Assembly: GCF_904846155.1 (NCBI RefSeq)
Contig: NZ_CAJGZP010000001.1
Coordinates: 1,054,001-1,118,000 of the forward strand
Source of the DNA: Psychrobacter fulvigenes
GTDB taxonomy: Bacteria > Pseudomonadota > Gammaproteobacteria > Pseudomonadales > Moraxellaceae
DNA: 64,000 bases
Direction of reading: 5' to 3'
Position numbers and translations under genes: made by a program. Below the pieces are notes generated by a model that ran no database searches, was not told the origin of the DNA, and was given only the letters and a program-made list of their open reading frames with translations. The number at the start of each line of letters is the position of its first letter. Position 1 is the first letter of the stretch. Positions 1 to 64,000 of this stretch are shown in pieces.

Positions 1-2
1 AA

Positions 3-791
3 GTCGTCGAGCAGGTCGTACGTCCGACGGGTTTGATTGATCCTGAGATTGAGATACGCCCTGTACTGACGCAGGTAGATGATGTGTTGTCTGAAATTAC
101 CAAACGTCGTGAGCTCGATGAGCGCGTACTCATTACCACCTTGACCAAGCGCATGGCAGAGGATTTGACCAGCTATCTCAAAGAATATGATGTCAAAGTC
201 GCTTATTTGCATTCAGACATCGATACCGTTGAGCGTATGCAGATTATTCATGAGCTGAGGACTGGCGTTCATGATGTATTGGTTGGCATTAACCTACTGC
301 GTGAAGGTCTTGATATGCCTGAAGTGTCACTGGTTGCTATCTTTGATGCGGATAAGGAAGGCTTCTTGCGTTCTGAGCGTTCTTTGATTCAGACCATTGG
401 CCGTGCAGCGCGGCATTTGAATGGTAAAGCCATTCTTTATGCTGATCGTATTACACCTAGCATGCAAAAAGCCATCGAGGAGACTGATCGTCGCCGTGAA
501 AAGCAAGTCGCCTTTAACCTTGAACATGGCATTACGCCAAAAGGGGCGCGCCGAAATGTCACAGACAAAATCGATACTGGCGAAGACTTGGACGCCAACG
601 ACAATCAAGCCATTCCAGTCAAAAGTCATCTGCCTGATGTCGATATTAGCATATTACGTAGCCCTGATTTGCTTGCCAAAGAGATTAATCGTCTTGAGAA
701 GCTCATGAAACAGTTCTCACGCGATTTGAAGTTTGAGGATGCTGCTAAGACAAGGGATAAGGTGCTAGAGCTAAAGGCACATTTGCTTTAG
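3..791 (+). CDS. uvrB: UvrABC system protein B, C-terminal part (cut by window start)
   Basis: Damage-recognition helicase subunit of nucleotide excision repair, acting with UvrA and UvrC in the cytoplasm. The reading frame is open to the first base of the window, so the 5' end lies outside; about 262 residues are visible. They begin with the UvrB-like VEQVVRPTG stretch. The second helicase domain follows, with [16 protein letters not shown] and the arginine-finger region QTIGRAARH. The C-terminal UVR motif, which contacts UvrC, occupies the last 35 residues ([19 protein letters not shown]). The sequence is intact to its stop and is followed by a strong terminator. Identification is firm; only the upstream part is missing. 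Confidence 0.97.
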
Positions 792-821
792 TCATAAATA
801 ACTTAGACTCTCATGCATATT

Positions 822-862
822 AAAAAGGTGGGTTGCATATTTTTTTGCAGCTCACCTTTTTT
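822..862 (+). terminator. Intrinsic terminator after uvrB
   Basis: A 16-nt arm starting AAAAAGGTG pairs with a downstream arm ending CACCTTTTT. The pairing has one G-U and one mismatch, followed by a T run, and lies 30 bases past the uvrB stop. Confidence 0.85.
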
Positions 863-934
863 ATTTGATTAGCGCTTGAAAAAAATAGCTTTTTATCTAT
901 TCATATTAATAACTAATATTTGGCGTTTAGATAA

Positions 935-965
935 CTTGTAATTATAGTAAATGCCACTTAATATG
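935..965 (+). repeat. Leader repeat, copy 1 (before first aminotransferase gene)
   Basis: A 31-base stretch starting CTTGTAAT and ending AATGCCACTTAATATG recurs at 2211-2241 with five differences. Each copy lies 50-60 bases before one of the two paralogous aminotransferase genes. This shows that the tandem duplication included the upstream control region. Confidence 0.8.
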
Positions 966-1023
966 ATATCAATCAGCTGCATGGGCTTTATTACTCACGG
1001 ACGACTTAGGCGGATTATATATC

Positions 1024-2106
1024 ATGCTTACTAATACCAATAATAATACCAATAATAATACTGATAAATTACTCAAATTAGACTTCAATGAAAACTCCTT
1101 AGGCATGTCAGACTCTGCCAAAGCAGCCATCATCAACGCCTTAGGCAGCGCTGCTCGTTATCCAGATAAACAGCGTAGAAAACTATTGACCAAAGTAGCC
1201 GCTATAAATGGCGTGCCTGAAGAACAAGTTCTATTGGGTAATGGGTCCATTGAGAGTATCAGGGCTGTCGTACAAATGCTGCATGACAAAGCATTAAAGA
1301 CAAACGTAGCGTTCCAACTGGTCATTCCAGACCCAACCTTTGGGTGTGCAGCGCTGTATGCAGTTTCCCTTGGCGTACCAGTGGTAAAGGTACCGTTGAC
1401 TACCGATAACTATGATTTTGACTTTGAAAGATTGCAGGAAGCTGCCGATGAATTTGCCGGTATCAGCCTGTTTTATCTTTGTAATCCCAATAACCCAACA
1501 GCAATCATTACCGCAACGGATAAGCTGAAAAATTGGATAAAAAACGCCCCAGAAAACCATTACTTCTTACTGGATGAAGCCTACTTTGGATATGTCACAG
1601 ACCCAAGTTTTGAGAGTGGGGTTGAGTGGATAAAGCAGGAGTTGTCAGATAACCTGGTTGTCGTTCGTACCTTTTCAAAATTATTTGGGCTTGCAGGTTT
1701 GCGAGTAGGCTATGCGATTGCAAATCCGCAAACTATTTTAGAAATTGAATCCTTAATGTCTACGGATAATATTAATTTATCAGGTGCCGTTGCCGCGATA
1801 GCCACACTAGAAGATGAAGCGTTTTTGGCGCACAGTTTGCAAACCACCAATCAAGCAAGGCAGATGATGGAGGCGACACTCGATGAGTTGGGACTGCGTT
1901 ATTTGCCATCGCAAACTAACTTTATTTTTCATGAAATTAAAGGCGATGTACAGACATATATAGATAGAATGAGGGAGCATGGCATTGCGGTTGGTCGAGA
2001 GTTTCCTTCTATCCCAAGTTTCAATCGTATCACGCTTGGTACGCCTGAAGAGATGACGGTTGTTATTGAAGCATTGAAGTTATTTCGGGAGAAAGGTTGG
2101 GTCTGA
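1024..2106 (+). CDS. HisC-like PLP-dependent aminotransferase, copy 1
   Basis: Fold-type I class I/II aminotransferase of the histidinol-phosphate aminotransferase group, cytoplasmic, 360 residues, close to the usual HisC length. Visible landmarks are the N-terminal NENSLGMS motif, NGSIESIR (71-80), CNPNNPTA (153-160), the PLP-pyridine aspartate in DEAY (Asp184), the Schiff-base lysine in RTFSKLFGL (Lys219) and the phosphate-binding GLRVGY. No other histidine-biosynthesis gene lies nearby, so a true HisC role is unproven and another amino donor/acceptor pair is possible. An adjacent paralogue (2291-3343) is clearly a tandem duplicate. The N-terminus is Asn/Thr-rich, encoded by a 12-bp tandem repeat. 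The start has only a weak GGCGGA ribosome binding site. Confidence 0.85.
   Translation: MLTNTNNNTNNNTDKLLKLDFNENSLGMSDSAKAAIINALGSAARYPDKQRRKLLTKVAAINGVPEEQVLLGNGSIESIRAVVQMLHDKALKTNVAFQLVIPDPTFGCAALYAVSLGVPVVKVPLTTDNYDFDFERLQEAADEFAGISLFYLCNPNNPTAIITATDKLKNWIKNAPENHYFLLDEAYFGYVTDPSFESGVEWIKQELSDNLVVVRTFSKLFGLAGLRVGYAIANPQTILEIESLMSTDNINLSGAVAAIATLEDEAFLAHSLQTTNQARQMMEATLDELGLRYLPSQTNFIFHEIKGDVQTYIDRMREHGIAVGREFPSIPSFNRITLGTPEEMTVVIEALKLFREKGWV
1035..1061 (+). repeat. 12-bp tandem repeat inside the aminotransferase N-terminus
   Basis: TACCAATAATAA is repeated twice plus a partial copy, coding for an Asn/Thr-rich stretch at residues 5-13. The paralogue lacks it, so copy number may vary by slippage. 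Confidence 0.6.
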
Positions 2107-2210
2107 CTGGTGGATTAAAGGATTAGTGGGTTAAAAAAGCTATTTTTACCTATTGAGAAAACTGCTGAGACAATGGCCTAAATAGTATCTGATGTTTGTT
2201 TGTGAGAACC

Positions 2211-2241
2211 CTTGTAATCAAATCCAATGCCACTTAATATG
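2211..2241 (+). repeat. Leader repeat, copy 2 (before second aminotransferase gene)
   Basis: Matches 935-965 in 26 of 31 bases, including an unbroken 16-base block AATGCCACTTAATATG. It lies 50 bases before the GTG start of the second aminotransferase gene. Confidence 0.8.
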
Positions 2242-2290
2242 GCACCCATTAATCCCATAAATTACTTACCAATTAGGCTTATTACCCATT

Positions 2291-3343
2291 GTGCATACTC
2301 ATAACTTACTAGAGTTAAACTCTAACGAAAACTCACTTGGCATGTCAGACTCTGCCAAACAAGCCATTCTAGACTCTTTAGATATCGGCTTTCGCTATCC
2401 AGATGATCAACGCGCTGCCCTCATTAGCAAAATAGCCGAGATAAATGGCGTGACAGAAAGCCAAGTCTCGCTAGGTAACGGCTCAAGCGAAAACATCCGA
2501 GCCGTCGTGCAAATGCTACAAACCAAAGCATTAAAAGACGGCAATCAATTCCAAGTGGTGGTACCTGATCCTACCTTCGCTTACGCAGAATTGTATGCAC
2601 TCTCTCTCGGCGAGTCTGTTGTAAAAGTACCTCTGACAGCTGAAAACTATGATTTGGATTTTGACAACTTGCAAAAAGCCGCCGATGAGTTTGACGGTAT
2701 CAGTCTATTTTATCTTTGTAATCCTAACAATCCAACGGCAACCATTACCGCGACGCATAAGCTGAAGGCTTGGATAAACAACGCCCCTGCGAACCACTAT
2801 TTCTTATTGGATCAAGCTTATTCAGAATACATTACGGATCCAAGTTTTGAGAGTGGGGTTGAGTGGATAAAGCAGGAGTTGTCAGCGAACCTAGTCGTCA
2901 TTCGTACCTTCTCAAAGCTATGTGCGCTAGCGGCTATGCGCATTGGCTACGCTATTGCTAGTCCACAAACCACCGCATCTATCGAAGCCTTTATGTCGAT
3001 AGACAACACCAATTTGTCAGGTGCAGTTGCTGTGCTAGCGACCTTGGACGATGAAGAGTTCTTGGCACACAGTTTGCGCACCACCAACCAATCACGGCAA
3101 ATGATAGAAGAGACGTTAGGTGAGCTGGGGCTGCGTTATTTGCCTTCACAAGCCAACTTTATTTTCCATGAGGTCACAGGTGATGTAAAAACTTACATCG
3201 ATAGAATGCGAGAGCATGGCATTGTGGTTGGTCGCGAGTTTCCACCTATTGAAGGTTTCAGTCGCCTCACGCTTGGCACACCCGATGAGATGGCAGTGTT
3301 CATTAAAGTGTTAAAATTATTTCGCGAGAAAGGCTGGGTTTAG
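2291..3343 (+). CDS. HisC-like PLP-dependent aminotransferase, copy 2
   Basis: A 350-residue paralogue of the preceding gene, colinear along nearly its whole length and strongly similar. It begins with GTG, ten codons shorter at the N-terminus because the Asn-rich repeat is absent. The PLP lysine is kept (RTFSKLCAL, Lys209), as are CNPNNPTA and the PLP aspartate (Asp174). However DEAY has become DQAY (Glu175 to Gln), and the FGLAGLR segment has become CALAAMR. These changes around the cofactor suggest altered substrate range or relaxed constraint, though the frame is fully open. There is no terminator between the two genes, so they may share a transcript in addition to the duplicated leader. 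Confidence 0.82.
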   Translation: MHTHNLLELNSNENSLGMSDSAKQAILDSLDIGFRYPDDQRAALISKIAEINGVTESQVSLGNGSSENIRAVVQMLQTKALKDGNQFQVVVPDPTFAYAELYALSLGESVVKVPLTAENYDLDFDNLQKAADEFDGISLFYLCNPNNPTATITATHKLKAWINNAPANHYFLLDQAYSEYITDPSFESGVEWIKQELSANLVVIRTFSKLCALAAMRIGYAIASPQTTASIEAFMSIDNTNLSGAVAVLATLDDEEFLAHSLRTTNQSRQMIEETLGELGLRYLPSQANFIFHEVTGDVKTYIDRMREHGIVVGREFPPIEGFSRLTLGTPDEMAVFIKVLKLFREKGWV

Positions 3344-3540
3344 TTGATAGGCTAAAAGAGGCTAGCGAATACTAAACCAGCAGTATATGTCTCAACACTA
3401 ATTCTAATCTTACCAACCATAAACGCAGTTTTACACATCTAATCTTCAATGACAGTCGTTTTTCTTATAGGATAAATCAGTGGCACAGCAAGTGATCTGA
3501 GATCAAAAAACCTATAAACCTGAATCACAAGGATATAAGA

Positions 3541-3918
3541 ATGGATGTCAAAGCGTTATTCAAAAAAGGCATAGAAAAGCAACTACTGGACGTTGAAGAC
3601 TATATTTTTACCCCCAAGCGTATGGATATGAGTGTCGATGAAGGCGAGCTGGCTTGCATCTTGAACAGTGATGGCAGTGTCAATATCTTCTATAGTAAGC
3701 ACGGCATAACTGACGTTAGAGCCGCGGCTCGTAAGCATCCGTTTACTGACTTTGAGACAGAGTTACATCATGGGATATATGATGATGTTATCGAAGACTT
3801 GATTGATAGCGTAAATGAGATCATAAACAGTCATTCTAAATACTTTCGCAGCACCAAAGTCTTGCCGACAACTGCTCCATTACCAGATAGCTCAGTGATT
3901 ACAGAAGCAGACAAGTAA
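3541..3918 (+). CDS. Hypothetical protein, 125 residues
   Basis: I do not recognise this family. The product is soluble-looking and acidic, with no signal peptide or membrane segment. It starts MDVKALFKKGIEK and has a mixed alpha/beta pattern with an acidic helix-like stretch (DDVIEDLIDSVNEII, about 80-95) and a Pro/Ser-rich tail. The ATG follows a good AAGGA ribosome binding site at 3529-3533 with proper spacing, and codon use matches neighbouring genes, which supports a real gene. It is probably a single-gene unit, closed by the bidirectional terminator at 3978-4026. Confidence 0.7.
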   Translation: MDVKALFKKGIEKQLLDVEDYIFTPKRMDMSVDEGELACILNSDGSVNIFYSKHGITDVRAAARKHPFTDFETELHHGIYDDVIEDLIDSVNEIINSHSKYFRSTKVLPTTAPLPDSSVITEADK

Positions 3919-3977
3919 TAAGACGTCACTCTAAAAAACCTATCAATATTCACTCTTCATAAAGTTGTTATTTATAT

Positions 3978-4026
3978 AAAAAAGACACCAAGCGCAGCGT
4001 TGAATAATGTGCTCTGTGTCTTTTTT
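3978..4026. terminator. Bidirectional terminator between convergent genes
   Basis: AAAAAAGACAC pairs perfectly with GTGTCTTTTTT across a 27-base interior, giving a T run on both strands. It serves the hypothetical gene on the plus strand and the lipoprotein gene on the minus strand. Confidence 0.8.
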
Positions 4027-4039
4027 AGTGAATTTACGC

Positions 4040-4432
4040 CTATGACTGCACAATGCTACCGTAGCAGCTCTGTAGCGATTTGGCGACAACTCTCGTGACC
4101 AGTTGTGCACGATACGCTGGGTCTATTGCTGCATTGCCCATATCAACGAGAGTTACTTGTTGCGGTGCTTGCTCACTGACGCAGCCACACACCTTACTTT
4201 GTATCGCTTCTTGTTGTGCATCTGTCATGGCAGCACTGGCAATGCGCCACGCACTTTGCTTTTCAATCTCGATGCGACACTGATTATCGACTGCCGCTTT
4301 GAATACGTTCATACCGATCTCGTTTGCAGTGCCGATAGCATTGCCAGTATTGTTGTTGACGCCGCCTGTGGTGGTACATCCAGCTAGGGCAAAAGTAGCA
4401 AGCATAGCGCTAGAAAGTAAGATTTTCTTCAT
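4040..4432 (-). CDS. Small predicted lipoprotein
   Basis: 130 residues with a classic lipoprotein signal: MKKILL, a hydrophobic core, and the lipobox LAGC with lipidated Cys19. The mature part starts with a Thr/Gly/Asn-rich linker. A compact domain follows with four cysteines (in NQCRIE, KVCGC and LQSCYG), which could form two disulfides in the periplasm. It has a good ribosome binding site (AAAGGAC). The family is not recognised and no function is assigned; the overall pattern resembles other short cysteine-paired periplasmic proteins such as the one at 52532-52861. Confidence 0.8.
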   Translation of the reverse strand: MKKILLSSAMLATFALAGCTTTGGVNNNTGNAIGTANEIGMNVFKAAVDNQCRIEIEKQSAWRIASAAMTDAQQEAIQSKVCGCVSEQAPQQVTLVDMGNAAIDPAYRAQLVTRVVAKSLQSCYGSIVQS

Positions 4433-4622
4433 GATTTAGTCCTTTAGTAAATGTCATAGTTTGGGTGTCAAGATATTCACAAGAATCTGTGATTATACAT
4501 TTTTATAGCATTGACTCACATAACAAATAGCTAAGGCGAGGCCTATTTATGAGTTACCTTATCGGCGAGTAAATGAGTAAATGATTGATGCTAGAATTAA
4601 GTAAGCAAGTCTATCGATTATT

Positions 4623-5012
4623 CTAAGTTCTTAACAGATTGGCTAACCATGCGACCAACTCACGAGCAGGGGCGTCAATCAAGCACTGTGGACAATTAAG
4701 ATAGGTCATGACGCAATCATTTAAATCGGTCAGCATATGTAATATGAGCCCTAATCCAATGATCCGATAGGGTTTCTTTAAAAACAACATGCCTACATAA
4801 ACCAGCATCGCATAATAAGTATGCAATGGATGAAAGTTAATACTACAGCGATTGGGTGAGAAGATGGGGGTGGCGAATAGATGGTCTAAATCGACCAACA
4901 TGGTGGCTAGCAATATCAAATAAACGCGTTTATAGTCGCTACGGAAAAACACATAGGCAATGATCAAAGGCATACCAAAGTGTAGGAAATAATGCACAAG
5001 CGTCTGAGTCAT
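4623..5012 (-). CDS. DUF6122-like integral membrane protein
   Basis: 129 residues with three or four hydrophobic segments. Histidine/aspartate motifs are HYFLHFG at the N-terminus, VDLDHLFATP (about 41-50), a central FHPLHTYY and HMLTDLND near the C-terminus. These resemble the DUF6122 family and, more distantly, YdjM-type membrane-bound putative metal-dependent hydrolases. The His/Asp residues sit at segment ends, as metal ligands would. No activity is established for the family. It appears to be a single gene, separated from the next minus-strand gene by the terminator at 5072-5105. Confidence 0.68.
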   Translation of the reverse strand: MTQTLVHYFLHFGMPLIIAYVFFRSDYKRVYLILLATMLVDLDHLFATPIFSPNRCSINFHPLHTYYAMLVYVGMLFLKKPYRIIGLGLILHMLTDLNDCVMTYLNCPQCLIDAPARELVAWLANLLRT

Positions 5013-5071
5013 TGGTTTTCCGATTCAAAATAGGGCTCTGAGTGAATGCTATTTAACGATAATAAAACAAA

Positions 5072-5105
5072 AAATCCAGTTAAGAAAATCATCTTAACTG
5101 GATTT
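5072..5105 (-). terminator. Terminator for the DUF697-like gene
   Basis: AAATCCAGTTAAG and CTTAACTGGATTT form a perfect 13-bp stem with an 8-base loop. On the minus strand the stem is followed by a T-rich run, just past the stop at 5131. Confidence 0.9.
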
Positions 5106-5130
5106 ATTTGTATAGCACGAATATTTGGAT

Positions 5131-5646
5131 TTAGATATTCTTACCATGCTGTTTTTGCTGAATGTCTTTTGCCAGATTGTAGCATTCGTTGATGTGGTCA
5201 GTCGCAATCTTTTTAAAGATCATATAACCCATGGTTGCTGCAACCATTTGCCCACCAAGCGGGATGAACTTGGTCACTTGTTTGGCAGCGATACGGCCAC
5301 CGAAACCTTGCATGGTTTTTTTGATGATGCCACGTGTCGCCATTAAGCCAGCAAAGTCTACCGTACGGTCTTTTAGCGCTTGCCAGTGAATCGCGCGTGA
5401 CTCTAGATCGACTGCTGACTCACGACCTTCAATTAGGCCAAAGCGTTCGCTAATATCAGGTAGCAGTTGGGTTAACATGCCCGCATCGACAGCCACATCA
5501 AAAAAAGGCACTGGTACGATAGCCACACCGGCAGAGTACTTGGCGCGTTTTTTGACCAGTTTTTGACATTCTTTTTTTACTTGATCTAAATCCAAGTTTG
5601 GATCGATGGTGTTTGGGAGTTTTTCAGCTGCTGGAGTGGTTTTCAT
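5131..5646 (-). CDS. DUF697/YcjF-like protein
   Basis: 171 residues. Two amphipathic or membrane-associating helices are visible: GVAIVPVPFFDVAVDAGML (about 40-58) and a C-terminal one around FIPLGGQMVAATMGYMIF (about 127-144). The VPVPFFDVAVDAG plus LPDISERFGL pattern is typical of the DUF697 family (YcjF C-terminal region), often found near GTPases or stress genes. Function is unknown. The start is supported by AAGGA eight bases before ATG. It is monocistronic, with its own terminator. Confidence 0.65.
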   Translation of the reverse strand: MKTTPAAEKLPNTIDPNLDLDQVKKECQKLVKKRAKYSAGVAIVPVPFFDVAVDAGMLTQLLPDISERFGLIEGRESAVDLESRAIHWQALKDRTVDFAGLMATRGIIKKTMQGFGGRIAAKQVTKFIPLGGQMVAATMGYMIFKKIATDHINECYNLAKDIQQKQHGKNI

Positions 5647-5997
5647 AAAGCTTCCTTATCTAAGGTTAAATACAAAAATATTAATTTTATTAAAATAACA
5701 AGTCTTTCAGATGGTTACTATTTTATGGATTTATAGATGACATACAATCATTGCTTTGTAGCAAAATGCAGAAAAATACTATGGCTATGCAGAGTTTTTG
5801 TAAATTTAGAGCGGTTTGGTTAAATATAGCATTGTTTGATATTTTTTGGCGTAGCCATCTAATAGGTATAGTACGCTTCAAGCTTCAGCCCACTCATAAG
5901 CATACTCTCCAAAGCAATGTGATGCAATGATGAAGGCTATACCGAGACGCTATAAATTGCCATTGTGACCCTGCGACAAAGCCAGTAGAATACGCTC
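5647..5997. other. Non-coding gap between divergent genes
   Basis: 351 AT-rich bases between the divergent DUF697-like gene and recJ. It must carry promoters for both, but I could not settle on a convincing -35/-10 pair. No ORF with a ribosome binding site, repeat or hairpin stands out. Confidence 0.6.
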
Positions 5998-7845
5998 ATG
6001 CTAAATTTGATTCCCCGTTATACTGGCACTCGCATTGACGAGTTGCCCGCCGCATTGCAACCCCTTGCCGCTCAATCAGTGACGCTTGCCAGGCTTTATG
6101 CTGGTCGCGGTATCACGACGCCTGATGAGCTTGAAACTGGACTGTCAGGTTTATTGCCCGCTGAGATGCTGCACGGTGTCACGACCGCAGTGCGTCTACT
6201 AGATGCGGCGATTGATGAGGCTCAGCGAATTTTGATCGTCGGTGACTTCGACTGTGATGGTGCGACCAGTACCGCGCTGATGATGCGTGCTTTGACTGCC
6301 ATGGGCGCGGTCGTTGATTTCCTAGTCCCTGATCGCTTCAAATACGGCTATGGTCTGACGCCTGAGATTGTCGAGTTGGGCATTGAAACCTATCAGCCCG
6401 ACATGATAGTGACGGTGGATAATGGTATCTCAAGTCGTGAAGGCGTCGCCCGTGCACAGGCTGATGGTATTATCGTCATCATTACCGATCATCACCTCAC
6501 CACCAAAGAGACACCGCCTGCTGAGGCCGTGGTCAACCCAAACCAGCTTGATTGCAACTTTACCAGTAAGGCATTGGTTGGAGTGGGCGTGGCGTTTTAT
6601 GTGCTGGGGCGACAGGCAAAGCTGCGCCGTGAGGCGGGCAAGTCCACTGTACAGGTCAGTCAATATCTCGACTTGGTCGCGCTTGGGACGATTGCAGACG
6701 TTGGCGTACTCGATAAAAACAACCGCATTCTAGTACATCATGGGCTGAACGCTATCCGACAGGGACGCTGCGGCCTAGGTATATTAGCACTGCTTGAGCA
6801 AGCAGGCCGTGACCCCAAGCAACTGCATGCGCAGGATTTTGGTTTTGTCTTAGGGCCGCGTATTAATGCCGCGGGACGCATGGATAATATGCGCATCGGT
6901 ATTGAATGCTTATTGACGGAAGACTGGAGCACAGCTCAGCGTCTGGCGCAGGAGCTTGAGCAGCTCAACCGCACGCGCCGTCAGGTAGAAGGCGAGATGC
7001 GTGCGCAAGCGGATAGTATCGTGCAGGCGTTGGCTGCTGATGACTCTAACAGCAACTGTTCTGACGACAGCCATTCTGACGCCAATAATGATGAAATAAT
7101 TAGCCATGCTCGCTCTGTTAACCATAAACCTAACAGCCAACCTAATAATAATAGCAATCGCAGTATTATTTTATATCAAGACGATTGGCATCAAGGCGTC
7201 ATCGGTATCGTCGCTGGACGTCTAAAAGAAAGTCATTATTTGCCAAGTATCGTCTTTGCGCCAGCAGACACACAGCGAACGGGTGACGACGATGCGATTA
7301 AAGGCTCAGCACGCTCTATCGCTGGCGTGCATATCCGTGATGCGATTGAGCAAGTTGCTGAGCGCCATCCTGACTTAATCAGTCACTTTGGTGGTCATGC
7401 GATGGCAGCTGGCTTGACTCTTAAGCGTGGGAACTTCGATGGCTTTGTGCGTGCTTTTGATGAAGTCATGGCAGAGATAGATGATGAAGTGTTTGCCGAG
7501 CAAAAATTCACCGATGGGGCGCTACAAGCCAGTGACTTTAGCTTATGGTTCGCTGAGCATTTAGCCAATGCCAGCATTTGGGGGCATGGCTTTGCGCCGC
7601 CGATATTTGATGGAGTGTTTGAGGTGCTTAGCTTTAAAGTTTTAAAAGATAAGCATCTCAAACTTTCACTGCGCTATCCTGATGTGCAGTATCCGATAGA
7701 GGCGATTTATTTTAATTTTGATAGTGAAGTTTGGGACTATCGCGCTGAGCAAGTGCATGTATTATTTGAGCTTGACATCAACGAGTGGAATGGCAAACAA
7801 AGCTTGCAGCTGATGGTGAAGGATTTAGCAGTCGTTAAACCTTAA
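5998..7845 (+). CDS. recJ: Single-stranded-DNA-specific 5'-3' exonuclease RecJ
   Basis: Degrades single-stranded DNA 5' to 3' in RecF-pathway recombination, mismatch repair and base excision repair. 615 residues against about 577 in E. coli. DHH-family metal motifs are present: DFDCDG (83-88), DNGISS (141-146), DHH (164-166), then GLGTIADV-like ALGTIADVG and GPRINAAGRMDN. The DHHA1 half includes HQGVIGIVAGRLKE and SHFGGHAMAAG. The extra length is mostly an Asn/Ser/Asp-rich insertion at about residues 347-388, between the long helix and the DHHA1 domain, probably a surface linker. The stop codon overlaps the stop of the convergent gene on the other strand (7842-7845). Confidence 0.97.
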   Translation: MLNLIPRYTGTRIDELPAALQPLAAQSVTLARLYAGRGITTPDELETGLSGLLPAEMLHGVTTAVRLLDAAIDEAQRILIVGDFDCDGATSTALMMRALTAMGAVVDFLVPDRFKYGYGLTPEIVELGIETYQPDMIVTVDNGISSREGVARAQADGIIVIITDHHLTTKETPPAEAVVNPNQLDCNFTSKALVGVGVAFYVLGRQAKLRREAGKSTVQVSQYLDLVALGTIADVGVLDKNNRILVHHGLNAIRQGRCGLGILALLEQAGRDPKQLHAQDFGFVLGPRINAAGRMDNMRIGIECLLTEDWSTAQRLAQELEQLNRTRRQVEGEMRAQADSIVQALAADDSNSNCSDDSHSDANNDEIISHARSVNHKPNSQPNNNSNRSIILYQDDWHQGVIGIVAGRLKESHYLPSIVFAPADTQRTGDDDAIKGSARSIAGVHIRDAIEQVAERHPDLISHFGGHAMAAGLTLKRGNFDGFVRAFDEVMAEIDDEVFAEQKFTDGALQASDFSLWFAEHLANASIWGHGFAPPIFDGVFEVLSFKVLKDKHLKLSLRYPDVQYPIEAIYFNFDSEVWDYRAEQVHVLFELDINEWNGKQSLQLMVKDLAVVKP

Positions 7846-8477
7846 TCCACTAAGCGGATAGACGGCAGATGCCAGTCGAAACGCAATGCCAACATACGTA
7901 CCCAAAAAATAATACCGAGCATGATAAATTCATTGACGCCTGCATGCACACCCAAGTAATCCAGCAATAAGTACGCCACTGAGCCAACAATGCTGGCGGT
8001 GATATATATTTCACGCTGCAGTACCAGTGGTATCTGATTACAGATAATATCACGTAATAAGCCACCGATAATCGCCGTCCAGACGCCCATCATAATGGCA
8101 ATCAGTGATGACATGTCTTGGTTCAAAGCTACTTTAAAACCGATAACGCTAAAGGCAGCAAGACCAATAGCATCAAACAATTTAACCGCTCTATCAATTT
8201 TATGATAAAGATGGAAAAAGGTCTGCAGGATAAGAGAGGTTGCCGTGATGACAAACATGTAGTTAAGATCTGTCATCCAAAATAGTGGATGGCGCTCCAG
8301 TGCCAAATCGCGCAAAGTACCGCCGCCAACAGCATTGGCCATGGATACTAAGATACAACCTGTGACATCAAAGCCTTTATGCTGCGCCAGTAAAGTACCG
8401 GCAATAGCGCAAGCAATCACGCCCACCATATCCAGTAGATACAATAAGATGTCAGGGAATATTAAATCATTAACCAT
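7842..8477 (-). CDS. UPF0126/TRIC-type membrane protein (YicG-like)
   Basis: 211 residues with seven hydrophobic segments and the duplicated glycine-rich signature of the family: ANAVGGGTLRDLAL (about 47-60) and AIIGGLLRDII (about 135-145). Bacterial members resemble trimeric intracellular cation channels; the family name UPF0126 reflects the unclear physiological role. It sits in the inner membrane. Its stop codon overlaps that of recJ by three bases, so the two transcripts converge without a terminator between them. Confidence 0.9.
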   Translation of the reverse strand: MVNDLIFPDILLYLLDMVGVIACAIAGTLLAQHKGFDVTGCILVSMANAVGGGTLRDLALERHPLFWMTDLNYMFVITATSLILQTFFHLYHKIDRAVKLFDAIGLAAFSVIGFKVALNQDMSSLIAIMMGVWTAIIGGLLRDIICNQIPLVLQREIYITASIVGSVAYLLLDYLGVHAGVNEFIMLGIIFWVRMLALRFDWHLPSIRLVD

Positions 8478-8570
8478 GGTTATATTACCAAGTAGTGACC
8501 GTTAAAATGGATGGGTGCTTGAAAATTCTATAATGATTTGGAAGGCGTCGACTTAACATGAGAATGCTGT

Positions 8571-9629
8571 TTAGCCATCTTTTGCAAACAATATCAGTCC
8601 CAGCATAATCAGAGCGATACCAACCAGTCCCATCGCTGAAGGTAAAGCATTACCTAAGAGCAATATACCACCAATCAACGCAAATACCACTTCGCTGGCT
8701 TGGGTTGAGTCAACACCCGCAACTTCACTTGAAGTCTGTGCTTGCTCACGCGCGTACAAAAAGATGGTCGTCGCTGCAACCCCTGCCAGTAACGCGATAA
8801 GCAAGGTGTTAAATAGCTGTGAAGTATCGGGCGCTTCAGGTCGCACTATCATGCCCAAAAGCAACCAGAAAGGCAAACTACCAACAGTCATTAGCCATAC
8901 TTTATTAAAGGCATTTTGCAATAGTGGCGTTTCGATGGTAGGAACGCGTGCGATGAGTGTTTGCAGTAAAGACTGAGGTTGGACAGCAAGGGAGTTGCTA
9001 GACTGCATGGTGTCAGTTTCGCTTGCTTGCTGCTGCATAGCATTGATTTTCTTGGCATTAAAAGAGACTTGCCAGACCAATTGGTTACCGATGGGATAGC
9101 TAAAAGCCGCTACTAACGCAGGCAATGCACCATAAAGCAGTACTTCTGCCATTGGCGCAGCATTGATATCGGCCAGAGCAGAGGCACGGAGGCCTTCGCT
9201 GACATTGACCAGTACCACACCAATGAAGACCAGTAGCGCGTAACCAATAAACTTTTTATCGAAGCGCTGGCCAAACGCCAGTAGCACGAGCAAGCTGGCG
9301 ACGACAGTGAACATAAAAGTCGCGGCGACCACCCAACCTGCGACATGGTCAGCTGCATAGCAAATGCCAGTATAAAAAACCCCAAAGCCAATACTTCCGG
9401 TCACGCACCAAAATCGCCAATGCTGCCAAAAAATAGTCGCTAACTGTTTAATGCGCGCAAAGCCGTGTTGCTTAACGATAATGGCAGTGAGGATGAGCCA
9501 CATAAATACATAACGTAGACTTGCAGACCAGAACCAATGGCCACCTGCTGCGCTCATGAGCTCGTTTAAAATAAAGGTTGAGCTAAAAAACGCGCCAGCC
9601 AATAAGCCCAGTAAAATCAGTCTGACCAT
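8571..9629 (-). CDS. EmrE-type putative multidrug efflux permease (DMT superfamily)
   Basis: 352 residues with about ten hydrophobic segments, opening GLLAGAFFSSTFILNELM and ending in the short charged tail FAKDG. This is the arrangement of the putative multidrug resistance efflux transporter family (EamA/DMT clan), which is longer than the four-helix SMR proteins. A hydrophilic loop with Gln/Ser (about 195-225) divides the two five-helix halves. A good AAGGA site precedes the ATG. It starts 61 bases after the queE stop with no terminator between, so it is probably transcribed with queE. The substrate is unknown. Confidence 0.82.
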   Translation of the reverse strand: MVRLILLGLLAGAFFSSTFILNELMSAAGGHWFWSASLRYVFMWLILTAIIVKQHGFARIKQLATIFWQHWRFWCVTGSIGFGVFYTGICYAADHVAGWVVAATFMFTVVASLLVLLAFGQRFDKKFIGYALLVFIGVVLVNVSEGLRASALADINAAPMAEVLLYGALPALVAAFSYPIGNQLVWQVSFNAKKINAMQQQASETDTMQSSNSLAVQPQSLLQTLIARVPTIETPLLQNAFNKVWLMTVGSLPFWLLLGMIVRPEAPDTSQLFNTLLIALLAGVAATTIFLYAREQAQTSSEVAGVDSTQASEVVFALIGGILLLGNALPSAMGLVGIALIMLGLILFAKDG

Positions 9630-9690
9630 TTTGCATCCTTGTAACGATTTTGAGGTGAGCAGCGATATTTATTTGTATTTTCTGCGCTCG

Positions 9691-10431
9691 TTATTTGCCT
9701 TTGGCATCTGCCCAAATGATTTTGTGCAGTTGCAATTGGAAACGCACAGGCAAAGCATCAGCCAACATCCACTCTGCAAGCTCTCGTGCCAGTACGGGCA
9801 CGTCAGGGCTGGTTATTTCTTTACTAGTAGTGACATCCTCTGTAACATTGAACATCGGCGAAAACCAAACGGTACCGACGAGTTCATTTAGCTTATGCTC
9901 AAACAGCTTTTCTTTCGCCCAGTCATAATCGGTGCGATTCATAATGACAAACTTGATTTGGTCATGTTGAGTCAGGTAGTCGAGATTTGACCATAGGTTT
10001 TTATCTGCTTCGCCAGAGCTTGGGGTTTTGAGATCCATCACTTTACTGACGGCTGGCGGGACGTTTTCGACAGTGAGTGCGCCTGCGGTCTCAAGCGATA
10101 TCTCATAACCGTCGGCCAGTAAGCGTTTCATAAGTTCAATAGCGTTTGGCTGGGCAAGGGGCTCGCCGCCAGTCAGACAGATGCGCTTACACGGGTAGCT
10201 TTTGATGATGTCGATAATGGCTTCTAACGACTGGCGCTCACCGCCACTAAAGGCGTATTCGGTGTCACAATATACGCAGCGTAGCGGGCAGCCTGTTAGG
10301 CGTACAAATATCGTTGGCAGACCTGAGGTCAAGGCTTCACCTTGCAATGAATAAAAAATCTCAGTCAGGCGAAGACCAGCTTCAGGATCAGTGACGGGGA
10401 TGGTAGCGTTGCGTAAAGATAGCTCAGTCAT
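9691..10431 (-). CDS. queE: 7-carboxy-7-deazaguanine synthase QueE
   Basis: Radical SAM enzyme that ring-contracts 6-carboxytetrahydropterin to 7-carboxy-7-deazaguanine in queuosine precursor synthesis. 246 residues. The cluster motif CPLRCVYC supplies Cys48, Cys52 and Cys55, preceded by YSLQGEA, which is characteristic of QueE. Downstream are ICLTGGEPLAQ and the SAM-binding DLKTPSSGE. The next enzyme, QueC, is encoded 43 kb away at 53037-53834, so the pathway is split in this genome. The gene is preceded by a 0.5-kb spacer carrying a small inverted-repeat element. The ribosome binding site is weak. Confidence 0.96.
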   Translation of the reverse strand: MTELSLRNATIPVTDPEAGLRLTEIFYSLQGEALTSGLPTIFVRLTGCPLRCVYCDTEYAFSGGERQSLEAIIDIIKSYPCKRICLTGGEPLAQPNAIELMKRLLADGYEISLETAGALTVENVPPAVSKVMDLKTPSSGEADKNLWSNLDYLTQHDQIKFVIMNRTDYDWAKEKLFEHKLNELVGTVWFSPMFNVTEDVTTSKEITSPDVPVLARELAEWMLADALPVRFQLQLHKIIWADAKGK

Positions 10432-10683
10432 AATATTTTCAAATACGGTTAAGGGTTGATAAAGCGTTTAAACATTTATCAACGAAGATAAGAGGGGAGC
10501 TCATTTTGATAGCAGGTATAAACACTTAGTGCTTATCTATAGTCATACCATTTCCAAAAATTAGAGTAACGCGGAAAACCTGCGCAAGCACTACACCTAG
10601 TAGGCTTAGCAAGTTTGACAAAGTTAATCGCACTTTTTGGGTTTGGTGTCAATTCGAAATAAAATCGATACATTGATATTGTC
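10432..10683. other. Spacer between lhgO and queE, outer part
   Basis: AT-rich leader of queE. No ORF with a ribosome binding site was found. The rest of the 496-base spacer is taken up by the inverted-repeat element at 10684-10762 and unremarkable sequence before the lhgO stop. Confidence 0.5.
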
Positions 10684-10762
10684 GTGCTACTGGTACAAAT
10701 TTTCCTTGCTTGCTGTGCACTTCGCGCTGTTCGATGCTGCGCAAAATTTATCCCAGTAGCAC
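10684..10762 (+). repeat. Small inverted-repeat element (MITE/REP-like), copy A
   Basis: 79 bases bounded by GTGCTACTGG and its complement CCAGTAGCAC. Similarity of the ends extends inward to about 20 bases (GTGCTACTGGTACAAATTTT against the complement of AAAATTTATCCCAGTAGCAC, 3 mismatches). A second copy in opposite orientation lies at 28094-28173. The flanks TCGATACA and TGTATCGG extend the dyad outward. No coding capacity. It is probably a non-autonomous mobile or REP-type element. Confidence 0.8.
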
Positions 10763-10927
10763 TGTATCGGTTTTAAAGTGTATCAACTATATGCTTAAAT
10801 ACTGTCATGTTTAAATAAAAGAGAGATTATAACGTAAGCGCTCATATTAAACCCAAAAAGTCTCTGTCAGTACCATGGTCGCATATACAAACGTCTTAAG
10901 ATTAGATGATACTGGCTCTGATGCTTA

Positions 10928-12145
10928 TCAATGCGTCATGACTTCTCTGACAATATATTCGGCAATCGCTAAGGATGAGGTTGCACCTGGCGATGGTGCG
11001 TTACGAATATGGGTAATATTGCCCTGTTTTCTAATAACAAAGTCGTCCACTAAAGAACCGTCAGCCTCCATTGCTTGGGCACGGATTCCTCTGGTAGCAG
11101 GTGTTACGGAAACTTTCGCTAGAGAAGGTACATATTTAGCAGCTTGTTCGACGAAGTTCGTTTGACTCAACACCGTACGTAGCTCACGCATGGCCGCAGG
11201 CATATTTTTCGACGAAAATTTCCAAAAGCCTTTATAAGTAAGAAAATCATAAATATCTGCAGCATTATAATCTTTACCACTGTAGTTTTCACGACCCAAA
11301 GAGATAAATGCGTTTGGCCCTATAGTCATTTGGCCATCAATGCGCTTGGTAAAGTGGACGCCTAAAAACGGATAATTAGGATCGGGCACAGGATAAATCA
11401 AACCTTTGACATGGGCTTTGTAAGTTTCATCAATCACGTAATATTGACCAAAAAAAGGCACTATTTTGGGTGTTTCTGTATCACCTGAGCCAGCTGCTAA
11501 CCGATCAGACTGTAAGCCGGCACAACTAATCACCTGATCGAAATCATTATCGTACCGTTCATTGTTTGAAGGACTACCTGATAAATGCACAGTAACCTTA
11601 TTATTTTTCTCCGTTAAACGAACGACTTTTTTTCCGAGAATAATATGCCCGCCTTTTTGCTGAATCTCTTCAGCAATTTTTTTGGCAATATCCCCATAAC
11701 TTACGATAGCGGTACGCGGAGAGTAGAGGGCTTTAGTACCAATACAATTGGGCTCAATCTCTTTAATCTCTTCGGCATTTAGCATGCGAACATCTGGCAC
11801 CTGATTGGCGATCGCTTTTTGATAAATGCTCTCTAACCTAGCTTCTTCGACTACGTTTAATGCTACGACTACTTTTCCGCATTCATCATAGGCAATATTA
11901 TTTTCTAAGCAATATTGTTTGACTAGTTCAGCACCTCGGCGACATAAGCGCGCTTTAAGACCACCAGGTTCATAATAAAGGCCAGCATGTACGACGCCAG
12001 AGTTATGGCTTGATTGATGCTGAGCTACGCCATCTTCTTTTTCAAACACTGTGACTTTAGATTCTGGAAAATCCAAAAGTAGTTGCCGTGCTACAGCAAG
12101 TCCATTGATGCCTCCCCCAATGATGGCATAGTGCTTGTTTATCAT
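10928..12145 (-). CDS. lhgO: L-2-hydroxyglutarate oxidase/dehydrogenase LhgO
   Basis: FAD-dependent enzyme oxidising L-2-hydroxyglutarate to 2-oxoglutarate, with electrons likely passed to the quinone pool at the inner face of the membrane. 405 residues, in the family's normal range. The N-terminal dinucleotide-binding motif is IIGGGINGLAVAR (8-20). It is followed by the characteristic HQSSHNSGVVHAGLYY and PGGLKARLCRRG. Near the C-terminus are TPATRGIRAQ and PSPGATSSLAIAEYI. A strong AGGGGA site precedes the ATG, and the leader carries a 22-base spaced direct repeat. CsiD-type genes, often partners of lhgO, are not seen nearby, so it probably acts as a stand-alone metabolite-repair enzyme. 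Confidence 0.93.
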   Translation of the reverse strand: MINKHYAIIGGGINGLAVARQLLLDFPESKVTVFEKEDGVAQHQSSHNSGVVHAGLYYEPGGLKARLCRRGAELVKQYCLENNIAYDECGKVVVALNVVEEARLESIYQKAIANQVPDVRMLNAEEIKEIEPNCIGTKALYSPRTAIVSYGDIAKKIAEEIQQKGGHIILGKKVVRLTEKNNKVTVHLSGSPSNNERYDNDFDQVISCAGLQSDRLAAGSGDTETPKIVPFFGQYYVIDETYKAHVKGLIYPVPDPNYPFLGVHFTKRIDGQMTIGPNAFISLGRENYSGKDYNAADIYDFLTYKGFWKFSSKNMPAAMRELRTVLSQTNFVEQAAKYVPSLAKVSVTPATRGIRAQAMEADGSLVDDFVIRKQGNITHIRNAPSPGATSSLAIAEYIVREVMTH

Positions 12146-12157
12146 ATCAATTCCCCT

Positions 12158-12199
12158 GATGAGCCGTTTGAAAGTAAATGATCAGCCGTTTAAAAGTAG
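12158..12199 (-). repeat. Direct repeat in the lhgO leader
   Basis: Two 20-base units with a 22-base period, GATGAGCCGTTTGAAAGTAA and GATCAGCCGTTTAAAAGTAG, begin 13 bases upstream of the lhgO start. They differ at three positions. They could be paired regulator sites or a local duplication of the 5' leader. Confidence 0.65.
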
Positions 12200-12234
12200 A
12201 CAGTAGGTAACGTATATAACCACCAATAACTTAG

Positions 12235-12267
12235 AAAAAAGCCGACTTGGCGTAAGTCGGCTTTTTT
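12235..12267 (-). terminator. dapD terminator
   Basis: AAAAAAGCCGACTT and AAGTCGGCTTTTTT form a perfect 14-bp stem with a 5-base loop. It lies 26 bases past the dapD stop and has T runs on both strands. Confidence 0.95.
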
Positions 12268-12292
12268 AAACTATATTTAACAGATTCTATAT

Positions 12293-13114
12293 TTATGCCA
12301 GGCGTAATAGCTCATTCACTGAAGTTTTTGCACGGGTTTGTGCATCGACCTTCTTTACAATAATAGCAGCATACAGGCTGTGCGTACCATCTTCTGATGG
12401 CAAGCTACCTGGTACCACAACTGAGCCAGCTGGTACACGGCCGCGATGGATCTCGCCAGTTTCACGATCATAGATACGCGTAGATTGGCCGATGTAGACA
12501 CCCATAGAGATGACTGCACCTTCTTCTACGATTACGCCTTCAACGATCTCAGAGCGCGCACCGATGAAGCAGTTGTCTTCAATAATAGTTGGGTTGGCCT
12601 GCAGTGGCTCAAGTACGCCGCCAATACCGACGCCGCCTGATAGATGGACGTTTTTACCGATTTGAGCACATGAGCCAACGGTTGCCCACGTATCAACCAT
12701 CGCGCCTTGATCGACATAAGCACCAATGTTGATATATGAAGGCATAAGTACTGCACCCGCTGCGATATAAGAGCCTTTACGTGCAACAGCTGGTGGCACA
12801 ACACGTACGCCAGCTTCTTTGAACTGTGCTTCAGTCCAGTCCGCAAACTTAGTGGGTACTTTGTCATAGAACTGCACATGTTCGCCAGCTGGTTGGACGT
12901 AGTTATCATTTAGGCGGAATGATAATAATACTGCCTTTTTTGCCCACTGATTGACGACCCATTCACCCTCTTTCTTTTCAGCGACACGCAAGCTACCATT
13001 GCCTAGTTGTTCAAGCACTTCATTAATGGCGTCGCGTACGTCTTGTGGCATAGTAGCCGGGCTGTAATCGTTACGGTTTTCAAAGGCTTGTTCGATGGTT
13101 TGTTGCAATGACAT
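12293..13114 (-). CDS. dapD: 2,3,4,5-tetrahydropyridine-2,6-dicarboxylate N-succinyltransferase
   Basis: Lysine/diaminopimelate pathway enzyme that succinylates tetrahydrodipicolinate using succinyl-CoA. 273 residues, matching the roughly 274 of E. coli DapD. The N-terminal helical domain includes [10 protein letters not shown]. It is followed by left-handed beta-helix hexapeptide repeats ([20 protein letters not shown], then [12 protein letters not shown] and [12 protein letters not shown]) and the C-terminal strand [13 protein letters not shown] precedes the ATG. It is monocistronic with a strong terminator; no other dap gene is in the window. Confidence 0.98.
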
Positions 13115-13251
13115 AAATATTCCTAATAGGCAGTGGGTAGGGGTAAATGAACGTGAACTTTATATTTAAATGAATCGTACGGCTTAGACTAAAAAATGGC
13201 TTGCTGTATTGTCATTAATTTAGCAAGTTTAGCAAACCATCACAGTAACCG

Positions 13252-14181
13252 CTACTTACTTAGATGATGTAGCCAGCTTAAGATATCTTGGTAGACCATG
13301 GTATGGTGCTGCTCGTGTAGAGGTTCGTGACGCATGTTAGGGTATAAGCGCGCGTCTGTTTTGTTAAATCCTTGCTTGTGCAAGTGGTTGATTATATTAC
13401 GAATACCGCGCCCCATATTACCGATAGGATCGTTTTCACCGCTGACAAACAGCATCGGGAAGTCCTTGTTAATGGTACTTGCCCAACCTTTATGAACGCC
13501 TGCTTGCATTAGAGTGAATAAAGTTAAAAAGCCATTATTGGTAAAGTCAAAGCCTGTTAAAGGATCGGCTTCATAAGCTTCAATAGCAGCAGGATCTTCA
13601 TTGAGCCACGCAAACTTCGAGGCAGAGATGCGATTATCAAGCTTGCTATTGAGTATCTTATTCATGAGATCGGCAAACACGCTATTGGGCTTTTTCGGTG
13701 AGGTTTTTGCTAGGATACCATTGATAGGTAATATCGCCTTTATCAAGGGATTGGCATCGGACGTACCCATCAAGATAGCACCAGCAAAATCTTGGGCATG
13801 ATGCTTGAGCACCGTACGCACGATAAATGAGCCCATGGAGTGGCCCATGATAAAGTGTGGCACCTTTGGATGACGACGTTTTAAGGTGTCTGCCATGACG
13901 ATGACATCCTTTAATAAGGTCTGTACTGGATGTTCGCTTGCAATAAAGCCAAGCCCTTCAGGTGTTTTTACCGTTTTTCCATGACCGAGCTGATCATAAG
14001 TGGCCACTGCTATTCCATTATCCGCTAAGAACTGTGCAAAGTCTGCATAACGACCGCTGTGCTCTGCCATACCATGGACTATCAGCAAGGTGGCTTTGAC
14101 GTTGTCATCTTTTGGCTCAAAAAAACGATGATGTAGATAATGGATTTTGTCAGAGGAGATGATTTGCTCGGAGGTAAACAT
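13252..14181 (-). CDS. Lysophospholipase/monoacylglycerol lipase-like alpha/beta hydrolase
   Basis: 310 residues from the preferred start. I chose MFTSEQII because AAGGA lies eight bases before it, whereas an in-frame start 15 codons upstream (14226) has no ribosome binding site. The fold is the serine-aminopeptidase S33/PldB type: oxyanion region VHGMAEHSGRY, nucleophile elbow GHSMGS (Ser115), acid in SGENDPIGN and histidine in MRHEPLHE. The histidine motif HE(x)LHE is typical of monoglyceride lipases. It has no signal peptide and is predicted cytoplasmic. It probably acts on lysophospholipids or monoacylglycerols, but the substrate cannot be read from the sequence. Confidence 0.88.
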   Translation of the reverse strand: MFTSEQIISSDKIHYLHHRFFEPKDDNVKATLLIVHGMAEHSGRYADFAQFLADNGIAVATYDQLGHGKTVKTPEGLGFIASEHPVQTLLKDVIVMADTLKRRHPKVPHFIMGHSMGSFIVRTVLKHHAQDFAGAILMGTSDANPLIKAILPINGILAKTSPKKPNSVFADLMNKILNSKLDNRISASKFAWLNEDPAAIEAYEADPLTGFDFTNNGFLTLFTLMQAGVHKGWASTINKDFPMLFVSGENDPIGNMGRGIRNIINHLHKQGFNKTDARLYPNMRHEPLHEQHHTMVYQDILSWLHHLSK

Positions 14182-14277
14182 AGGCAATTCCTTAAATGGG
14201 TAATGATCTAAAAACTGGACTAACAATAGATAAGATAACGATAGATAAAATAAAGAGGTATCCGCTAAAAACGCTTA

Positions 14278-16038
14278 TTATAAAGGGCTCTGATAAATGG
14301 TCTTACCCTCTTTGATTGTTTTTATCACTTTGATATCACGAATTTTATCGCTATCTACCGTCAATGGGTTGGCGTCTAAAATGACCAAATCAGCAAGCTT
14401 ACCTTCGACCAAGCTGCCTTTGCTGTCTTCTTCAAAAAACTCATAAGCGGCATGGCTGGTAATGGCTTTTAATGCTTGATAGGGCGTGGCTCGCTCTTCT
14501 TGACCGATGATGTTGCCTGAGCGTGACGTGCGATTGACTGCTGACCACACTGAAAACAAAGGGTCTAATGGCGTTACGGTATCATCAGAATGGTTAGTAT
14601 ATATGATTCCCATTTTATCCGCTGTCGCAATTGGGCTTGAAAAGTAGGCGCGTTTTTCGCCTAAGTTTTGGACGTGCACATCGCCCCAAAAATAGGCATG
14701 ATTGGTAAAGAATGACGGCAGCATATTGTACTTTTTAAAGGCTTGTAGCTGGTCGGGGCGCACAAACTGCGTATGAATGGGTACAATGCGGCGGTCTTTA
14801 TCAGCGGCTTGTCCCGTCTCTTTAACCGCATGTTCGTGCGCTTTGAGAATCATATCGGTTGCGGCATCGCCATTATTATGGATAAATAATTGATTGTCAC
14901 GCTGATAAGCATTTACAAACATCTCGTTCATCTCATCTTGACTGATGCTCGGCAGCCCTCGGCAATCACTCTTACAATCTGCAACTGGCGTCAGATAAGG
15001 CTCGGTAAAGTAGGCAGTTTTGCCTTGCGGTGAGCCGTCAGCGATGATTTTGGTGCCTTGCACTTTAAAGCCATTCTGATAGGTTTTCCATCTAAAGTTT
15101 TTATCCGCTAAGTTTTCATCCAAGTCGCTAACGCCTGCCAATGCTATCAAGTCAATTTTGAGCTTGCCTGCATCCGCTTGTGACTGGAAAAACTCAATAG
15201 CATCGCGCGTGGTTGAGCCATCATTGGCGGTGGTCACGCCGTTTTTGGCATAATAATCTTGAGTTTGCTCAAAGAACTGAGCTTGTTTGGGCGTCATTAT
15301 CTGCAGCAGGTTGTACATAAACGGATACATTGCCGTTTCTTGTACCAAACCATTTGGCTCATTGGAGCCTGCCACTCGGGCGATATTACCACCAGCGGGC
15401 GCTTGGCTGTCAGCGGTGATATTCATAGCCGCTAAGCCTTTAGAATTGGCGACGCCCATATGACCACTGGTATGCTGAAGATAAACGGGATTATTTGGCA
15501 ACACACTGTCGATCTCATCTTTGGTCGGATGACGCTCCTCGCTCAGTTGCGTCTCATCATAGCCCCATGCAAATATCCATTCGCCATCGGCAATGCTATT
15601 GTCCTCTTTGTAAGCTTTTAGCGTTTGCAGCATTTTATCTATACTATCGACATCACCGATGGGTGGTGGATTGAGGTTCGCTTGCCCCATGGTATTGGAC
15701 ACCAGTCCAAAATGGCTGTGCGGATCGATAAAGCTTGGTAGCAAAGTTTGGTTTTTTAAGTTGACTTGCGCAGCGCTTTTATACTTGTTTTGTGCCTCGG
15801 TTAGGCTACCGACATAGGCGATCTTGCCTGCTTTGGTCACTAAGGCTTCTACCATTTCTGGTTCATCGCTTGCCATCGTAATAATATCGCCATTGTAATA
15901 AACGGTCGCTTGGCTCGCTGCCGTTTGCGTCATTGGTTGATTTGCTGTTTGATTAACGGCTTGATTGGTCGTACAACCAATTATGCTCATCAACCCAAGG
16001 CTTAATAAAGTTGGTTTAGCCAACATGCTTATCGTCAT
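14278..16038 (-). CDS. Lipoprotein amidohydrolase (YtcJ-like, Amidohydro_3)
   Basis: 586 residues. The N-terminus is a lipoprotein signal (LLSLGLMSIIGC, lipidated Cys22) followed by a Thr/Gln/Asn-rich linker, so the enzyme is probably tethered in the periplasm. The hydrolase domain has the strand-1 metal motif DPHSHF (about 105-110), FAWGYDE and TSGHMG. A lysine-side region lies around IIADGSPQGKTAYF, followed by HNNGDAATD and HTQFVRPDQ. TNHSDDTVTPLDPLF and the closing GKLADLVILDANP complete the YtcJ-like pattern. The reaction (amide or related hydrolysis) is unknown. A strong AAGGAAA site precedes the ATG. Confidence 0.88.
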   Translation of the reverse strand: MTISMLAKPTLLSLGLMSIIGCTTNQAVNQTANQPMTQTAASQATVYYNGDIITMASDEPEMVEALVTKAGKIAYVGSLTEAQNKYKSAAQVNLKNQTLLPSFIDPHSHFGLVSNTMGQANLNPPPIGDVDSIDKMLQTLKAYKEDNSIADGEWIFAWGYDETQLSEERHPTKDEIDSVLPNNPVYLQHTSGHMGVANSKGLAAMNITADSQAPAGGNIARVAGSNEPNGLVQETAMYPFMYNLLQIMTPKQAQFFEQTQDYYAKNGVTTANDGSTTRDAIEFFQSQADAGKLKIDLIALAGVSDLDENLADKNFRWKTYQNGFKVQGTKIIADGSPQGKTAYFTEPYLTPVADCKSDCRGLPSISQDEMNEMFVNAYQRDNQLFIHNNGDAATDMILKAHEHAVKETGQAADKDRRIVPIHTQFVRPDQLQAFKKYNMLPSFFTNHAYFWGDVHVQNLGEKRAYFSSPIATADKMGIIYTNHSDDTVTPLDPLFSVWSAVNRTSRSGNIIGQEERATPYQALKAITSHAAYEFFEEDSKGSLVEGKLADLVILDANPLTVDSDKIRDIKVIKTIKEGKTIYQSPL

Positions 16039-16393
16039 TATTATTTCCTTAGTTATTTTTTTAGAAGTCGTTCCGTGAGTAGGGTCTTATTATAACAGAA
16101 GGGCATAAAGACAATATTTGCCTATTTCTGATGGAGATAAAAATTATTGAGCAAATTGTGGCTGCAATTTATGGGAATTTATGTCTAACGTTCAGCGTAA
16201 ATAAATTAAAATGCCCCCAACATATGTTCTGATAAAGGTTTACAAAACGTGTGAATTTTGTTTAAATAATGTTTAATAATGTGAAAGTAGGTTTTGCATG
16301 GTGAAACAATCCTTGGTTTTTAGAGATAATTTTTATTATATTTACAATTACAGTAGATTTATGTTGAATAACAGATTCTGATTTAGGATGTTA
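16039..16393. other. Non-coding gap before the TRAP operon
   Basis: AT-rich spacer between the divergent amidohydrolase gene and the TAXI-TRAP operon. It contains no credible ORF. Regulatory sequence for both directions is expected; only the promoter at 16394-16422 could be picked out. Confidence 0.5.
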
Positions 16394-16422
16394 TTCAATG
16401 CAGATTTATCACTTATTATAAT
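16394..16422 (+). promoter_or_regulatory. Candidate sigma-70 promoter of the TAXI-TRAP operon
   Basis: TATAAT at 16417-16422 with TTCAAT 17 bases upstream, 62 bases before the ATG at 16485. The -10 is perfect; the -35 matches at only three positions. Confidence 0.5.
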
Positions 16423-16484
16423 GTTATGATGAATGAGTGTTTTGTGTAACACTACTTTGTTCTATTTTATCAAGGAAGGAAAAT

Positions 16485-17516
16485 ATGAAATCTATCACCA
16501 AACTATCTCTAATCACGGCAATGATCGCGTCTAGTATGGCGTTCACTGCGTGCTCAAATTCAGAAAATGAAACGGCGAGCGTTGATGATTCAGCAGTCGC
16601 TGGTGAGCCAGAATCTACCGCGGCCACCGCTAATGATAAGCTTGATACTAAGTTTCTGACCATAGCGACAGGGGGCGCGTCTGGCCCTTACAATATTATT
16701 GGTACTTCCTTATCAGAAGTCTATGTCAAAACCTTTGGCGTCAACTCAAAAACCCAAACGACTGGTGCCTCAGTAGAAAACGTCAACCTACTAACCCAAG
16801 GCAAAGTTGATATGGTGTTGGCGCTGAGTGATGTGGTCACAGATGCGGTGGCTGGTGAAAACAACTTTGAGCAGCCGATAGATAATATCCAGCAAATTGC
16901 TGTCCTGTACCCGAACGTGGTACAAATCGTCACTACTCAAGGCTCTGGTATCATGAATATCGAGGACTTGCGCGGCAAGCGTATCGCTGTTGGCGATCAA
17001 GGCTCTGGAACTGAAGTGAATGCGCGTACGTTATTAGAAGGATTTGGCATTACTTATGACGACGTTACGGTTGATTACTTAGGTTTCGCTGAAGCAGCTG
17101 ATGGTATGAAAGCGGGTAAAATTGAAGCGGCGTTCTTTAGCAGTGGTCTACCAAACTCGTCACTGATGGAGCTTGAGCAAGGTTTAGACTTGCAGTTGGT
17201 AACGATTAATCAAGATAAGCTCAATGAAATCATTGCGACCAAACCTTATTTCAAAACCTTTGAGATCCCTGTGGGCACTTATGGCAATGAAGCAGCGATT
17301 CCGACTGCAGCCATTATGAACGCCTTATTAGTAAGCTCTGATTTGTCTGAAGATGATGGCTATAAGCTGACGAAAACGTTATTTGAGAACTTAGAAGGCC
17401 TAAAAACTGCCCACCAAGCGGCCAATGACATTACTTTAGAAACTGCTAACGTAGGTATGGTAGCGCCCATTCATCCTGGGGCTAAAAAATACTATGACGA
17501 GCAAGCAGCCAAGTAG
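16485..17516 (+). CDS. TAXI-family TRAP transporter solute-binding lipoprotein
   Basis: 343 residues. The start was chosen at MKSITKLS because AAGGAAGG lies just upstream, rather than an earlier in-frame TTG-type or similar codon at 16437. A lipoprotein signal (SMAFTAC, lipidated Cys19) is followed by an acidic Ser/Thr/Ala linker. The mature part has the TAXI opening TIATGGASGPYNIIG, with GASVENVNLL, DMVLALSDV and RIAVGDQGSGTE. It captures a carboxylate ligand in the periplasm and delivers it to the fused permease encoded two genes downstream. The TAXI ligand range includes glutamate and dicarboxylates, but none can be assigned here. Confidence 0.92.
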   Translation: MKSITKLSLITAMIASSMAFTACSNSENETASVDDSAVAGEPESTAATANDKLDTKFLTIATGGASGPYNIIGTSLSEVYVKTFGVNSKTQTTGASVENVNLLTQGKVDMVLALSDVVTDAVAGENNFEQPIDNIQQIAVLYPNVVQIVTTQGSGIMNIEDLRGKRIAVGDQGSGTEVNARTLLEGFGITYDDVTVDYLGFAEAADGMKAGKIEAAFFSSGLPNSSLMELEQGLDLQLVTINQDKLNEIIATKPYFKTFEIPVGTYGNEAAIPTAAIMNALLVSSDLSEDDGYKLTKTLFENLEGLKTAHQAANDITLETANVGMVAPIHPGAKKYYDEQAAK

Positions 17517-18069
17517 GTATCTATGGGTATTAACTGGCGCAGCACTGAGTGTGGCGTTGGTTTTTTTAATACTATGGATAACCTCATCACCTCAGTCTGT
17601 CATTGAAGTCAGGGTAGAGGAAGGTGTGGTATTTGGTGAGACTGATAAAAGTGTCTGTTATTTTGTCGAACCCAATTTTGAGCTACGCTGGATGCACTCA
17701 GTAGAAAAACAGTGGTGGGAGGAGCAGTATCAACGTGAGAGCGCTGGACTGCTATTGACCACCACTTATTTTGAGGCGTTCGGCGCCGGTACCCCCTCAA
17801 CCGAAACATTGGCTGCAATACAAAAACCTGGATATCTGGGTTATCAAATCAATGAAAGGCTACCCAATTTGGATTGGGTAGTCTCAAGGCTCACCAAAGG
17901 TGAGATTAATTATGGCAACCGTCAGTTTTTGATTCATCAATGGCTGCCAGATTATTCCGCAGTCACTATTACGCCCAAGGCGTATGGTCTAATTGATAGA
18001 TTAAAAAAGGACTTTTGTCATGAATTCTCAAGTGATGGATCAGGGCAGCGCGACGGCTCGACCAGATGA
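17494..18069 (+). CDS. DUF1850 protein of the TAXI-TRAP operon
   Basis: 191 residues with one N-terminal membrane segment (about 10-30) and a DUF1850-type body. Typical features are LRWMHSVEKQWWEEQY, YFEAFGAGTPS and the C-terminal IHQWL. DUF1850 genes are known companions of fused TAXI-TRAP permeases, so a role as an accessory of uptake is inferred from context. The ATG overlaps the end of the binding-protein gene by 23 bases, and the end overlaps the permease gene by 50 bases, indicating tight translational coupling. Confidence 0.82.
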   Translation: MTSKQPSRYLWVLTGAALSVALVFLILWITSSPQSVIEVRVEEGVVFGETDKSVCYFVEPNFELRWMHSVEKQWWEEQYQRESAGLLLTTTYFEAFGAGTPSTETLAAIQKPGYLGYQINERLPNLDWVVSRLTKGEINYGNRQFLIHQWLPDYSAVTITPKAYGLIDRLKKDFCHEFSSDGSGQRDGSTR

Positions 18070-20110
18070 TGATACTAGGCTGAACAGCACTGCTAGCTTG
18101 TCTGAGCAACCTGATATGGATAAGGCGACTGATGCTGAGACAGAAGCTCATAACCGAGCCATACTAGAAAAGTATGATCGAGAGTCAATTACCCGCAACA
18201 TTACCCAAGGACCCGTAAAATACTTTATCGCAATCATTTGTATTTTATATTCTATCTTTCATTTGTATATCACCTTTAATCCCATGCCAGCACTGCTACA
18301 GCGTTCTGTGCACGTAGGCGTTGGGTTTGCATTAATATTTTTGATTTTTCCCGCCAGCAAGAAAAGCAGCCGCAAGCAGGTGGCTTGGTATGACTGGATT
18401 TGGTTTGCGTTGTCCTTATCTGGTATGGGTTATCTGATATATGAGTATCAAGACATCGTTACCTCGCGTGGCGGCATGGCCAATCAGGTCGATGTCATAT
18501 TTTCTATCATCACCGTGATTTGTGTGCTTGAAGGCAGTCGTCGGATTACGGGCTGGATTTTGCCTATACTGGCATCGATATTTTTGGCTTATCCGTTTGT
18601 CAGTCATTTAGATTTTATGCCTGATCGGCTTCTCACACGTCCTTATGATATGGGTGATATTTTCGGTCAGTTATTTTTAAAGACGGAAGGTTTGTATTCT
18701 GTGGCGATTGGTGCCTCGGTTACTTTCATCTTTTTGTTTATTCTATTTGGCGCCTTTTTATCGCGTTCTGGAATGGGGCAGTTGTTTAATGATTTGGCAC
18801 TCGCGCTAGCGGGTGACAAAAAAGGCGGCCCTGCCAAGGTAGCGGTCATCTCAAGTGGGTTTATGGGTAGTATCAATGGCTCAGCCTTGTCAAACGTCGT
18901 CAGTACGGGCGCATTTACCATCCCGCTGATGAAAAAGGTTGGCTACGAAAAAGACTTTGCAGGGGCAGTAGAGGCGAGTGCCTCAGTGGGCGGGCAGATA
19001 TTGCCACCCATCATGGGCGCCAGTGCTTTTATCATGGCAGAGACTACAGGTCTGCCCTATAGTACGATTGCGCTGGCAGCATTATTACCAGCGGTGCTGT
19101 ACTATTTAGGGGTCATTGCACAGGTGCACTTTCGTGCAGGGCGCCGCGACCTAAAAGGTATCGCCAAAGAGAATTTACCACAAGTAAAAGCGGTGCTAAA
19201 AGCGCGCGGTCATATGCTGCTGCCGATTGTGTTTTTGATTTATTTATTGATTGAGAACGTACCAGTAGGCTACGCTGCTGCTTATACCATTGGCTTCACA
19301 GTCGCCATCAGTATGATACGCAAAGAGACCAGAATGGGAGTTGCTGATATTTTGGGCGCTCTTGAAGATGGCGCTCGACAGTCGCTCGCCGTGATGGCAG
19401 CTTGTGCGGTGGTTGGCGTTATTATTGGTGTTGTCAGCTTGACCAGTTTTGGTACGGTGATGACTTCCTCTATCGTGACGCTTGGTGCAGGATCATTATT
19501 CCTTACGCTTATTTTGACGATGCTTGCATCGATGGTATTGGGCATGGGGCTACCGTCTATTCCTGCCTACATTATTACGGCAACCATGGCTGCACCAGCT
19601 CTAGCAGGGTTTGATATTCCGATTTTATCAGCGCATATGTTTGTGTTTTATTTTGGTATTTTTGCCAATATTACACCGCCTGTGTGTTTGGCAGCCTTTG
19701 CGGGCGCGGGTATCTCAGGTGGCGATCCGATGAAGACAGGATTTTTATCATTAAAACTGGCACTGGCTGGATTCATCGTGCCCTTTATGTTCATCTATAG
19801 TCCCACTATGCTGATGATAGACCCAACTGGTTTGGCCGTCACTGCCAAGGACTTCCCGCTACCGCCTGTGATGGATATCATAACGGTAGTATTGACTTCG
19901 GTCACTGGTGTCATTGCGCTAAGTGCCGCGTTAGAAGGGTATTTTAAAGGTGCAATGAACCCACTGACTCGTGTAATACTGGCAGCTGGGGCTTTATTAC
20001 TGATTTATCCTGAGATTACGACTGGTATAGTAGGCGCGGTGGTAGTCGTCATTATTGCGTTATTTAATATAAAAACAGCCGAGAAGCCAACGCCTACTTT
20101 AACGGTTTAA
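18020..20110 (+). CDS. Fused TRAP transporter permease (DctQ-DctM type, TAXI system)
   Basis: 696 residues. A cytoplasmic N-tail (about 1-65, acidic and Ser/Thr-rich) is followed by a four-helix DctQ-like region and a long DctM-like region with about a dozen hydrophobic segments. The repeated DctM signatures are visible: GFMGSINGSALSNVVSTGAFTIP and SVGGQILPPIMGA, then a second half with MGLPSIPAYIIT and FYFGIFANITPPV. It uses a sodium or proton gradient to import the ligand handed over by the TAXI protein. AGGAC precedes the ATG. A strong hairpin at 20142-20190 closes the operon. Confidence 0.94.
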   Translation: MNSQVMDQGSATARPDDDTRLNSTASLSEQPDMDKATDAETEAHNRAILEKYDRESITRNITQGPVKYFIAIICILYSIFHLYITFNPMPALLQRSVHVGVGFALIFLIFPASKKSSRKQVAWYDWIWFALSLSGMGYLIYEYQDIVTSRGGMANQVDVIFSIITVICVLEGSRRITGWILPILASIFLAYPFVSHLDFMPDRLLTRPYDMGDIFGQLFLKTEGLYSVAIGASVTFIFLFILFGAFLSRSGMGQLFNDLALALAGDKKGGPAKVAVISSGFMGSINGSALSNVVSTGAFTIPLMKKVGYEKDFAGAVEASASVGGQILPPIMGASAFIMAETTGLPYSTIALAALLPAVLYYLGVIAQVHFRAGRRDLKGIAKENLPQVKAVLKARGHMLLPIVFLIYLLIENVPVGYAAAYTIGFTVAISMIRKETRMGVADILGALEDGARQSLAVMAACAVVGVIIGVVSLTSFGTVMTSSIVTLGAGSLFLTLILTMLASMVLGMGLPSIPAYIITATMAAPALAGFDIPILSAHMFVFYFGIFANITPPVCLAAFAGAGISGGDPMKTGFLSLKLALAGFIVPFMFIYSPTMLMIDPTGLAVTAKDFPLPPVMDIITVVLTSVTGVIALSAALEGYFKGAMNPLTRVILAAGALLLIYPEITTGIVGAVVVVIIALFNIKTAEKPTPTLTV

Positions 20111-20141
20111 AGCGTTAGATATCTATATTAAGAGGTTGGTT

Positions 20142-20190
20142 AATGTCAAAAGGGTGAGTAACAAAATCTGTTACTCACCCTTTTGACATT
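20142..20190. terminator. Bidirectional terminator, 21-bp perfect stem
   Basis: A perfect 21-bp inverted repeat (AATGTCAAAAGGGTGAGTAAC and its complement) with a 7-base loop lies between the convergent permease and GFA-family genes. T runs flank the GC core on both strands. Confidence 0.85.
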
Positions 20191-20223
20191 CTAAGCTTGA
20201 AAACTGGACTCTAAAAACAGCCA

Positions 20224-20697
20224 CTAGCGTTTAGCCACTCTTTTATATAGGCCCTGCGCAAGCGCTTTCACGATTATTGCCTGACTTTGTACAAAGCCAT
20301 TGTACTTGGGCAAGTCATCGTCCATATCGCTGGCACGGCGATTATAAAACAGATGCATGGTCGGCTCAGGCAATGCAGCTATATCAGGGTAGTTGGTGGT
20401 CGGTACCAAGATGAGGCTGCCACCCAATGCCATCTCTATGCTGGGTTTATTACAGCGCGTACAAAGCCCGCGGCTAATATTTGGCGGGAGTTTCCAGCGG
20501 CGAAATTTGGTTCTGATGAGGTTTAACTGACTCACATCTGACTTAAGTAAAATCGTCACATCATTATAAGCTTGGCCTGTGAATTCTTGGCAAATACTGC
20601 AGTGACAGATAAAGCGGCCAATGGGGGTATTGTTAATCATATAAGTATTGCTAAAACAGTAGCAAGAGCCTTCTTGTGGGATAAATTTGCTGCTCAT
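20224..20697 (-). CDS. GFA/CENP-V family zinc protein
   Basis: 157 residues of the glutathione-dependent formaldehyde-activating-like fold. Zinc ligands are visible as CYC (Cys12, Cys14), CHCSIC (Cys31, Cys33, Cys36) and CTRC (Cys79, Cys82), which is the family arrangement for two zinc sites. Most family members are not demonstrated formaldehyde enzymes, so the substrate is open. No formaldehyde dehydrogenase gene is nearby. A strong AAGGAC site lies before the ATG. Confidence 0.87.
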   Translation of the reverse strand: MSSKFIPQEGSCYCFSNTYMINNTPIGRFICHCSICQEFTGQAYNDVTILLKSDVSQLNLIRTKFRRWKLPPNISRGLCTRCNKPSIEMALGGSLILVPTTNYPDIAALPEPTMHLFYNRRASDMDDDLPKYNGFVQSQAIIVKALAQGLYKRVAKR

Positions 20698-20778
20698 TGG
20701 TCAGTCCTTTTTTAATAGGAAGTAAGAGTGGTATTAATTTACTATATTTACCTGACTCTCAATTTAATATGCACCATT

Positions 20779-20848
20779 GTAGGCTGTGGCTTTAGCCCAG
20801 CAACTTACTTCTGCAAAGTTATAATGCTGGGCTAAAGCCACAGCCTAC
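20779..20848. repeat. Perfect 24-bp inverted repeat (REP/MITE-like)
   Basis: GTAGGCTGTGGCTTTAGCCC followed by AGCA is matched exactly by its reverse complement 22 bases later. The arms are 24 bp without mismatch in otherwise AT-rich sequence. It has no T run, so it is unlikely to be a simple terminator. It lies upstream of the GFA gene and downstream of lipA, both on the minus strand. It is probably a dispersed palindromic repeat, or a very strong RNA hairpin if transcribed. Confidence 0.85.
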
Positions 20849-20941
20849 GCAAATAATCTTAAATAGTTGAAAGCGGAGTTATATTTAAAATATAGCACTA
20901 TTCTCATTTGCGAGTGTAGGTGCTTTGAATAGAGCGCAATA

Positions 20942-20971
20942 AAAAAGGAGACCTTTGTGAGTCTCCTTTTT
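20942..20971 (-). terminator. lipA terminator
   Basis: AAAAAGGAGAC and GTCTCCTTTTT form a perfect 11-bp stem with an 8-base loop, 40 bases past the lipA stop on the minus strand. Confidence 0.92.
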
Positions 20972-21011
20972 ATATCAATAGCTTTTAATAAATGGCTTAA
21001 TCAGTCGAATA

Positions 21012-22055
21012 TTAACAACCAAGTTTGCCTTCAGCTTCTAATGCTTTTTTGCTACGAATGGGCGCTGGGCAATCTTCGCCATAGTACTGACGGTCAGCAA
21101 AATAGCTTGAGCGTACCATCGGGCCTGCCCAAATACTAAAGAAGCCAATCTTTTTGCCATAATCCATATAACGCTGAAACTCGTCTGGATGCACGTAGCG
21201 GTCAACTGGGGCATGGTTCTTACTAGGTTGTAGATACTGACCAATAGTAATCATGTCTACGTCATGCGCCTTTAGGTCATCAAGCAGCGCATAAATCTCT
21301 TCTTCGGTCTCGCCAAGACCAACCATAAACCCGCACTTGGTCGCAATATCAGGGCGACGCTCTTTATAAAGCTTGAGCAAATCTAGCGAGTGCTGATAGT
21401 CAGAACCTGGACGGAAGGCTTTATACAGACGTGGCACTGTTTCGATGTTGTGATTAAAGACATCTGGCGGCGTCTCACACAATAAGTCTAGCGCGACGTC
21501 CATACGCCCACGAAAGTCTGGTACGAGTATCTCAATCAAGCAGTTTGGGCTAAGCGCTCTTGATTCATTGAGGACATCAACGAAATGCTGCGCGCCGCCA
21601 TCTTTGAGATCATCACGATCGACAGAGGTAATAACGGCATATTTGAGCCCCAGACCTTGGATCGTCTCAGCAGTATGACGCGGCTCATCAGGATCAAGAT
21701 TATTCGGACGACCATGTGCCACATCGCAGAACGGACAACGACGGGTACAGATATCACCCATAATCATAAAGGTGGCCGTACCATCAGCAAAGCACTGCGG
21801 CAAGTTTGGACAGGCGGCTTCTTCACAGACGGTATAGAGCTTTTGCTCGCGCAAGGTGGCTTTGATACGCGCCACCTCAGCAGGTGAAGACATCTTTACC
21901 CGAATCCAGTCTGGCTTTTTCTTCGCTTCGACAGTCGGAATAACCTTAATAGGGATACGTGCTACTTTGTCGTAGCCACGTAGCTTTTCGCCTTGAACGG
22001 CTTTTTTGGGCTTTGCTCTGGCAGCAGGGACATGGGTTTGGACGGCAGTTGTCAT
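21012..22055 (-). CDS. lipA: Lipoyl synthase
   Basis: Radical SAM enzyme inserting two sulfurs into octanoyl groups on the E2 and GcvH lipoyl domains. 347 residues. The auxiliary cluster motif has Cys77, Cys82 and Cys88 ([12 protein letters not shown]); the radical SAM cluster is CTRRCPFC (Cys103, Cys107, Cys110). The C-terminal RSSYFAD serine that ligates the auxiliary cluster is present. The N-terminal 45 residues are a Lys/Ala-rich extension. lipB is not adjacent. Monocistronic, with its own terminator. Confidence 0.98.
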
Positions 22056-22216
22056 AATTAAATCATCTCTTAACCCTCTGTATAGTAAGGGTTTATGGAA
22101 TTATCAGTATGTTTTATGAGTTGAGATATTATAGCAGATAATAAGCGCTAGGCGCTTAATCAATCTTGTTAAGAATGCTTGCTCTTACTATAGCTCATCT
22201 CTTTACCCTAGCTTTA

Positions 22217-22609
22217 TTAATCGATATCTATGTCTAGCTCATTCAGTATTTCTATGGCGGCACGAAACGCCTCTTGGGTAGCAGGCGCACCGCAGTAAGG
22301 TAGACTGTGCATTAATACTTCTCGAATCTCAGCGACACTTGCACCGTTATTGATCGCGCCGCGGATATGTCCTTTTAGCTCATTTGGGCTTTTTTGAGCG
22401 ATTAAAAAAGCGATGGTGATTAGAGAGCGATACTTACGCGGCAGGACTGAATCATCTTGCCAAGTACTGCCCCAAGCATGCTCAATGATCCAGTCTTGTA
22501 GAGGCTGGGTAAACGGTGTTGCAGAGTCAAGAGAGCGTTTTACATGTGCCTTGCCCATCACTTCGGTGCGCACTTTTAGTCCATTTTCATAATTAGAGGG
22601 CTTGTCCAT
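22217..22609 (-). CDS. Carboxymuconolactone decarboxylase family protein (PcaC-like)
   Basis: 130 residues from the preferred ATG. AAGGATG lies just before MDKPSNYENG, whereas an upstream in-frame Met (22633) lacks a ribosome binding site. It resembles 4-carboxymuconolactone decarboxylase in length and pattern: GLKVRTEVMGKAHV, WIIEHAWGSTWQ and the conserved RSLITIAFLIAQ. HIRGAINNG and LPYCGAPATQEA follow. PcaC acts in the protocatechuate branch of the beta-ketoadipate pathway, but no pca genes are adjacent and the CxxC redox motif of AhpD is absent. A general CMD-family oxidoreductase or decarboxylase role is the cautious call. Confidence 0.83.
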   Translation of the reverse strand: MDKPSNYENGLKVRTEVMGKAHVKRSLDSATPFTQPLQDWIIEHAWGSTWQDDSVLPRKYRSLITIAFLIAQKSPNELKGHIRGAINNGASVAEIREVLMHSLPYCGAPATQEAFRAAIEILNELDIDID

Positions 22610-22880
22610 ACTGTCATCCTTTTTTAAATTCAATAAACCATAAAAGCTATCGCTGTTGGTCTCGTTTTTTGTGCGCTGTTATTTGCCAAATATCATTTGC
22701 TAGAAGTATAACAGCCACCTTGATTTTGGTTAACCTCATCTTGAAGATATTAAAAGTAGGTAGGGCTGGGCTGGAATATAAAAGAGCGGGATGAGCTAAA
22801 AAGGCTCTACAATCACCTGATTGATACCACCCATTTTTATAATAAATGTTGGCTATGTGAGTGATTTTGCCCTCGCCCCA

Positions 22881-22909
22881 TTAACTTTTTAGCCATTATA
22901 GGCTATATT
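22881..22909 (+). promoter_or_regulatory. Candidate acnB promoter
   Basis: TTAACT (22881-22886) and TATATT (22904-22909) are separated by exactly 17 bases, about 95 bases before the GTG start of acnB. They match the sigma-70 consensus at 4 and 5 of 6 positions. The rest of the 395-base spacer shows nothing else. Confidence 0.55.
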
Positions 22910-23004
22910 AGCGGGGATAATTATTCAATATAGTGCATCAACGCAGGCAGTCATACTGACTACTCACGTAATGTGCTGATCACCAACCGACGAGGACGAC
23001 TATT

Positions 23005-25608
23005 GTGTTAGAAGCTTATCGTAAACATGTCGCAGAACGTGCTGAGCTAGGAACTGTACCCCTTCCACTGAATGAGAAGCAGGTAGCAGAATTGGTTGAG
23101 CTACTCAAAAACCCACCAGCGGGCGAAAATGAGTTCTTAATGAATTTGTTAGAAAACCGTATCCCAGCCGGTGTTGACCAAGCTGCTTATGTTAAAGCTG
23201 CATTTTTAGCCGCTATCCTCAAGGGTGAAGCTTCATCACCACTTATTAGCAAGAAAAAAGCTGTTGAAATCTTAGGTACTATGCAAGGTGGCTACAACGT
23301 TCAGCCATTAGTCTCTGCATTAGATGATGCCGATGTTGCACAAGACGCAGCCGAAGCGTTAAAAAAGACCTTGTTGGTATTTGACGCATTCAATGACGTC
23401 ACTGAAAAAGCCGAAGCTGGTAATGACATCGCAAAAGAAGTCGTTCAGTCTTGGGCCGATGCTGAATGGTTCCTAAACCGTCCAGAAGTACCACAGAAAT
23501 CGACTTACACGACGTTTAAAGTGACTGGCGAAACCAACACGGATGACTTGTCACCTGCGCAAGATGCGTGGAGCCGTCCTGACATCCCATTGCATTCATT
23601 AGCCATGCACAAAAACTCTCGCGACGGCATCACTGCTGACGAAGAGGGCGTTGTTGGTCCAATGAAGCAGATCGAAGCGCTAAAAGAAAAAGGCCATCCA
23701 CTTGCCTATGTTGGTGACGTTGTTGGTACGGGTTCTAGCCGTAAGTCTGCGACCAACTCAGTACTGTGGCTCATGGGTGAAGACATTCCTAACGTGCCAA
23801 ATAAGCGCGGCGGCGGTTTAGTATTGGGTAACAACATCGCTCCTATCTTCTTTAACACTATGGAAGATTCTGGTGCATTGCCAATCGAAAAAGTAGCGGT
23901 TGATAAGCTAAACATGGGTGATGTATTTGACATCTATCCGTACGAAGGCAAAATCACAAAGCATGACTCTGATGAAGTGTTGTCAACGTTCAAGCTAAAC
24001 TCACCAACACTGCTTGATGAAGTTCGTGCTGGTGGCCGTATTCCATTAATCGTTGGTCGTGGCCTGACTAACCGTGCTCGTGAGTACATGGGTCTTGGTC
24101 ATTCAGACGTATTTGCTAAGCCAGAAGAGCCAGCTGATACTGGCAAAGGCTTCACGCTTGCACAGAAAATGGTTGGTAAAGCTTGTGGCCTAGAAGGCGT
24201 ACGTCCGGGTATGTACTGTGAACCAAAAATGACTACGGTCGGGTCGCAAGATACCACAGGTCCGATGACCCGTGATGAGTTAAAAGATTTGGCATGTTTG
24301 GGCTTCCAAGCAGATCTAGTGATGCAGTCATTCTGTCATACGGCGGCTTATCCAAAGCCAGTTGACGTTGAGACTCAGCACACCCTACCTGACTTCATCA
24401 TGAACCGTGGCGGCGTCAGCTTACGTCCGGGCGATGGCATCATTCACTCGTGGTTGAACCGTATGCTACTTCCAGATACCGTTGGTACTGGTGGTGACTC
24501 GCATACTCGTTTCCCAATGGGTATCTCGTTCCCAGCTGGTTCTGGTCTGGTTGCATTCGCAGCAGCGACTGGTGTTATGCCACTTGATATGCCTGAGTCT
24601 GTGCGTGTCCGCTTCGTTGGCGAGCGTCAGCCTGGTATCACGCTACGTGACTTAGTCCATGCGATTCCTTATCAAGCAATCAAAGAAGGTCTATTGACTG
24701 TTGATAAGAAAGGTAAAATCAACGAGTTCAACGGTCGTATTCTTGAAATTGAAGGCTTAGAAGACCTAACCGCTGAGCAAGCGTTTGAGCTATCTGATGC
24801 CTCAGCTGAGCGTAGTGCTGCTGGTTGTACTATCACGCTATCTGAAGAGTCAGTGACTGAGTATCTAAACTCAAACATCACTCTACTTAAGTGGATGATC
24901 TCAGAAGGCTATGGCGATGCGCGTACTATTAGCCGTCGTATCGAGCAAATGCAAGAGTGGCTCGCAAACCCAAGCCTCATGCGTGCTGACGAAGATGCAG
25001 AATACGCCATCGACATGATTATCGACATGTCTGAGATCAAAGAGCCTATCCTTTGCTGCCCGAACGATCCAGACGATGCAAAAACCTTAGGCGATGTGGC
25101 TGGTGATACCATTGATGAAGTATTCATCGGTTCATGTATGACCAACATCGGTCACTTCCGCGCTGCCGGTAAACTCTTGCAAGACGTACCAGCAGGTAGC
25201 CTCAAAACTCGTCTATGGATTGCGCCACCAACCAAAATGGATGCGCGTCAATTGATGGAAGAAGGTTACTACAACATTTACGCTCAAGCCGGCGCTCGTA
25301 CTGAAATGCCTGGTTGTTCACTATGTATGGGTAACCAAGCACGTATCGCACCGAACTCTACTGCGGTATCGACCTCAACGCGTAACTTCCCGAACCGTCT
25401 AGGTCAAGGCGCTGACGTTTATCTAGCGTCTGCAGAACTTGCAGCAGTCGCAGCGGTACTTGGTAAACTGCCTACCAATGAAGAGTATCAGCAGTACGCT
25501 GGCATGCTCAACAGCATGGGCGAAGAAGTGTATCAGTACATGAACTTCGACCGTATGGAAGAGTACACTGAAGAAGCGGATAAAATTAACGTTGCTCAGT
25601 TGACTTAA
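23005..25608 (+). CDS. acnB: Aconitate hydratase B
   Basis: TCA-cycle enzyme interconverting citrate and isocitrate through cis-aconitate with a 4Fe-4S cluster; many family members also act on 2-methylisocitrate. 867 residues, matching AcnB. The domain order is AcnB-specific: an N-terminal HEAT-like helical region, then the swivel domain ([13 protein letters not shown]), then the catalytic domains. Cluster ligands appear at Cys711 (GSCMTNIG), Cys771 and Cys774 (CSLCMGNQ). It starts with GTG preceded by GAGG. Codon use is more biased than in neighbouring genes, fitting high expression. Terminator at 25643-25675. Confidence 0.98.
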
Positions 25609-25642
25609 TATTTGCCTTAAAGCTAATTAGTAAGATAAAAAT

Positions 25643-25675
25643 AAACCCCGTATCGGAATGATGCGGGGTTTTTTT
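25643..25675 (+). terminator. acnB terminator
   Basis: AAACCCCG pairs with CGGGGTTT and is followed by further T residues, 34 bases past the acnB stop. Confidence 0.9.
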
Positions 25676-25793
25676 ATAAATTTAAAATACAACGATAACG
25701 GTTTGCAAACCTTTATTGAGTGCTTATAATCAAAGTCGCTCATTTACCTTTGATTACCAACTCTCATTTTAGAGACTGCGAATCACTTAACCT

Positions 25794-26237
25794 ATGGAAA
25801 ATAGAAATATGCTTGATAAAGCGACGCCGCCACCCTTACCACAGAATACTGTCAATAATAATCATGCTGCGGAAGCAAACTACGGGATTATTGATTGGTT
25901 TAAAAAAGGCTTGAGAAATTACGTTAACTTCTCTGGTCGTGCTAGACGTAAAGAATATTGGTATTTCGTATTGGTACAAATGGGTCTGTTTTTTGTAGCG
26001 ATGATGTTAGATAGCATGATATTTGACTCAGAAACAGGGCTGTTTTATGTGGTTGTAGCACTTGGTTTATTTTTGCCAGGTTTGGCAGTGACTGTTCGCA
26101 GGTTGCACGATACCAGTCGTTCAGGATGGTGGTTTTTGATATCCATTTTACCTTTGATAGGCTCTATCATATTATTGGTATTTTTGGTGAGCGATACCAA
26201 GCGTGAAACCAATCAATGGGGTCCGCCAGCAAAATAA
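25794..26237 (+). CDS. DUF805 membrane protein
   Basis: 147 residues. A proline-rich cytoplasmic start (TPPPLPQN) is followed by the DUF805 core: NYVNFSGRARRKEYW (about 42-56), three or four membrane segments, RRLHDTSRSGWWFLI and the terminal GTN-like ETNQWGP. This inner-membrane family has no settled biochemical function. The ribosome binding site is weak, and the in-frame ATG five codons downstream is an alternative start. Confidence 0.88.
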   Translation: MENRNMLDKATPPPLPQNTVNNNHAAEANYGIIDWFKKGLRNYVNFSGRARRKEYWYFVLVQMGLFFVAMMLDSMIFDSETGLFYVVVALGLFLPGLAVTVRRLHDTSRSGWWFLISILPLIGSIILLVFLVSDTKRETNQWGPPAK

Positions 26238-26410
26238 GCGCTTCCTTGCCAATTAGACGATAAGTGCAGCAGCTGATTTCTTTCATGATCTTAGGTATAA
26301 TATAAGCGCAGGCGGAAACCGTGGCTCTGCACTTAATCTATCTTTTCTATCTCGGGACGGACCGATACTTTGATCATGCACTTATAAACTTATGTGCTTT
26401 GGAGTTTTGG

Positions 26411-26854
26411 TTGATTACTTTATCCCCGCTCAAACGTCGCATCGTCTATGTGATTATCTTTGAAATTATCGCCATCATTGCATCTACCTTTGTCCTGATG
26501 CTGCTTAGTGGTGGTGATGCGGCAGAATCCTTACCAGTCGCTGTAATGGTTTCATTGGCAGCGGTCATCTGGAACTTTATTTATAACACCGCTTTTGAAG
26601 CTTGGGAGCGTCGCAAGCATGTGACCAAGCGCACATTTTGGATACGTAGTATTCATGCTTTGGGTTTTGAAGGCGGATTGGTTTTAATTTGCCTACCACT
26701 TTATATGATTTGGTACGATGTGAGTGTGATAAAAGCCTTTACGATGGAGGCGGCATTACTGCTCTTCTTCTTGGTTTATACTTTTATCTTTACCTTAATC
26801 TTTGACAAGATATTTACCTTACCGCATCAATATAAGACAGCTTCTGCCACTTAA
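26411..26854 (+). CDS. PACE-family efflux transporter (AceI-like, BTP domains)
   Basis: 147 residues if started at TTG 26411, six bases after GGAG. This gives the usual PACE length with four membrane helices in two bacterial transmembrane pair domains. A longer in-frame start (GTG at 26321) would add 30 residues absent from the family. Motifs are RxxYxxxFE in helix 1 (the usual histidine is tyrosine, the key glutamate is kept), WNFIYNTAFEAWERR, RSIHALGFEG and YTFIFTLIFDKIF. Family members export chlorhexidine, short diamines or similar cations by proton antiport. The substrate here is unknown. Confidence 0.82.
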   Translation: MITLSPLKRRIVYVIIFEIIAIIASTFVLMLLSGGDAAESLPVAVMVSLAAVIWNFIYNTAFEAWERRKHVTKRTFWIRSIHALGFEGGLVLICLPLYMIWYDVSVIKAFTMEAALLLFFLVYTFIFTLIFDKIFTLPHQYKTASAT

Positions 26855-26912
26855 TGTGTCATTAGACTCATGATAATGGTACTGAGCATTTTCTATAGGG
26901 TTTTACCCAAAT

Positions 26913-26939
26913 AAAAGGCTGCCAATTGGCAGCCTTTTT
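26913..26939. terminator. Bidirectional terminator after the PACE gene
   Basis: AAAAGGCTGCC and GGCAGCCTTTT form a perfect 11-bp stem with an AATT loop, between convergent genes. Confidence 0.92.
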
Positions 26940-26984
26940 AATGATATTGCAAACCTGAGTTTTATTAGGAGACACCCTAATCTA

Positions 26985-27782
26985 TTATTTACCTTGATAA
27001 ACGGGCTTGCGCTTTTCAATAAATGCGGTAACACCCTCAATGAAATCATCAGTTTTAGCCAATCTTGCTTGTTGGTGCACTTCCATATCGAGTGCTTCAT
27101 TCAAGCCTGAGTAAGCGTGAGTATTGAGCATGTCTTTCATGCTAGAGAGCGCCTTACCTGGCAGTGCACTCAGACGAGAGGCAAGCTTTAATACTGCGGC
27201 ATCAAGCTCTTCCGCCGCTACCACTTGGTTGACCAAATTTAAGTCAGCCATGTCTTTCGCGCTGATTTTGTCGCCAAGCATCACAAGCTCAGTGGTCTTA
27301 GCCGGACCAACTAATTGATTTAATAAGTATACACCGCCAGCATCAGGTACGAGGCCGATGTGTACAAACGCTTGCACAAACTTCGCATTATCTGCGGTGA
27401 TACGAAAATCGCAAGTTAGGGCCAAGTTCATACCTGCGCCTGCAACCGCGCCTTCTAGTTTGGCAATAATTGGCTTATGGATTTTACGCAGCTTTAAGCT
27501 GACTTCTCCAGCGCCTTCTACCATGCCTTTTAGTTTATTTGAGATCACTTCCTTATCGATACCCTCAGACAGCATCTCTTTGATATCGCCACCGCTTGAA
27601 AAGTTACCGCCTGCACCCTGCAAGACAATCACACGCACGTTCTCATCAGCTTCAGCTGCATCTAGCGCTTTTAAGACGTCTGCTTTTAGAGGTGTGCTAA
27701 ACGCATTCAGGCTTTTTGGGTCATTTAGCGTGATGGTAGCAATATGGTTTTCGCTTTGGTACTCGATAAGAGATGCTGACAT
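26985..27782 (-). CDS. Enoyl-CoA hydratase/isomerase (crotonase) family, PaaG-like
   Basis: 265 residues. The oxyanion-hole segments are FSSGGDIKEM (about 61-70) and GAVAGAGMNLAL (about 110-121). The position after the second helix reads HIGLVPDAGG, with Asp instead of the hydratase glutamate pair. This is the pattern of PaaG-type epoxyphenylacetyl-CoA isomerases and some enoyl-CoA isomerases. No paa genes or other beta-oxidation genes adjoin it, so isomerase rather than classical hydratase activity is an inference from the motif alone. A strong AAGGAAA site is present. Confidence 0.85.
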   Translation of the reverse strand: MSASLIEYQSENHIATITLNDPKSLNAFSTPLKADVLKALDAAEADENVRVIVLQGAGGNFSSGGDIKEMLSEGIDKEVISNKLKGMVEGAGEVSLKLRKIHKPIIAKLEGAVAGAGMNLALTCDFRITADNAKFVQAFVHIGLVPDAGGVYLLNQLVGPAKTTELVMLGDKISAKDMADLNLVNQVVAAEELDAAVLKLASRLSALPGKALSSMKDMLNTHAYSGLNEALDMEVHQQARLAKTDDFIEGVTAFIEKRKPVYQGK

Positions 27783-28093
27783 CTTGGATTTCCTTATTCT
27801 GTATGGCTATATGAAAGTTGATGGTAAATAAAAACTAATGTAACAAATGGGTCAGTGCTAATTACTAATGTTAATGACTAGTGTTGAATACTATAGCAGC
27901 TTGCCCTGATTATAAAAGCAGGTTTTGTAGGCGCTAAAGACACACTTGTACGTCTTGCAATATGTCCTAATAAAATGTGAATAGGCACAAGAAACATCGA
28001 AGATTTCATCGCCCAATAGTTCTTCAAAACACAGCCATTGAATATAAACAGTAAAAAACGTTACTATATTTCAGCAACTATAAAATAAATACA
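27783..28093. other. Spacer upstream of the crotonase gene
   Basis: AT-rich, no credible ORF. Together with the element at 28094-28173 and the dyads at 28234-28277 it fills a 535-base divergent intergenic region. Confidence 0.5.
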
Positions 28094-28173
28094 GTGCTAC
28101 TGGGATGAATTTTGTGCAGCCTCTGGAGTGACAAAGTCGCACAGCAAGCAAGGAAAATTTATACCAGTAGCAC
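28094..28173 (-). repeat. Small inverted-repeat element (MITE/REP-like), copy B
   Basis: 80 bases with the same GTGCTACTGG ends as 10684-10762, in opposite orientation. The reverse complement aligns with copy A over both ends and the block AAATTTTCCTTGCTTGCTGTGC (22 bases, one end included); the middle is diverged. No coding capacity. Confidence 0.8.
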
Positions 28174-28233
28174 GCCGTAATGGCTGTACTCTCGTTGTTT
28201 AAAATTTACTATATCAATGATGGTTTTCATTAA

Positions 28234-28250
28234 ATAAACAGTGTGTTTAT
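28234..28250. promoter_or_regulatory. Operator-like dyad 1
   Basis: ATAAACA-GTG-TGTTTAT, a perfect 7-3-7 palindrome 68 bases before the hydrolase ATG. The size and symmetry suit a dimeric helix-turn-helix repressor, for example a TetR-family protein. Confidence 0.5.
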
Positions 28251-28260
28251 GCTAAAGTAA

Positions 28261-28277
28261 ATTAGCGTTGCGCTAAT
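28261..28277. promoter_or_regulatory. Operator-like dyad 2
   Basis: ATTAGCG-TTG-CGCTAAT, a second perfect 7-3-7 palindrome centred 27 bases from dyad 1 and 41 bases before the ATG at 28318. The two sequences differ, so they may bind different proteins, or dyad 2 may be a short RNA hairpin. Confidence 0.5.
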
Positions 28278-28317
28278 CACTTTTCAATATAAATGATGGC
28301 AATATAAGGAAGTAACT

Positions 28318-29130
28318 ATGCCCCATATTCAGGTAAATGATGTCAATATTTATTACGAAGACAGTGCACCAGATGATACGCAAAAGCCCGTTATGGTGTT
28401 TGCGCATGGACTGCTGTGGAGTACACGAATGTATGACAGACAGGTGGCGTATTTTCAAGATAAGTATCGCTGCATTGCTTTTGACTTTCGCGGGCAAGGG
28501 CAGTCGCAAATTACCAAGTCTGGCTATGATATGGAAACTTTGACTGAAGATACCCTTGAGCTGCTCTCAGCACTCAATATTGATAAGTGTCATTTTGTTG
28601 GGCTATCGATGGGTGGTTTTATTGGACAGCGCATCGCTATCAAGCGGCCAGAGCTTTTATTGTCACTAATGTTAATAGCAACTTCAGCCGATCCTGAAGA
28701 TCCAACAAACATACCAAAGTATCGAAAGCTGATGACTGCGATTCGCTGGCTGGGCATGAGGCGTGTGAGCAAAAAGGTGCTGCCTATCATGTTTGGCAGT
28801 AGTTTTTTGGCAGATAAGGCGCGCAGACCTGAATGTAAAGAATGGTTGGCGCTGATGCAAGACAATCATAAGACTGGTGTGATAAAGGCCACACTGGGTG
28901 TCATAGAACGCTCAGGGACTTATGAGCAGCTTGGCGATATTAACACGCCGACACTGATTGTGGTCGGTGATGAAGATGCAGCGACGCCTTATGCCAAATC
29001 AGAACGTATGCATTTTGCAGTTGCAGGCTCTAAACTGGCAGTCATCAAAGGCGCTGGCCATACTGCAACGGTAGAAGAGCCCGAGCAGATCAATCGAGTA
29101 ATGAGTCAGTTTTTAGAATGCTGTGTATAG
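28318..29130 (+). CDS. Alpha/beta hydrolase (3-oxoadipate enol-lactonase/esterase-like)
   Basis: 270 residues, cytoplasmic. HGLLWSTRMYD provides the oxyanion loop, GLSMGG the nucleophile (Ser97), VGDEDAATP the acid and GAGHTATVEEPEQ the histidine. The overall pattern is that of enol-lactonases and related esterases. No beta-ketoadipate genes adjoin it, though a PcaC-like gene lies 6 kb away. A strong AAGGAAG site precedes the ATG. Two operator-like dyads upstream suggest ligand-controlled expression, but no regulator gene is next to it. Confidence 0.85.
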   Translation: MPHIQVNDVNIYYEDSAPDDTQKPVMVFAHGLLWSTRMYDRQVAYFQDKYRCIAFDFRGQGQSQITKSGYDMETLTEDTLELLSALNIDKCHFVGLSMGGFIGQRIAIKRPELLLSLMLIATSADPEDPTNIPKYRKLMTAIRWLGMRRVSKKVLPIMFGSSFLADKARRPECKEWLALMQDNHKTGVIKATLGVIERSGTYEQLGDINTPTLIVVGDEDAATPYAKSERMHFAVAGSKLAVIKGAGHTATVEEPEQINRVMSQFLECCV

Positions 29131-29157
29131 CGTTTGAAAATGAGCACACGTCCAAAT

Positions 29158-29191
29158 AAAAAGCCGCTATCAAAAATAATAGCGGCTTTTT
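29158..29191. terminator. Bidirectional terminator
   Basis: AAAAAGCCGCTAT and ATAGCGGCTTTTT form a perfect 13-bp stem with an 8-base loop. It is shared by the hydrolase gene and the minus-strand ter biosynthetic operon. Confidence 0.93.
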
Positions 29192-29221
29192 AAATTGACA
29201 TCGAAGTTAGATTCTTAACTG

Positions 29222-30319
29222 CTACATGCGTGAGCTATACTCACTATTACCGTCATCAATCGTTCCAAACACCTCAGCACGATTGACAATTTCAGCTGCC
29301 CAAGCGCGATGGGTGGCAGGCTCTAGCATGGTGTTATTATATTTAAACACCGCTTTGGCTTCACTATGGAGTATCGCTTGTGCTTCATCTAGCATGCTTT
29401 TTGGCACGCAATAAGCTTGTTGTACCAAGGCGATTTGGCTTGGGTGTATGACCGTTTTTCCTACCAGTCCCAAGCTCACATCGCGGGTCAGCTCTTGCAT
29501 AAATAGCGTTGGCTGATCTAAGTACTCAAAGACAGGCGCGCTTAAATAAAAGCCGTGCGGTACGAAGCAGCCAAGCAGCTGATAGACCAGTGTGCCAATC
29601 GGTGAAGCGTAGATGATACTATTTTTAGGACGACGCAGGCGCAATGCGGCAAATAAATCATTGCCACCGATACGCAAGGCAAAGACTGGTTGATTAAAGG
29701 CTTCTTTAAAACCGATCGCCAGCTCTTGGTTATGATGCGGGTCAAATAAAGCCGCGGTCTCTAAGGTTGGCATCAATAGCTGGTCTGTGCTTAAGTTCTG
29801 ACAGGCCATTCGCCAATTGGATAAACTATACATATCGACTTTAGGCAATACAAAACCATCAATCAGATCGATATGAGAAAACCCTGCTAGGTGTTCTAGC
29901 ATCGCTGGATTACGTGGCCGTACAAAGACTAAGGGCCGTGTTGGTTGCTGATTTTTCTGACCTGTTTGCTGCTCTGAATGAAGACCAGCTTGCTTTGAAG
30001 GGTCATTGATACTGTCAACATGCTCAGCCCACGTATGAAGTAAAGCTTGCAAACGTTCAAGTGCCAACTCAACATGGCTATGGCTAACAGCATCTTCTAA
30101 ACAAATAATAATGCTGTTAATGGTCGATAGCTTGTCACGCTTGATGACTTGCCAGATATCTTGGCGAGTAGCAGGCATATAGAGACTGGCGCCTAACTGA
30201 TAAGGGTGATGAGCACGTGGCTTAAGCATCGCATGACGTTCAGTAATCAGATGCTCGTAAGACTGAGTATGACTATAGATATTGGATTCGTTGTTTGGCA
30301 TGTCGGACATAATTGGCAT
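29222..30319 (-). CDS. CitE/HpcH-like aldolase of the ter biosynthetic operon
   Basis: 365 residues of the HpcH/HpaI aldolase-citrate lyase beta family. Features include IICLEDAVSHS (metal-binding acidic pair near the N-terminus), VFVRPRNPAML and DGFVLPKVDM. LPTLETA-like MPTLETAALFD, LRIGGNDLFAALRLRR and the closing GKTVIHPSQIALVQ follow. It is the last gene of a five-enzyme set conserved with TerD-family genes, for which comparative genomics by Aravind and colleagues proposed synthesis of a nucleoside-like metabolite. Its role would be a carbon-carbon lyase or ligase step. The start lacks a clear ribosome binding site, so a Met a few codons downstream is possible. It has a strong terminator. 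Confidence 0.85.
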   Translation of the reverse strand: MPIMSDMPNNESNIYSHTQSYEHLITERHAMLKPRAHHPYQLGASLYMPATRQDIWQVIKRDKLSTINSIIICLEDAVSHSHVELALERLQALLHTWAEHVDSINDPSKQAGLHSEQQTGQKNQQPTRPLVFVRPRNPAMLEHLAGFSHIDLIDGFVLPKVDMYSLSNWRMACQNLSTDQLLMPTLETAALFDPHHNQELAIGFKEAFNQPVFALRIGGNDLFAALRLRRPKNSIIYASPIGTLVYQLLGCFVPHGFYLSAPVFEYLDQPTLFMQELTRDVSLGLVGKTVIHPSQIALVQQAYCVPKSMLDEAQAILHSEAKAVFKYNNTMLEPATHRAWAAEIVNRAEVFGTIDDGNSEYSSRM

Positions 30320-30401
30320 CGTAAATAGTAATAAATAAGGGGTTATCTGGTTATCGGCGGTTATAAAAGGCAGGACATATCAATGAGTCGATGGCAATGG
30401 C

Positions 30402-31625
30402 TTAACTGTCTTTGCTACGCTGCTTGATAAGGGTGATGGCTTGATAGGGCAGTATTTTATCATCTAATACACTGATATTGATGTTTCTTTCGTCGCATAA
30501 ATGTCGCAATAATACCGTATCAGGATGATCAGCGGTAGCGAGTAAAATGCGCTCTGGATCGCGGCGTAATATGGCGCGTGTTGCCTCTGCAATTGTCGGC
30601 TTAATACGATTGCGATTACTGATTTGATAGGTAATTGCCAACTCATCAATTAAATCAGCAGTCTGATAGCGTGGCTGCGTAAATGTTGGCAAACGTTTTA
30701 AAGGTATCGTCAATGCACGCCGTGCTGTATCAATATGATCGATAAACGCTAAGCTATGATCTGCTTCTACTAAATTATCATAAAAGACACTGCGATGCAG
30801 ACCCGATTGCGGCTCAGTATATAGACTACGAGAAATCAGTCCAGATACCGTGCTATTTAATAAACCTGATGGAATCAACCAGTCTTCCTCACTAGCAGCC
30901 AACCAAGCGACGCCCGCTGGATCAGCGAGTGTAAGTAGCGGGATGGCGTCTTTTCCTTGATGGAATATATTGGCAAAATTGGGATGGCTAGGGTCACTAA
31001 AGACTTCTAAGCTACGAGCAAGCTCTTGATAAATGGCGCCTTTCCCTGTCCAGCCATCAACGAATACGATGGGGCTGTCTGGATAAGCGTCCAATATCAT
31101 TTGCAAGGCTATGGGATCAAGCCCACGATCACGGATGATGCTAATACCGTAATGCACACTGGGCAGAGAGTAGTCGCTATCGGCATCGGCATCTGACCTT
31201 TCATTATCTGACCCTTTCCTATCTGATAAGGCACGCTGTAATAACACGCCAATGGGCAAACCTGCTCGTACTAAGCTGACCAATACTAATGGGCGCTCAG
31301 TACTGACCGTTTGCTCGAAAGTATGGTGTAGCGTATGCGCTAAATTAGCGATATCAGTCGCGGTTCTATTTGTGCCTTGCTCTAATGCCTGCGCGTATAA
31401 TTGCTCATGCATAGCTGACGGCGCTTGCTCTAAAGTCAGCATATCTGAATAATGACGCTGCCCACTTTGGATAAGCGCTTCTTTTTGGCTGACTGGCACG
31501 TCTGCAACCGCGTCTTTATCGACAATATCGAGTAGCACTGTTACATCGCTGGCAAGGTAACTGCCTGAGCCGTATTTATCGAGTTTTTGAATATTGGGAG
31601 TGGTCATAGAAGGTTTTTTACTCAT
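30402..31625 (-). CDS. StiP/PRTase_1 family protein with PELOTA-like C-terminus
   Basis: 407 residues. The core is a phosphoribosyltransferase-like domain: VLVSLVRAGLPIG (about 114-126) and IVFVDGWTGKGAI (about 186-198), with the acid-rich position of a PRPP loop. Databases also name this family cysteine protease StiP, a label I would not rely on for function. The last 70 residues (from about 335, ERILLATADHPDT onward) fit the PELOTA-type RNA-binding domain that accompanies it in ter operons. An Asp/Ser-rich insertion sits at about 134-152. Gaps to its neighbours are 60-80 bases, consistent with one operon. Confidence 0.82.
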   Translation of the reverse strand: MSKKPSMTTPNIQKLDKYGSGSYLASDVTVLLDIVDKDAVADVPVSQKEALIQSGQRHYSDMLTLEQAPSAMHEQLYAQALEQGTNRTATDIANLAHTLHHTFEQTVSTERPLVLVSLVRAGLPIGVLLQRALSDRKGSDNERSDADADSDYSLPSVHYGISIIRDRGLDPIALQMILDAYPDSPIVFVDGWTGKGAIYQELARSLEVFSDPSHPNFANIFHQGKDAIPLLTLADPAGVAWLAASEEDWLIPSGLLNSTVSGLISRSLYTEPQSGLHRSVFYDNLVEADHSLAFIDHIDTARRALTIPLKRLPTFTQPRYQTADLIDELAITYQISNRNRIKPTIAEATRAILRRDPERILLATADHPDTVLLRHLCDERNINISVLDDKILPYQAITLIKQRSKDS

Positions 31626-31685
31626 ATAAGCTGCTGTCGTTATTATAATTATTAATATTTGAGAATTATTAAGAGCTGAGAATTA

Positions 31686-32504
31686 CTAAGAACTAAGATT
31701 GTCGTGCAGTTGACCATGATTGGGCATACCGTACCAGTCTAGCAGTTGCAGAAACGGCAAATCTGCCAGACTGTCACCAAAGCCAAAACTCGGACGTTGA
31801 CTATCTAAATGATGGTCTAATAGAAACTGTACCGCATGGTGCTTATGTACTGCATGTGGCAGTATCGCGAGATTGTTGGCGTTAACATGGACATAAAAAT
31901 CCTGATCAAAATCACGTATTAATGTAGGTAGCTTTTTGGCTAATTCTGCCAATGCTTGATGGTCTTTTTGCGCATGTTTAATAGCCAGATAAATGGTCAA
32001 TTCTTCATTAACAGAACCATTATTAAAACTATCAATATGCGGTGTAAATACTAATTGACTGTCATCTTTTCTACTGTAATCCGCGAATAATAGGCTTAGC
32101 TGGTTAAGTTTGTCTTGCAAGGGGCTAAGCTGCTCATACATATGCTGTTGCCATGCGCTTAATAGTTCGCCATCAGCTGTTAAAATAATCGCCCCATGAG
32201 TCAAAACTTGCCAACTGTCAAAAGGTAGCTTTACACGTTTGATTTCACTACGGTCGCGCGCGGTGACCACTATCAATTCGGTACTAGCAAGCAACCAATT
32301 AAAGAACGCAGCTTGCCGTTGGCTCATAAAGCTTAATGGTTCGGCTTGTTTGTTTACCGTGGCGCAGACTAAGCTTTCAGATTCAGCGGTAGGTAAATCC
32401 CAAGCGTCGATCTTACGCTGCGTCTGAAATAGGGTATCGTCTAAATCCATTAAGGCGTAAGGTTTGATAATGTTGGGGCTAGTCTTAAAGAAAGGGGTGG
32501 TCAT
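31686..32504 (-). CDS. HAD-family phosphatase of the ter operon
   Basis: 272 residues. HAD motif I is MDLDDTLFQT (Asp20 nucleophile, Asp22 acid/base), motif II is VVTARDRS, and motif IV is FGFGDSLADLPF (about 242-253). The cap region between motifs suggests a Cof-like type II layout. Within this operon it is expected to dephosphorylate the intermediate made by the PRTase and ATP-grasp enzymes. That role comes from conserved gene neighbourhood, not from the sequence alone. Confidence 0.85.
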   Translation of the reverse strand: MTTPFFKTSPNIIKPYALMDLDDTLFQTQRKIDAWDLPTAESESLVCATVNKQAEPLSFMSQRQAAFFNWLLASTELIVVTARDRSEIKRVKLPFDSWQVLTHGAIILTADGELLSAWQQHMYEQLSPLQDKLNQLSLLFADYSRKDDSQLVFTPHIDSFNNGSVNEELTIYLAIKHAQKDHQALAELAKKLPTLIRDFDQDFYVHVNANNLAILPHAVHKHHAVQFLLDHHLDSQRPSFGFGDSLADLPFLQLLDWYGMPNHGQLHDNLSS

Positions 32505-32558
32505 AAAAGTGTCCGTACATAATGGATTTGAAAATCAGATAGTGGCTTAGTGGCTAAG

Positions 32559-33842
32559 TTAAATCGATGGACTCACCACCAACACATTATCCAAACCTTG
32601 CCACATCTCATCTACGCTATCAGAAGCCGTTTCTACACATAGCACAATCAAATCCCAATCGCTAGGTTCAACGTTATAAGCAAAATTGGTCATACCTAGA
32701 CCATAATTGTCGCTAAAGCTTAGCATGTTGGTAATCGCACCACCAAGGGCAATCGGTGAGCGTGTCAAAGCACTAAAGTTCACTGTAGCCACTGGTTTAG
32801 AGTGTTGAGTTTTCGCCTCAAGCCATTCCGTCAATAAAAATGGCAACCACACAAACTCATTACTACCCAATACTAAAATACGCTCAGGCAGTTGTTCTTT
32901 ATCAAACGGTGCTTGCCCACTAAAACGGGTAAATGCGGATTGAAACTTCGCTAAATAATTATTAAATCCATCTGTGCTATCCAGCGTTGGGAAGCGCCCC
33001 CAGTTACCAGTATCACCTAGAGCCTGACTGCCAGCCTCAGTCGTATCAACCGACGGCATGGTAATCGGCTCAGGATTGGGTGCATCCGTCCATTGCCACG
33101 CGCCAGATAACAGATGATGACGATAAAAGTCAATATTAGGTAGGCGTGTAGATATTGTATCCTCCATATCGGCTGCATCCTGATTCTGATTTAGCGACCA
33201 ATCAACCAAGGTGGTTAGGTGTACCTGCCCTAATTGCGAAAGCCCAGCACTACGTAGTGCAGTCACGACATTGACGCAAGTATTGCCTGTTGAGGCTTCG
33301 TCATCCACCATAATTAATGTCTTGCTAGCAAGTAATTGCTCTTGCGTAGCTTTGTTAGAACTTTGATAAATTAAATGTTGGCTGGCGTGACTGTGGTCTT
33401 CGCTAAAAGTCGTTAATAACGTTTCACTATTATCATCATTGTGTTGCGCATGACGCGTGGAGTTTAATAATAAAGCATTAGGATAGCGTGTTTGTAGCGC
33501 TTGATGCACACCAGCAGATAACCCAACAGCAGTCTCTGCCATACCAATGACTAAAATCGGCTCGGGTAAATCGCTAGGTACTAAATTTGCTAAGTCAGTA
33601 AAAGCCTTGCGCATGCTACTAGCCGTGACTGGGATATGGCGACCTAAGACTTTTGAGACGAATAAAAACGCGCGTTTGGGGTTAATGCGTTGGGCAAACC
33701 CAAGCAAGTCTTCTAGTTGATAAGTCGTATCATTGTCTAGTGTGCTATTGGTTTGATAGGTTAGGTCAAGCGTACCGCGAGGTAGGGTGATGCTAGTCTC
33801 ATACACTTTATTGGATGGTAATTTGTTTGTAATATCAGTCAT
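32559..33842 (-). CDS. Phosphoribosyltransferase with C-terminal TRSP domain
   Basis: 427 residues. The N-terminal PRTase_2-type domain has VIGMAETAVGLSAGVHQAL (about 98-116) and the PRPP loop LIMVDDEASTGNT (176-188). The C-terminal domain contains the name-giving TRSP motif (ALTRSPIALGG, 360-363) and the glycine-rich LVLGSNEFVWLP. This PRTase-TRSP pairing is a hallmark of the ter-linked biosynthetic module. The start ATG lies inside the end of the NYN fusion gene (8-base overlap ATGACTGA), so translation of the two is coupled. Confidence 0.88.
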   Translation of the reverse strand: MTDITNKLPSNKVYETSITLPRGTLDLTYQTNSTLDNDTTYQLEDLLGFAQRINPKRAFLFVSKVLGRHIPVTASSMRKAFTDLANLVPSDLPEPILVIGMAETAVGLSAGVHQALQTRYPNALLLNSTRHAQHNDDNSETLLTTFSEDHSHASQHLIYQSSNKATQEQLLASKTLIMVDDEASTGNTCVNVVTALRSAGLSQLGQVHLTTLVDWSLNQNQDAADMEDTISTRLPNIDFYRHHLLSGAWQWTDAPNPEPITMPSVDTTEAGSQALGDTGNWGRFPTLDSTDGFNNYLAKFQSAFTRFSGQAPFDKEQLPERILVLGSNEFVWLPFLLTEWLEAKTQHSKPVATVNFSALTRSPIALGGAITNMLSFSDNYGLGMTNFAYNVEPSDWDLIVLCVETASDSVDEMWQGLDNVLVVSPSI

Positions 33843-35163
33843 CGCTTAGTTCTACCCCATATTTTTCACAAAGATAACGTAGATCGCCATCTATATTTTG
33901 ATGCTTTGGTGCAAATTGCCATTGTTTGCCTGTTCGGTTTAAGGTAAATAATATTAGGCTTTTACCTGATTTGTTTTGGACGGAAAATTCACCTGAAAAT
34001 AATAATGTGTTTTGCTGTTTATCAGTGATGCTTAATTCAATAGGTGCTTGCTGAGGGTCGGTCGCTAAGCTTTCAAGCTCACTTGATAATACAAAGTTAA
34101 GTTGTTCGATATTAGTAGGTTGGAGGTTCAAATCACAACTGAACTCAGATACTGACTTATTACCTTCGAGACGTTGATCTAGCTCGACTGCGCCATCTTC
34201 ACTATGCGTCTGTCCATAAAATATCATATCTTCATCGCCACGTACTTTTGCAGTAGCATTTACTCTAAATAAAGCAGCATCAGTAGTAGGCGCAGTCGCT
34301 ATTTTGACAATAATAGGGGCAGCAGGGAAAAGGTTTGCATTAGGTTTAGTAGTCGCTAATTTGTCAGTAGAGACTTGGAGCGAGGTTTTTTTATTACTAG
34401 CTGTAGAAGCTGTCGATTTTTTTTGTATTTTTAGCTTTGCCCACATGCCATTAGATTGTCGTCTTATATCGTATAAACGTAGAGCGACAATTAAATCAGA
34501 AAATTTTGTATAGCCATATTTATCTAATTTAATATTTTCATGGTTTTGGTGAATTTGACTGGCGATATAAGATAAGTTTGACCAACCATTATCAGCATTA
34601 GGATTTTCATTAATAAGCTTGTTTATCACACTGATTAAGTGGTTTTGTGTGTGTAGCTGCTTAGTTGTCCAGCGTGTCGGCGAGTTGTTTGACAAGGATG
34701 CGGTTTTGCTAGAGCTACTTTGCGCAGCCAGCAAATCTTCTACATAAAAAAATTGATCGCAAGATTTGGCAAAAGCGTCAACAGTACTGCGTTTACCGAA
34801 GCCAAATACTTTGACACCATTTTTGCGAATGCGTAGCGCCAGCGAGGTAAAGTCGCTATCACTCGATATCAGGCAAAAGCCATCGTAGCGCTGACTATAA
34901 AGTAAATCCATCGCCTCAATCACCATGCCAATATCTGTGGCATTTTTACCTTTGACATAAGCAAAGTGCTGCATGGGATCTATAGCATATTTGAGTAGCG
35001 CCTCTTGCCAGCTTTGAATATGAGCATTGCCCCAATCACCGTAGATCTTTTTACAAGTGATGTGACCAAATTTTTCTATCTCTTGCAAAATGTGGCCAAT
35101 ATTTTTTGCAGAGGCGTTATCAGCATCGATAAGTACAGCGATATTGTTGAGTTTAGCTGGCAT
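33835..35163 (-). CDS. NYN nuclease-like - LOTUS - TerA/TerD-like fusion protein
   Basis: 442 residues with three recognisable parts. Residues 6-145 are a LabA-type NYN (PIN-like) domain with the metal-binding aspartates Asp13/Asp15 (IDADN), Asp77 (NATDIGM) and Asp102/Asp104 (SSDSDF), all present. Residues 172-247 look like an OST-HTH/LOTUS domain (HLISVINKLI ... GYTKFSDLIVAL). After a Ser/Thr/Lys linker, residues 285-440 form a TerD-superfamily domain (KVRGDEDMIFYGQTHSEDG). This part is closest to the N-terminal domain of the TerA encoded at 36811-38085 and lacks the acidic calcium loop of TerD/E/Z. An RNase recruited or controlled by the ter system is inferred. A strong AAGGAA site lies before the ATG; the 3' end overlaps the PRTase gene. 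Confidence 0.88.
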   Translation of the reverse strand: MPAKLNNIAVLIDADNASAKNIGHILQEIEKFGHITCKKIYGDWGNAHIQSWQEALLKYAIDPMQHFAYVKGKNATDIGMVIEAMDLLYSQRYDGFCLISSDSDFTSLALRIRKNGVKVFGFGKRSTVDAFAKSCDQFFYVEDLLAAQSSSSKTASLSNNSPTRWTTKQLHTQNHLISVINKLINENPNADNGWSNLSYIASQIHQNHENIKLDKYGYTKFSDLIVALRLYDIRRQSNGMWAKLKIQKKSTASTASNKKTSLQVSTDKLATTKPNANLFPAAPIIVKIATAPTTDAALFRVNATAKVRGDEDMIFYGQTHSEDGAVELDQRLEGNKSVSEFSCDLNLQPTNIEQLNFVLSSELESLATDPQQAPIELSITDKQQNTLLFSGEFSVQNKSGKSLILFTLNRTGKQWQFAPKHQNIDGDLRYLCEKYGVELSDD

Positions 35164-35216
35164 TTATATTCCTTAACACACTTTCTCAAAGTGACTATTT
35201 TATATGTTTTTATAAT

Positions 35217-35318
35217 TTACTTTTTATTTCTTAACCCTGACAGCCAACCAGCCATAGCGCACCGTGCTTGTTCAATTACGGTGTTGGCGCCTAATGCTAA
35301 TGTGGTCTGTGCTGTCAT
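35217..35318 (-). CDS. Small ORF in the ter operon, 33 residues
   Basis: An ATG at 35318 follows a good ribosome binding site (GAGGG, seven-base spacing) and opens 33 codons to TAA. It fills much of the 210-base space between the ATP-grasp gene and the NYN fusion gene, on the operon strand. The peptide starts MTAQTTLALGANTVIEQ and ends with a basic tail, GLRNKK. The LxLGAN opening recalls the first strand of TerA/TerD domains (compare LIAGANAPL in TerA here). It could be a small functional protein, a leader peptide or a remnant of a ter-domain gene. Translation is supported only by the ribosome binding site and position. Confidence 0.45.
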   Translation of the reverse strand: MTAQTTLALGANTVIEQARCAMAGWLSGLRNKK

Positions 35319-35373
35319 CGCTTACCCTCTGATCAAACTTACATTCGGGGCTTATCTGTTTTAAGGAGATATT

Positions 35374-36516
35374 TTATTCAGCAGTCGCTTCTTCAATTTT
35401 TACACTCATCATAATTGATCGTACCTGACAAGGCGTAATCTGCTGACTAATATCAGCCAGTTTGGGTTTATCCGTTAAACCAAGCCAATAGGCAAACCCC
35501 ACTTGCGTTAAGTCCACACTGCTATGAGCGGTGTAGCCAATACCGCCTGAGGGGCGAGAGTTGATCTCAAGGACACGGTGTTGACCATCGTCGTCCGCCT
35601 TGGTTTGTACACTGACGATGCCATCACAGCCAAAGGCTTCAATCAGTGGGATGACGACCTCCATCACTGATTGCTCATAACCGATATGTTGGATTTTCCC
35701 CGTCTTATGGCGAGTGACTGCTGCCAATACTTCACCATGTTCGCAGACGACATCGATAGAGTACTCTTGCCCTGACAAATAAGGCATCAGCAGCATGGGA
35801 ATAGGGCGCTCATGTACCATTTGGCTATTGGCGTAGGCGTTTATGAACTGTGTGGTATTTATTTTTTTCTCTTCAGTAAAGTATAAATGCTCAAAACTAT
35901 CATACTGCTCACCTGAAGGTTTACCAGTATCAAGTCGCCAAAATCCTTGCGCAAAAATACCAGTGACTGGTTTGACACATAAGGGCTGATGACCGTGCTG
36001 CGCCAGTAACGCTTCAAGCTCAGCAGTATTATCAAAACGCCAAGCATCAGCCACTGGGATGTCATGGGCATGGCAATGCTGCATAAAGGCAAATTTATCA
36101 TCAATCGACTCCAATGCAGCGACGCTCGTCGCACCTGTCAATAAGCGAATGCCTGCTGCCTTAAATGTCTCACGATGCGCCTCATAGTCAATACCGTTAC
36201 GACCAGTCAGCAATACTTTCACGTTTTGACGCTGAGCCTCTTCAAGTACAAACTGCCAGCGCGGCAATATGGATTCAGCCTGCGTATGCTCATCATTATT
36301 TGCAGCCGTATTGACTGGCTCGCGATACACTAAGTCAGCAAATTCAAAAATCTCAGGTCTATGATGGCGATGTGATGCGATTATATTAAAAGGGGTAGTC
36401 GATTGTGTCTTCAGCGCTTGTAGACTGGCTAACATGTCGCGCTGGCTGGACTGACCTTCAGCCAACCAAGCTGCTATTGGCATCGTGCGGTGGTTAGGGT
36501 TTGCAGGGTTATCCAT
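35374..36516 (-). CDS. ATP-grasp ligase of the ter operon
   Basis: 380 residues from the preferred ATG (MDNPANPNH, preceded by GAGAAG); an upstream in-frame GTG at 36573 has no ribosome binding site. The N-terminal Rossmann-like part has an IAAWLAEGQSSQRDML opening and HRHHRPEIFEFAD. The ATP-grasp core has LCVKPVTGIFAQGFWRL, LMPYLSGQEYSIDVVCEHGEVL and the metal-binding VLEINSRPSGG. It is the first gene of the minus-strand operon and is divergent from terA. It would join a carboxylate to an amine with ATP in the proposed nucleoside-like metabolite pathway; the actual substrates are unknown. Confidence 0.87.
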   Translation of the reverse strand: MDNPANPNHRTMPIAAWLAEGQSSQRDMLASLQALKTQSTTPFNIIASHRHHRPEIFEFADLVYREPVNTAANNDEHTQAESILPRWQFVLEEAQRQNVKVLLTGRNGIDYEAHRETFKAAGIRLLTGATSVAALESIDDKFAFMQHCHAHDIPVADAWRFDNTAELEALLAQHGHQPLCVKPVTGIFAQGFWRLDTGKPSGEQYDSFEHLYFTEEKKINTTQFINAYANSQMVHERPIPMLLMPYLSGQEYSIDVVCEHGEVLAAVTRHKTGKIQHIGYEQSVMEVVIPLIEAFGCDGIVSVQTKADDDGQHRVLEINSRPSGGIGYTAHSSVDLTQVGFAYWLGLTDKPKLADISQQITPCQVRSIMMSVKIEEATAE

Positions 36517-36810
36517 AGTCTTCTCAGCGTGATGATAAGTTTTATAAGTAGTTGGTATAAATAGTTGGGTCACTTGATGCAGCGATTCTAAAGCTATTAT
36601 TGATAGCAGAGTCTATTATATACAAATGGCACAGGTTATAAATGTTCCTGATAAAATAGCGTCAGGGATTTGTAAGAGGGTTTTTAACACTCAATCAATG
36701 AGCTTGCTTATTAAAAGTCTCATGATATCCATGCTACTATATGGCAATGTCTAAAATGGCAAGTAAAGCTATAAATCAATAAGTGTTATCAATAATTATA
36801 AGGACAGATT

Positions 36811-38085
36811 ATGAGCCAAAACCAACCGCAAAAGTTAATTGCAGGTGCCAATGCGCCCCTACCAAATGACAATATCAGTATCCGAATTCTGAGCCAAAAC
36901 GCGATTGATTGCGCCGCTTACCGCTTGACTACCGATGGTAAAGTCCGCGGTGATGGCGATATGATATTTTATGGTCAGACGCGTAGCGATGATGGTAATG
37001 TGAGCTTTCGAGGTCACGATAGTGATGGGTTTTTTGATATTAACTTGCCTGCGCAGCCTGCAAGCATTGATAAGATTGCCTTGGCCTTTTCAAGTGCGCA
37101 GACTTTGGCTCAAGTCGGTGATGTGGATATTCAGGTATTGCAAGGCAGCCAAGTGCTAATGAGCTGCCAGTTAAGCAGTGCTGGTCGTAGCGAAAAAGCC
37201 ATTATCTTAGCCGAATGCTATCGTCGGCAAGGCAGCTGGAAGTTTCGCTTCATTGCTCAAGGTTTTGACGGCGGTCTTAAGCCGTTATCAGAGCACTTCG
37301 GCGTTGAGATTGCTGATGAAGCACCCGCTCAAGCCCAGAACCAATCACAAAGTCAGTCTCAACCTATTAATACGCAGCGGCCAATCAATACGCAAAAAGC
37401 GGGTAGTGCCCCTCAAGCAAGCACTCCACCGCCGATTCCTTCTAGCCCTGCGGTTAATTTAAATAAAATTACGCTCACCAAAAACCAAACCAGTATCAAT
37501 CTAAAAAAACGTGATGACTTTGGTAAGATCTCAGTCAACCTAAACTGGAACCAACGTCCAGATATGGACAAGCAAGCGCCCAAAAAAGGCTTGTTGGGCG
37601 ATCTGTTTAAGCAGCATAAATCTGGCGGTATCGACTTGGATGTCGGTGCGATGATTCATCTAAAAAATGGTGAAAAAACACTCATTCAGGCCTTAGGTAA
37701 TCGCTTTGGAAGTTTGCAATCCGCGCCTTACGTTTTATTACGTGCTGATGATAGAACGGGGCAAGTCAGTGGCGGTGAATGGCTCGATATCAATGGCCAA
37801 CAGTGGTCACAGATTGAGGAAGTATTCATCTTTGCTTTCATCTACGAAGGTGCACCAAATTGGGCGCAAACGGATGGGGTAGTGACCATTCATGTGCCTG
37901 AGCAGCCGCCGATTGAAACCCGTTTAACGGAAGGCACTGGCAACTTGCCAATGTGCGCCATCGCGCGTTTGGTGAACCAACAAGGCAGTATCAATGTTGA
38001 GCGTATCAACCAGTATTTTAAAGGCCATCAGGAGATGGATAAAGCCTTTAATTGGGGTTTTAGCTGGAAAAAAGGGCGTAAGTAG
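36811..38085 (+). CDS. terA: Tellurium resistance protein TerA
   Basis: 424 residues with two TerD-superfamily domains. The first (about 15-170) has KVRGDGDMIFYGQTRSDDG and WKFRFIAQGFDGGL but replaces the [12 protein letters not shown] calcium loop with GHDSDGFFDIN, so canonical calcium binding is unlikely there. A Gln/Ser/Pro/Asn linker (about 172-220, with PINTQ repeated) leads to the TerA-type C-terminal domain (KISVNLNWNQ, GIDLDVGAMI, LRADDRTGQVSGGEWLDI). TerA is a cytoplasmic scaffold of the ter complex near the inner membrane. It is the only ter gene here on the plus strand, divergent from the biosynthetic operon and convergent with terZ. An AAGGAC site precedes the ATG. Confidence 0.9.
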   Translation: MSQNQPQKLIAGANAPLPNDNISIRILSQNAIDCAAYRLTTDGKVRGDGDMIFYGQTRSDDGNVSFRGHDSDGFFDINLPAQPASIDKIALAFSSAQTLAQVGDVDIQVLQGSQVLMSCQLSSAGRSEKAIILAECYRRQGSWKFRFIAQGFDGGLKPLSEHFGVEIADEAPAQAQNQSQSQSQPINTQRPINTQKAGSAPQASTPPPIPSSPAVNLNKITLTKNQTSINLKKRDDFGKISVNLNWNQRPDMDKQAPKKGLLGDLFKQHKSGGIDLDVGAMIHLKNGEKTLIQALGNRFGSLQSAPYVLLRADDRTGQVSGGEWLDINGQQWSQIEEVFIFAFIYEGAPNWAQTDGVVTIHVPEQPPIETRLTEGTGNLPMCAIARLVNQQGSINVERINQYFKGHQEMDKAFNWGFSWKKGRK

Positions 38086-38137
38086 CAAGCATAAAACATA
38101 AGAAGTTCTGGACAAAAAATACTAGCCTACATCAATA

Positions 38138-38175
38138 AAAAACCGCCGAACGACATGTCGCTCGGCGGTTTTTTG
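38138..38175. terminator. Bidirectional terminator between terA and terZ
   Basis: AAAAAACCGCCGA and TCGGCGGTTTTTT form a perfect 13-bp stem. The 12-base interior itself contains the palindrome CGACATGTCG. Confidence 0.95.
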
Positions 38176-38194
38176 AAACTATTGATAGTATGAG

Positions 38195-38803
38195 CTATGC
38201 ATGCGGAGAGATAGAAGGCATCAAGTCATGGAAGGTGCGACCAGAAGCGGTCTCGCCAATAGCATGCATTTTCCATTCATTGTCATGACGATAGACTTTT
38301 GCCATTATCATAGCTGTATGACCGCCCTGTGCAGATAAATTATAACGGGCGACCTCCTGATTGTTGTTGGCATTGACGATACGGCAAAAAGCGTTTTCTA
38401 CCGTCTCAAACGTTTGACCAGTAAAGCTATTGACAGTAAACATCAGCGATACCACGTTTTCTGGTATTTTTGATAGGTCAACCTTGATGACTTCATCATC
38501 GCCATCGCCATCACCCGTACGGTTATCACCAGTGTGGAGGATACTGCCATCTTTTGATTGTAGCTGACCGAACCAAATCGCATCGATTGGCTGTTTGTTA
38601 CTATCGAACATGATGCATGAAGCATCTAAGTCAATAGTGTCACCGCCACTACCACCACCAAATAACTTGCCTAAGAAGCCACCTTTTTTAGCTTGCGGGC
38701 CTTGTGCGACATCCCAACCCAGACCTAAATTAACTTGGGTAAGCGTGCCACCAGCTTCTTTGCTTAAGGATATTTTTTGTCCCTTTTGTAGACTGACTGT
38801 CAT
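38195..38803 (-). CDS. terZ: TerD-family protein TerZ
   Basis: 202 residues. The TerZ hallmarks are the insertion KKGGFLGKLFGGGSGG (about 39-54) after GLGWD and the sequence DTIDLDASC. The full acidic calcium motif GDNRTGDGDGDDE follows, then VNSFTGQTFETVENAF and the C-terminal GRTFHDLMPSI. TerZ binds calcium and takes part in tellurite, colicin and phage resistance or envelope-stress responses through the ter complex. It is the last gene of the minus-strand run terD, DUF475, terE, AIM24, terZ. A strong AAGGAT site precedes the ATG. Confidence 0.92.
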   Translation of the reverse strand: MTVSLQKGQKISLSKEAGGTLTQVNLGLGWDVAQGPQAKKGGFLGKLFGGGSGGDTIDLDASCIMFDSNKQPIDAIWFGQLQSKDGSILHTGDNRTGDGDGDDEVIKVDLSKIPENVVSLMFTVNSFTGQTFETVENAFCRIVNANNNQEVARYNLSAQGGHTAMIMAKVYRHDNEWKMHAIGETASGRTFHDLMPSISPHA

Positions 38804-38856
38804 GTGAGAATCCTTATAAAATGAGTTAAAGAGAAATGAGCTAAAGAGTTTTATGT

Positions 38857-39609
38857 TTATAAAATATTATCTAAAAATCCGCCACCACCACCGCGTCCAC
38901 CTGAGCTACTGCCTAGAATGCTTTGTAACCAGCCTTGGTAGCTATCGCGATTGCGTGAACAGATGACGACTTTGCCAGAGCCAGAGAAGTTGAGTACCAT
39001 GCCTTCGCCACTGGTAACGGAGTTGATAATGTTACTCATGATGCCTTTTTTCTTGCTGGTAGAGACGGACAGCTTATATTCAAGCTGAGAATCCCAACAC
39101 ACCACATGCCCATTGTCGATGATGACATCTTTGCCCGGTGTGACTTCAATCTCAAATAGCGAGCCGAAACCTGATACCACGACTTGACCTTGACCTTGGG
39201 TTTGCATGACCATAAAACCACCAGTATCACCAAATACTGCCCCGCCAAGGTTGCGTTGGATATTGGCTCTGATATCGACACCCGTTTGCGCGGCGACAAA
39301 TGCACCATCACTCAGTGTATACTGCTGCGCCCCGACGTCCAAGATTTGCATATCGCCATCTAGGGTAGGGGCAAGTAGACAATCACCTTCACCGTTGACC
39401 GCTTCAATCTGTTGTTGAAACAATGATTCATCATTCGCAAAACGGCGCATCAACGACTGCATGAGTCCGCCTTGTAGCTTACCTTTTAATTCAAGGTTTG
39501 ACTCCATCATCACCATCGCATTGGCTTCGCAATATATCGAATCACCCTTTTTGAGGTTGCAATGCAAAAATGGTTCAATCGTACCGATTAAGCTAAAAGT
39601 TGCGGCCAT
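38857..39609 (-). CDS. AIM24/TIGR00266 family protein of the ter locus
   Basis: 250 residues of the AIM24 (TIGR00266-like) family, built from repeated beta-strands. Typical pieces are GDSIYCEANAMVMM, EGDCLLAPTLDGDMQ, GAFVAAQTGVDI and GEGMVLNFSGSGKVVICSRN. The tail is glycine-rich (SSSGGRGGGGG) before FLDNIL. Such proteins are frequent companions of TerD genes and are thought to be membrane- or complex-associated, without known catalysis. It lies 53 bases upstream of terZ on the same strand, so the two are probably cotranscribed. Confidence 0.85.
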   Translation of the reverse strand: MAATFSLIGTIEPFLHCNLKKGDSIYCEANAMVMMESNLELKGKLQGGLMQSLMRRFANDESLFQQQIEAVNGEGDCLLAPTLDGDMQILDVGAQQYTLSDGAFVAAQTGVDIRANIQRNLGGAVFGDTGGFMVMQTQGQGQVVVSGFGSLFEIEVTPGKDVIIDNGHVVCWDSQLEYKLSVSTSKKKGIMSNIINSVTSGEGMVLNFSGSGKVVICSRNRDSYQGWLQSILGSSSGGRGGGGGFLDNIL

Positions 39610-39907
39610 GAGATGCAGATCCTTATTCTATATTCTTAAATATGGTTCTTTTATTTTTTTCTAATTACGGTTTTTAATGAATGCTTGTAAGTATGGTTCT
39701 TGAATAATACTACTTAAAGTAGCTACTTACGTTATCAGGTATTTTGGTATGCCATTAATGTTAAGGCCATCAAATGCGATGATAGGATACACTTGATAGC
39801 CTTATTGGGCGCAATTTACTTTATAAATCACGCCTTATTATTGCGTTGAACTTAGAGTCTACATTCTAAAGCGTAAACTCTCATGCGTAACTGTAGCTGT
39901 TAAAAGC

Positions 39908-40483
39908 TTACACATTGACGCCATAAGAAGCGGCTAATGGTCCAAGACCACCGCTGAAGCCTTGACCAACGGCGCGGAATTTCCAGTCACCGCTATGACG
40001 ATACAACTCGCCAAATATCATTGCTGTTTCAGTACTGCCGTCTTCTGACAAGTCATAGCGCGCAATTTCAGAGTTGCCATTGTCATTCACGACACGAATA
40101 TAAGCTTCACCAACTTGACCGAAGTTTTGATTACGGGCTTGACCTTCATAGATGATAGCGCAGACAGCTACTTTGCTCACGTCAGCAGGGATGCTAGCAA
40201 GATTGATTTTAATTTTTTCATCATCACCATCGCCTTCACCCGTACGGTTATCGCCAGTGTGCTCAACCGCGCCGTTGTCTGACTTTAAGTTGTTGAAGAA
40301 AATGAAATCTTGATCGTTACGTACTTTGCCTGCTTCATTGACCAAAAATCCGATGGCATCTAAGTCAAACTCTTGACCGTCAGTTGCACGTGGATCCCAA
40401 CCCAGACCAACAGTGATGTTGGTTAAACCTGGTGCTTCTTTTGATAAGTTTACGTTGCCGCCTTTCGTTAAGCTAATAGCCAT
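39908..40483 (-). CDS. terE: TerD-family protein, TerE-like
   Basis: 191 residues, a single TerD domain. [37 protein letters not shown] and the calcium loop [13 protein letters not shown] are intact. The C-terminus [19 protein letters not shown] matches TerE more than TerD. It binds calcium and works in the ter complex. A 298-base AT-rich gap separates it from the AIM24 gene downstream and a 409-base gap from the DUF475 gene upstream, so it may have its own promoter. The ribosome binding site AGGAT is well placed. Confidence 0.9.
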
Positions 40484-40821
40484 ATAGATATCCTGTTTAT
40501 TAATCGTTAATTATTAGTGAATGGTTGATAGTTAAATGATGCCCTACTCAAAGCACATTTACAGAGTCATAGCATGATAAATACTATAGCAACTCGTATT
40601 ATGCATCTTAAATAGTGTTGTATTTCACTATACTAAGCACGCCGTTACTAAGCAAGGCGAATTTTGTGCGCTTAGTCATAAGTTTACTAAGGGACACAGT
40701 AATTTTATATAGCTGATAGTTTTTTAACAAGTTTTGTTGCCGTAAATAAGAGTATATAAAGTTTATAAATAGCCATTAATCATCGTGTTTTTGAATGAGT
40801 TGTAATCACTTATTATAAAAA
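40484..40821. other. Non-coding gap upstream of terE
   Basis: AT-rich region expected to hold the terE promoter. Short stretches such as TAAGCAAGG and AATTTTGTGC vaguely recall the inverted-repeat element, but the defining ends are absent. No ORF with a ribosome binding site was found. Confidence 0.5.
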
Positions 40822-40849
40822 AGGCCATATCACATGAGTGATATGGCCT
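40822..40849 (-). terminator. Terminator of the DUF475 gene
   Basis: AGGCCATATCAC and GTGATATGGCCT form a perfect 12-bp stem with an ATGA loop. On the minus strand it is followed by six T residues. Confidence 0.9.
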
Positions 40850-40892
40850 ATATATGCTACGTGCTACGATATGATTTTAAAACAGTTTACAG

Positions 40893-41960
40893 TTAATGTT
40901 CAGTAATGTTTTTGGCTTGTCGTTTACGGTACTGAAGTGAGGCCACAAATGCCCAACCGATAAAGGCAATACCAATGAGACCAGTAATCAGCTCTGGCAC
41001 ATGGAACTTCACGGATAGTAGCATGATGATAGCCAACGCACCGATGGCGTAATGCGCACCGTGTTCAAGATAAATGAACTCATCAAGCGTACCTTTGTCC
41101 ACCAAAAAGATGGTCATAGAGCGGACAAACATGGCACCAATCGCTAGACCTAACATAATGACAATCACGTCGTTGGTAATGGCAAAAGCACCAATCACAC
41201 CGTCAAAACTGAATGAGGCATCAAGTACTTCAAGGTATAAGAAACCGATAATACCACCTTTCATAATGGCACTGGTTGCTGCTGCACCCGATCCGTCTTC
41301 TTCTAGCCCTTCCTCAAGGTCGCCCTCAAGCATACCAGATACAACCTGTACACCAAGGTACACCAAAATACCCCAGACACCCGCAATCAGAACAGCCGCT
41401 GACTGATCAGCGTTGGCCCACGATACGGCAATCATTAAGATAATGAGTGCAACAAATACGCTCATGGCATCAACTTTGCCCAGCTTCGCAAGGCGGCTTT
41501 CAAGCCAGTTGAACCAGTGCACGTCTTTGTCATCGAACACGAAGTTTAAGAATACTAATAGTAAGAAGATACCACCAAAGGCTGAGATTTCTGCATGGTG
41601 TGCCATGAGTCTGGCAGAGTATTCTTCTGGGTTATACAACGCCAGATTGATCACTTCCATCATGCCAAGGTCTGCGGTAACCGCAACGATGACAATTGGG
41701 AATACCAAGCGCATACCAAATACCGCGATCAAAATACCAACGGTTAAGAAGATCTTTTTCCAAAACTCGTCCCAGCCCTTAAGTACTGAGGCGTTGACCA
41801 CCGCGTTATCAAACGATAACGAAATCTCCATGACGGCCAAAATGGCAGTAATCGACAGCGTGGCTATCAGCCCGCCCATACCGCCATGTGAATATCCCCA
41901 CCACGCCGCTACCGCTAAGGCAATGGCCGTGAAGATAAAGTCTAAATAAAAATGTCTCAT
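40893..41960 (-). CDS. DUF475/TerC-like integral membrane protein
   Basis: 355 residues from the preferred start MRHFYLDF, which has AGGA seven bases upstream; an in-frame start 27 codons earlier is unsupported. About nine membrane helices are predicted. The TerC-type duplicated motif is clear: MEISLSFDNAVVNA near the N-terminus and EVLDASFSFDGVIGAF in the second half, with acidic and serine/asparagine residues buried in the membrane. Between them lies an acidic loop (EGDLEEGLEEDG, about 212-223). TerC-like proteins are implicated in metal ion export and in anchoring the ter complex. This is the membrane component of the locus; a classical, shorter TerC gene is not seen. Confidence 0.88.
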   Translation of the reverse strand: MRHFYLDFIFTAIALAVAAWWGYSHGGMGGLIATLSITAILAVMEISLSFDNAVVNASVLKGWDEFWKKIFLTVGILIAVFGMRLVFPIVIVAVTADLGMMEVINLALYNPEEYSARLMAHHAEISAFGGIFLLLVFLNFVFDDKDVHWFNWLESRLAKLGKVDAMSVFVALIILMIAVSWANADQSAAVLIAGVWGILVYLGVQVVSGMLEGDLEEGLEEDGSGAAATSAIMKGGIIGFLYLEVLDASFSFDGVIGAFAITNDVIVIMLGLAIGAMFVRSMTIFLVDKGTLDEFIYLEHGAHYAIGALAIIMLLSVKFHVPELITGLIGIAFIGWAFVASLQYRKRQAKNITEH

Positions 41961-42199
41961 GACACATCCTGTCTGGTTGCGTAAAGCTAAGGTCGGCCTA
42001 TTATAGACACAAACCGCAAAAAAGTGGCTATTGCTAACCACTTTTTATGCATAATTTTAAATGGAACATAAAGCATTATTGAACGTTTTGCTATAGAAAA
42101 TTGTGACTGTTTTGCAACTATTTGCGCTTTACATTGATCAGCACCCATTGGCAGTATATTGACGACCAATAAAGTGCTGAAACCAGCCTAGATTCAGTA

Positions 42200-42775
42200 T
42201 TAGATATTGACGCCATACTGCTGACACATTGCTTGTAGACCACCTGAATAGCCTTGGCCTACCGCACGGAATTTCCACTCACCGTTATGACGATAAACCT
42301 CACCAAATACCATCGCGGTTTCGACAGAATAGTCTTCTGCCAAATCAAAACGTACGACTTCAGTACCAGTCTCTTCGTTAACGACACGGATAAAGGCGTT
42401 GGCGACTTGACCGAAGTTTTGACTGCGTGCAGCAGCATCATGAATAGTCACTGTGACGACAATTTTATCGACGTCAGCAGGCACTTGAGTTAAGTTTACT
42501 TTGACCACTTCATCATCACCGTCACCTTCGCCAGTACGGTTGTCACCAGTATGCTCAACAGCACCGTTGTCAGACTTTAGCTGATTGTAGAAGATGAAAT
42601 CATGGTCGCCGCGCACTTTGCCCGCAGTACTCAGCAAGAACACGCTCGCATCAAGATCAAACTCAGCACCCGAAGTGGCGCGCTCATCCCAACCAAGACC
42701 GATAAGCAGTTTGGTTAGGTTTGGGTCGGTTTTCGTTAGCGATAAGTTACCGCCTTTATTCAGTGATAAAGCCAT
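42200..42775 (-). CDS. terD: Tellurium resistance protein TerD
   Basis: 191 residues, a single TerD domain with [54 protein letters not shown] and the complete calcium loop [13 protein letters not shown]. The ending [19 protein letters not shown] is TerD-like. It binds two calcium ions and contributes to tellurite, phage and envelope-stress tolerance. It is the first gene of the minus-strand ter arm, preceded by an AAGGAA site. The rlmKL terminator upstream isolates it from the next gene. Confidence 0.93.
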
Positions 42776-42854
42776 GAGTATTTCCTTATTGTAAGTGTAA
42801 AAGTTACTGCCGATTTATATATGCTAATGGCAACGCACTATCATAACAACAAAA

Positions 42855-42884
42855 AATGACCCAATCAAAGTGGGATGGGTCATT
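42855..42884 (-). terminator. rlmKL terminator
   Basis: AATGACCCA and TGGGTCATT form a 9-bp stem. On the minus strand the stem is followed by a T run. It separates rlmKL from the ter locus. Confidence 0.88.
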
Positions 42885-42984
42885 CTTAATGAGAATAAAT
42901 TTTTAAGCTTAGGGTCTGTTGAATACAACTATTATGGGTATTCATTTGCTATTTTTTAGGTGAGAGCTACTATGTCTTATCAGT

Positions 42985-45291
42985 TTATGTTTCTTGACGA
43001 TGGCGAATCTCAAAGCTTTGATGAATGGGCTTTTTGATATTAAAATCAAAACCAATCGTCTGATGGGTAATATTGGTAACGTCATAACGCTGAGAGAGTT
43101 GTTCATCCAGCTCAAAACGGGTGAAATTGTTAGAGAAATATAATACTCCATCAGAAGTCAAACGGTTCATGGCGCGGTTGATTAAGGCGGCATGATCGCG
43201 CTGCACATCAAAGGTTCCTTGGAACTTTTTTGAATTTGAGAAAGTCGGTGGATCAATAAAGATAATATCATATTGTTCGGTATTGTCTTTAATCCACTCA
43301 AAAATATCGGCAGCCACAAATTGATACTTGTTACGGCTTACATCCAAACCATTCAGGACAAAGTTTTGCTTGCCCCAGTCCAAGTAATTCTGTGATAAAT
43401 CGACACTGGTGACTTTTTTGGCGCCGGCAAGCGCAGCATGCACACTGGCAGTACACGTGTAAGCAAATAGATTCAACACGGCTTTGCCGCGACTATTGGC
43501 TTTGATGCGCATACGCATATTACGGTGATCAATAAATAAGCCAGTGTCTAGATAATCAGTAAGGTTGACATAAAAATATGCACCATCTTCACGGGCGACA
43601 TAGAACTTGCCACGTTTATCTGTTTGACCTTGCTTACTATATTGCTCATTACCTGATTGACGGGCGCGGGTTTTGATAAAGACCTGCTCGCGGTTGATAT
43701 CAAACACCTCACGGATACCCATCAGGGCGAGGTTGAAGCGTTTTTTTGCGGTCTCAGGCGGGATGGTTTTGGGCGGTGCGTATTCTTGCACGTGCGCATA
43801 ATCACCATACAGGTCAATGGCAACTTTAAAGTCGGGCAAATCAGCGTCATAGACACGAATATTGCTGACATTGTCTTTTTTGGCGAGTTTTTTAAGCTTG
43901 GCGAGGTTTTTTTGTAGACGGTTGATAAAGTCTTGCCCGCCCTCTACCGTGATGTCACGCTTCTCAAAACGACTGACCAGATGGCCTATTTGCCCAGCGA
44001 TAAGGGAACCATAACGAAAATAAACCGTAATGGCACCGTTGTGACAGCGCAGAGTTTTTGGTTCTTTGATTGGTAAGATATCGACCTGTTCGACACGAGC
44101 GGCCAAGATGCCAAGCATTGGATTAATGCCACTACCTGCAAAGCTGTCTTGCAAAATAAGCCCGATTGACTGGTATAAAGGCTTGATAATGTCTTCATCG
44201 CCCAAGCGCTCGCCATAAGGTGGGTTGGTAATGACAAGCGGATTGCTCAAGCGGTCGTCATCGACCAGCGGCTTTAGCACACCGCCTAGTTGATTGAGCG
44301 CGCGCGTCTCGATATCAAGCAGCGGCAACAGCTCTTGCAACCCTGCGGCGATCAGGTTTTTTTCTGTGGCGAGTATCGCACCGCTATCAGCATCAAAACC
44401 CAAAATCAACGGCAAGGTATCTGGCTGCTCTTGAGCAATGGCGAGCGCCTCGCGAAAACGGTTTTGGGCATCCTCAATCATCTGCTGCCAGAGCGCATCA
44501 TCATGATGTTGCCATTCATAAAATCCGAATTGATTGGCTGCTTTATCGATACCGACAGCATAATCACAATGCATCAAGAGCGCTTCGATAATAAACGTAC
44601 CTGAGCCGCACATAGGATCGATAAGAGCGTTATAAAAAGGCGCGTTGCCTGCGTCGTTTTTCTTATGCCAACCTGCGCTATAGAGTAGCGCTGCGGCTAG
44701 GTTTTCTTTTAAAGGCGCATCGGTCATGGCCACACGATAGCCGCGGCGATGCAAGCTGGTACCAGATAGGTCTAGATACAGCTCGGCTTGCTTGTCATTG
44801 ACAGTAGCAAACACAGAAAAATCTGGGTTTTTGCTGTCGACGTTGGGGCGGCTGTCATATACTTCATTGAAGGTATCGGCGATGGCGTCTTTGATACGCA
44901 GCATCGCAAACTGCTGACTGACCGCCACGCGCTTATCGACAGACAGACGGATGGCAAAGGTTTGCTCTAAGTCAAACTGCTCAGTCCAGTTGACAGACTT
45001 TGCCAAACCATAGAGCTGCTCAGCCACATCATATTCGGTGTTGATGTTTTTGCGTTTGATCAGCATCAATACCCGTGAGGCCACACGTGACCAGAGGCAG
45101 ATCGTATAGAGATCACGCAATGTACCCGTAACAGTCAGACGACCTGTGCTTTTGATTTCGCTTGCAATGCCAAAGCTAGTCAGTTCAGTCTGTAGCGGTG
45201 CCTCAAGCCCATCAGCACAAGTAACGATAAGATTGAGCGACATGGTTTGTGAGGATGCTTGTACAGAGGGAGGCGTGCTTGATGCGGTCAT
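42985..45291 (-). CDS. rlmL: Bifunctional 23S rRNA methyltransferase RlmK/RlmL
   Basis: 768 residues (about 702 in E. coli). Residues 15-180 hold the THUMP-type region (LIVTCADGLEAPLQTEL), followed by the RlmL domain making m2G2445 (DPMCGSGTFIIEAL and ITNPPYGERLGD). The C-terminal RlmK domain makes m7G2069 (VLNLFAYTCTASVHAA and the DPPTFSNSKK motif). Both catalytic motif sets are intact. The extra length is spread over the N-terminus and loops. AGGT precedes the ATG. Stand-alone gene with terminator. Confidence 0.97.
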   Translation of the reverse strand: MTASSTPPSVQASSQTMSLNLIVTCADGLEAPLQTELTSFGIASEIKSTGRLTVTGTLRDLYTICLWSRVASRVLMLIKRKNINTEYDVAEQLYGLAKSVNWTEQFDLEQTFAIRLSVDKRVAVSQQFAMLRIKDAIADTFNEVYDSRPNVDSKNPDFSVFATVNDKQAELYLDLSGTSLHRRGYRVAMTDAPLKENLAAALLYSAGWHKKNDAGNAPFYNALIDPMCGSGTFIIEALLMHCDYAVGIDKAANQFGFYEWQHHDDALWQQMIEDAQNRFREALAIAQEQPDTLPLILGFDADSGAILATEKNLIAAGLQELLPLLDIETRALNQLGGVLKPLVDDDRLSNPLVITNPPYGERLGDEDIIKPLYQSIGLILQDSFAGSGINPMLGILAARVEQVDILPIKEPKTLRCHNGAITVYFRYGSLIAGQIGHLVSRFEKRDITVEGGQDFINRLQKNLAKLKKLAKKDNVSNIRVYDADLPDFKVAIDLYGDYAHVQEYAPPKTIPPETAKKRFNLALMGIREVFDINREQVFIKTRARQSGNEQYSKQGQTDKRGKFYVAREDGAYFYVNLTDYLDTGLFIDHRNMRMRIKANSRGKAVLNLFAYTCTASVHAALAGAKKVTSVDLSQNYLDWGKQNFVLNGLDVSRNKYQFVAADIFEWIKDNTEQYDIIFIDPPTFSNSKKFQGTFDVQRDHAALINRAMNRLTSDGVLYFSNNFTRFELDEQLSQRYDVTNITHQTIGFDFNIKKPIHQSFEIRHRQET

Positions 45292-45430
45292 ACGGATACC
45301 TGTGGCTAAATGTGCTGAACGAATAATAAAATAGGAGATTCAACCGGCAATTTTACCATATTTCAAGAGTGGATGGTTCAAAGCGTATAGGTTTAATATA
45401 AAGCTCATCTCAACACAATAAGGGCGTACT

Positions 45431-46627
45431 CTAGTCATCTTTTGTAAGAGTGACTCCTTCTGTGAGCACTTGCGTCGTCGTGGCAAACGGTTTAGTTGCA
45501 ATAGGGTAGTCGACGTCCTTTGGCATGAGCAGGCGCATATGCGGGTAAGGGGTTGAGATGTTGGCCGCATCAAATGCAAGTTTGATCTTTTCTTGCAGGT
45601 CTTCTTTTATCTTAGGCATGCGAGCAACTGACGCAGGCTTGACCCAAAAACGCACGATGAAAAACACCCCATACTCCCCAATCTCAGCTACTGTCGCTGA
45701 GGCCTCAGGGCGGCTGAGCACCACATCAGTATCGGACAGAACTTGCAAAATCTCCTTACGAGCAAGGTCAATATCATCCTCAAATGCAATACGCATACGA
45801 ATATCAAAGCGTATGAAGTTTTTGGAGGTCAGGTTGGTCACCTCGGAGGAGGCCACGTTAGAGTTTGGAATGATGACCGTAATATTGTCTCGGGTCAAGA
45901 TATGCGTGGTGCGCAAGGCGATAACCACGACACGACCTTCATTGTCATTAATGTTAATCCAGTCGCCCACTTGAAAGGATTGCTCAAGTAGGATCGTAAT
46001 GCCAGCGATGAAGTTGGCAAGCGTCGACTGGGCAGCAAAGCCCACTGCCAAACCAACAATACCCAAACCTGCGACTAAAGAGACAATGTCAAAGCCAAAT
46101 TGCGCCATGACACTGGCCGTTCCAAGTATCCAAATCAGTACTGAAAAAACATTCTTAAGCAGCTGTTCAATAGAAGCATTGAGTCCATAATGCTGCAATA
46201 CTTTATGGATAATATGATCGGATGTCGTCCAGAGGACATAATAGATACCCGCCCAAATACTGGCTTTTGCTGTGGCTTTAACGGTATCTGGCTCAAAACT
46301 CATTTGACTCATGACGGCAATTACACTGGCAACCACCCACATATAACGCAGAGTAGAGCGTGCCATTTTAATGCGGCGCTCATTCAAGCGCAGACGCGTT
46401 TTGTTTTTCTTAATAATATAGGTCGCTAACCAATAAAAAAATCCCAATACCGCAAGCAGTATTAGGATTTTGATGCCAGTACTGACTAACTCAGCTGCAT
46501 AAGAAGACCAGTTGAGTGAATCCTCTTCTATCGAGCCACCAATGGCGAGATATAGGCTGGTATGTAAATCACGAATGATTTCTTCAAAAAAATCAGTAAT
46601 ACCAGCGATTGCCATTATGTTATCCAT
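45431..46627 (-). CDS. MscS-family mechanosensitive channel
   Basis: 398 residues. Four hydrophobic segments precede the pore helix: GLGIVGLAVGFAAQSTLANFIAGI (about 192-215) carries the glycine/alanine packing pattern of TM3. The beta domain follows (GDWININDNEGRV, RDNITVIIPNSNVASSEVTNL) and then the alpha/beta C-terminal domain. It releases solutes on hypo-osmotic shock from the inner membrane. The N-terminus is longer than in E. coli MscS (286 residues). The start is uncertain: neither the first Met nor Met5 has a clear ribosome binding site. Confidence 0.92.
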   Translation of the reverse strand: MDNIMAIAGITDFFEEIIRDLHTSLYLAIGGSIEEDSLNWSSYAAELVSTGIKILILLAVLGFFYWLATYIIKKNKTRLRLNERRIKMARSTLRYMWVVASVIAVMSQMSFEPDTVKATAKASIWAGIYYVLWTTSDHIIHKVLQHYGLNASIEQLLKNVFSVLIWILGTASVMAQFGFDIVSLVAGLGIVGLAVGFAAQSTLANFIAGITILLEQSFQVGDWININDNEGRVVVIALRTTHILTRDNITVIIPNSNVASSEVTNLTSKNFIRFDIRMRIAFEDDIDLARKEILQVLSDTDVVLSRPEASATVAEIGEYGVFFIVRFWVKPASVARMPKIKEDLQEKIKLAFDAANISTPYPHMRLLMPKDVDYPIATKPFATTTQVLTEGVTLTKDD

Positions 46628-46675
46628 GAGTATTGGGTAGTTGATACTTATCTAAAATTGTAACCGAGTCATTGT

Positions 46676-48169
46676 TTAAAAGCCATCTTCCTCTCTCTTT
46701 TCAGCTTGATGTGGGATAGACATTTGCTTTTGTACATCTCGTAGTGCGCTGCGTAGTCCCTCTAAAATAGTTGGATGATAAAAAGGCGTGTCCAGCAGCT
46801 CCTTAACGCTCAACTCATTGGTAACGGCAACGGCCAATATATGGGCGACATACTCAGCATCAGGACCCACCATACATGCGCCCAAAATCTTATCGGTTTC
46901 TTTGCAAGCATAGATGTGCAATAGACCACAGTTGACTCCCATAATACGGCTACGCCCTTGGTTATCGAAACTGACTTTACCAGTGACATGCGTGCGCTCT
47001 GAACGTTCAATCTCTGGTAGTGACATACCAACGTTAGCGATTTGGGGCTCACAAAATACAATGCCTAGTGGGATAGCAGGTGGGCGAATATAAGCACCGA
47101 CATTATCACGGCAAACCTCGCTTCCTGCACTGAAACCTTCGTCACTGGCGACATGAAGAAGAGGTAAATGTGCATTAGCGTCGCCAACGATATATAGCTG
47201 CAAGTCGCCGATCTGGCCAGTATTGATGTTTAGGTTTTTTGGACGATTTTTGTCATCGAGCTCGACTCCTAGGTTTTCTATCCCTAGCTGATTGATATTG
47301 TTGCGACGTCCAGTCGCTACTAGAACGCACTCACCTTGCCACTGCTGCGATTGGCCAGCACTGTCTTTATAATCAATAAATGCTGATGGAGCTTCATTGT
47401 CTGCATTGGTTTGCGTGCCAACGTCTATGATTTTACTGTCGAGCTGCATAGTGAGCTCATGACCTAGGCACTCAATGGCTTTTTGATTGATGTCTTCATC
47501 TCTTAAACCACCGACACGATTGACACGATTGAATAAGGTGACATCGACGCCCAAGCGAGTAAACGCCTGTGCCAGCTCTAAGCCAATAGCACCCGTGCCA
47601 ACGACAGCCATAGATGCTGGCAGGTCTGTTAGTTCAAACACAGTATCGGAGGTAATCAGAGTTTTACCGAGCTTATCTACCCAACCTTCTGGTACAAATG
47701 GTGAGCTACCTGTGGCGACAATGATTTTATCTGCGGCAATCAGCTCATCGTTTACCTCGATCAGTCCTTCTTTATTAATATAAGCACGCCCTGATATCTT
47801 TTTATCCTCAGGCCAGCTCTCAACTTGTCTTTTGACGAACCCAGCAAACCGATCACGCTCAGCTTGTACTCGGGACATGACTTGCTTGCCGTCTATCTGC
47901 ACATCTGCATGAACGCCAAACTCCTTGGAGCTCTTTGCTTCATGGGCGCGAGCTGCTGCTGCAATCAGTAGTTTGCTTGGCATACATCCAATGGTGGCAC
48001 AGATTGTGGTCCAAATCCCATCATTGATAATTACAATGTTTTCAGTGGTTTTCTGTGCTTGGCGAAAGGCGTTTTGCCCAGCTGTACCAGCACCAATGAC
48101 TGCAACTGAGACTTTGCGGGTTGTTTTTTCAGAGGTATTCGTAGAGGCGTTGTTAGATTTTTGGTTCAT
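46676..48169 (-). CDS. Lipoamide-dehydrogenase-like flavoprotein disulfide reductase
   Basis: 497 residues of the class I pyridine nucleotide-disulfide oxidoreductase family. VIGAGTAGQNAF (FAD site) and the redox pair Cys57/Cys62 (CATIGCMPSK, where most members read CxNxGC) are visible. So are VVGTGAIGLELAQAF (NAD site), YIVGDANAHLPLLHVASDEG and the catalytic His465/Glu470 (HPTILE). It is not next to pyruvate or 2-oxoglutarate dehydrogenase genes, so a role as E3 of those complexes is unlikely on context. A stand-alone disulfide or quinone reductase is possible. The N-terminus carries about 18 extra Ser/Thr/Asn-rich residues. Confidence 0.87.
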   Translation of the reverse strand: MNQKSNNASTNTSEKTTRKVSVAVIGAGTAGQNAFRQAQKTTENIVIINDGIWTTICATIGCMPSKLLIAAAARAHEAKSSKEFGVHADVQIDGKQVMSRVQAERDRFAGFVKRQVESWPEDKKISGRAYINKEGLIEVNDELIAADKIIVATGSSPFVPEGWVDKLGKTLITSDTVFELTDLPASMAVVGTGAIGLELAQAFTRLGVDVTLFNRVNRVGGLRDEDINQKAIECLGHELTMQLDSKIIDVGTQTNADNEAPSAFIDYKDSAGQSQQWQGECVLVATGRRNNINQLGIENLGVELDDKNRPKNLNINTGQIGDLQLYIVGDANAHLPLLHVASDEGFSAGSEVCRDNVGAYIRPPAIPLGIVFCEPQIANVGMSLPEIERSERTHVTGKVSFDNQGRSRIMGVNCGLLHIYACKETDKILGACMVGPDAEYVAHILAVAVTNELSVKELLDTPFYHPTILEGLRSALRDVQKQMSIPHQAEKREEDGF

Positions 48170-48504
48170 ATTACTCTCAAGTTAGTGATTTTAGTTATGA
48201 TTTTGATAGCTAGATTTTCGGAGGTAAATTTCAATTATTAAGGCATCCTTTATTATCACTCAGCAGCATTAGGGTAGCAAGGAATAGAAAAAACACTGCC
48301 ATCATCACTACTTTAATTAACAAATACTTACTATTTCTGTGGCATATAAATTGCAGTGAATTGCCGCATTTAATGAATAAACATGCATTATTTTAGTTTG
48401 TATGTAATGGAGGTTTGAAAGAAGAGCTGTGCATTATTTTTATACCACAGCTTTGATTGAATCATAAATTAAAAATATTAAATTATATAATTGAAGGCGA
48501 CTTA
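48170..48504. other. Non-coding gap between divergent genes
   Basis: AT-rich. It presumably contains promoters of the flavoprotein gene and the DUF1800 operon. No hairpin, repeat or ORF stands out. Confidence 0.5.
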
Positions 48505-50358
48505 ATGGAATGTTTTAGCAAAAAGCCATTGCTATCTACTATTGATAGCACTGGTAGCGATGCTGTGTTACAGCAAATAAAGTTTGAACCTACTGATAAG
48601 AGACAAAATTTTTATTCATTTGACTTAAAGTTGCCTATCATAAGCTCTACCGCTTTAATGCTCGCTGCCTGTGGAGGCGGAGGTGGAGACGAATCGCCAA
48701 GCACAAGTTCTGGGAATACAAGTTCTGGGAATACAGGTTCTAGCAATACGGGCCCTGATAGTAGCAAACCCACTCAAAAACCTAACAACCCTTCCACCCT
48801 TCTGACTGATACTGACGCTGCTAGGTTCTTACAACAAGCCCAATTTTCATCGACGAAAGCTGAAATTGAATCGCTTAAAAGTATCGGTATCCATCAATGG
48901 TTAAATAATCAATTTGCTATGCCCATTGCGATCACAGGTTATGACTGGTTACTGCAACGCGGTGTGAACAATGAAAAGTATCGCTTTGATAGAAACCCTG
49001 TGGATTGGATGGCATGGCAACAACTGTTCTCTTCTAAAGATACTTTACGTAAACGTACCGCTTTAGCTCTTTCTGAAATTTTGGTCGTGTCTTCTCATGG
49101 CGTGTTTTTGCCCTTGCATTCTTTTTCTATCGCTGCCTACTGGGATGTTCTCAATGAGCATGCTTTTGGTAACTTTAGAGATCTTCTAAAGGCGATTACC
49201 TTAAACTTAGCGATGGGAGACTTCTTAGATTTAATCAGTAGCAAAAAAGCCAATGATAGAGGGCGTAGGCCAGATGAAAATTTTGCCCGTGAGCTTATGC
49301 AGCTGTTTACTATTGGGCTGATAGAGTTAAATCTTGATGGTACACCTAAGTTAAATGGTGGCCAGCCAATAGAGACTTATACTCAAGAGACGGTGACTAA
49401 TGTTGCTCAGGCATTGACTGGATGGAGCGTAGATGAATCTTATGATACACACTACACTACTACAGATCCTAGCGCGCATCGTGCTCCCATGGTTAATTCA
49501 CCAGACAATCATGATACTCGTAGCGTGAGTTTTTTTGGTATCACTGTACCAGCAGGAGCAAGTGGCGAGCAAGCGTTAGATATTGTAATGGACACCTTAT
49601 TTAACCACGCTAATATTGCTCCTTTTATCTCAAAACAACTTATTCAGCGTCTGGTAACCAGCAACCCAAGTCCTGACTATGTCAGAAGAGTAGCCACTGT
49701 GTTTAATCGTGATGATAGTGGTACACGTGGTAATTTAAGGTCAGTTTTACAGGCTATTTTAACCGATATTGAGGCGCGAAAGTTGCCCGTTAAAGATATA
49801 CCGGCTATTGGTAAAGTGCGTGAACCTATAGTGAGATATATCCAGTGGGTACATACTTTTACGAACCGTAAAAGCATATCAGGTGAGTGGGCTATTAGTA
49901 ACACGTTAAGTAGTAGATGGCACTTCAATCAAAGCCCACTCAAAGGGCCTTCTGTATTTAATTTTTTCGATGTCGATTATGCGCCTAGTACTAGTGACTT
50001 CGTTAGTAATAACTTAGTAGCCCCAGAATTGCAGTTGCATAATGAGACTTCTACAGTGGGCTACATTAATTTTATGAAAATAATTATTCAGAATGGGGTG
50101 CATTATTTATTTGATGAGTCCCAGCCTGAGATATTGCCAGAATATAGTGAAGAAATGAAACTATATGATCAACCTGAAAAGCTCGTTGCTCATCTCAATC
50201 TGGTTCTGTGCGCGAACCAGATGTCAGACGATACTACATCCCTTATCGTTGAAGCGCTAGAAGATATAACGGACCGAGATCCTGATTGGGGTAAAAACCG
50301 TGTCTATTCAGCGGTATTACTGACAATGGCCAGTCCTGAGTACTTGGTGCAAAAATAA
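48505..50358 (+). CDS. DUF1800-family exported protein, probable lipoprotein
   Basis: 617 residues from ATG 48505, preceded by GAAGG; an in-frame TTG at 48457 lacks a ribosome binding site. About 40 polar residues come before a hydrophobic segment ending in a lipobox-like LAAC with a glycine run (CGGGGGDES). A 15-bp-period Ser/Gly/Asn/Thr repeat follows. The DUF1800 domain includes FLQQAQFSSTKAEIES, RKRTALALSEILVVSSHG, NFARELMQLFTIGLIELN and the RWHFNQSPLKGPSVFNFF region. The family is exported and always paired with DUF1501, as here; its biochemistry is unknown. The unusually long polar N-region before the hydrophobic core is worth checking. Confidence 0.88.
   Translation: MECFSKKPLLSTIDSTGSDAVLQQIKFEPTDKRQNFYSFDLKLPIISSTALMLAACGGGGGDESPSTSSGNTSSGNTGSSNTGPDSSKPTQKPNNPSTLLTDTDAARFLQQAQFSSTKAEIESLKSIGIHQWLNNQFAMPIAITGYDWLLQRGVNNEKYRFDRNPVDWMAWQQLFSSKDTLRKRTALALSEILVVSSHGVFLPLHSFSIAAYWDVLNEHAFGNFRDLLKAITLNLAMGDFLDLISSKKANDRGRRPDENFARELMQLFTIGLIELNLDGTPKLNGGQPIETYTQETVTNVAQALTGWSVDESYDTHYTTTDPSAHRAPMVNSPDNHDTRSVSFFGITVPAGASGEQALDIVMDTLFNHANIAPFISKQLIQRLVTSNPSPDYVRRVATVFNRDDSGTRGNLRSVLQAILTDIEARKLPVKDIPAIGKVREPIVRYIQWVHTFTNRKSISGEWAISNTLSSRWHFNQSPLKGPSVFNFFDVDYAPSTSDFVSNNLVAPELQLHNETSTVGYINFMKIIIQNGVHYLFDESQPEILPEYSEEMKLYDQPEKLVAHLNLVLCANQMSDDTTSLIVEALEDITDRDPDWGKNRVYSAVLLTMASPEYLVQK
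48706..48753 (+). repeat. 15-bp tandem repeat in the DUF1800 gene linker
   Basis: Three imperfect copies of ACAAGTTCTGGGAAT encode SSGNT-type units just after the glycine-rich lipobox, a plausible slippage-prone linker. Confidence 0.7.
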
Positions 50359-50415
50359 GAGCATTGTTATTGCTATATATCAAGCATAGTACTTCGATTA
50401 AAAGATTATGAGTAA

Positions 50416-51795
50416 ATGATTATGAGTGAACTATCAAGAAGAGCATTTCTAAAGCGTTTAGGCTACTTAACGGCAGCAGGTGTAGCCAGTCCTCTTACGC
50501 TCAATATGATGGGTGTGGCAGAAGCAGCTACACACACAGCTACCGACTATAAAGCGTTAGTCTGTGTATTTTTGGACGGGGGTAATGATCAAGCAAATAC
50601 TCTTATTCCAATCGATACTACCAACTACAATACTTATAAAAAGGTGCGACAAGACATTGCGTTAGATCGATCCGCCGTGTTGCCATTGAGGCCAACGACC
50701 AACTTAGCAGATGGGTTAAAATGGGGATTTCACCCTAAGCTTACAGGCTTAAACAGTTTGTTCCATCTTAAAAAGCTTGCGGTCTTACAGAATGTCGGCA
50801 CCTTAATTGAACCAACCTCGCTTGCTCAATATAAAAGCAAATCTGTCGCGCTACCACAAAAGCTATTTGCGCATAATAGCCAAAAGGATTTATGGGAAAC
50901 GACCGCTTCCAAAGCCTTTAGAGAGGGTTGGGGAGGAAAGATTGGTGATTTGATTCTGAATCAGAATACGCAATCTATGTTTACCTGTATTAGTACCACT
51001 GACAACTCTTTGTTCTTAACAGGAGACCGTGCCACTGCAATAAACGTCAGCTCTGACGGTATTATTCCTATTTGGTATGCTAGAGAAAACAGTTGGCTAT
51101 ATAATTCACAAAAAACCGCCGCAGCGTTGAGAAAAATTATTACCTCACCCCGTAACAATATTATGGAAAACCATATTAATTTAGTTACTAGGCGTTCTAT
51201 GGAGGCTGAAAAGCTTATGTCGTCTGCCCTAAGAGAGTCTGGTGAGTTAAAGACGCAGTTTACTACTGGTAATTCACTGGCTGATCAGCTAAAGACCGTG
51301 GCAAGATTGATAAAATCTCGTGATACTCTTGGGGTCAAAAGGCAGGTGTTTTTTGTAAAAGTTGGTGACTTTGATACCCATAGTAATCTGCTCAGTAGAC
51401 ATGAAAAGCTGATGGCTGTGCTCGATGATGCTTTATCTAGCTTTTACCAAGCCACTGAAGAATTGGGTGTGACTCAAAATGTTACTACCTTTACGGCATC
51501 AGATTTTGGACGTACCTTTAGTAGTAATGGTAACGGCTCCGACCATGGTTGGGGCAGTCATCATCTGATCATGGGTGGCGCGGTTAACGGTAGGGAGTTT
51601 TATGGGAAAGCGCCAGAGATTGGTTTGGATACTCCTGAAGATGTAGGTCAAGGTAGATTGCTTCCAACGACATCTATTGACGAATATTCAGCGACGTTAG
51701 CAAAGTGGTTTGGGGTATCAGATAGTGATTTGGGGTTGATAGCACCAAATCTTTATAAGTTTGATAAGCCAGATCTAGGATTTATGAGTCGCTAA
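50416..51795 (+). CDS. DUF1501-family Tat-exported protein
   Basis: 459 residues. The N-terminus is a twin-arginine signal: SRRAFLKRL, then a hydrophobic stretch ending near VAEAATH, so the protein is exported folded. The body shows VFLDGGNDQANTLIP, GFHPKLTGL, FFVKVGDFDTHSNLL and the sulfatase-like end region TASDFGRTFSSNGNGSDHGWGSHH. It lies 57 bases downstream of its DUF1800 partner, consistent with one operon. Family members belong to the alkaline-phosphatase-like superfamily, but no substrate is known. The in-frame ATG two codons in is an equally possible start. Confidence 0.9.
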   Translation: MIMSELSRRAFLKRLGYLTAAGVASPLTLNMMGVAEAATHTATDYKALVCVFLDGGNDQANTLIPIDTTNYNTYKKVRQDIALDRSAVLPLRPTTNLADGLKWGFHPKLTGLNSLFHLKKLAVLQNVGTLIEPTSLAQYKSKSVALPQKLFAHNSQKDLWETTASKAFREGWGGKIGDLILNQNTQSMFTCISTTDNSLFLTGDRATAINVSSDGIIPIWYARENSWLYNSQKTAAALRKIITSPRNNIMENHINLVTRRSMEAEKLMSSALRESGELKTQFTTGNSLADQLKTVARLIKSRDTLGVKRQVFFVKVGDFDTHSNLLSRHEKLMAVLDDALSSFYQATEELGVTQNVTTFTASDFGRTFSSNGNGSDHGWGSHHLIMGGAVNGREFYGKAPEIGLDTPEDVGQGRLLPTTSIDEYSATLAKWFGVSDSDLGLIAPNLYKFDKPDLGFMSR

Positions 51796-51834
51796 TACCA
51801 ATCCTACAATCAGTCCTGCGATAATATTCAAATA

Positions 51835-51869
51835 AAGTCTTGCCCAAGGTTCATTCTTAGGCAAGACTT
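51835..51869. terminator. Bidirectional terminator
   Basis: AAGTCTTGCCCAAG and CTTAGGCAAGACTT form a 14-bp stem with one mismatch, between the convergent DUF1501 and bcp genes. Confidence 0.75.
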
Positions 51870-51874
51870 ATGAT

Positions 51875-52372
51875 TTAAGAAGCCAGCACAGCCAATAAAC
51901 GTTCTGCATAGTCTTTGGCACGTAGGTTACGCTGAGCATGAGTGAGCGTACCACTTTTATCAAACACAAAGGTAGAGCGTACGAGTCCAAGCGTGATTTT
52001 GCCATACATATTTTTTTCTTTAATCACATCAAAGTATTGACATAGCTTTTCATCGCCATCACTGATTAACGGGATATGCAAATCGTGCTTGGCAATGAAC
52101 TTCTCATGTGACTCCACACTATCACGCGATACGCCGATAATATCGTAGCCAAGCGTATCAAAATCATTGATATGAGCAGTAAAGTCTGTGGCTTGCGTGG
52201 TACAACCAGGCGTGTTGTCTTTTGGATAGAAATAGAGAATAAGTCCCTTGCTAGAGTTTGTCACCAACTCTTTTAGACTGATATTATCATGGATAAAGTT
52301 ACCATCGAGCTCACGTACGATAGTGACTGGAAAGTCGGGTAGGTCAATCACTTCAGTAGTAGGTTTAGCCAT
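51875..52372 (-). CDS. bcp: Bcp/PrxQ-type thioredoxin-dependent peroxiredoxin
   Basis: 165 residues; reduces hydroperoxides in the cytoplasm. The peroxidatic motif is DNTPGCTTQATDF (Cys57). The resolving cysteine five residues later in E. coli Bcp is absent (position 62 is Asp); the only other cysteine, Cys111, matches the non-catalytic one of E. coli. This suggests one-cysteine chemistry with an external thiol partner. VSRDSVESHEKF and ISDGDEKLC complete the family pattern. AAGGAA precedes the ATG. Confidence 0.94.
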   Translation of the reverse strand: MAKPTTEVIDLPDFPVTIVRELDGNFIHDNISLKELVTNSSKGLILYFYPKDNTPGCTTQATDFTAHINDFDTLGYDIIGVSRDSVESHEKFIAKHDLHIPLISDGDEKLCQYFDVIKEKNMYGKITLGLVRSTFVFDKSGTLTHAQRNLRAKDYAERLLAVLAS

Positions 52373-52481
52373 TATAAATTCCTTGTCATTTATATATTGT
52401 TTGTGAATGTTATTAGAGCTTTAGTACTGTTTGATGATTAGTTTCACACTTTGCTCTTACATTGGCAACTGCAAAACGAAA

Positions 52482-52507
52482 AAAAGACTGACGATTGCCA
52501 GTCTTTT
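52482..52507 (-). terminator. Terminator of the small periplasmic protein gene
   Basis: AAAAGACTG and CAGTCTTTT form a 9-bp stem with an 8-base loop. A longer T run follows on the minus strand. Confidence 0.88.
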
Positions 52508-52531
52508 ATATGAGACATTTTACTTATGAGG

Positions 52532-52861
52532 TTAAGCAGGTTTTTGTGGCTGCTTTAGATCCAGCCCTTCGGTGCATTGCTGCAAGTCTTTTTGCATCTT
52601 TTTAACGTATGGCAGGCTTGAAGGATCTTTTTTATCCTTAGCATAGCTCTCGATTTCCCACATTTGACCGATGGTCATTTTACTACGGACACCAATGGTA
52701 CAGTTACACAGTTTTGTCGCAGTACTTTTATCAGCGACTTTGTATTTGACGGCGCCAGCGACACACTGATTGATATTATCTTGCTTGATATCGGTAGCGT
52801 TCGCTTGTGGTATAGCCATAAGACCGATCAGCGCTAAAGGTAGTGCTTGCAACAGCTTCAT
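52532..52861 (-). CDS. Small periplasmic protein with paired cysteines
   Basis: 109 residues with a cleavable signal peptide (MKLLQALPLALIGLMAIPQANA, about 22 residues). The mature domain has four cysteines (NQCVAG, KLCNCTIG, LQQCTEG), likely forming two disulfides, and no lipobox. It ends in a Gln/Lys/Pro tail. The cysteine spacing (C, CxC, C) resembles the lipoprotein at 4040-4432 (C, CxC, C), so the two may be distant relatives. Function unknown. AGAGGAAG precedes the ATG. Confidence 0.82.
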   Translation of the reverse strand: MKLLQALPLALIGLMAIPQANATDIKQDNINQCVAGAVKYKVADKSTATKLCNCTIGVRSKMTIGQMWEIESYAKDKKDPSSLPYVKKMQKDLQQCTEGLDLKQPQKPA

Positions 52862-53036
52862 AAACTTCCTCTTATTTACTATGAATACAGTGGTTCATAC
52901 GATAGCAATTATATTGACTAAATAACACCGTACGCGTGCTGTCTTGATGCAAGTAAATGTTACGCTTTTGTTTATACTATCTCGAAGCCGCCAATGCTCA
53001 TACATAGTTGCCACCTGAAAGCGCTTGAGCTAGCAA

Positions 53037-53834
53037 CTAATTTTGAGACTGATATTGGGGCTGATAGTGAGTAGGATCAGAGACGCCAGCTTGAGCAAAC
53101 CCTTGACGGCGTAGCGCGCAGCTATCGCATAATCCGCATGCACGGCCTTGATTGTCTGCTTGATAACAAGAGATGGTTTGCGCATAGTCAACCCCAAGCG
53201 ATAATCCAAGCTCAATGGTTTTTGCTTTAGAGAGCTGTTGTAGTGGCGTTTGAATGGTTAGCCGATGACCAGTAACCCCAGCTTTGGTTGCTAGGTTGGC
53301 CATATGTTCAAAAGCGGCAATATATTCAGGACGGCAGTCAGGATAGCCAGAGTAATCCACTGAACTGACACCGATGACGATGTGATTGGCATCGGTCACT
53401 TCTGCAACAGCAAGCGCATAGGACAAAAATATCGTATTACGCGCGGGTACGTAGGTATTAGGAATGGCATCGTTATCAATCGTATCGTATTTTTTATTAG
53501 GAAACTTATCAGCATCACTGTCTGGCACGATCATACTGTGATCAGTTAGGGATGAGCCGCCAAGCTGGGCAATGTCGATATCAATAATGCGGTGATTGAC
53601 TCCAGCCGTTTCGGCAATAGTCTTTGCCGCGACAAGCTCGCTATTGTGGCGCTGACCATAGTTAAAGCTTACCGCGGTGACAGCTGCATAGCGCGCCTTA
53701 GCCCAATAAAGACAAGTGACCGAGTCAAGCCCTCCTGACAATAGAACGACAGCGTTCTGATTATTCTCTAGAGTGGTCACAGTAGAGTCAGGTTCTTGAT
53801 TCAGTGAGGTAGGTGGCAGCGAAACATTAGTCAT
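53037..53834 (-). CDS. queC: 7-cyano-7-deazaguanine synthase QueC
   Basis: Converts 7-carboxy-7-deazaguanine to preQ0 with ATP and ammonia, the step after QueE. 265 residues. The N-terminal 25 residues are an extension. PP-loop SGGLDS lies at 33-38, and the zinc cysteines appear in [18 protein letters not shown] near the C-terminus. [15 protein letters not shown] and [13 protein letters not shown] are typical. Divergent from ttcA. The ribosome binding site is weak. Confidence 0.97.
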
Positions 53835-53922
53835 AGTGTTGGGTCTATCAACAATTGGCGAAAAGCGGCTATTTTAGCAAATTTAGCCTCATTACTGAAC
53901 CGTAAAGGCAAAACGACAGAGG

Positions 53923-53967
53923 CTATGCTAAAAATACTATGCTAAAAAGACCATACTAAAAAGACTG
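53923..53967. repeat. Short degenerate tandem repeat
   Basis: Three imperfect units of about 14-16 bases (CTATGCTAAAAATA, CTATGCTAAAAAGAC, CATACTAAAAAGACTG) lie in the queC-ttcA spacer, upstream of the ttcA promoter. Confidence 0.5.
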
Positions 53968-54027
53968 AGCTACAAAGCCTATGCTCAATAGCGATTATAT
54001 TTAACGTCATCATTTAATGGCTATCTT

Positions 54028-54056
54028 TTCAAACTGTTAGCAAAATTTGTTATAAT
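54028..54056 (+). promoter_or_regulatory. Candidate ttcA promoter, extended -10
   Basis: A perfect TATAAT (54051-54056) preceded by TGT forms an extended -10; TTCAAA lies 17 bases upstream. It is 87 bases before the ttcA ATG. Confidence 0.65.
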
Positions 54057-54142
54057 CGCTGGGATTTTTATGAGACGCTTCATTTCACCTCATTGACAGT
54101 CGCCTTCTTGCAAACCATCCCTGTAATGATATTGAGTAATTT

Positions 54143-55255
54143 ATGACCACAGCCAATCTATATGTACCAGAGTTGGTGCCATCATCTAATGTTACATCTA
54201 CTGACACCGAGCCGTTCAATAGCGACTCTGATCATGGAGATATTGGAAAGGATAATACTGAGCAAGTGGCGACTGAGTCAGCAAGCTTTCGTAAATTACA
54301 GAAAAAACTACGCAGACAAGTATCATGGGCGATTCGTGACTTTAATATGATCGAAGAGGGTGACGTGGTAATGGTTTGTGTGTCAGGAGGCAAAGACAGC
54401 TATACCTTGCTAGATATTCTGCTGTTATTAAAACGCATTGCACCGATTAGCTTTGATATTGTGGCGGTGAACTTGGACCAAAAGCAGCCTGGTTACCCAG
54501 AAGATATATTGCCTAACTACTTAAACGAACAAGGCATCGCCCATTATATTTTAGAAAAAGATACGTATAGCATTGTCAAAAGCGTGGTGCCAGAAGGTAA
54601 AACTTACTGCTCGGCATGTTCACGCTTGCGCCGCGGCTCCTTGTATGGCTTTGCCAAACAGATTGGTGCAACCAAAATAGCCCTTGGTCATCATCGCGAT
54701 GATATTTTAGCAACTTTTTTTCTTAACCTTTTTCATGGTGGCGCGCTAAAAGCCATGCCACCTAAGCTGCTCAGTGATGACAAACAAAACATTTTAATTC
54801 GTCCATTGGCCTATGTTGAAGAAAAAGACATCATCGAATATGCTCGTATGAAAGAGTTTCCAATTATTCCTTGTAACCTATGCGGCAGTCAAACCAACCT
54901 ACAACGTGCCATCATCAATGACATGCTACGGGAGTGGGATGACGCACATCCACAGCGTTTGGCGTCCATCTTTAAGGCAATGCAAAATGTCGCACCGTCG
55001 CAATTAGCAGATCGTGAGCTGTTTGATTTTGAGCGATTAAATTTAGAGCGTGATGATGATGAGCGCTTATTTGAAGGTGATAATATTCAGGCAGGGCAGA
55101 CCGAGAGCCTCGCTGATATTGGATTGCCAGTTGCCCCAAAAACGCAGACCTATAATCCAAAATTTGCCAATAGTAAGCTATCAGCAAATGACAGTACGAC
55201 TAGCGATAATTCCAGTGTAGCGCAGAAAATACCAACGATTAATCCCGTTATTTAA
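54143..55255 (+). CDS. ttcA: tRNA-cytidine(32) 2-sulfurtransferase TtcA
   Basis: Thiolates C32 of certain tRNAs using ATP and a 4Fe-4S cluster. 370 residues, longer than the usual ~310. The PP-loop is SGGKDS (81-86); cluster cysteines are Cys156/Cys159 (CSAC) and Cys244 with Cys247 nearby (CNLC). The core is complete. Extra length comes from an acidic Ser/Thr-rich N-terminal extension (about 1-48) and a polar C-terminal tail (from about 305), both probably disordered. A terminator follows. Confidence 0.97.
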
Positions 55256-55271
55256 TCAGCATCAACACAAT

Positions 55272-55303
55272 AAAAAACCAGCTATTCAATGGCTGGTTTT
55301 TTT
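55272..55303. terminator. Bidirectional terminator between ttcA and fixH
   Basis: AAAAACCAGC and GCTGGTTTTT form a stem around an 8-9-base loop, with T runs on both strands. Confidence 0.88.
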
Positions 55304-55401
55304 ATTGGAAATAATTATGATGTGTTAAAGAGTCAGATCTGGCACTGTCCACTGTCGGTAGTACTTTTTATTGATTTAACCGTGGCATATAAGAGGTATC
55401 A

Positions 55402-55992
55402 TTAAGATTCTTTTGCAAACACAGGCAATGGATTAAAGATCACTTCTGCACTGGGCAGTTTTGCGACATCCTGCATGCGCCAATCATCCTTTCCATCATT
55501 ACTTACCTGCAAGTAGTATTTGGCCTTGAGTGGATCAAGATCTACCTGAGCGCTATATTTGTTACCACCTTGATGCTCGAGAATGACATCACGATCTTTT
55601 TTGATATCAGTAGCATGAGAGATAGATAACTCCAGCTTATCTGGATAAGTGAGAGGCTCACCATTTAAAAGCTTGCCAGTTTGTAGGCTTTGCTCTGGAT
55701 AATTGAGCTCAAAGACAATCTCCCCTTCTGGTGAGAACTGCAAGTCACCACGTAAGTCTAAATCATAAGTGAGCTTGTCACGCGATACATCATGATACAG
55801 TGTTTTACCATCCATGTACCAGTCGTCACGTACCACGCTATCACGGATTTGATAGGAATAATAAACGAAAAAAATACAAGCCACCACGACGAAGGCTGGT
55901 AGCCCGATAACAAAGATAATCACCATGTAGTTTTTGTACCATGGCTGGCTATCTTGATGCTTAAAGTTTGGTGCTTGAGTTGGTGTAGACAT
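55402..55992 (-). CDS. FixH family protein
   Basis: 196 residues with one N-terminal membrane anchor (about 22-46) and a periplasmic beta-rich domain. The pattern (QPWYKNYMV opening, YWDGKTLYHD-like WYMDGKTLYHD, a PLKAKYYLQV-like strand and WRMQD) is that of FixH/CcoH, an assembly or stability factor of cbb3 oxidases. It follows ccoG with a 192-base gap. It belongs to the cbb3 module with ccoNOQP upstream. Confidence 0.88.
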   Translation of the reverse strand: MSTPTQAPNFKHQDSQPWYKNYMVIIFVIGLPAFVVVACIFFVYYSYQIRDSVVRDDWYMDGKTLYHDVSRDKLTYDLDLRGDLQFSPEGEIVFELNYPEQSLQTGKLLNGEPLTYPDKLELSISHATDIKKDRDVILEHQGGNKYSAQVDLDPLKAKYYLQVSNDGKDDWRMQDVAKLPSAEVIFNPLPVFAKES

Positions 55993-56184
55993 AATATACC
56001 TATATGCTGTAGCAGAGGCTTACTGGATCAGAGGAAAAAACTGATAAATAACAATAAGTTCAGACAAAATTTTATACAGCCTCTAGTCCTTATTATAGCT
56101 TGATTATCCAAATCTTGCATCTGCTAAGTATGCGCTTAATGCATACCTAGCATTACAAGTTTGGCATTCTAGTCGGCTATCAGC

Positions 56185-57594
56185 TTATTGACCTTGAGTC
56201 GTAAAGACGTTTTGCTTACTTACTTTATATTTGCCATCTTCACTGGCGACTGTCAAAACAATGGGAGTTTGACCTGGCTCTACAATATCCGGATCACCAT
56301 AAATACTAACAGACATATCGAAGCTTTCACCCGCTACAAGCGGCACATCATTAAAACGTAGCTGCAAACTTAGCCCGTCTTGCGGCTCAAGTGTAATCTT
56401 GTAGGTATGCTCATCTTGTGTTTTATTGGTCAGTTTGACGATATAGCTGTTTTCAATCATACCCTGATTATTAATCGAAGATAGCTGATTGCGGTCACGG
56501 CGAATATCAATCTCTAGCGGCACACGATCTATCAAGGTATATAAAAGTCCACCACATAATATAGTGAGCACCGCTAAGTAAGCAAAAAGACGCGGACGTA
56601 AGACACGACTTGGTTCTTTTTCGGCTAACTGTCTTTCGGTCGTATAGCGGATCAATCCACGTGGATAGCCAACTTTATCCATGATTTCATTACAGGCATC
56701 GACACAAGCAGCGCATTGAATACAAGCGACTTGCAGACCGTCGCGAATATCAATGCCAGTAGGGCAGACCTGCACACACATGGTACATTCAATACAGTCG
56801 CCTAAGTGATCTGGATTTGTGCCTTTTTTGCGGGCCCCGCGAGGCTCGCCGCGCTCATAGTCATAAGAGACAATCAAGGTATCTTTGTCAAACATTACGC
56901 TTTGAAAGCGACCATAAGGACAGATCTGAACACACATCTGCTCACGCATGTAGCCGGCGTTTGCATAAGTGGCAAAAGTAAAGATAAACATTGCTATCCA
57001 TACCCACGTTGGCCAATCAGGGAATGGGATGAAGCCTATCATCTGCCAATTGCCGTACATAAAGTCAGTACCCGCAACGTAGCTGACAAAAGTCGCTGCG
57101 GTAATGACAGATAACACAAACCAAATAAAGTATATCAAGAAGCGTTTAAAGGCTTTAGTCGCGCTCATTGGCGACTTGTCGAATTTGATGCGCTTGTTAC
57201 GCTCGCCAATAACCCACTTCTCTATATGTTGATACAGGTGTGTCCAAATGGTCTGTGGACATGCATAGCCGCACCATACGCGTCCAGCGTAAACCGTTAC
57301 CATAAATAAAGTAAAGGCAGAAATAATCGCGAATGCCGCGACAAAATAGAAGTCTTGCGTCAAAAACGTCAAGCCAAAAATATAATAGTGCTGAGAAGGG
57401 ACATCAAACCAAATGGCTTGTCTGCCATTATAACGCAGCCAAGGTAATAGCAAGAACGCTGCCAACAGCGCATACATGGTAATGACACGGATGTTTTGAT
57501 AAAAGCCTGTCACAAATCGAGGATGGACACGTTTCTTTTCGGCGTTGAGATCTATTTGTTGTACGGGGATTTTATTGGGTTGTTGTGCTGACAT
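56185..57594 (-). CDS. ccoG: Cytochrome c oxidase accessory protein CcoG (FixG/RdxA)
   Basis: 469 residues, inner membrane. About five membrane segments flank two ferredoxin-type clusters: Cys267/270/273/277 (CIECTMCVQVCP) and Cys291/294/297/301 (CIQCAACVDAC). The additional conserved WCGYACPQ and CVQICPYGRF motifs are present. The C-terminal part is an Ig-like periplasmic domain. CcoG is proposed to reduce copper for cbb3 assembly. Located between ccoP and fixH on the same strand. AGAGG precedes the ATG. Confidence 0.95.
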   Translation of the reverse strand: MSAQQPNKIPVQQIDLNAEKKRVHPRFVTGFYQNIRVITMYALLAAFLLLPWLRYNGRQAIWFDVPSQHYYIFGLTFLTQDFYFVAAFAIISAFTLFMVTVYAGRVWCGYACPQTIWTHLYQHIEKWVIGERNKRIKFDKSPMSATKAFKRFLIYFIWFVLSVITAATFVSYVAGTDFMYGNWQMIGFIPFPDWPTWVWIAMFIFTFATYANAGYMREQMCVQICPYGRFQSVMFDKDTLIVSYDYERGEPRGARKKGTNPDHLGDCIECTMCVQVCPTGIDIRDGLQVACIQCAACVDACNEIMDKVGYPRGLIRYTTERQLAEKEPSRVLRPRLFAYLAVLTILCGGLLYTLIDRVPLEIDIRRDRNQLSSINNQGMIENSYIVKLTNKTQDEHTYKITLEPQDGLSLQLRFNDVPLVAGESFDMSVSIYGDPDIVEPGQTPIVLTVASEDGKYKVSKQNVFTTQGQ

Positions 57595-57885
57595 AAACTT
57601 GCCTCTTTAAACAAAGAATCAGTCTGCTGGCATGAGTAACAAGCACCTACTAAGAAAACTGGGGTGCGTGGGCTTGAATTGTTATCAATGTCAGTAAGTA
57701 GAGAGTAGGTATGTCAAAAATAAAACCACCATACTGTCTACCAAATGAACGATTATATAATACTGATTATTATAATGACTATTTTATCATCTCCCTCATA
57801 ATAATGGGGAATCAATATGAAAAAACAATCACTGAGCGCTCCAAAGCCTCAATATGTTTTGACGCTGTAGTGGGAGCATTGAAAT
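57595..57885. other. Non-coding gap between ccoG and ccoP
   Basis: AT-rich leader of ccoG. A 17-codon ATG frame at 57817-57870 with GGGGA before it was noted but is too short and on the opposite strand to support as a gene. No ANR/FNR site of the TTGAT-N4-ATCAA form was found. Confidence 0.5.
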
Positions 57886-57920
57886 AAAAAAGGAGAACTG
57901 TAGTGACAGTCCTCCTTTTT
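57886..57920 (-). terminator. ccoNOQP terminator
   Basis: AAAAAGGAG and CTCCTTTTT plus an inner ACTG/CAGT pairing form a hairpin 85-120 bases past the ccoP stop, with a T run on the minus strand. Confidence 0.85.
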
Positions 57921-58004
57921 ATAACATCTTTCAATTCCATATGAAGCAATTGCTTAAAAAACTAATATTCAGCGGCGTATATCACATAAACCATCGAATC
58001 AATA

Positions 58005-59156
58005 TCAATTTGCAGCAGTAGCTTCAGCGGCATTAGTAGCTGTGGCTGTTGCAGGAGTTTTGTCTGATAGTGAGTAAACATAGGCAGCTAGTAGCATAAT
58101 ACGCTCATTACCCAGTTTAGTCTGCCACTCAGGCATCACACCAGCACGGCCATAACGTAAGGTTTCACGGAGTGATTCGCGAGTATCGCCCCATAGCCAG
58201 ATATTGTCAGTTAGATTTGGAGCACCCGTAGATATCATGCCCTTACCATCTTCACCGTGACAAAGCACACAGTTAGTAGGTTCTTTAAATAAAGCCTCAC
58301 CCTGTGTAACCATCGTCTGGTCTAGATCATAATCTCTTTGATTGCCAGAGATTGACAGTACATATTCTGCTACAGCACGTATGCCATCTTCGCCAAGATC
58401 GTCGCGCCAAGCAGGCATCGGCAACGCAGCAGGATTCTTGCTGTAGTCTATACCAGCATTTCGACCATTGTGTAAGGTCAGCAAGATATTTTCAGGCTTG
58501 CCTCCATGTATCCATTCATTATCCGTTAGATTTGGATAACCAATGGCACCCTTAGCGTTAGAGCCATGACAGACCGAGCAGTTCTGTAAGAAGAGACGGC
58601 TACCAACTTTCAATGCATTTGGATCTGAAGATAGCTTTTCAACATAAGGCGCTAATTCAGTGACTTTGTCATCGATCTGAGTTTGTAGGTCTGCTGGTGG
58701 TTCTTCATTGCGACGCAGAGTCGTTTGCATATCAGCAAGTGCTGCTAGCGTTTTTGTCGCGTCACTGGCACCAGCCTTTGCCAAAATGTTTTGCTCAAAG
58801 TTATCGGTGAATACTTTGTTATTGCTTTCAAGTTCACTATATAACTCATTTTTTGACGACCAAGGTACAGTCTCGCCATCGACTTCTACCGTTGCGATGC
58901 CGTCCCAGTTTGCTGGTTGAATAGCTGGGAAAAATACCCAGTATGCAGCACCCCAAATGATTGAGCCAAAAAATATTACCAACCACCATTTAGGAAGCGG
59001 TTTATCGTATTCTTGAATACCGTCATAAGTATGACCAGTAGTACCGTCTTCTTCGAGATCAGGTTTATATTTTAATACATATAACAAGACCCCAAGAATA
59101 CCTGCCCAACACATGATACTGAGGATGGTAATCCAAGAACTCCAAAAAAATGTCAT
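58005..59156 (-). CDS. ccoP: cbb3 oxidase subunit III, dihaem cytochrome CcoP
   Basis: 383 residues, membrane-anchored by segments near 10-28 and 57-77, with two periplasmic haem c domains: Cys193/Cys196/His197 (CSVCH) and Cys296/Cys299/His300 (CVLCH). It passes electrons from cytochrome c to CcoO/CcoN. It is clearly longer than the usual ~300 residues because of an expanded helical, acidic region (about 95-180) between membrane anchor and first haem. The C-terminus is Ala/Thr-rich. The start overlaps the ccoQ end by 4 bases, with AAGGATG inside ccoQ. Confidence 0.96.
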   Translation of the reverse strand: MTFFWSSWITILSIMCWAGILGVLLYVLKYKPDLEEDGTTGHTYDGIQEYDKPLPKWWLVIFFGSIIWGAAYWVFFPAIQPANWDGIATVEVDGETVPWSSKNELYSELESNNKVFTDNFEQNILAKAGASDATKTLAALADMQTTLRRNEEPPADLQTQIDDKVTELAPYVEKLSSDPNALKVGSRLFLQNCSVCHGSNAKGAIGYPNLTDNEWIHGGKPENILLTLHNGRNAGIDYSKNPAALPMPAWRDDLGEDGIRAVAEYVLSISGNQRDYDLDQTMVTQGEALFKEPTNCVLCHGEDGKGMISTGAPNLTDNIWLWGDTRESLRETLRYGRAGVMPEWQTKLGNERIMLLAAYVYSLSDKTPATATATNAAEATAAN

Positions 59157-59335
59157 CGTTCATCCTTATTGCGCTGCTCTTCAGATAAAGGCTCTTTGAC
59201 CTCGTCATCAAGCGCAAGTTGTGCATCTTCTTCGAAGCGTTTTTTGTTTTTTGGCGAATACGCCCACCATGCAACGCCTATAAAGGCAATGAAGGCAGAA
59301 ACGGTTGCAATTGTTTGTAATTCACCAATACCCAT
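59153..59335 (-). CDS. ccoQ: cbb3 oxidase subunit CcoQ
   Basis: 60 residues: one membrane helix (about 8-26, ending WWAYSPKNKKRFEEDA) and an acidic, basic-ended cytoplasmic tail. This is the standard CcoQ layout, which stabilises the complex. Its ATG overlaps the ccoO stop (TAATG) and its stop overlaps the ccoP ATG. Confidence 0.95.
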   Translation of the reverse strand: MGIGELQTIATVSAFIAFIGVAWWAYSPKNKKRFEEDAQLALDDEVKEPLSEEQRNKDER

Positions 59336-59973
59336 TAGCGCTGTCCTTCCATTGCAGTACCTAGCTGTTGCAGATAGGCAACCAGAGCGTCAAGTTCAGT
59401 AGCGCCGAGCACTACATCAGGGGCCCCTTCGATATCTTCTTCAGTATAAGGAACGCCGAAACGATCGCGGAATAGACGCATTTTAGTATGGACTTTTACA
59501 CCATTAACTTCGTTGGTGGCAAGCCATGGAAAGCCTGGCATGACTGACTCAGGAACTAATGATTGTGGATCAATCAAATGTTGTTTTTGCCATTCCTCTG
59601 AATAGCGCTGACCAACACGTGCCAAGTCAGGTCCAGTACGTTTTGATCCCCATAAGAATGGATGATCCCATGTTGACTCAGCAGCGCGTGTGTATGGCCC
59701 ATAACGTTCAACTTCAGCACGTAGCGGGCGAATCATTTGAGTGTGACAAACGTGACAACCTTCACGAATATAAATGTCACGACCTTCAAACTCAAGCGCA
59801 GTCCAAGGCTCCATAGCGGGCAGGGGAGCATTCACCCCGCCATCTTCAGGACTTTTGTTATCATAAATCAGCGGTACGATCTCAACCAAAGTTGCAAAGC
59901 TGATTGCGATGACAATAAAGATGACCAATAAGCCTGTATTTTTTTCAATAATTTCATGCGGTGTACCAGCCAT
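59335..59973 (-). CDS. ccoO: cbb3 oxidase subunit II, monohaem cytochrome CcoO
   Basis: 212 residues, with an N-terminal membrane anchor (about 12-33). The haem c site is Cys73/Cys76/His77 (CHVCHTQM), followed by the family-typical [11 protein letters not shown] and the distal methionine region VMPGFPWL. It starts 9 bases after the ccoN stop with AAGGAG. Confidence 0.97.
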
Positions 59974-59982
59974 GATCGCTCC

Positions 59983-61464
59983 TTATACGTTAGCTGTCTG
60001 TGGTGCATCGACACTAGGTTTATGATCTGTTGGATCAGCCACATCAACTGGCTTACCTTCAGGCATTTGGAGTGTCTTGTAGACGTTGTACGCCATCACA
60101 AACATACCAGTCACATATAACAGACCACCAAAGGCACGCCCGATATATGGGTAATGCGAGAATTCAACCGTATCAACGAAGCTATATACCAAAGTACCAT
60201 CAGGGTTCGTAGCTAACCACATCATGCCTTGACCAATACCTGAGATCCACATTGAAACAATATAGAAAATAGTACCTGCAGTTGCAAACCAAAAGTGAGT
60301 ATTAATCAGACTGATAGAATACATTTTTGGTTTGTTATAGATACGTGGTAACAGTACATATAATGACCCTATGGTAATCATACCTACCCAACCAAGCGCA
60401 CCTGAGTGTACGTGACCTACTGTCCAGTCAGTGTTATGCGATAACGCGTTGACCGTCTTGATAGACATCATTGGGCCTTCGAAAGTTGACATCGCATAGA
60501 ACGACAATGCCACAATCATAAAGCGAATGATTGGATCAGTACGTAGCTTATCCCAGCTGCCAGACAAGGTTAAAACACCGTTGATCATACCACCCCAAGA
60601 GGGTGCGAATAGGATGATAGAGAATACCATCGCCAGTGACTGCGTCCAGTCTGGTAGTGCTGAGTAATGCAAATGGTGACCACCAGCCCACATATAAGAC
60701 GCAATGAGCGCCCAAAAGTGAACGATAGACAAACGATAAGAATAGATAGGGCGACCAATCTGTACAGGAACGAAGTAATACATCATTCCCAAGAATGCCG
60801 CTGTTAGATAAAAACCTACTGCGTTATGCCCGTACCACCACTGCACCATGGCGTCAGTTGCACCGCCAAATAGTGAGTAAGATTTAAACGCACTAACAGG
60901 AATAGCCATACTGTTAACGATATGCAGTAATGCAATCGTAATAATAAAAGCTGCAAAGAACCAGTTAGCCACATAGATATGTGAGGTTTTACGTTTAATC
61001 AATGTTCCAAAGAAAACAATGGCATAAGAGACCCATACCAAAGCAATTAGAATATCGATTGGCCACTCAAGTTCAGCGTATTCTTTGGTAGACGTTAACC
61101 CTAAAGGAAGCGTAATGACAGCTGCTACAATAACGGCTTGCCAACCCCAAAAGGTAAACCACGCCAGATAAGGTGCGAATAACCTCGTTTTACACGTCCG
61201 TTGGACAATATAATAAGACGTCGCGAACAGGGCAGAGCCACCGAACGCAAAAATGACGGCATTAGTATGCAATGGTCTTAGACGACTAAAGGTCAACCAT
61301 GGAATGTCAAAGTTAAGTGCTGGCCATGCCAACTGTGAAGCAATGAACACACCAAGACTCATGCCGACGATGCCCCAAACTACGGCCATGATCGTAAAAA
61401 ATCGTACGATAGTGATTTCGTATTCACGGTCAACTGGGGCGACTGCTGTGTTTTGTAAACTCAT
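59983..61464 (-). CDS. ccoN: cbb3 oxidase catalytic subunit I CcoN
   Basis: 493 residues with about 12 membrane helices; reduces oxygen to water with haem b, haem b3 and CuB at high affinity. Visible ligands include [18 protein letters not shown] (haem b), [22 protein letters not shown] (CuB histidines) and [15 protein letters not shown] (haem b3 and haem b histidines). First gene of ccoNOQP. A strong AAGGAA site precedes the ATG. A 1.1-kb non-coding region lies upstream. Confidence 0.98.
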
Positions 61465-62452
61465 TGGATGATTCCTTTACAGCCCGAATTATCAACAGTA
61501 TTAACTGATTCTACGCATTGTATAGTCTATAGCAAGGTATTTAAAACTATAGCAACACAGTAGCACATGTCATTGTCTGACTTAATTATCACCGTAACAA
61601 TTCATTAATTATCTGTTTAGGTTGTCGCAAGTTATCAGCGAAACTGATAAGAGATGAGCACTGAGAGGCGCTATGATCTCGGCCAAGCAAATCTGAGATG
61701 ATTAATACACTGTTAAAGTTGATTGAAAAGTAAGCTGTCTTTCTAGCATCAAACATCTGACTGTATAAAAGTATCGATACTTGGCTAATAAAAGCCTAAT
61801 AACTATAGAGGTATGCTAATAGCAGCTGACAAAACATGCTTAAGTAACGTTCAGTTAACACTCCCGACTCTGTTTGAAGGTATTGTAACGCAATCTTAAT
61901 GAAATATCATCAGGACTATACGCCAAATACAAACTCTTTAATAAATAATTTAGCCGACTATCTTTACTAATGCCTAGTAGAGCAGCGATAAATCCCTATT
62001 TGTTAATTAAGATTAGAAGTAATGACAAGGCAAACGCCATCAAGCCAAATAATCCGCTCACTTTGTGTGCTAAATACTATTTATATTATTCATACATATT
62101 ATCAATCTCTAAAAGCAGCGCTTTCTTGTCATCAATACTGACTCGTTATTGATAACCATATGATTTAACTTATGATACTCTGATAAAGGCAAGATGTTAA
62201 GAACAAATTTATCGGAGGGTGTTTGTGATTTTTAGTTAAGTTTGACTATACGGTTAGCTTGATAATATGCATGAATAACAATCTTAGCCATCATTACCGG
62301 CGCTTATCATAACAAAAAACCCTAATATATCAACATAAGATGTAAGGGATTACTCTAAACGCTTGTTAGAACTCTATGACTGCTAGCAGTTTGGTAGAAG
62401 GTAAACGATGCTAAAAGGTAATAGGCTGTTTTTTATAAAAGATAACCGTCCA
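61465..62452. other. Long non-coding gap upstream of ccoN
   Basis: About 1 kb of AT-rich DNA between divergent ccoN and the SCP2 gene. It contains the dyad at 61632-61650. I found no ORF with a ribosome binding site, no tRNA-like fold and no canonical ANR box. A short plus-strand frame at 61970-62152 looks random in composition. Confidence 0.55.
61632..61650. promoter_or_regulatory. Dyad upstream of ccoN
   Basis: TTATCAG-CGAAA-CTGATAA, a perfect 7-bp dyad 168 bases before the ccoN start. It does not match the FNR/ANR consensus. It may be an operator of another regulator or a small hairpin. Confidence 0.4.
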
Positions 62453-62483
62453 TAGACCCAAATCCATGATAATTTGTTACAAT
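62453..62483 (+). promoter_or_regulatory. Candidate promoter of the SCP2 gene
   Basis: TACAAT at 62478-62483 with an upstream TGT (extended -10) and TAGACC 19 bases before. About 98 bases before the ATG. A 7-bp dyad (TGGTTTT / AAAACCA, 62504-62526) follows in the leader. Confidence 0.4.
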
Positions 62484-62581
62484 TTGGCAAATGGTGAGGT
62501 TTTTGGTTTTACTTATAACAAAACCACGCCATAATGGAGCGCAGTAGTATTAATAATCATTAATTCTTAGAGGATAATAAG

Positions 62582-62971
62582 ATGGCAGTTTTTTTGACAG
62601 ACGCATGGTTTGAGCAAGTTGAGCAGTTGGGGAATGAGGCTGGCGAGTTGAACTTACCACCGGCATTGGCCACTATGGTCATTAATCTAAAAGTTTCTGA
62701 CGCTGAGCAAGACATTGAAGCCAATTACGCCAATGGTTTGTTACATAAAGGCTTGAATGACAACGCTACCACGACGCTATTGTTAGATCGTGATACTTTA
62801 CAGTCTATTGTCACTGATTTTGATATGAATCAGATTATGGGCGCGTTTATGAATGGTAATATCCGCGTGGAAGGGGATATGTCACAGTTGATGGCGCTGC
62901 AAAGCGCACGCCCAAGCTCAGAACAAAAAGAGCTATTCAGAAACATCAAGTCAATGACGACATTGGCATAA
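62582..62971 (+). CDS. SCP2 sterol-binding-domain protein
   Basis: 129 residues, cytoplasmic. The start FLTDAWFEQVEQL and the body (INLKVSDAEQDIEANY, GLNDNATTTLLLDRDTLQSI, GAFMNGNIRVEGDMSQLMAL) fit the SCP2 fold, with GxxKVEGD-type residues late in the chain. Bacterial members bind lipids or acyl-CoA and often accompany fatty-acid genes; none is adjacent here. AGAGGA precedes the ATG. Strong terminator. Confidence 0.9.
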   Translation: MAVFLTDAWFEQVEQLGNEAGELNLPPALATMVINLKVSDAEQDIEANYANGLLHKGLNDNATTTLLLDRDTLQSIVTDFDMNQIMGAFMNGNIRVEGDMSQLMALQSARPSSEQKELFRNIKSMTTLA

Positions 62972-62996
62972 TCACGTAAGTTTGCAATATATAAAA

Positions 62997-63041
62997 GCCA
63001 TAAAGAAAGCCCCTAACATGGTTAGGGGCTTTCTTTATGGC
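62997..63041. terminator. Bidirectional terminator, 21-bp perfect stem
   Basis: GCCATAAAGAAAGCCCCTAA plus C is matched exactly by its complement across a 3-base ATG loop, between the convergent SCP2 gene and the final hypothetical gene. Confidence 0.9.
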
Positions 63042-63101
63042 TGCTGTTGCATTAGAAAAGACAGTCATCACAAGATGAAGTCTGCCAAATGCGGTCGTTA
63101 T

Positions 63102-63974
63102 CTAGCTCGCTTGTGACTGCTGATTTGATGATTCAGAGTTTTGATTCTCTTTGTAGATCGCAGCTTGGAGCCAGATATTTGCTTGAATATAATCATTGAC
63201 TTGGATAGCTTGAGTCTCTGTTGTATTGACTACGCCGATACGAACCACAAATGGGGTAGCATTTTGCTCACGCAATATGACGACATCAAACAAAAGGATG
63301 GACTTGCCATTGAATGAGGTCTCCTGCTTGCCTAATACTTGACCTTGACACCAGGCTTCATCTTCTTGGCCCAAGGTATCGCCGAATAGATAGGCGCACA
63401 TATGACCTAGGTTAATCTCTACTGGAGCCATTTGTTCTTCGGTTTTGGGCTGCCAATTTTGGATTTGCTCTTGGATATCGTCTGGAACTTGTCCATCGTT
63501 AGCAGCAACGATGTCGTTAAAGGCACGGTGATAACGAATGGCTTCTTTATCTTCTACCATGATGACTTCGTCTTGCTGACTAAGCGTAAACTCATGAGCC
63601 CAGGCGCTAAAATTGACAAAGTAAGGCGTGTTTTGTTGATATAAATGACGGTTGGCAGTATATAGTTGGTCAAAAGCATAAATGATGCTGCCATCATCAC
63701 TCCGCAGGCGTAGTACTGCGTCATGTGAATTGTCATTAACGATCATACGTTCGATGGTGCAAGTCAGACCATAGGGGCCATTGATACAAGGATAAGCGTT
63801 GATAAAGCATTCAGGCTTGCCATCTTTCATGGCCAACACTTGGTTAATATGGCATGGCTGATCTTCTGAAAGCAGCAAGCAGTTGTCTTGAGTGCTAACG
63901 TTGGCGTTTAGGCCTTTTGGTAATGCCGCTTTTTCGATCATCTGCTGCAACCATTCTGGCACATCATGACTCAT
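63102..63974 (-). CDS. Hypothetical protein, possibly cut by the window end
   Basis: 290 residues from the first visible ATG. No signal peptide or membrane segment. The N-terminal half has several cysteines (CLLLSEDQPC, PECFINAYPC, LTCTIE) and the C-terminal half looks beta-rich (LFDVVILREQ, PFVVRIGVV). The tail is Gln/Ser/Asn-rich. I do not recognise the family. The reading frame stays open upstream to base 64000, reads plausibly (HWRILTDD), and the ATG has no ribosome binding site. The true start may therefore lie outside the window. Confidence 0.72.
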   Translation of the reverse strand: MSHDVPEWLQQMIEKAALPKGLNANVSTQDNCLLLSEDQPCHINQVLAMKDGKPECFINAYPCINGPYGLTCTIERMIVNDNSHDAVLRLRSDDGSIIYAFDQLYTANRHLYQQNTPYFVNFSAWAHEFTLSQQDEVIMVEDKEAIRYHRAFNDIVAANDGQVPDDIQEQIQNWQPKTEEQMAPVEINLGHMCAYLFGDTLGQEDEAWCQGQVLGKQETSFNGKSILLFDVVILREQNATPFVVRIGVVNTTETQAIQVNDYIQANIWLQAAIYKENQNSESSNQQSQAS

Positions 63975-64000
63975 ATCGTCGGTTAAAATACGCCAATGAT

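Follow-up and report, generated by a model that had tools for sequence, protein, structure and literature searches.

Why does the ter biosynthetic cluster of Psychrobacter fulvigenes carry, between two of its biosynthetic genes, a gene for a putative RNase that ends in a TerD-type domain? The mechanism by which ter genes protect bacteria from phages, colicins and stress is not yet settled. The gene lies in a stretch of 64,000 nucleotides (contig NZ_CAJGZP010000001.1 of assembly GCF_904846155.1, positions 1,054,001 to 1,118,000), which is called the window here and to which all coordinates refer. NYN domains cut RNA and OST-HTH/LOTUS domains bind RNA, and a Ter-dependent system with metabolite biosynthesis genes was reportedly described by Anantharaman, Iyer and Aravind in 2012. 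The reading favored here, to which we give roughly even odds (about 0.5), is that the protein is an RNA endonuclease effector linked to ter, in which one half, used for targeting or sensing, can be exchanged.

The surrounding genes run on the reverse strand in the order C-C bond lyase (PF15617, 29222..30319, Pfam 1.7e-97), StiP-PELOTA (30402..31625, Pfam 6.5e-79 and 3.7e-23), HAD hydrolase (31686..32504, Pfam Hydrolase_3 1.1e-6), PRTase_2-TRSP (32559..33842, Pfam 1.5e-52 and 1.5e-15), the NYN gene and ATPgrasp_Ter (35374..36573, Pfam 1e-33), while a TerA-like gene occupies the opposite strand (36811..38085, Pfam TerD 2.1e-27). Three TerD genes, an AIM24 gene and a TerC gene, the last recognized by eye, follow beyond TerA. 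The TerD domains of the source genome number six in total, and one is encoded beyond the window (G000:C1:2251618-2252061), within a 221-aa open frame well away from the ter cluster. The PRTase_2-TRSP, ATPgrasp_Ter, HAD, StiP-PELOTA, PF15617 lyase, TerA and TerD genes, together with the by-eye TerC, are held in common with the Ter-dependent system as summarized in the available part of PMC7824862; different from that system, some Psychrobacter strains add a predicted RNase with LOTUS and often TerD in the interval between the ATP-grasp and PRTase genes.

The NYN gene (33835..35163, reverse strand) encodes 442 aa, for which Pfam recognized NYN, OST-HTH and TerD and the AlphaFold2 model reached a mean pLDDT of 81.4 and a pTM of 0.56. 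The NYN domain comprises residues 7-141 (34741..35145, reverse strand) with D13, D15, D77, D102 and D104, followed by an OST-HTH/LOTUS domain at residues 177-240 (34444..34635, reverse strand; Pfam 2.5e-9, above the cut-off, and profile matches to 2kpm and 2kzv with E 4.1e-5 and 7.5e-4) and a TerD-fold domain at residues 293-435 (33859..34287, reverse strand). The best 50 rows of the structure comparison all fell on the NYN and TerD parts and none on the OST-HTH part; the NYN fold matches included 5yaa and 6fdl (MARF1), and a weak match to 2qip aligned D77 and D102/D104. Pfam, profile matches and the AlphaFold2 model, and for NYN and TerD also the structure comparison, bear out the three-domain protein proposed in the initial annotation, and the full set of active-site aspartates it had listed was retained in 134 of 136 aligned rows, the other two being gapped at these positions. 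Neither a missing NYN or TerD fold nor a loss of the aspartates, which would have spoken against that proposal, was encountered.

The resemblance of the C-terminus to the first domain of TerA, noted at the outset, was likewise confirmed, as TerA gave the highest sequence similarity to the fused TerD with 37% identity to residues 276-442. An acidic loop (a type of 13 protein letters) is present in TerD1-3 of the window and absent from the aligned fused TerDs as well as from the first domain of TerA. In TerD proteins the acidic loop has a role in calcium binding, and the fused TerD, being without it, need not act like TerD1-3. Direct derivation of the fused TerD from TerA was considered on the basis of the highest similarity and the shared absence of the loop, yet the TerD tree did not settle the donor, as it was midpoint-rooted and had long branches. 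Among three close relatives (G017, G101, G102) dN was 0.010-0.022 against a dS of 0.143-0.155 over the whole NYN gene, and 0.015-0.019 against 0.109-0.170 in the TerD part, so the NYN gene is under purifying selection among these near relatives.

The NYN gene end overlaps the start of the PRTase gene by 8 bases (33835..33842, reverse strand), and the same overlap was implied by the match coordinates in four other loci (L021, L023, L027, L028); the two genes are therefore probably translated together. A promoter scan upstream of the NYN gene returned 4 sites against 4.9 expected. Of 105 Psychrobacter genomes, 98 had the PRTase, 97 the ATP-grasp and 26 an NYN domain, which lay near the PRTase in 19 (19 of the 98 with a PRTase), so the gene is lacking in the majority of Psychrobacter ter clusters and is not a core component. 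Where it occurs, the tight linkage to ter biosynthetic genes inferred from the window held, with no other ORF of at least 80 aa between NYN and PRTase in 18 of the 19 slot copies; the exception, G124, has an opposite-strand gene there. The interval from ATP-grasp to PRTase ranged from 33 bases to 7.2 kb in 89 of 99 places, those with both markers on one contig, and its contents were read in the 77 intervals of at least 300 bases.

Several other genes shared this interval. The commonest on the PRTase strand was a protease of ~410 aa (56 ORFs including fragments in the 77 intervals), and protease, NYN and PRTase stood in a row in other genomes, including G060. MFS and MHYT genes (Pfam) and a gene for a RidA-like repeat protein (by eye) were all encoded on the opposite strand. 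In 7 of the 77 slots (L071-L077) the protease was followed by a gene for a 357-aa protein whose C-terminal DnaJ domain scored just at the cut-off, a DUF4238 gene was located on the ATP-grasp side in two genomes (L103, L104), and the slot of G021 contained a gene for an Mrr-type restriction endonuclease (L102:190-1368) beside its protease and NYN genes.

Such mixed contents raise the alternative that a general NYN-LOTUS RNase landed in the cluster by chance, with a fortuitous TerD fusion and a function apart from ter. NYN-LOTUS genes are indeed widespread outside ter, with relatives on plasmids and in other genera, the MFS, MHYT and RidA-like genes have no evident ter link, and TerD is missing from six of the 19 slot copies. 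However, those three genes lie on the opposite strand, whereas the NYN copies hold their position before the PRTase; in the tree the slot copies and close proteins formed one group (support 100/99) apart from 8 further NYN-LOTUS genes, of which two came from Psychrobacter, a separation for which the tool warned of long branches; and 12 or 13 of the 19 copies do have TerD, with low dN relative to dS in the three close relatives. Insertion by chance is accordingly regarded as unlikely, though it fares best among the alternatives to a ter-linked effector.

The slot protease matched Trypsin_2 with E 1.1e-21 and TerD just below the cut-off (24.5 versus 25.3 bits). The catalytic His and Asp, together with the GSSGSP serine, were invariant in all 51 copies over 400 aa, while the TerD likeness of its N-terminus was partial, covering 47 columns in profile comparison (E 2.2e-5). 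The extreme C-terminus (~...LWLVGCQG) was also strongly conserved in the slot cluster (c0, P0122-P0241), though it lies outside the protease domain. Counting fragments, the protease was matched in 64 of the 105 genomes. In seven ter stretches from non-Psychrobacter genomes it stood directly before the PRTase in one (36.6% identity), the remaining six having a TerD gene (five) or the ATP-grasp (one) in this place; the NYN gene was found in the ter stretch of none of these seven genomes. The one plasmid read, Pseudomonas aeruginosa NZ_OL468012.1 (L132), has the order ATP-grasp, trypsin-like protease, PRTase. In view of these neighborhoods, the protease is probably the older neighbor and the nuclease a Psychrobacter addition. 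The protease query matched 199 records of the plasmid collection, of which 126 reached a coverage of 80% or more; Pseudomonas likewise accounted for 126 of the 199.

Both ends of a deleted TerD-like/trypsin protease gene are still present in the window itself. In the stretch from the ATP-grasp to the NYN gene, blastx against the slot proteases revealed a remnant (35234..35336, reverse strand) in which approximately 29 codons from the start of the gene adjoin approximately 17 from its end and the middle is gone, with E 5.4e-10 for 35250-35336 and 2.8e-4 for 35234-35284, compared with 0.009 for the best of 200 base shuffles. The pieces are 72% (first codons) and 74% (last codons) identical to the slot proteases, and no full protease copy was found elsewhere in the source genome.

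The two halves of the NYN protein differ in how well they are kept. In total, 137 NYN proteins were cut after the NYN domain and the remainders grouped at 50% identity and 75% coverage, resulting in 24 groups, one of which is a short fragment (P0043); a model seeded with fused TerDs assigned TerD to 107 of the 137. NYN domains were at least 95% identical in 186 pairs, and 87 of these pairs fell into different C-terminal groups. As many of the 137 are metagenome proteins and possibly chimeric, the analysis was repeated on the 300 pairs formed by 25 proteins that came from genomes or named strains, over which NYN and C-terminal identity correlated at 0.66. Eleven of these pairs had NYN identity of at least 97%, and their C-terminal identity was 93-99% in seven and 34-51% in four, namely the window and Psychrobacter sp. 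H8-1 (P0063; NYN 99%, rest 51%), G007 and G078 (97%, 34%), G025 and G031 (97%, 45%), and G001 and P0084 (97%, 46%).

At the DNA level, the clearest case was that of P. okhotskensis (L022) and P. immobilis (L027), which share 94% identity in NYN (dS 0.32) and 47% in the rest, with 84% in the PRTase, 79% in the HAD, 80% in the StiP and 79% in the ATP-grasp gene. Their 60-base profile dropped from 97 through 62 to 35 at about codon 140 and rose again in the last codons. Since NYN is more alike than the neighboring genes, exchange fits this step better than fast divergence. NYN exceeded its neighbors in this pair only among the seven compared in DNA: between the window and L027 and between L024 and L027 the C-terminal half was 46-48% identical and NYN 80-81%, like the neighbors, and the fall between L021 and L031 was gentler, so that fast C-terminal divergence may be an alternative to exchange in the six other pairs. 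In the window, the GC content is 37.6% in the C-terminal half (codons 146-442), 41.4% in the NYN part and 42-48% in neighboring ter genes. Judged from these sequence comparisons, the LOTUS/TerD half (approximately codons 141-440; 33844..34743, reverse strand) looks to have been exchanged between strains while NYN stayed nearly constant.

TerD belongs to this variable part. A model built without the fused sequences detected it in 12 of the 19 slot copies and found none in six, and one copy (G027) was counted as doubtful because a model seeded with fused TerDs found it (E 2e-23) and the other model missed it, its profile comparison (E 0.12) being like that of two negative controls (0.12 and 0.29). 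TerD as a fixed part of the protein was thus ruled out, and since the six copies without it remain in the slot, TerD is not what holds the gene there. The claim that an RNA-processing module is physically joined to the ter scaffold accordingly does not hold as a general rule. Pfam located two OST-HTH stretches in each of the scanned TerD-less proteins (P0063, P0071, P0083, P0101, P0120), which represent the two main TerD-less groups rather than the six slot copies themselves; by eye, the G021 copy apparently has one. P0063 from strain H8-1, which shares its NYN domain with the window as described above, terminates, by eye, in a stub that resembles the final part of TerD, suggesting TerD loss. 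Fourteen fused TerDs formed one group (support 100/100), and gain and loss of TerD on the NYN tree took 6 changes, at least 2 of them forced, on a tree with many weak forks.

We infer RNase activity, recruitment to ter and a role against phages or stress for the NYN protein. The NYN domain would cut RNA at its aspartate cluster with a divalent metal, and the LOTUS domain or domains would bind RNA and select or hold the substrate. Where present, TerD might dock the enzyme on Ter proteins or make it respond to the Ter state, so that the C-terminal half would set which RNA, Ter protein or ligand the RNase answers to. Replacement of this half by inter-strain recombination, with the catalytic part kept, is as expected for a part that recognizes a changing thing, and the apparent exchange under a fixed nuclease would single out the region that faces a variable target; the enzyme may be deployed against phages or under stress.

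A different division of labor would have the nuclease serve the metabolite pathway by freeing or trimming RNA for the PRTase, StiP-PELOTA and HAD enzymes, with no effector involved. The direct overlap with the PRTase gene, the PELOTA RNA-binding domain of StiP and the linkage to the PRTase rather than to terA all suit this proposal, but a pathway enzyme would hardly be confined to a fifth of the PRTase-bearing genomes (19 of 98) and be missing from the seven non-Psychrobacter ter stretches, nor is an exchanged half expected in one, which makes it improbable. Equally improbable is a ligand-sensor version, in which a nucleoside-like product of the cluster binds TerD and turns on the RNase or the protease like the messengers of CBASS and type III CRISPR, for although TerD has been proposed to bind specialized nucleotide derivatives (available parts of PMC7159879 and PMC7824862) and two different slot enzymes carry TerD-type parts, no ligand is known, copies without TerD would need a different switch, the acidic loop is missing from the fused TerD and the protease resembles TerD over 47 columns only.

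The favored effector reading can be extended to the whole slot. One proposal is that Ter clusters produce a nucleoside-like signal, which TerD-type proteins sense (available parts of PMC7824862 and PMC7159879). The Ter biosynthetic cluster might then be a signaling defense system with a slot for TerD-type effectors, formerly filled by the protease and in Psychrobacter by an RNase whose NYN blade is fixed while its RNA-recognition/TerD-sensing half is swapped under pressure from phages or their countermeasures; this broader scheme is tentative and less probable than the effector reading itself. Two enzymes carrying TerD-type parts in one slot give a testable idea of what the pathway may control, namely the cleavage of RNA and of proteins.

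Among known systems, the nearest layout is that of the bacterial NYN(LK-nuclease/DUF88)-OST-HTH proteins, in which an N-terminal NYN-type nuclease is followed by one or two OST-HTH domains (PMC2848206, in part). The Psychrobacter protein has this layout in common and adds TerD, a location in the ter cluster and an apparently exchanged C-terminal half; the word TerD has a count of 0 in the available text of that paper. The CRISPR-associated NYN ribonuclease of B. fragilis is a Mn2+-dependent RNase with equivalent aspartates, inactive as D13A (PMC11346440, available text). It shares the NYN fold and catalytic aspartates and, as an accessory RNase in a nucleotide-signaling locus, resembles the present case in setting as well, yet it belongs to another system, and LOTUS has a count of 0 in the same part of PMC11346440. 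MARF1, also a NYN and LOTUS RNase, is eukaryotic and has eight LOTUS domains and two RRMs, with no TerD named in the available description. A link to metal levels is a guess from the Mn2+ need of a relative and the presence of TerC, which is annotated as 'TerC/Alx family metal homeostasis protein' in the Pseudomonas plasmid record.

NYN-LOTUS is a known bacterial architecture and the ter cluster a known system, and the TerD fusion appears to be a variant added in Psychrobacter. Neither the NYN-LOTUS-TerD fusion nor a TerD-trypsin protein of the slot type was described in the accessible portions of the literature searched, outside which the 2012 Ter paper falls; the consulted part of PMC3710099, which treats TerD and NYN, does not describe the fusion, and no word starting with 'NYN' occurs in the available main text of PMC5822837, which deals with ter in Psychrobacter. 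In a full-length search the fusion appeared only in Psychrobacter and similar metagenome proteins among the best 120 of 6343 matches, so distant fusions may be missed. Plasmids (0 of 2846 matched records with a place covering 80% of the query) and phages (0 of 7 with a place covering the fused query) yielded none, no fusion was confirmed in viral contigs, and two Granulosicoccus loci reached through the TerD part had no NYN match. A protein search with the TerD part returned 48 matches, all of them fused proteins or fragments except P0121, which has TerD only. Neither the NYN protein nor any of the five ter proteins run alongside it matched a model of the 2023 PADLOC library; residues 215-377 of the G007 copy of the slot protease matched the RT-Protease_XI models of this library with E 5.9e-18 and 9.4e-18.
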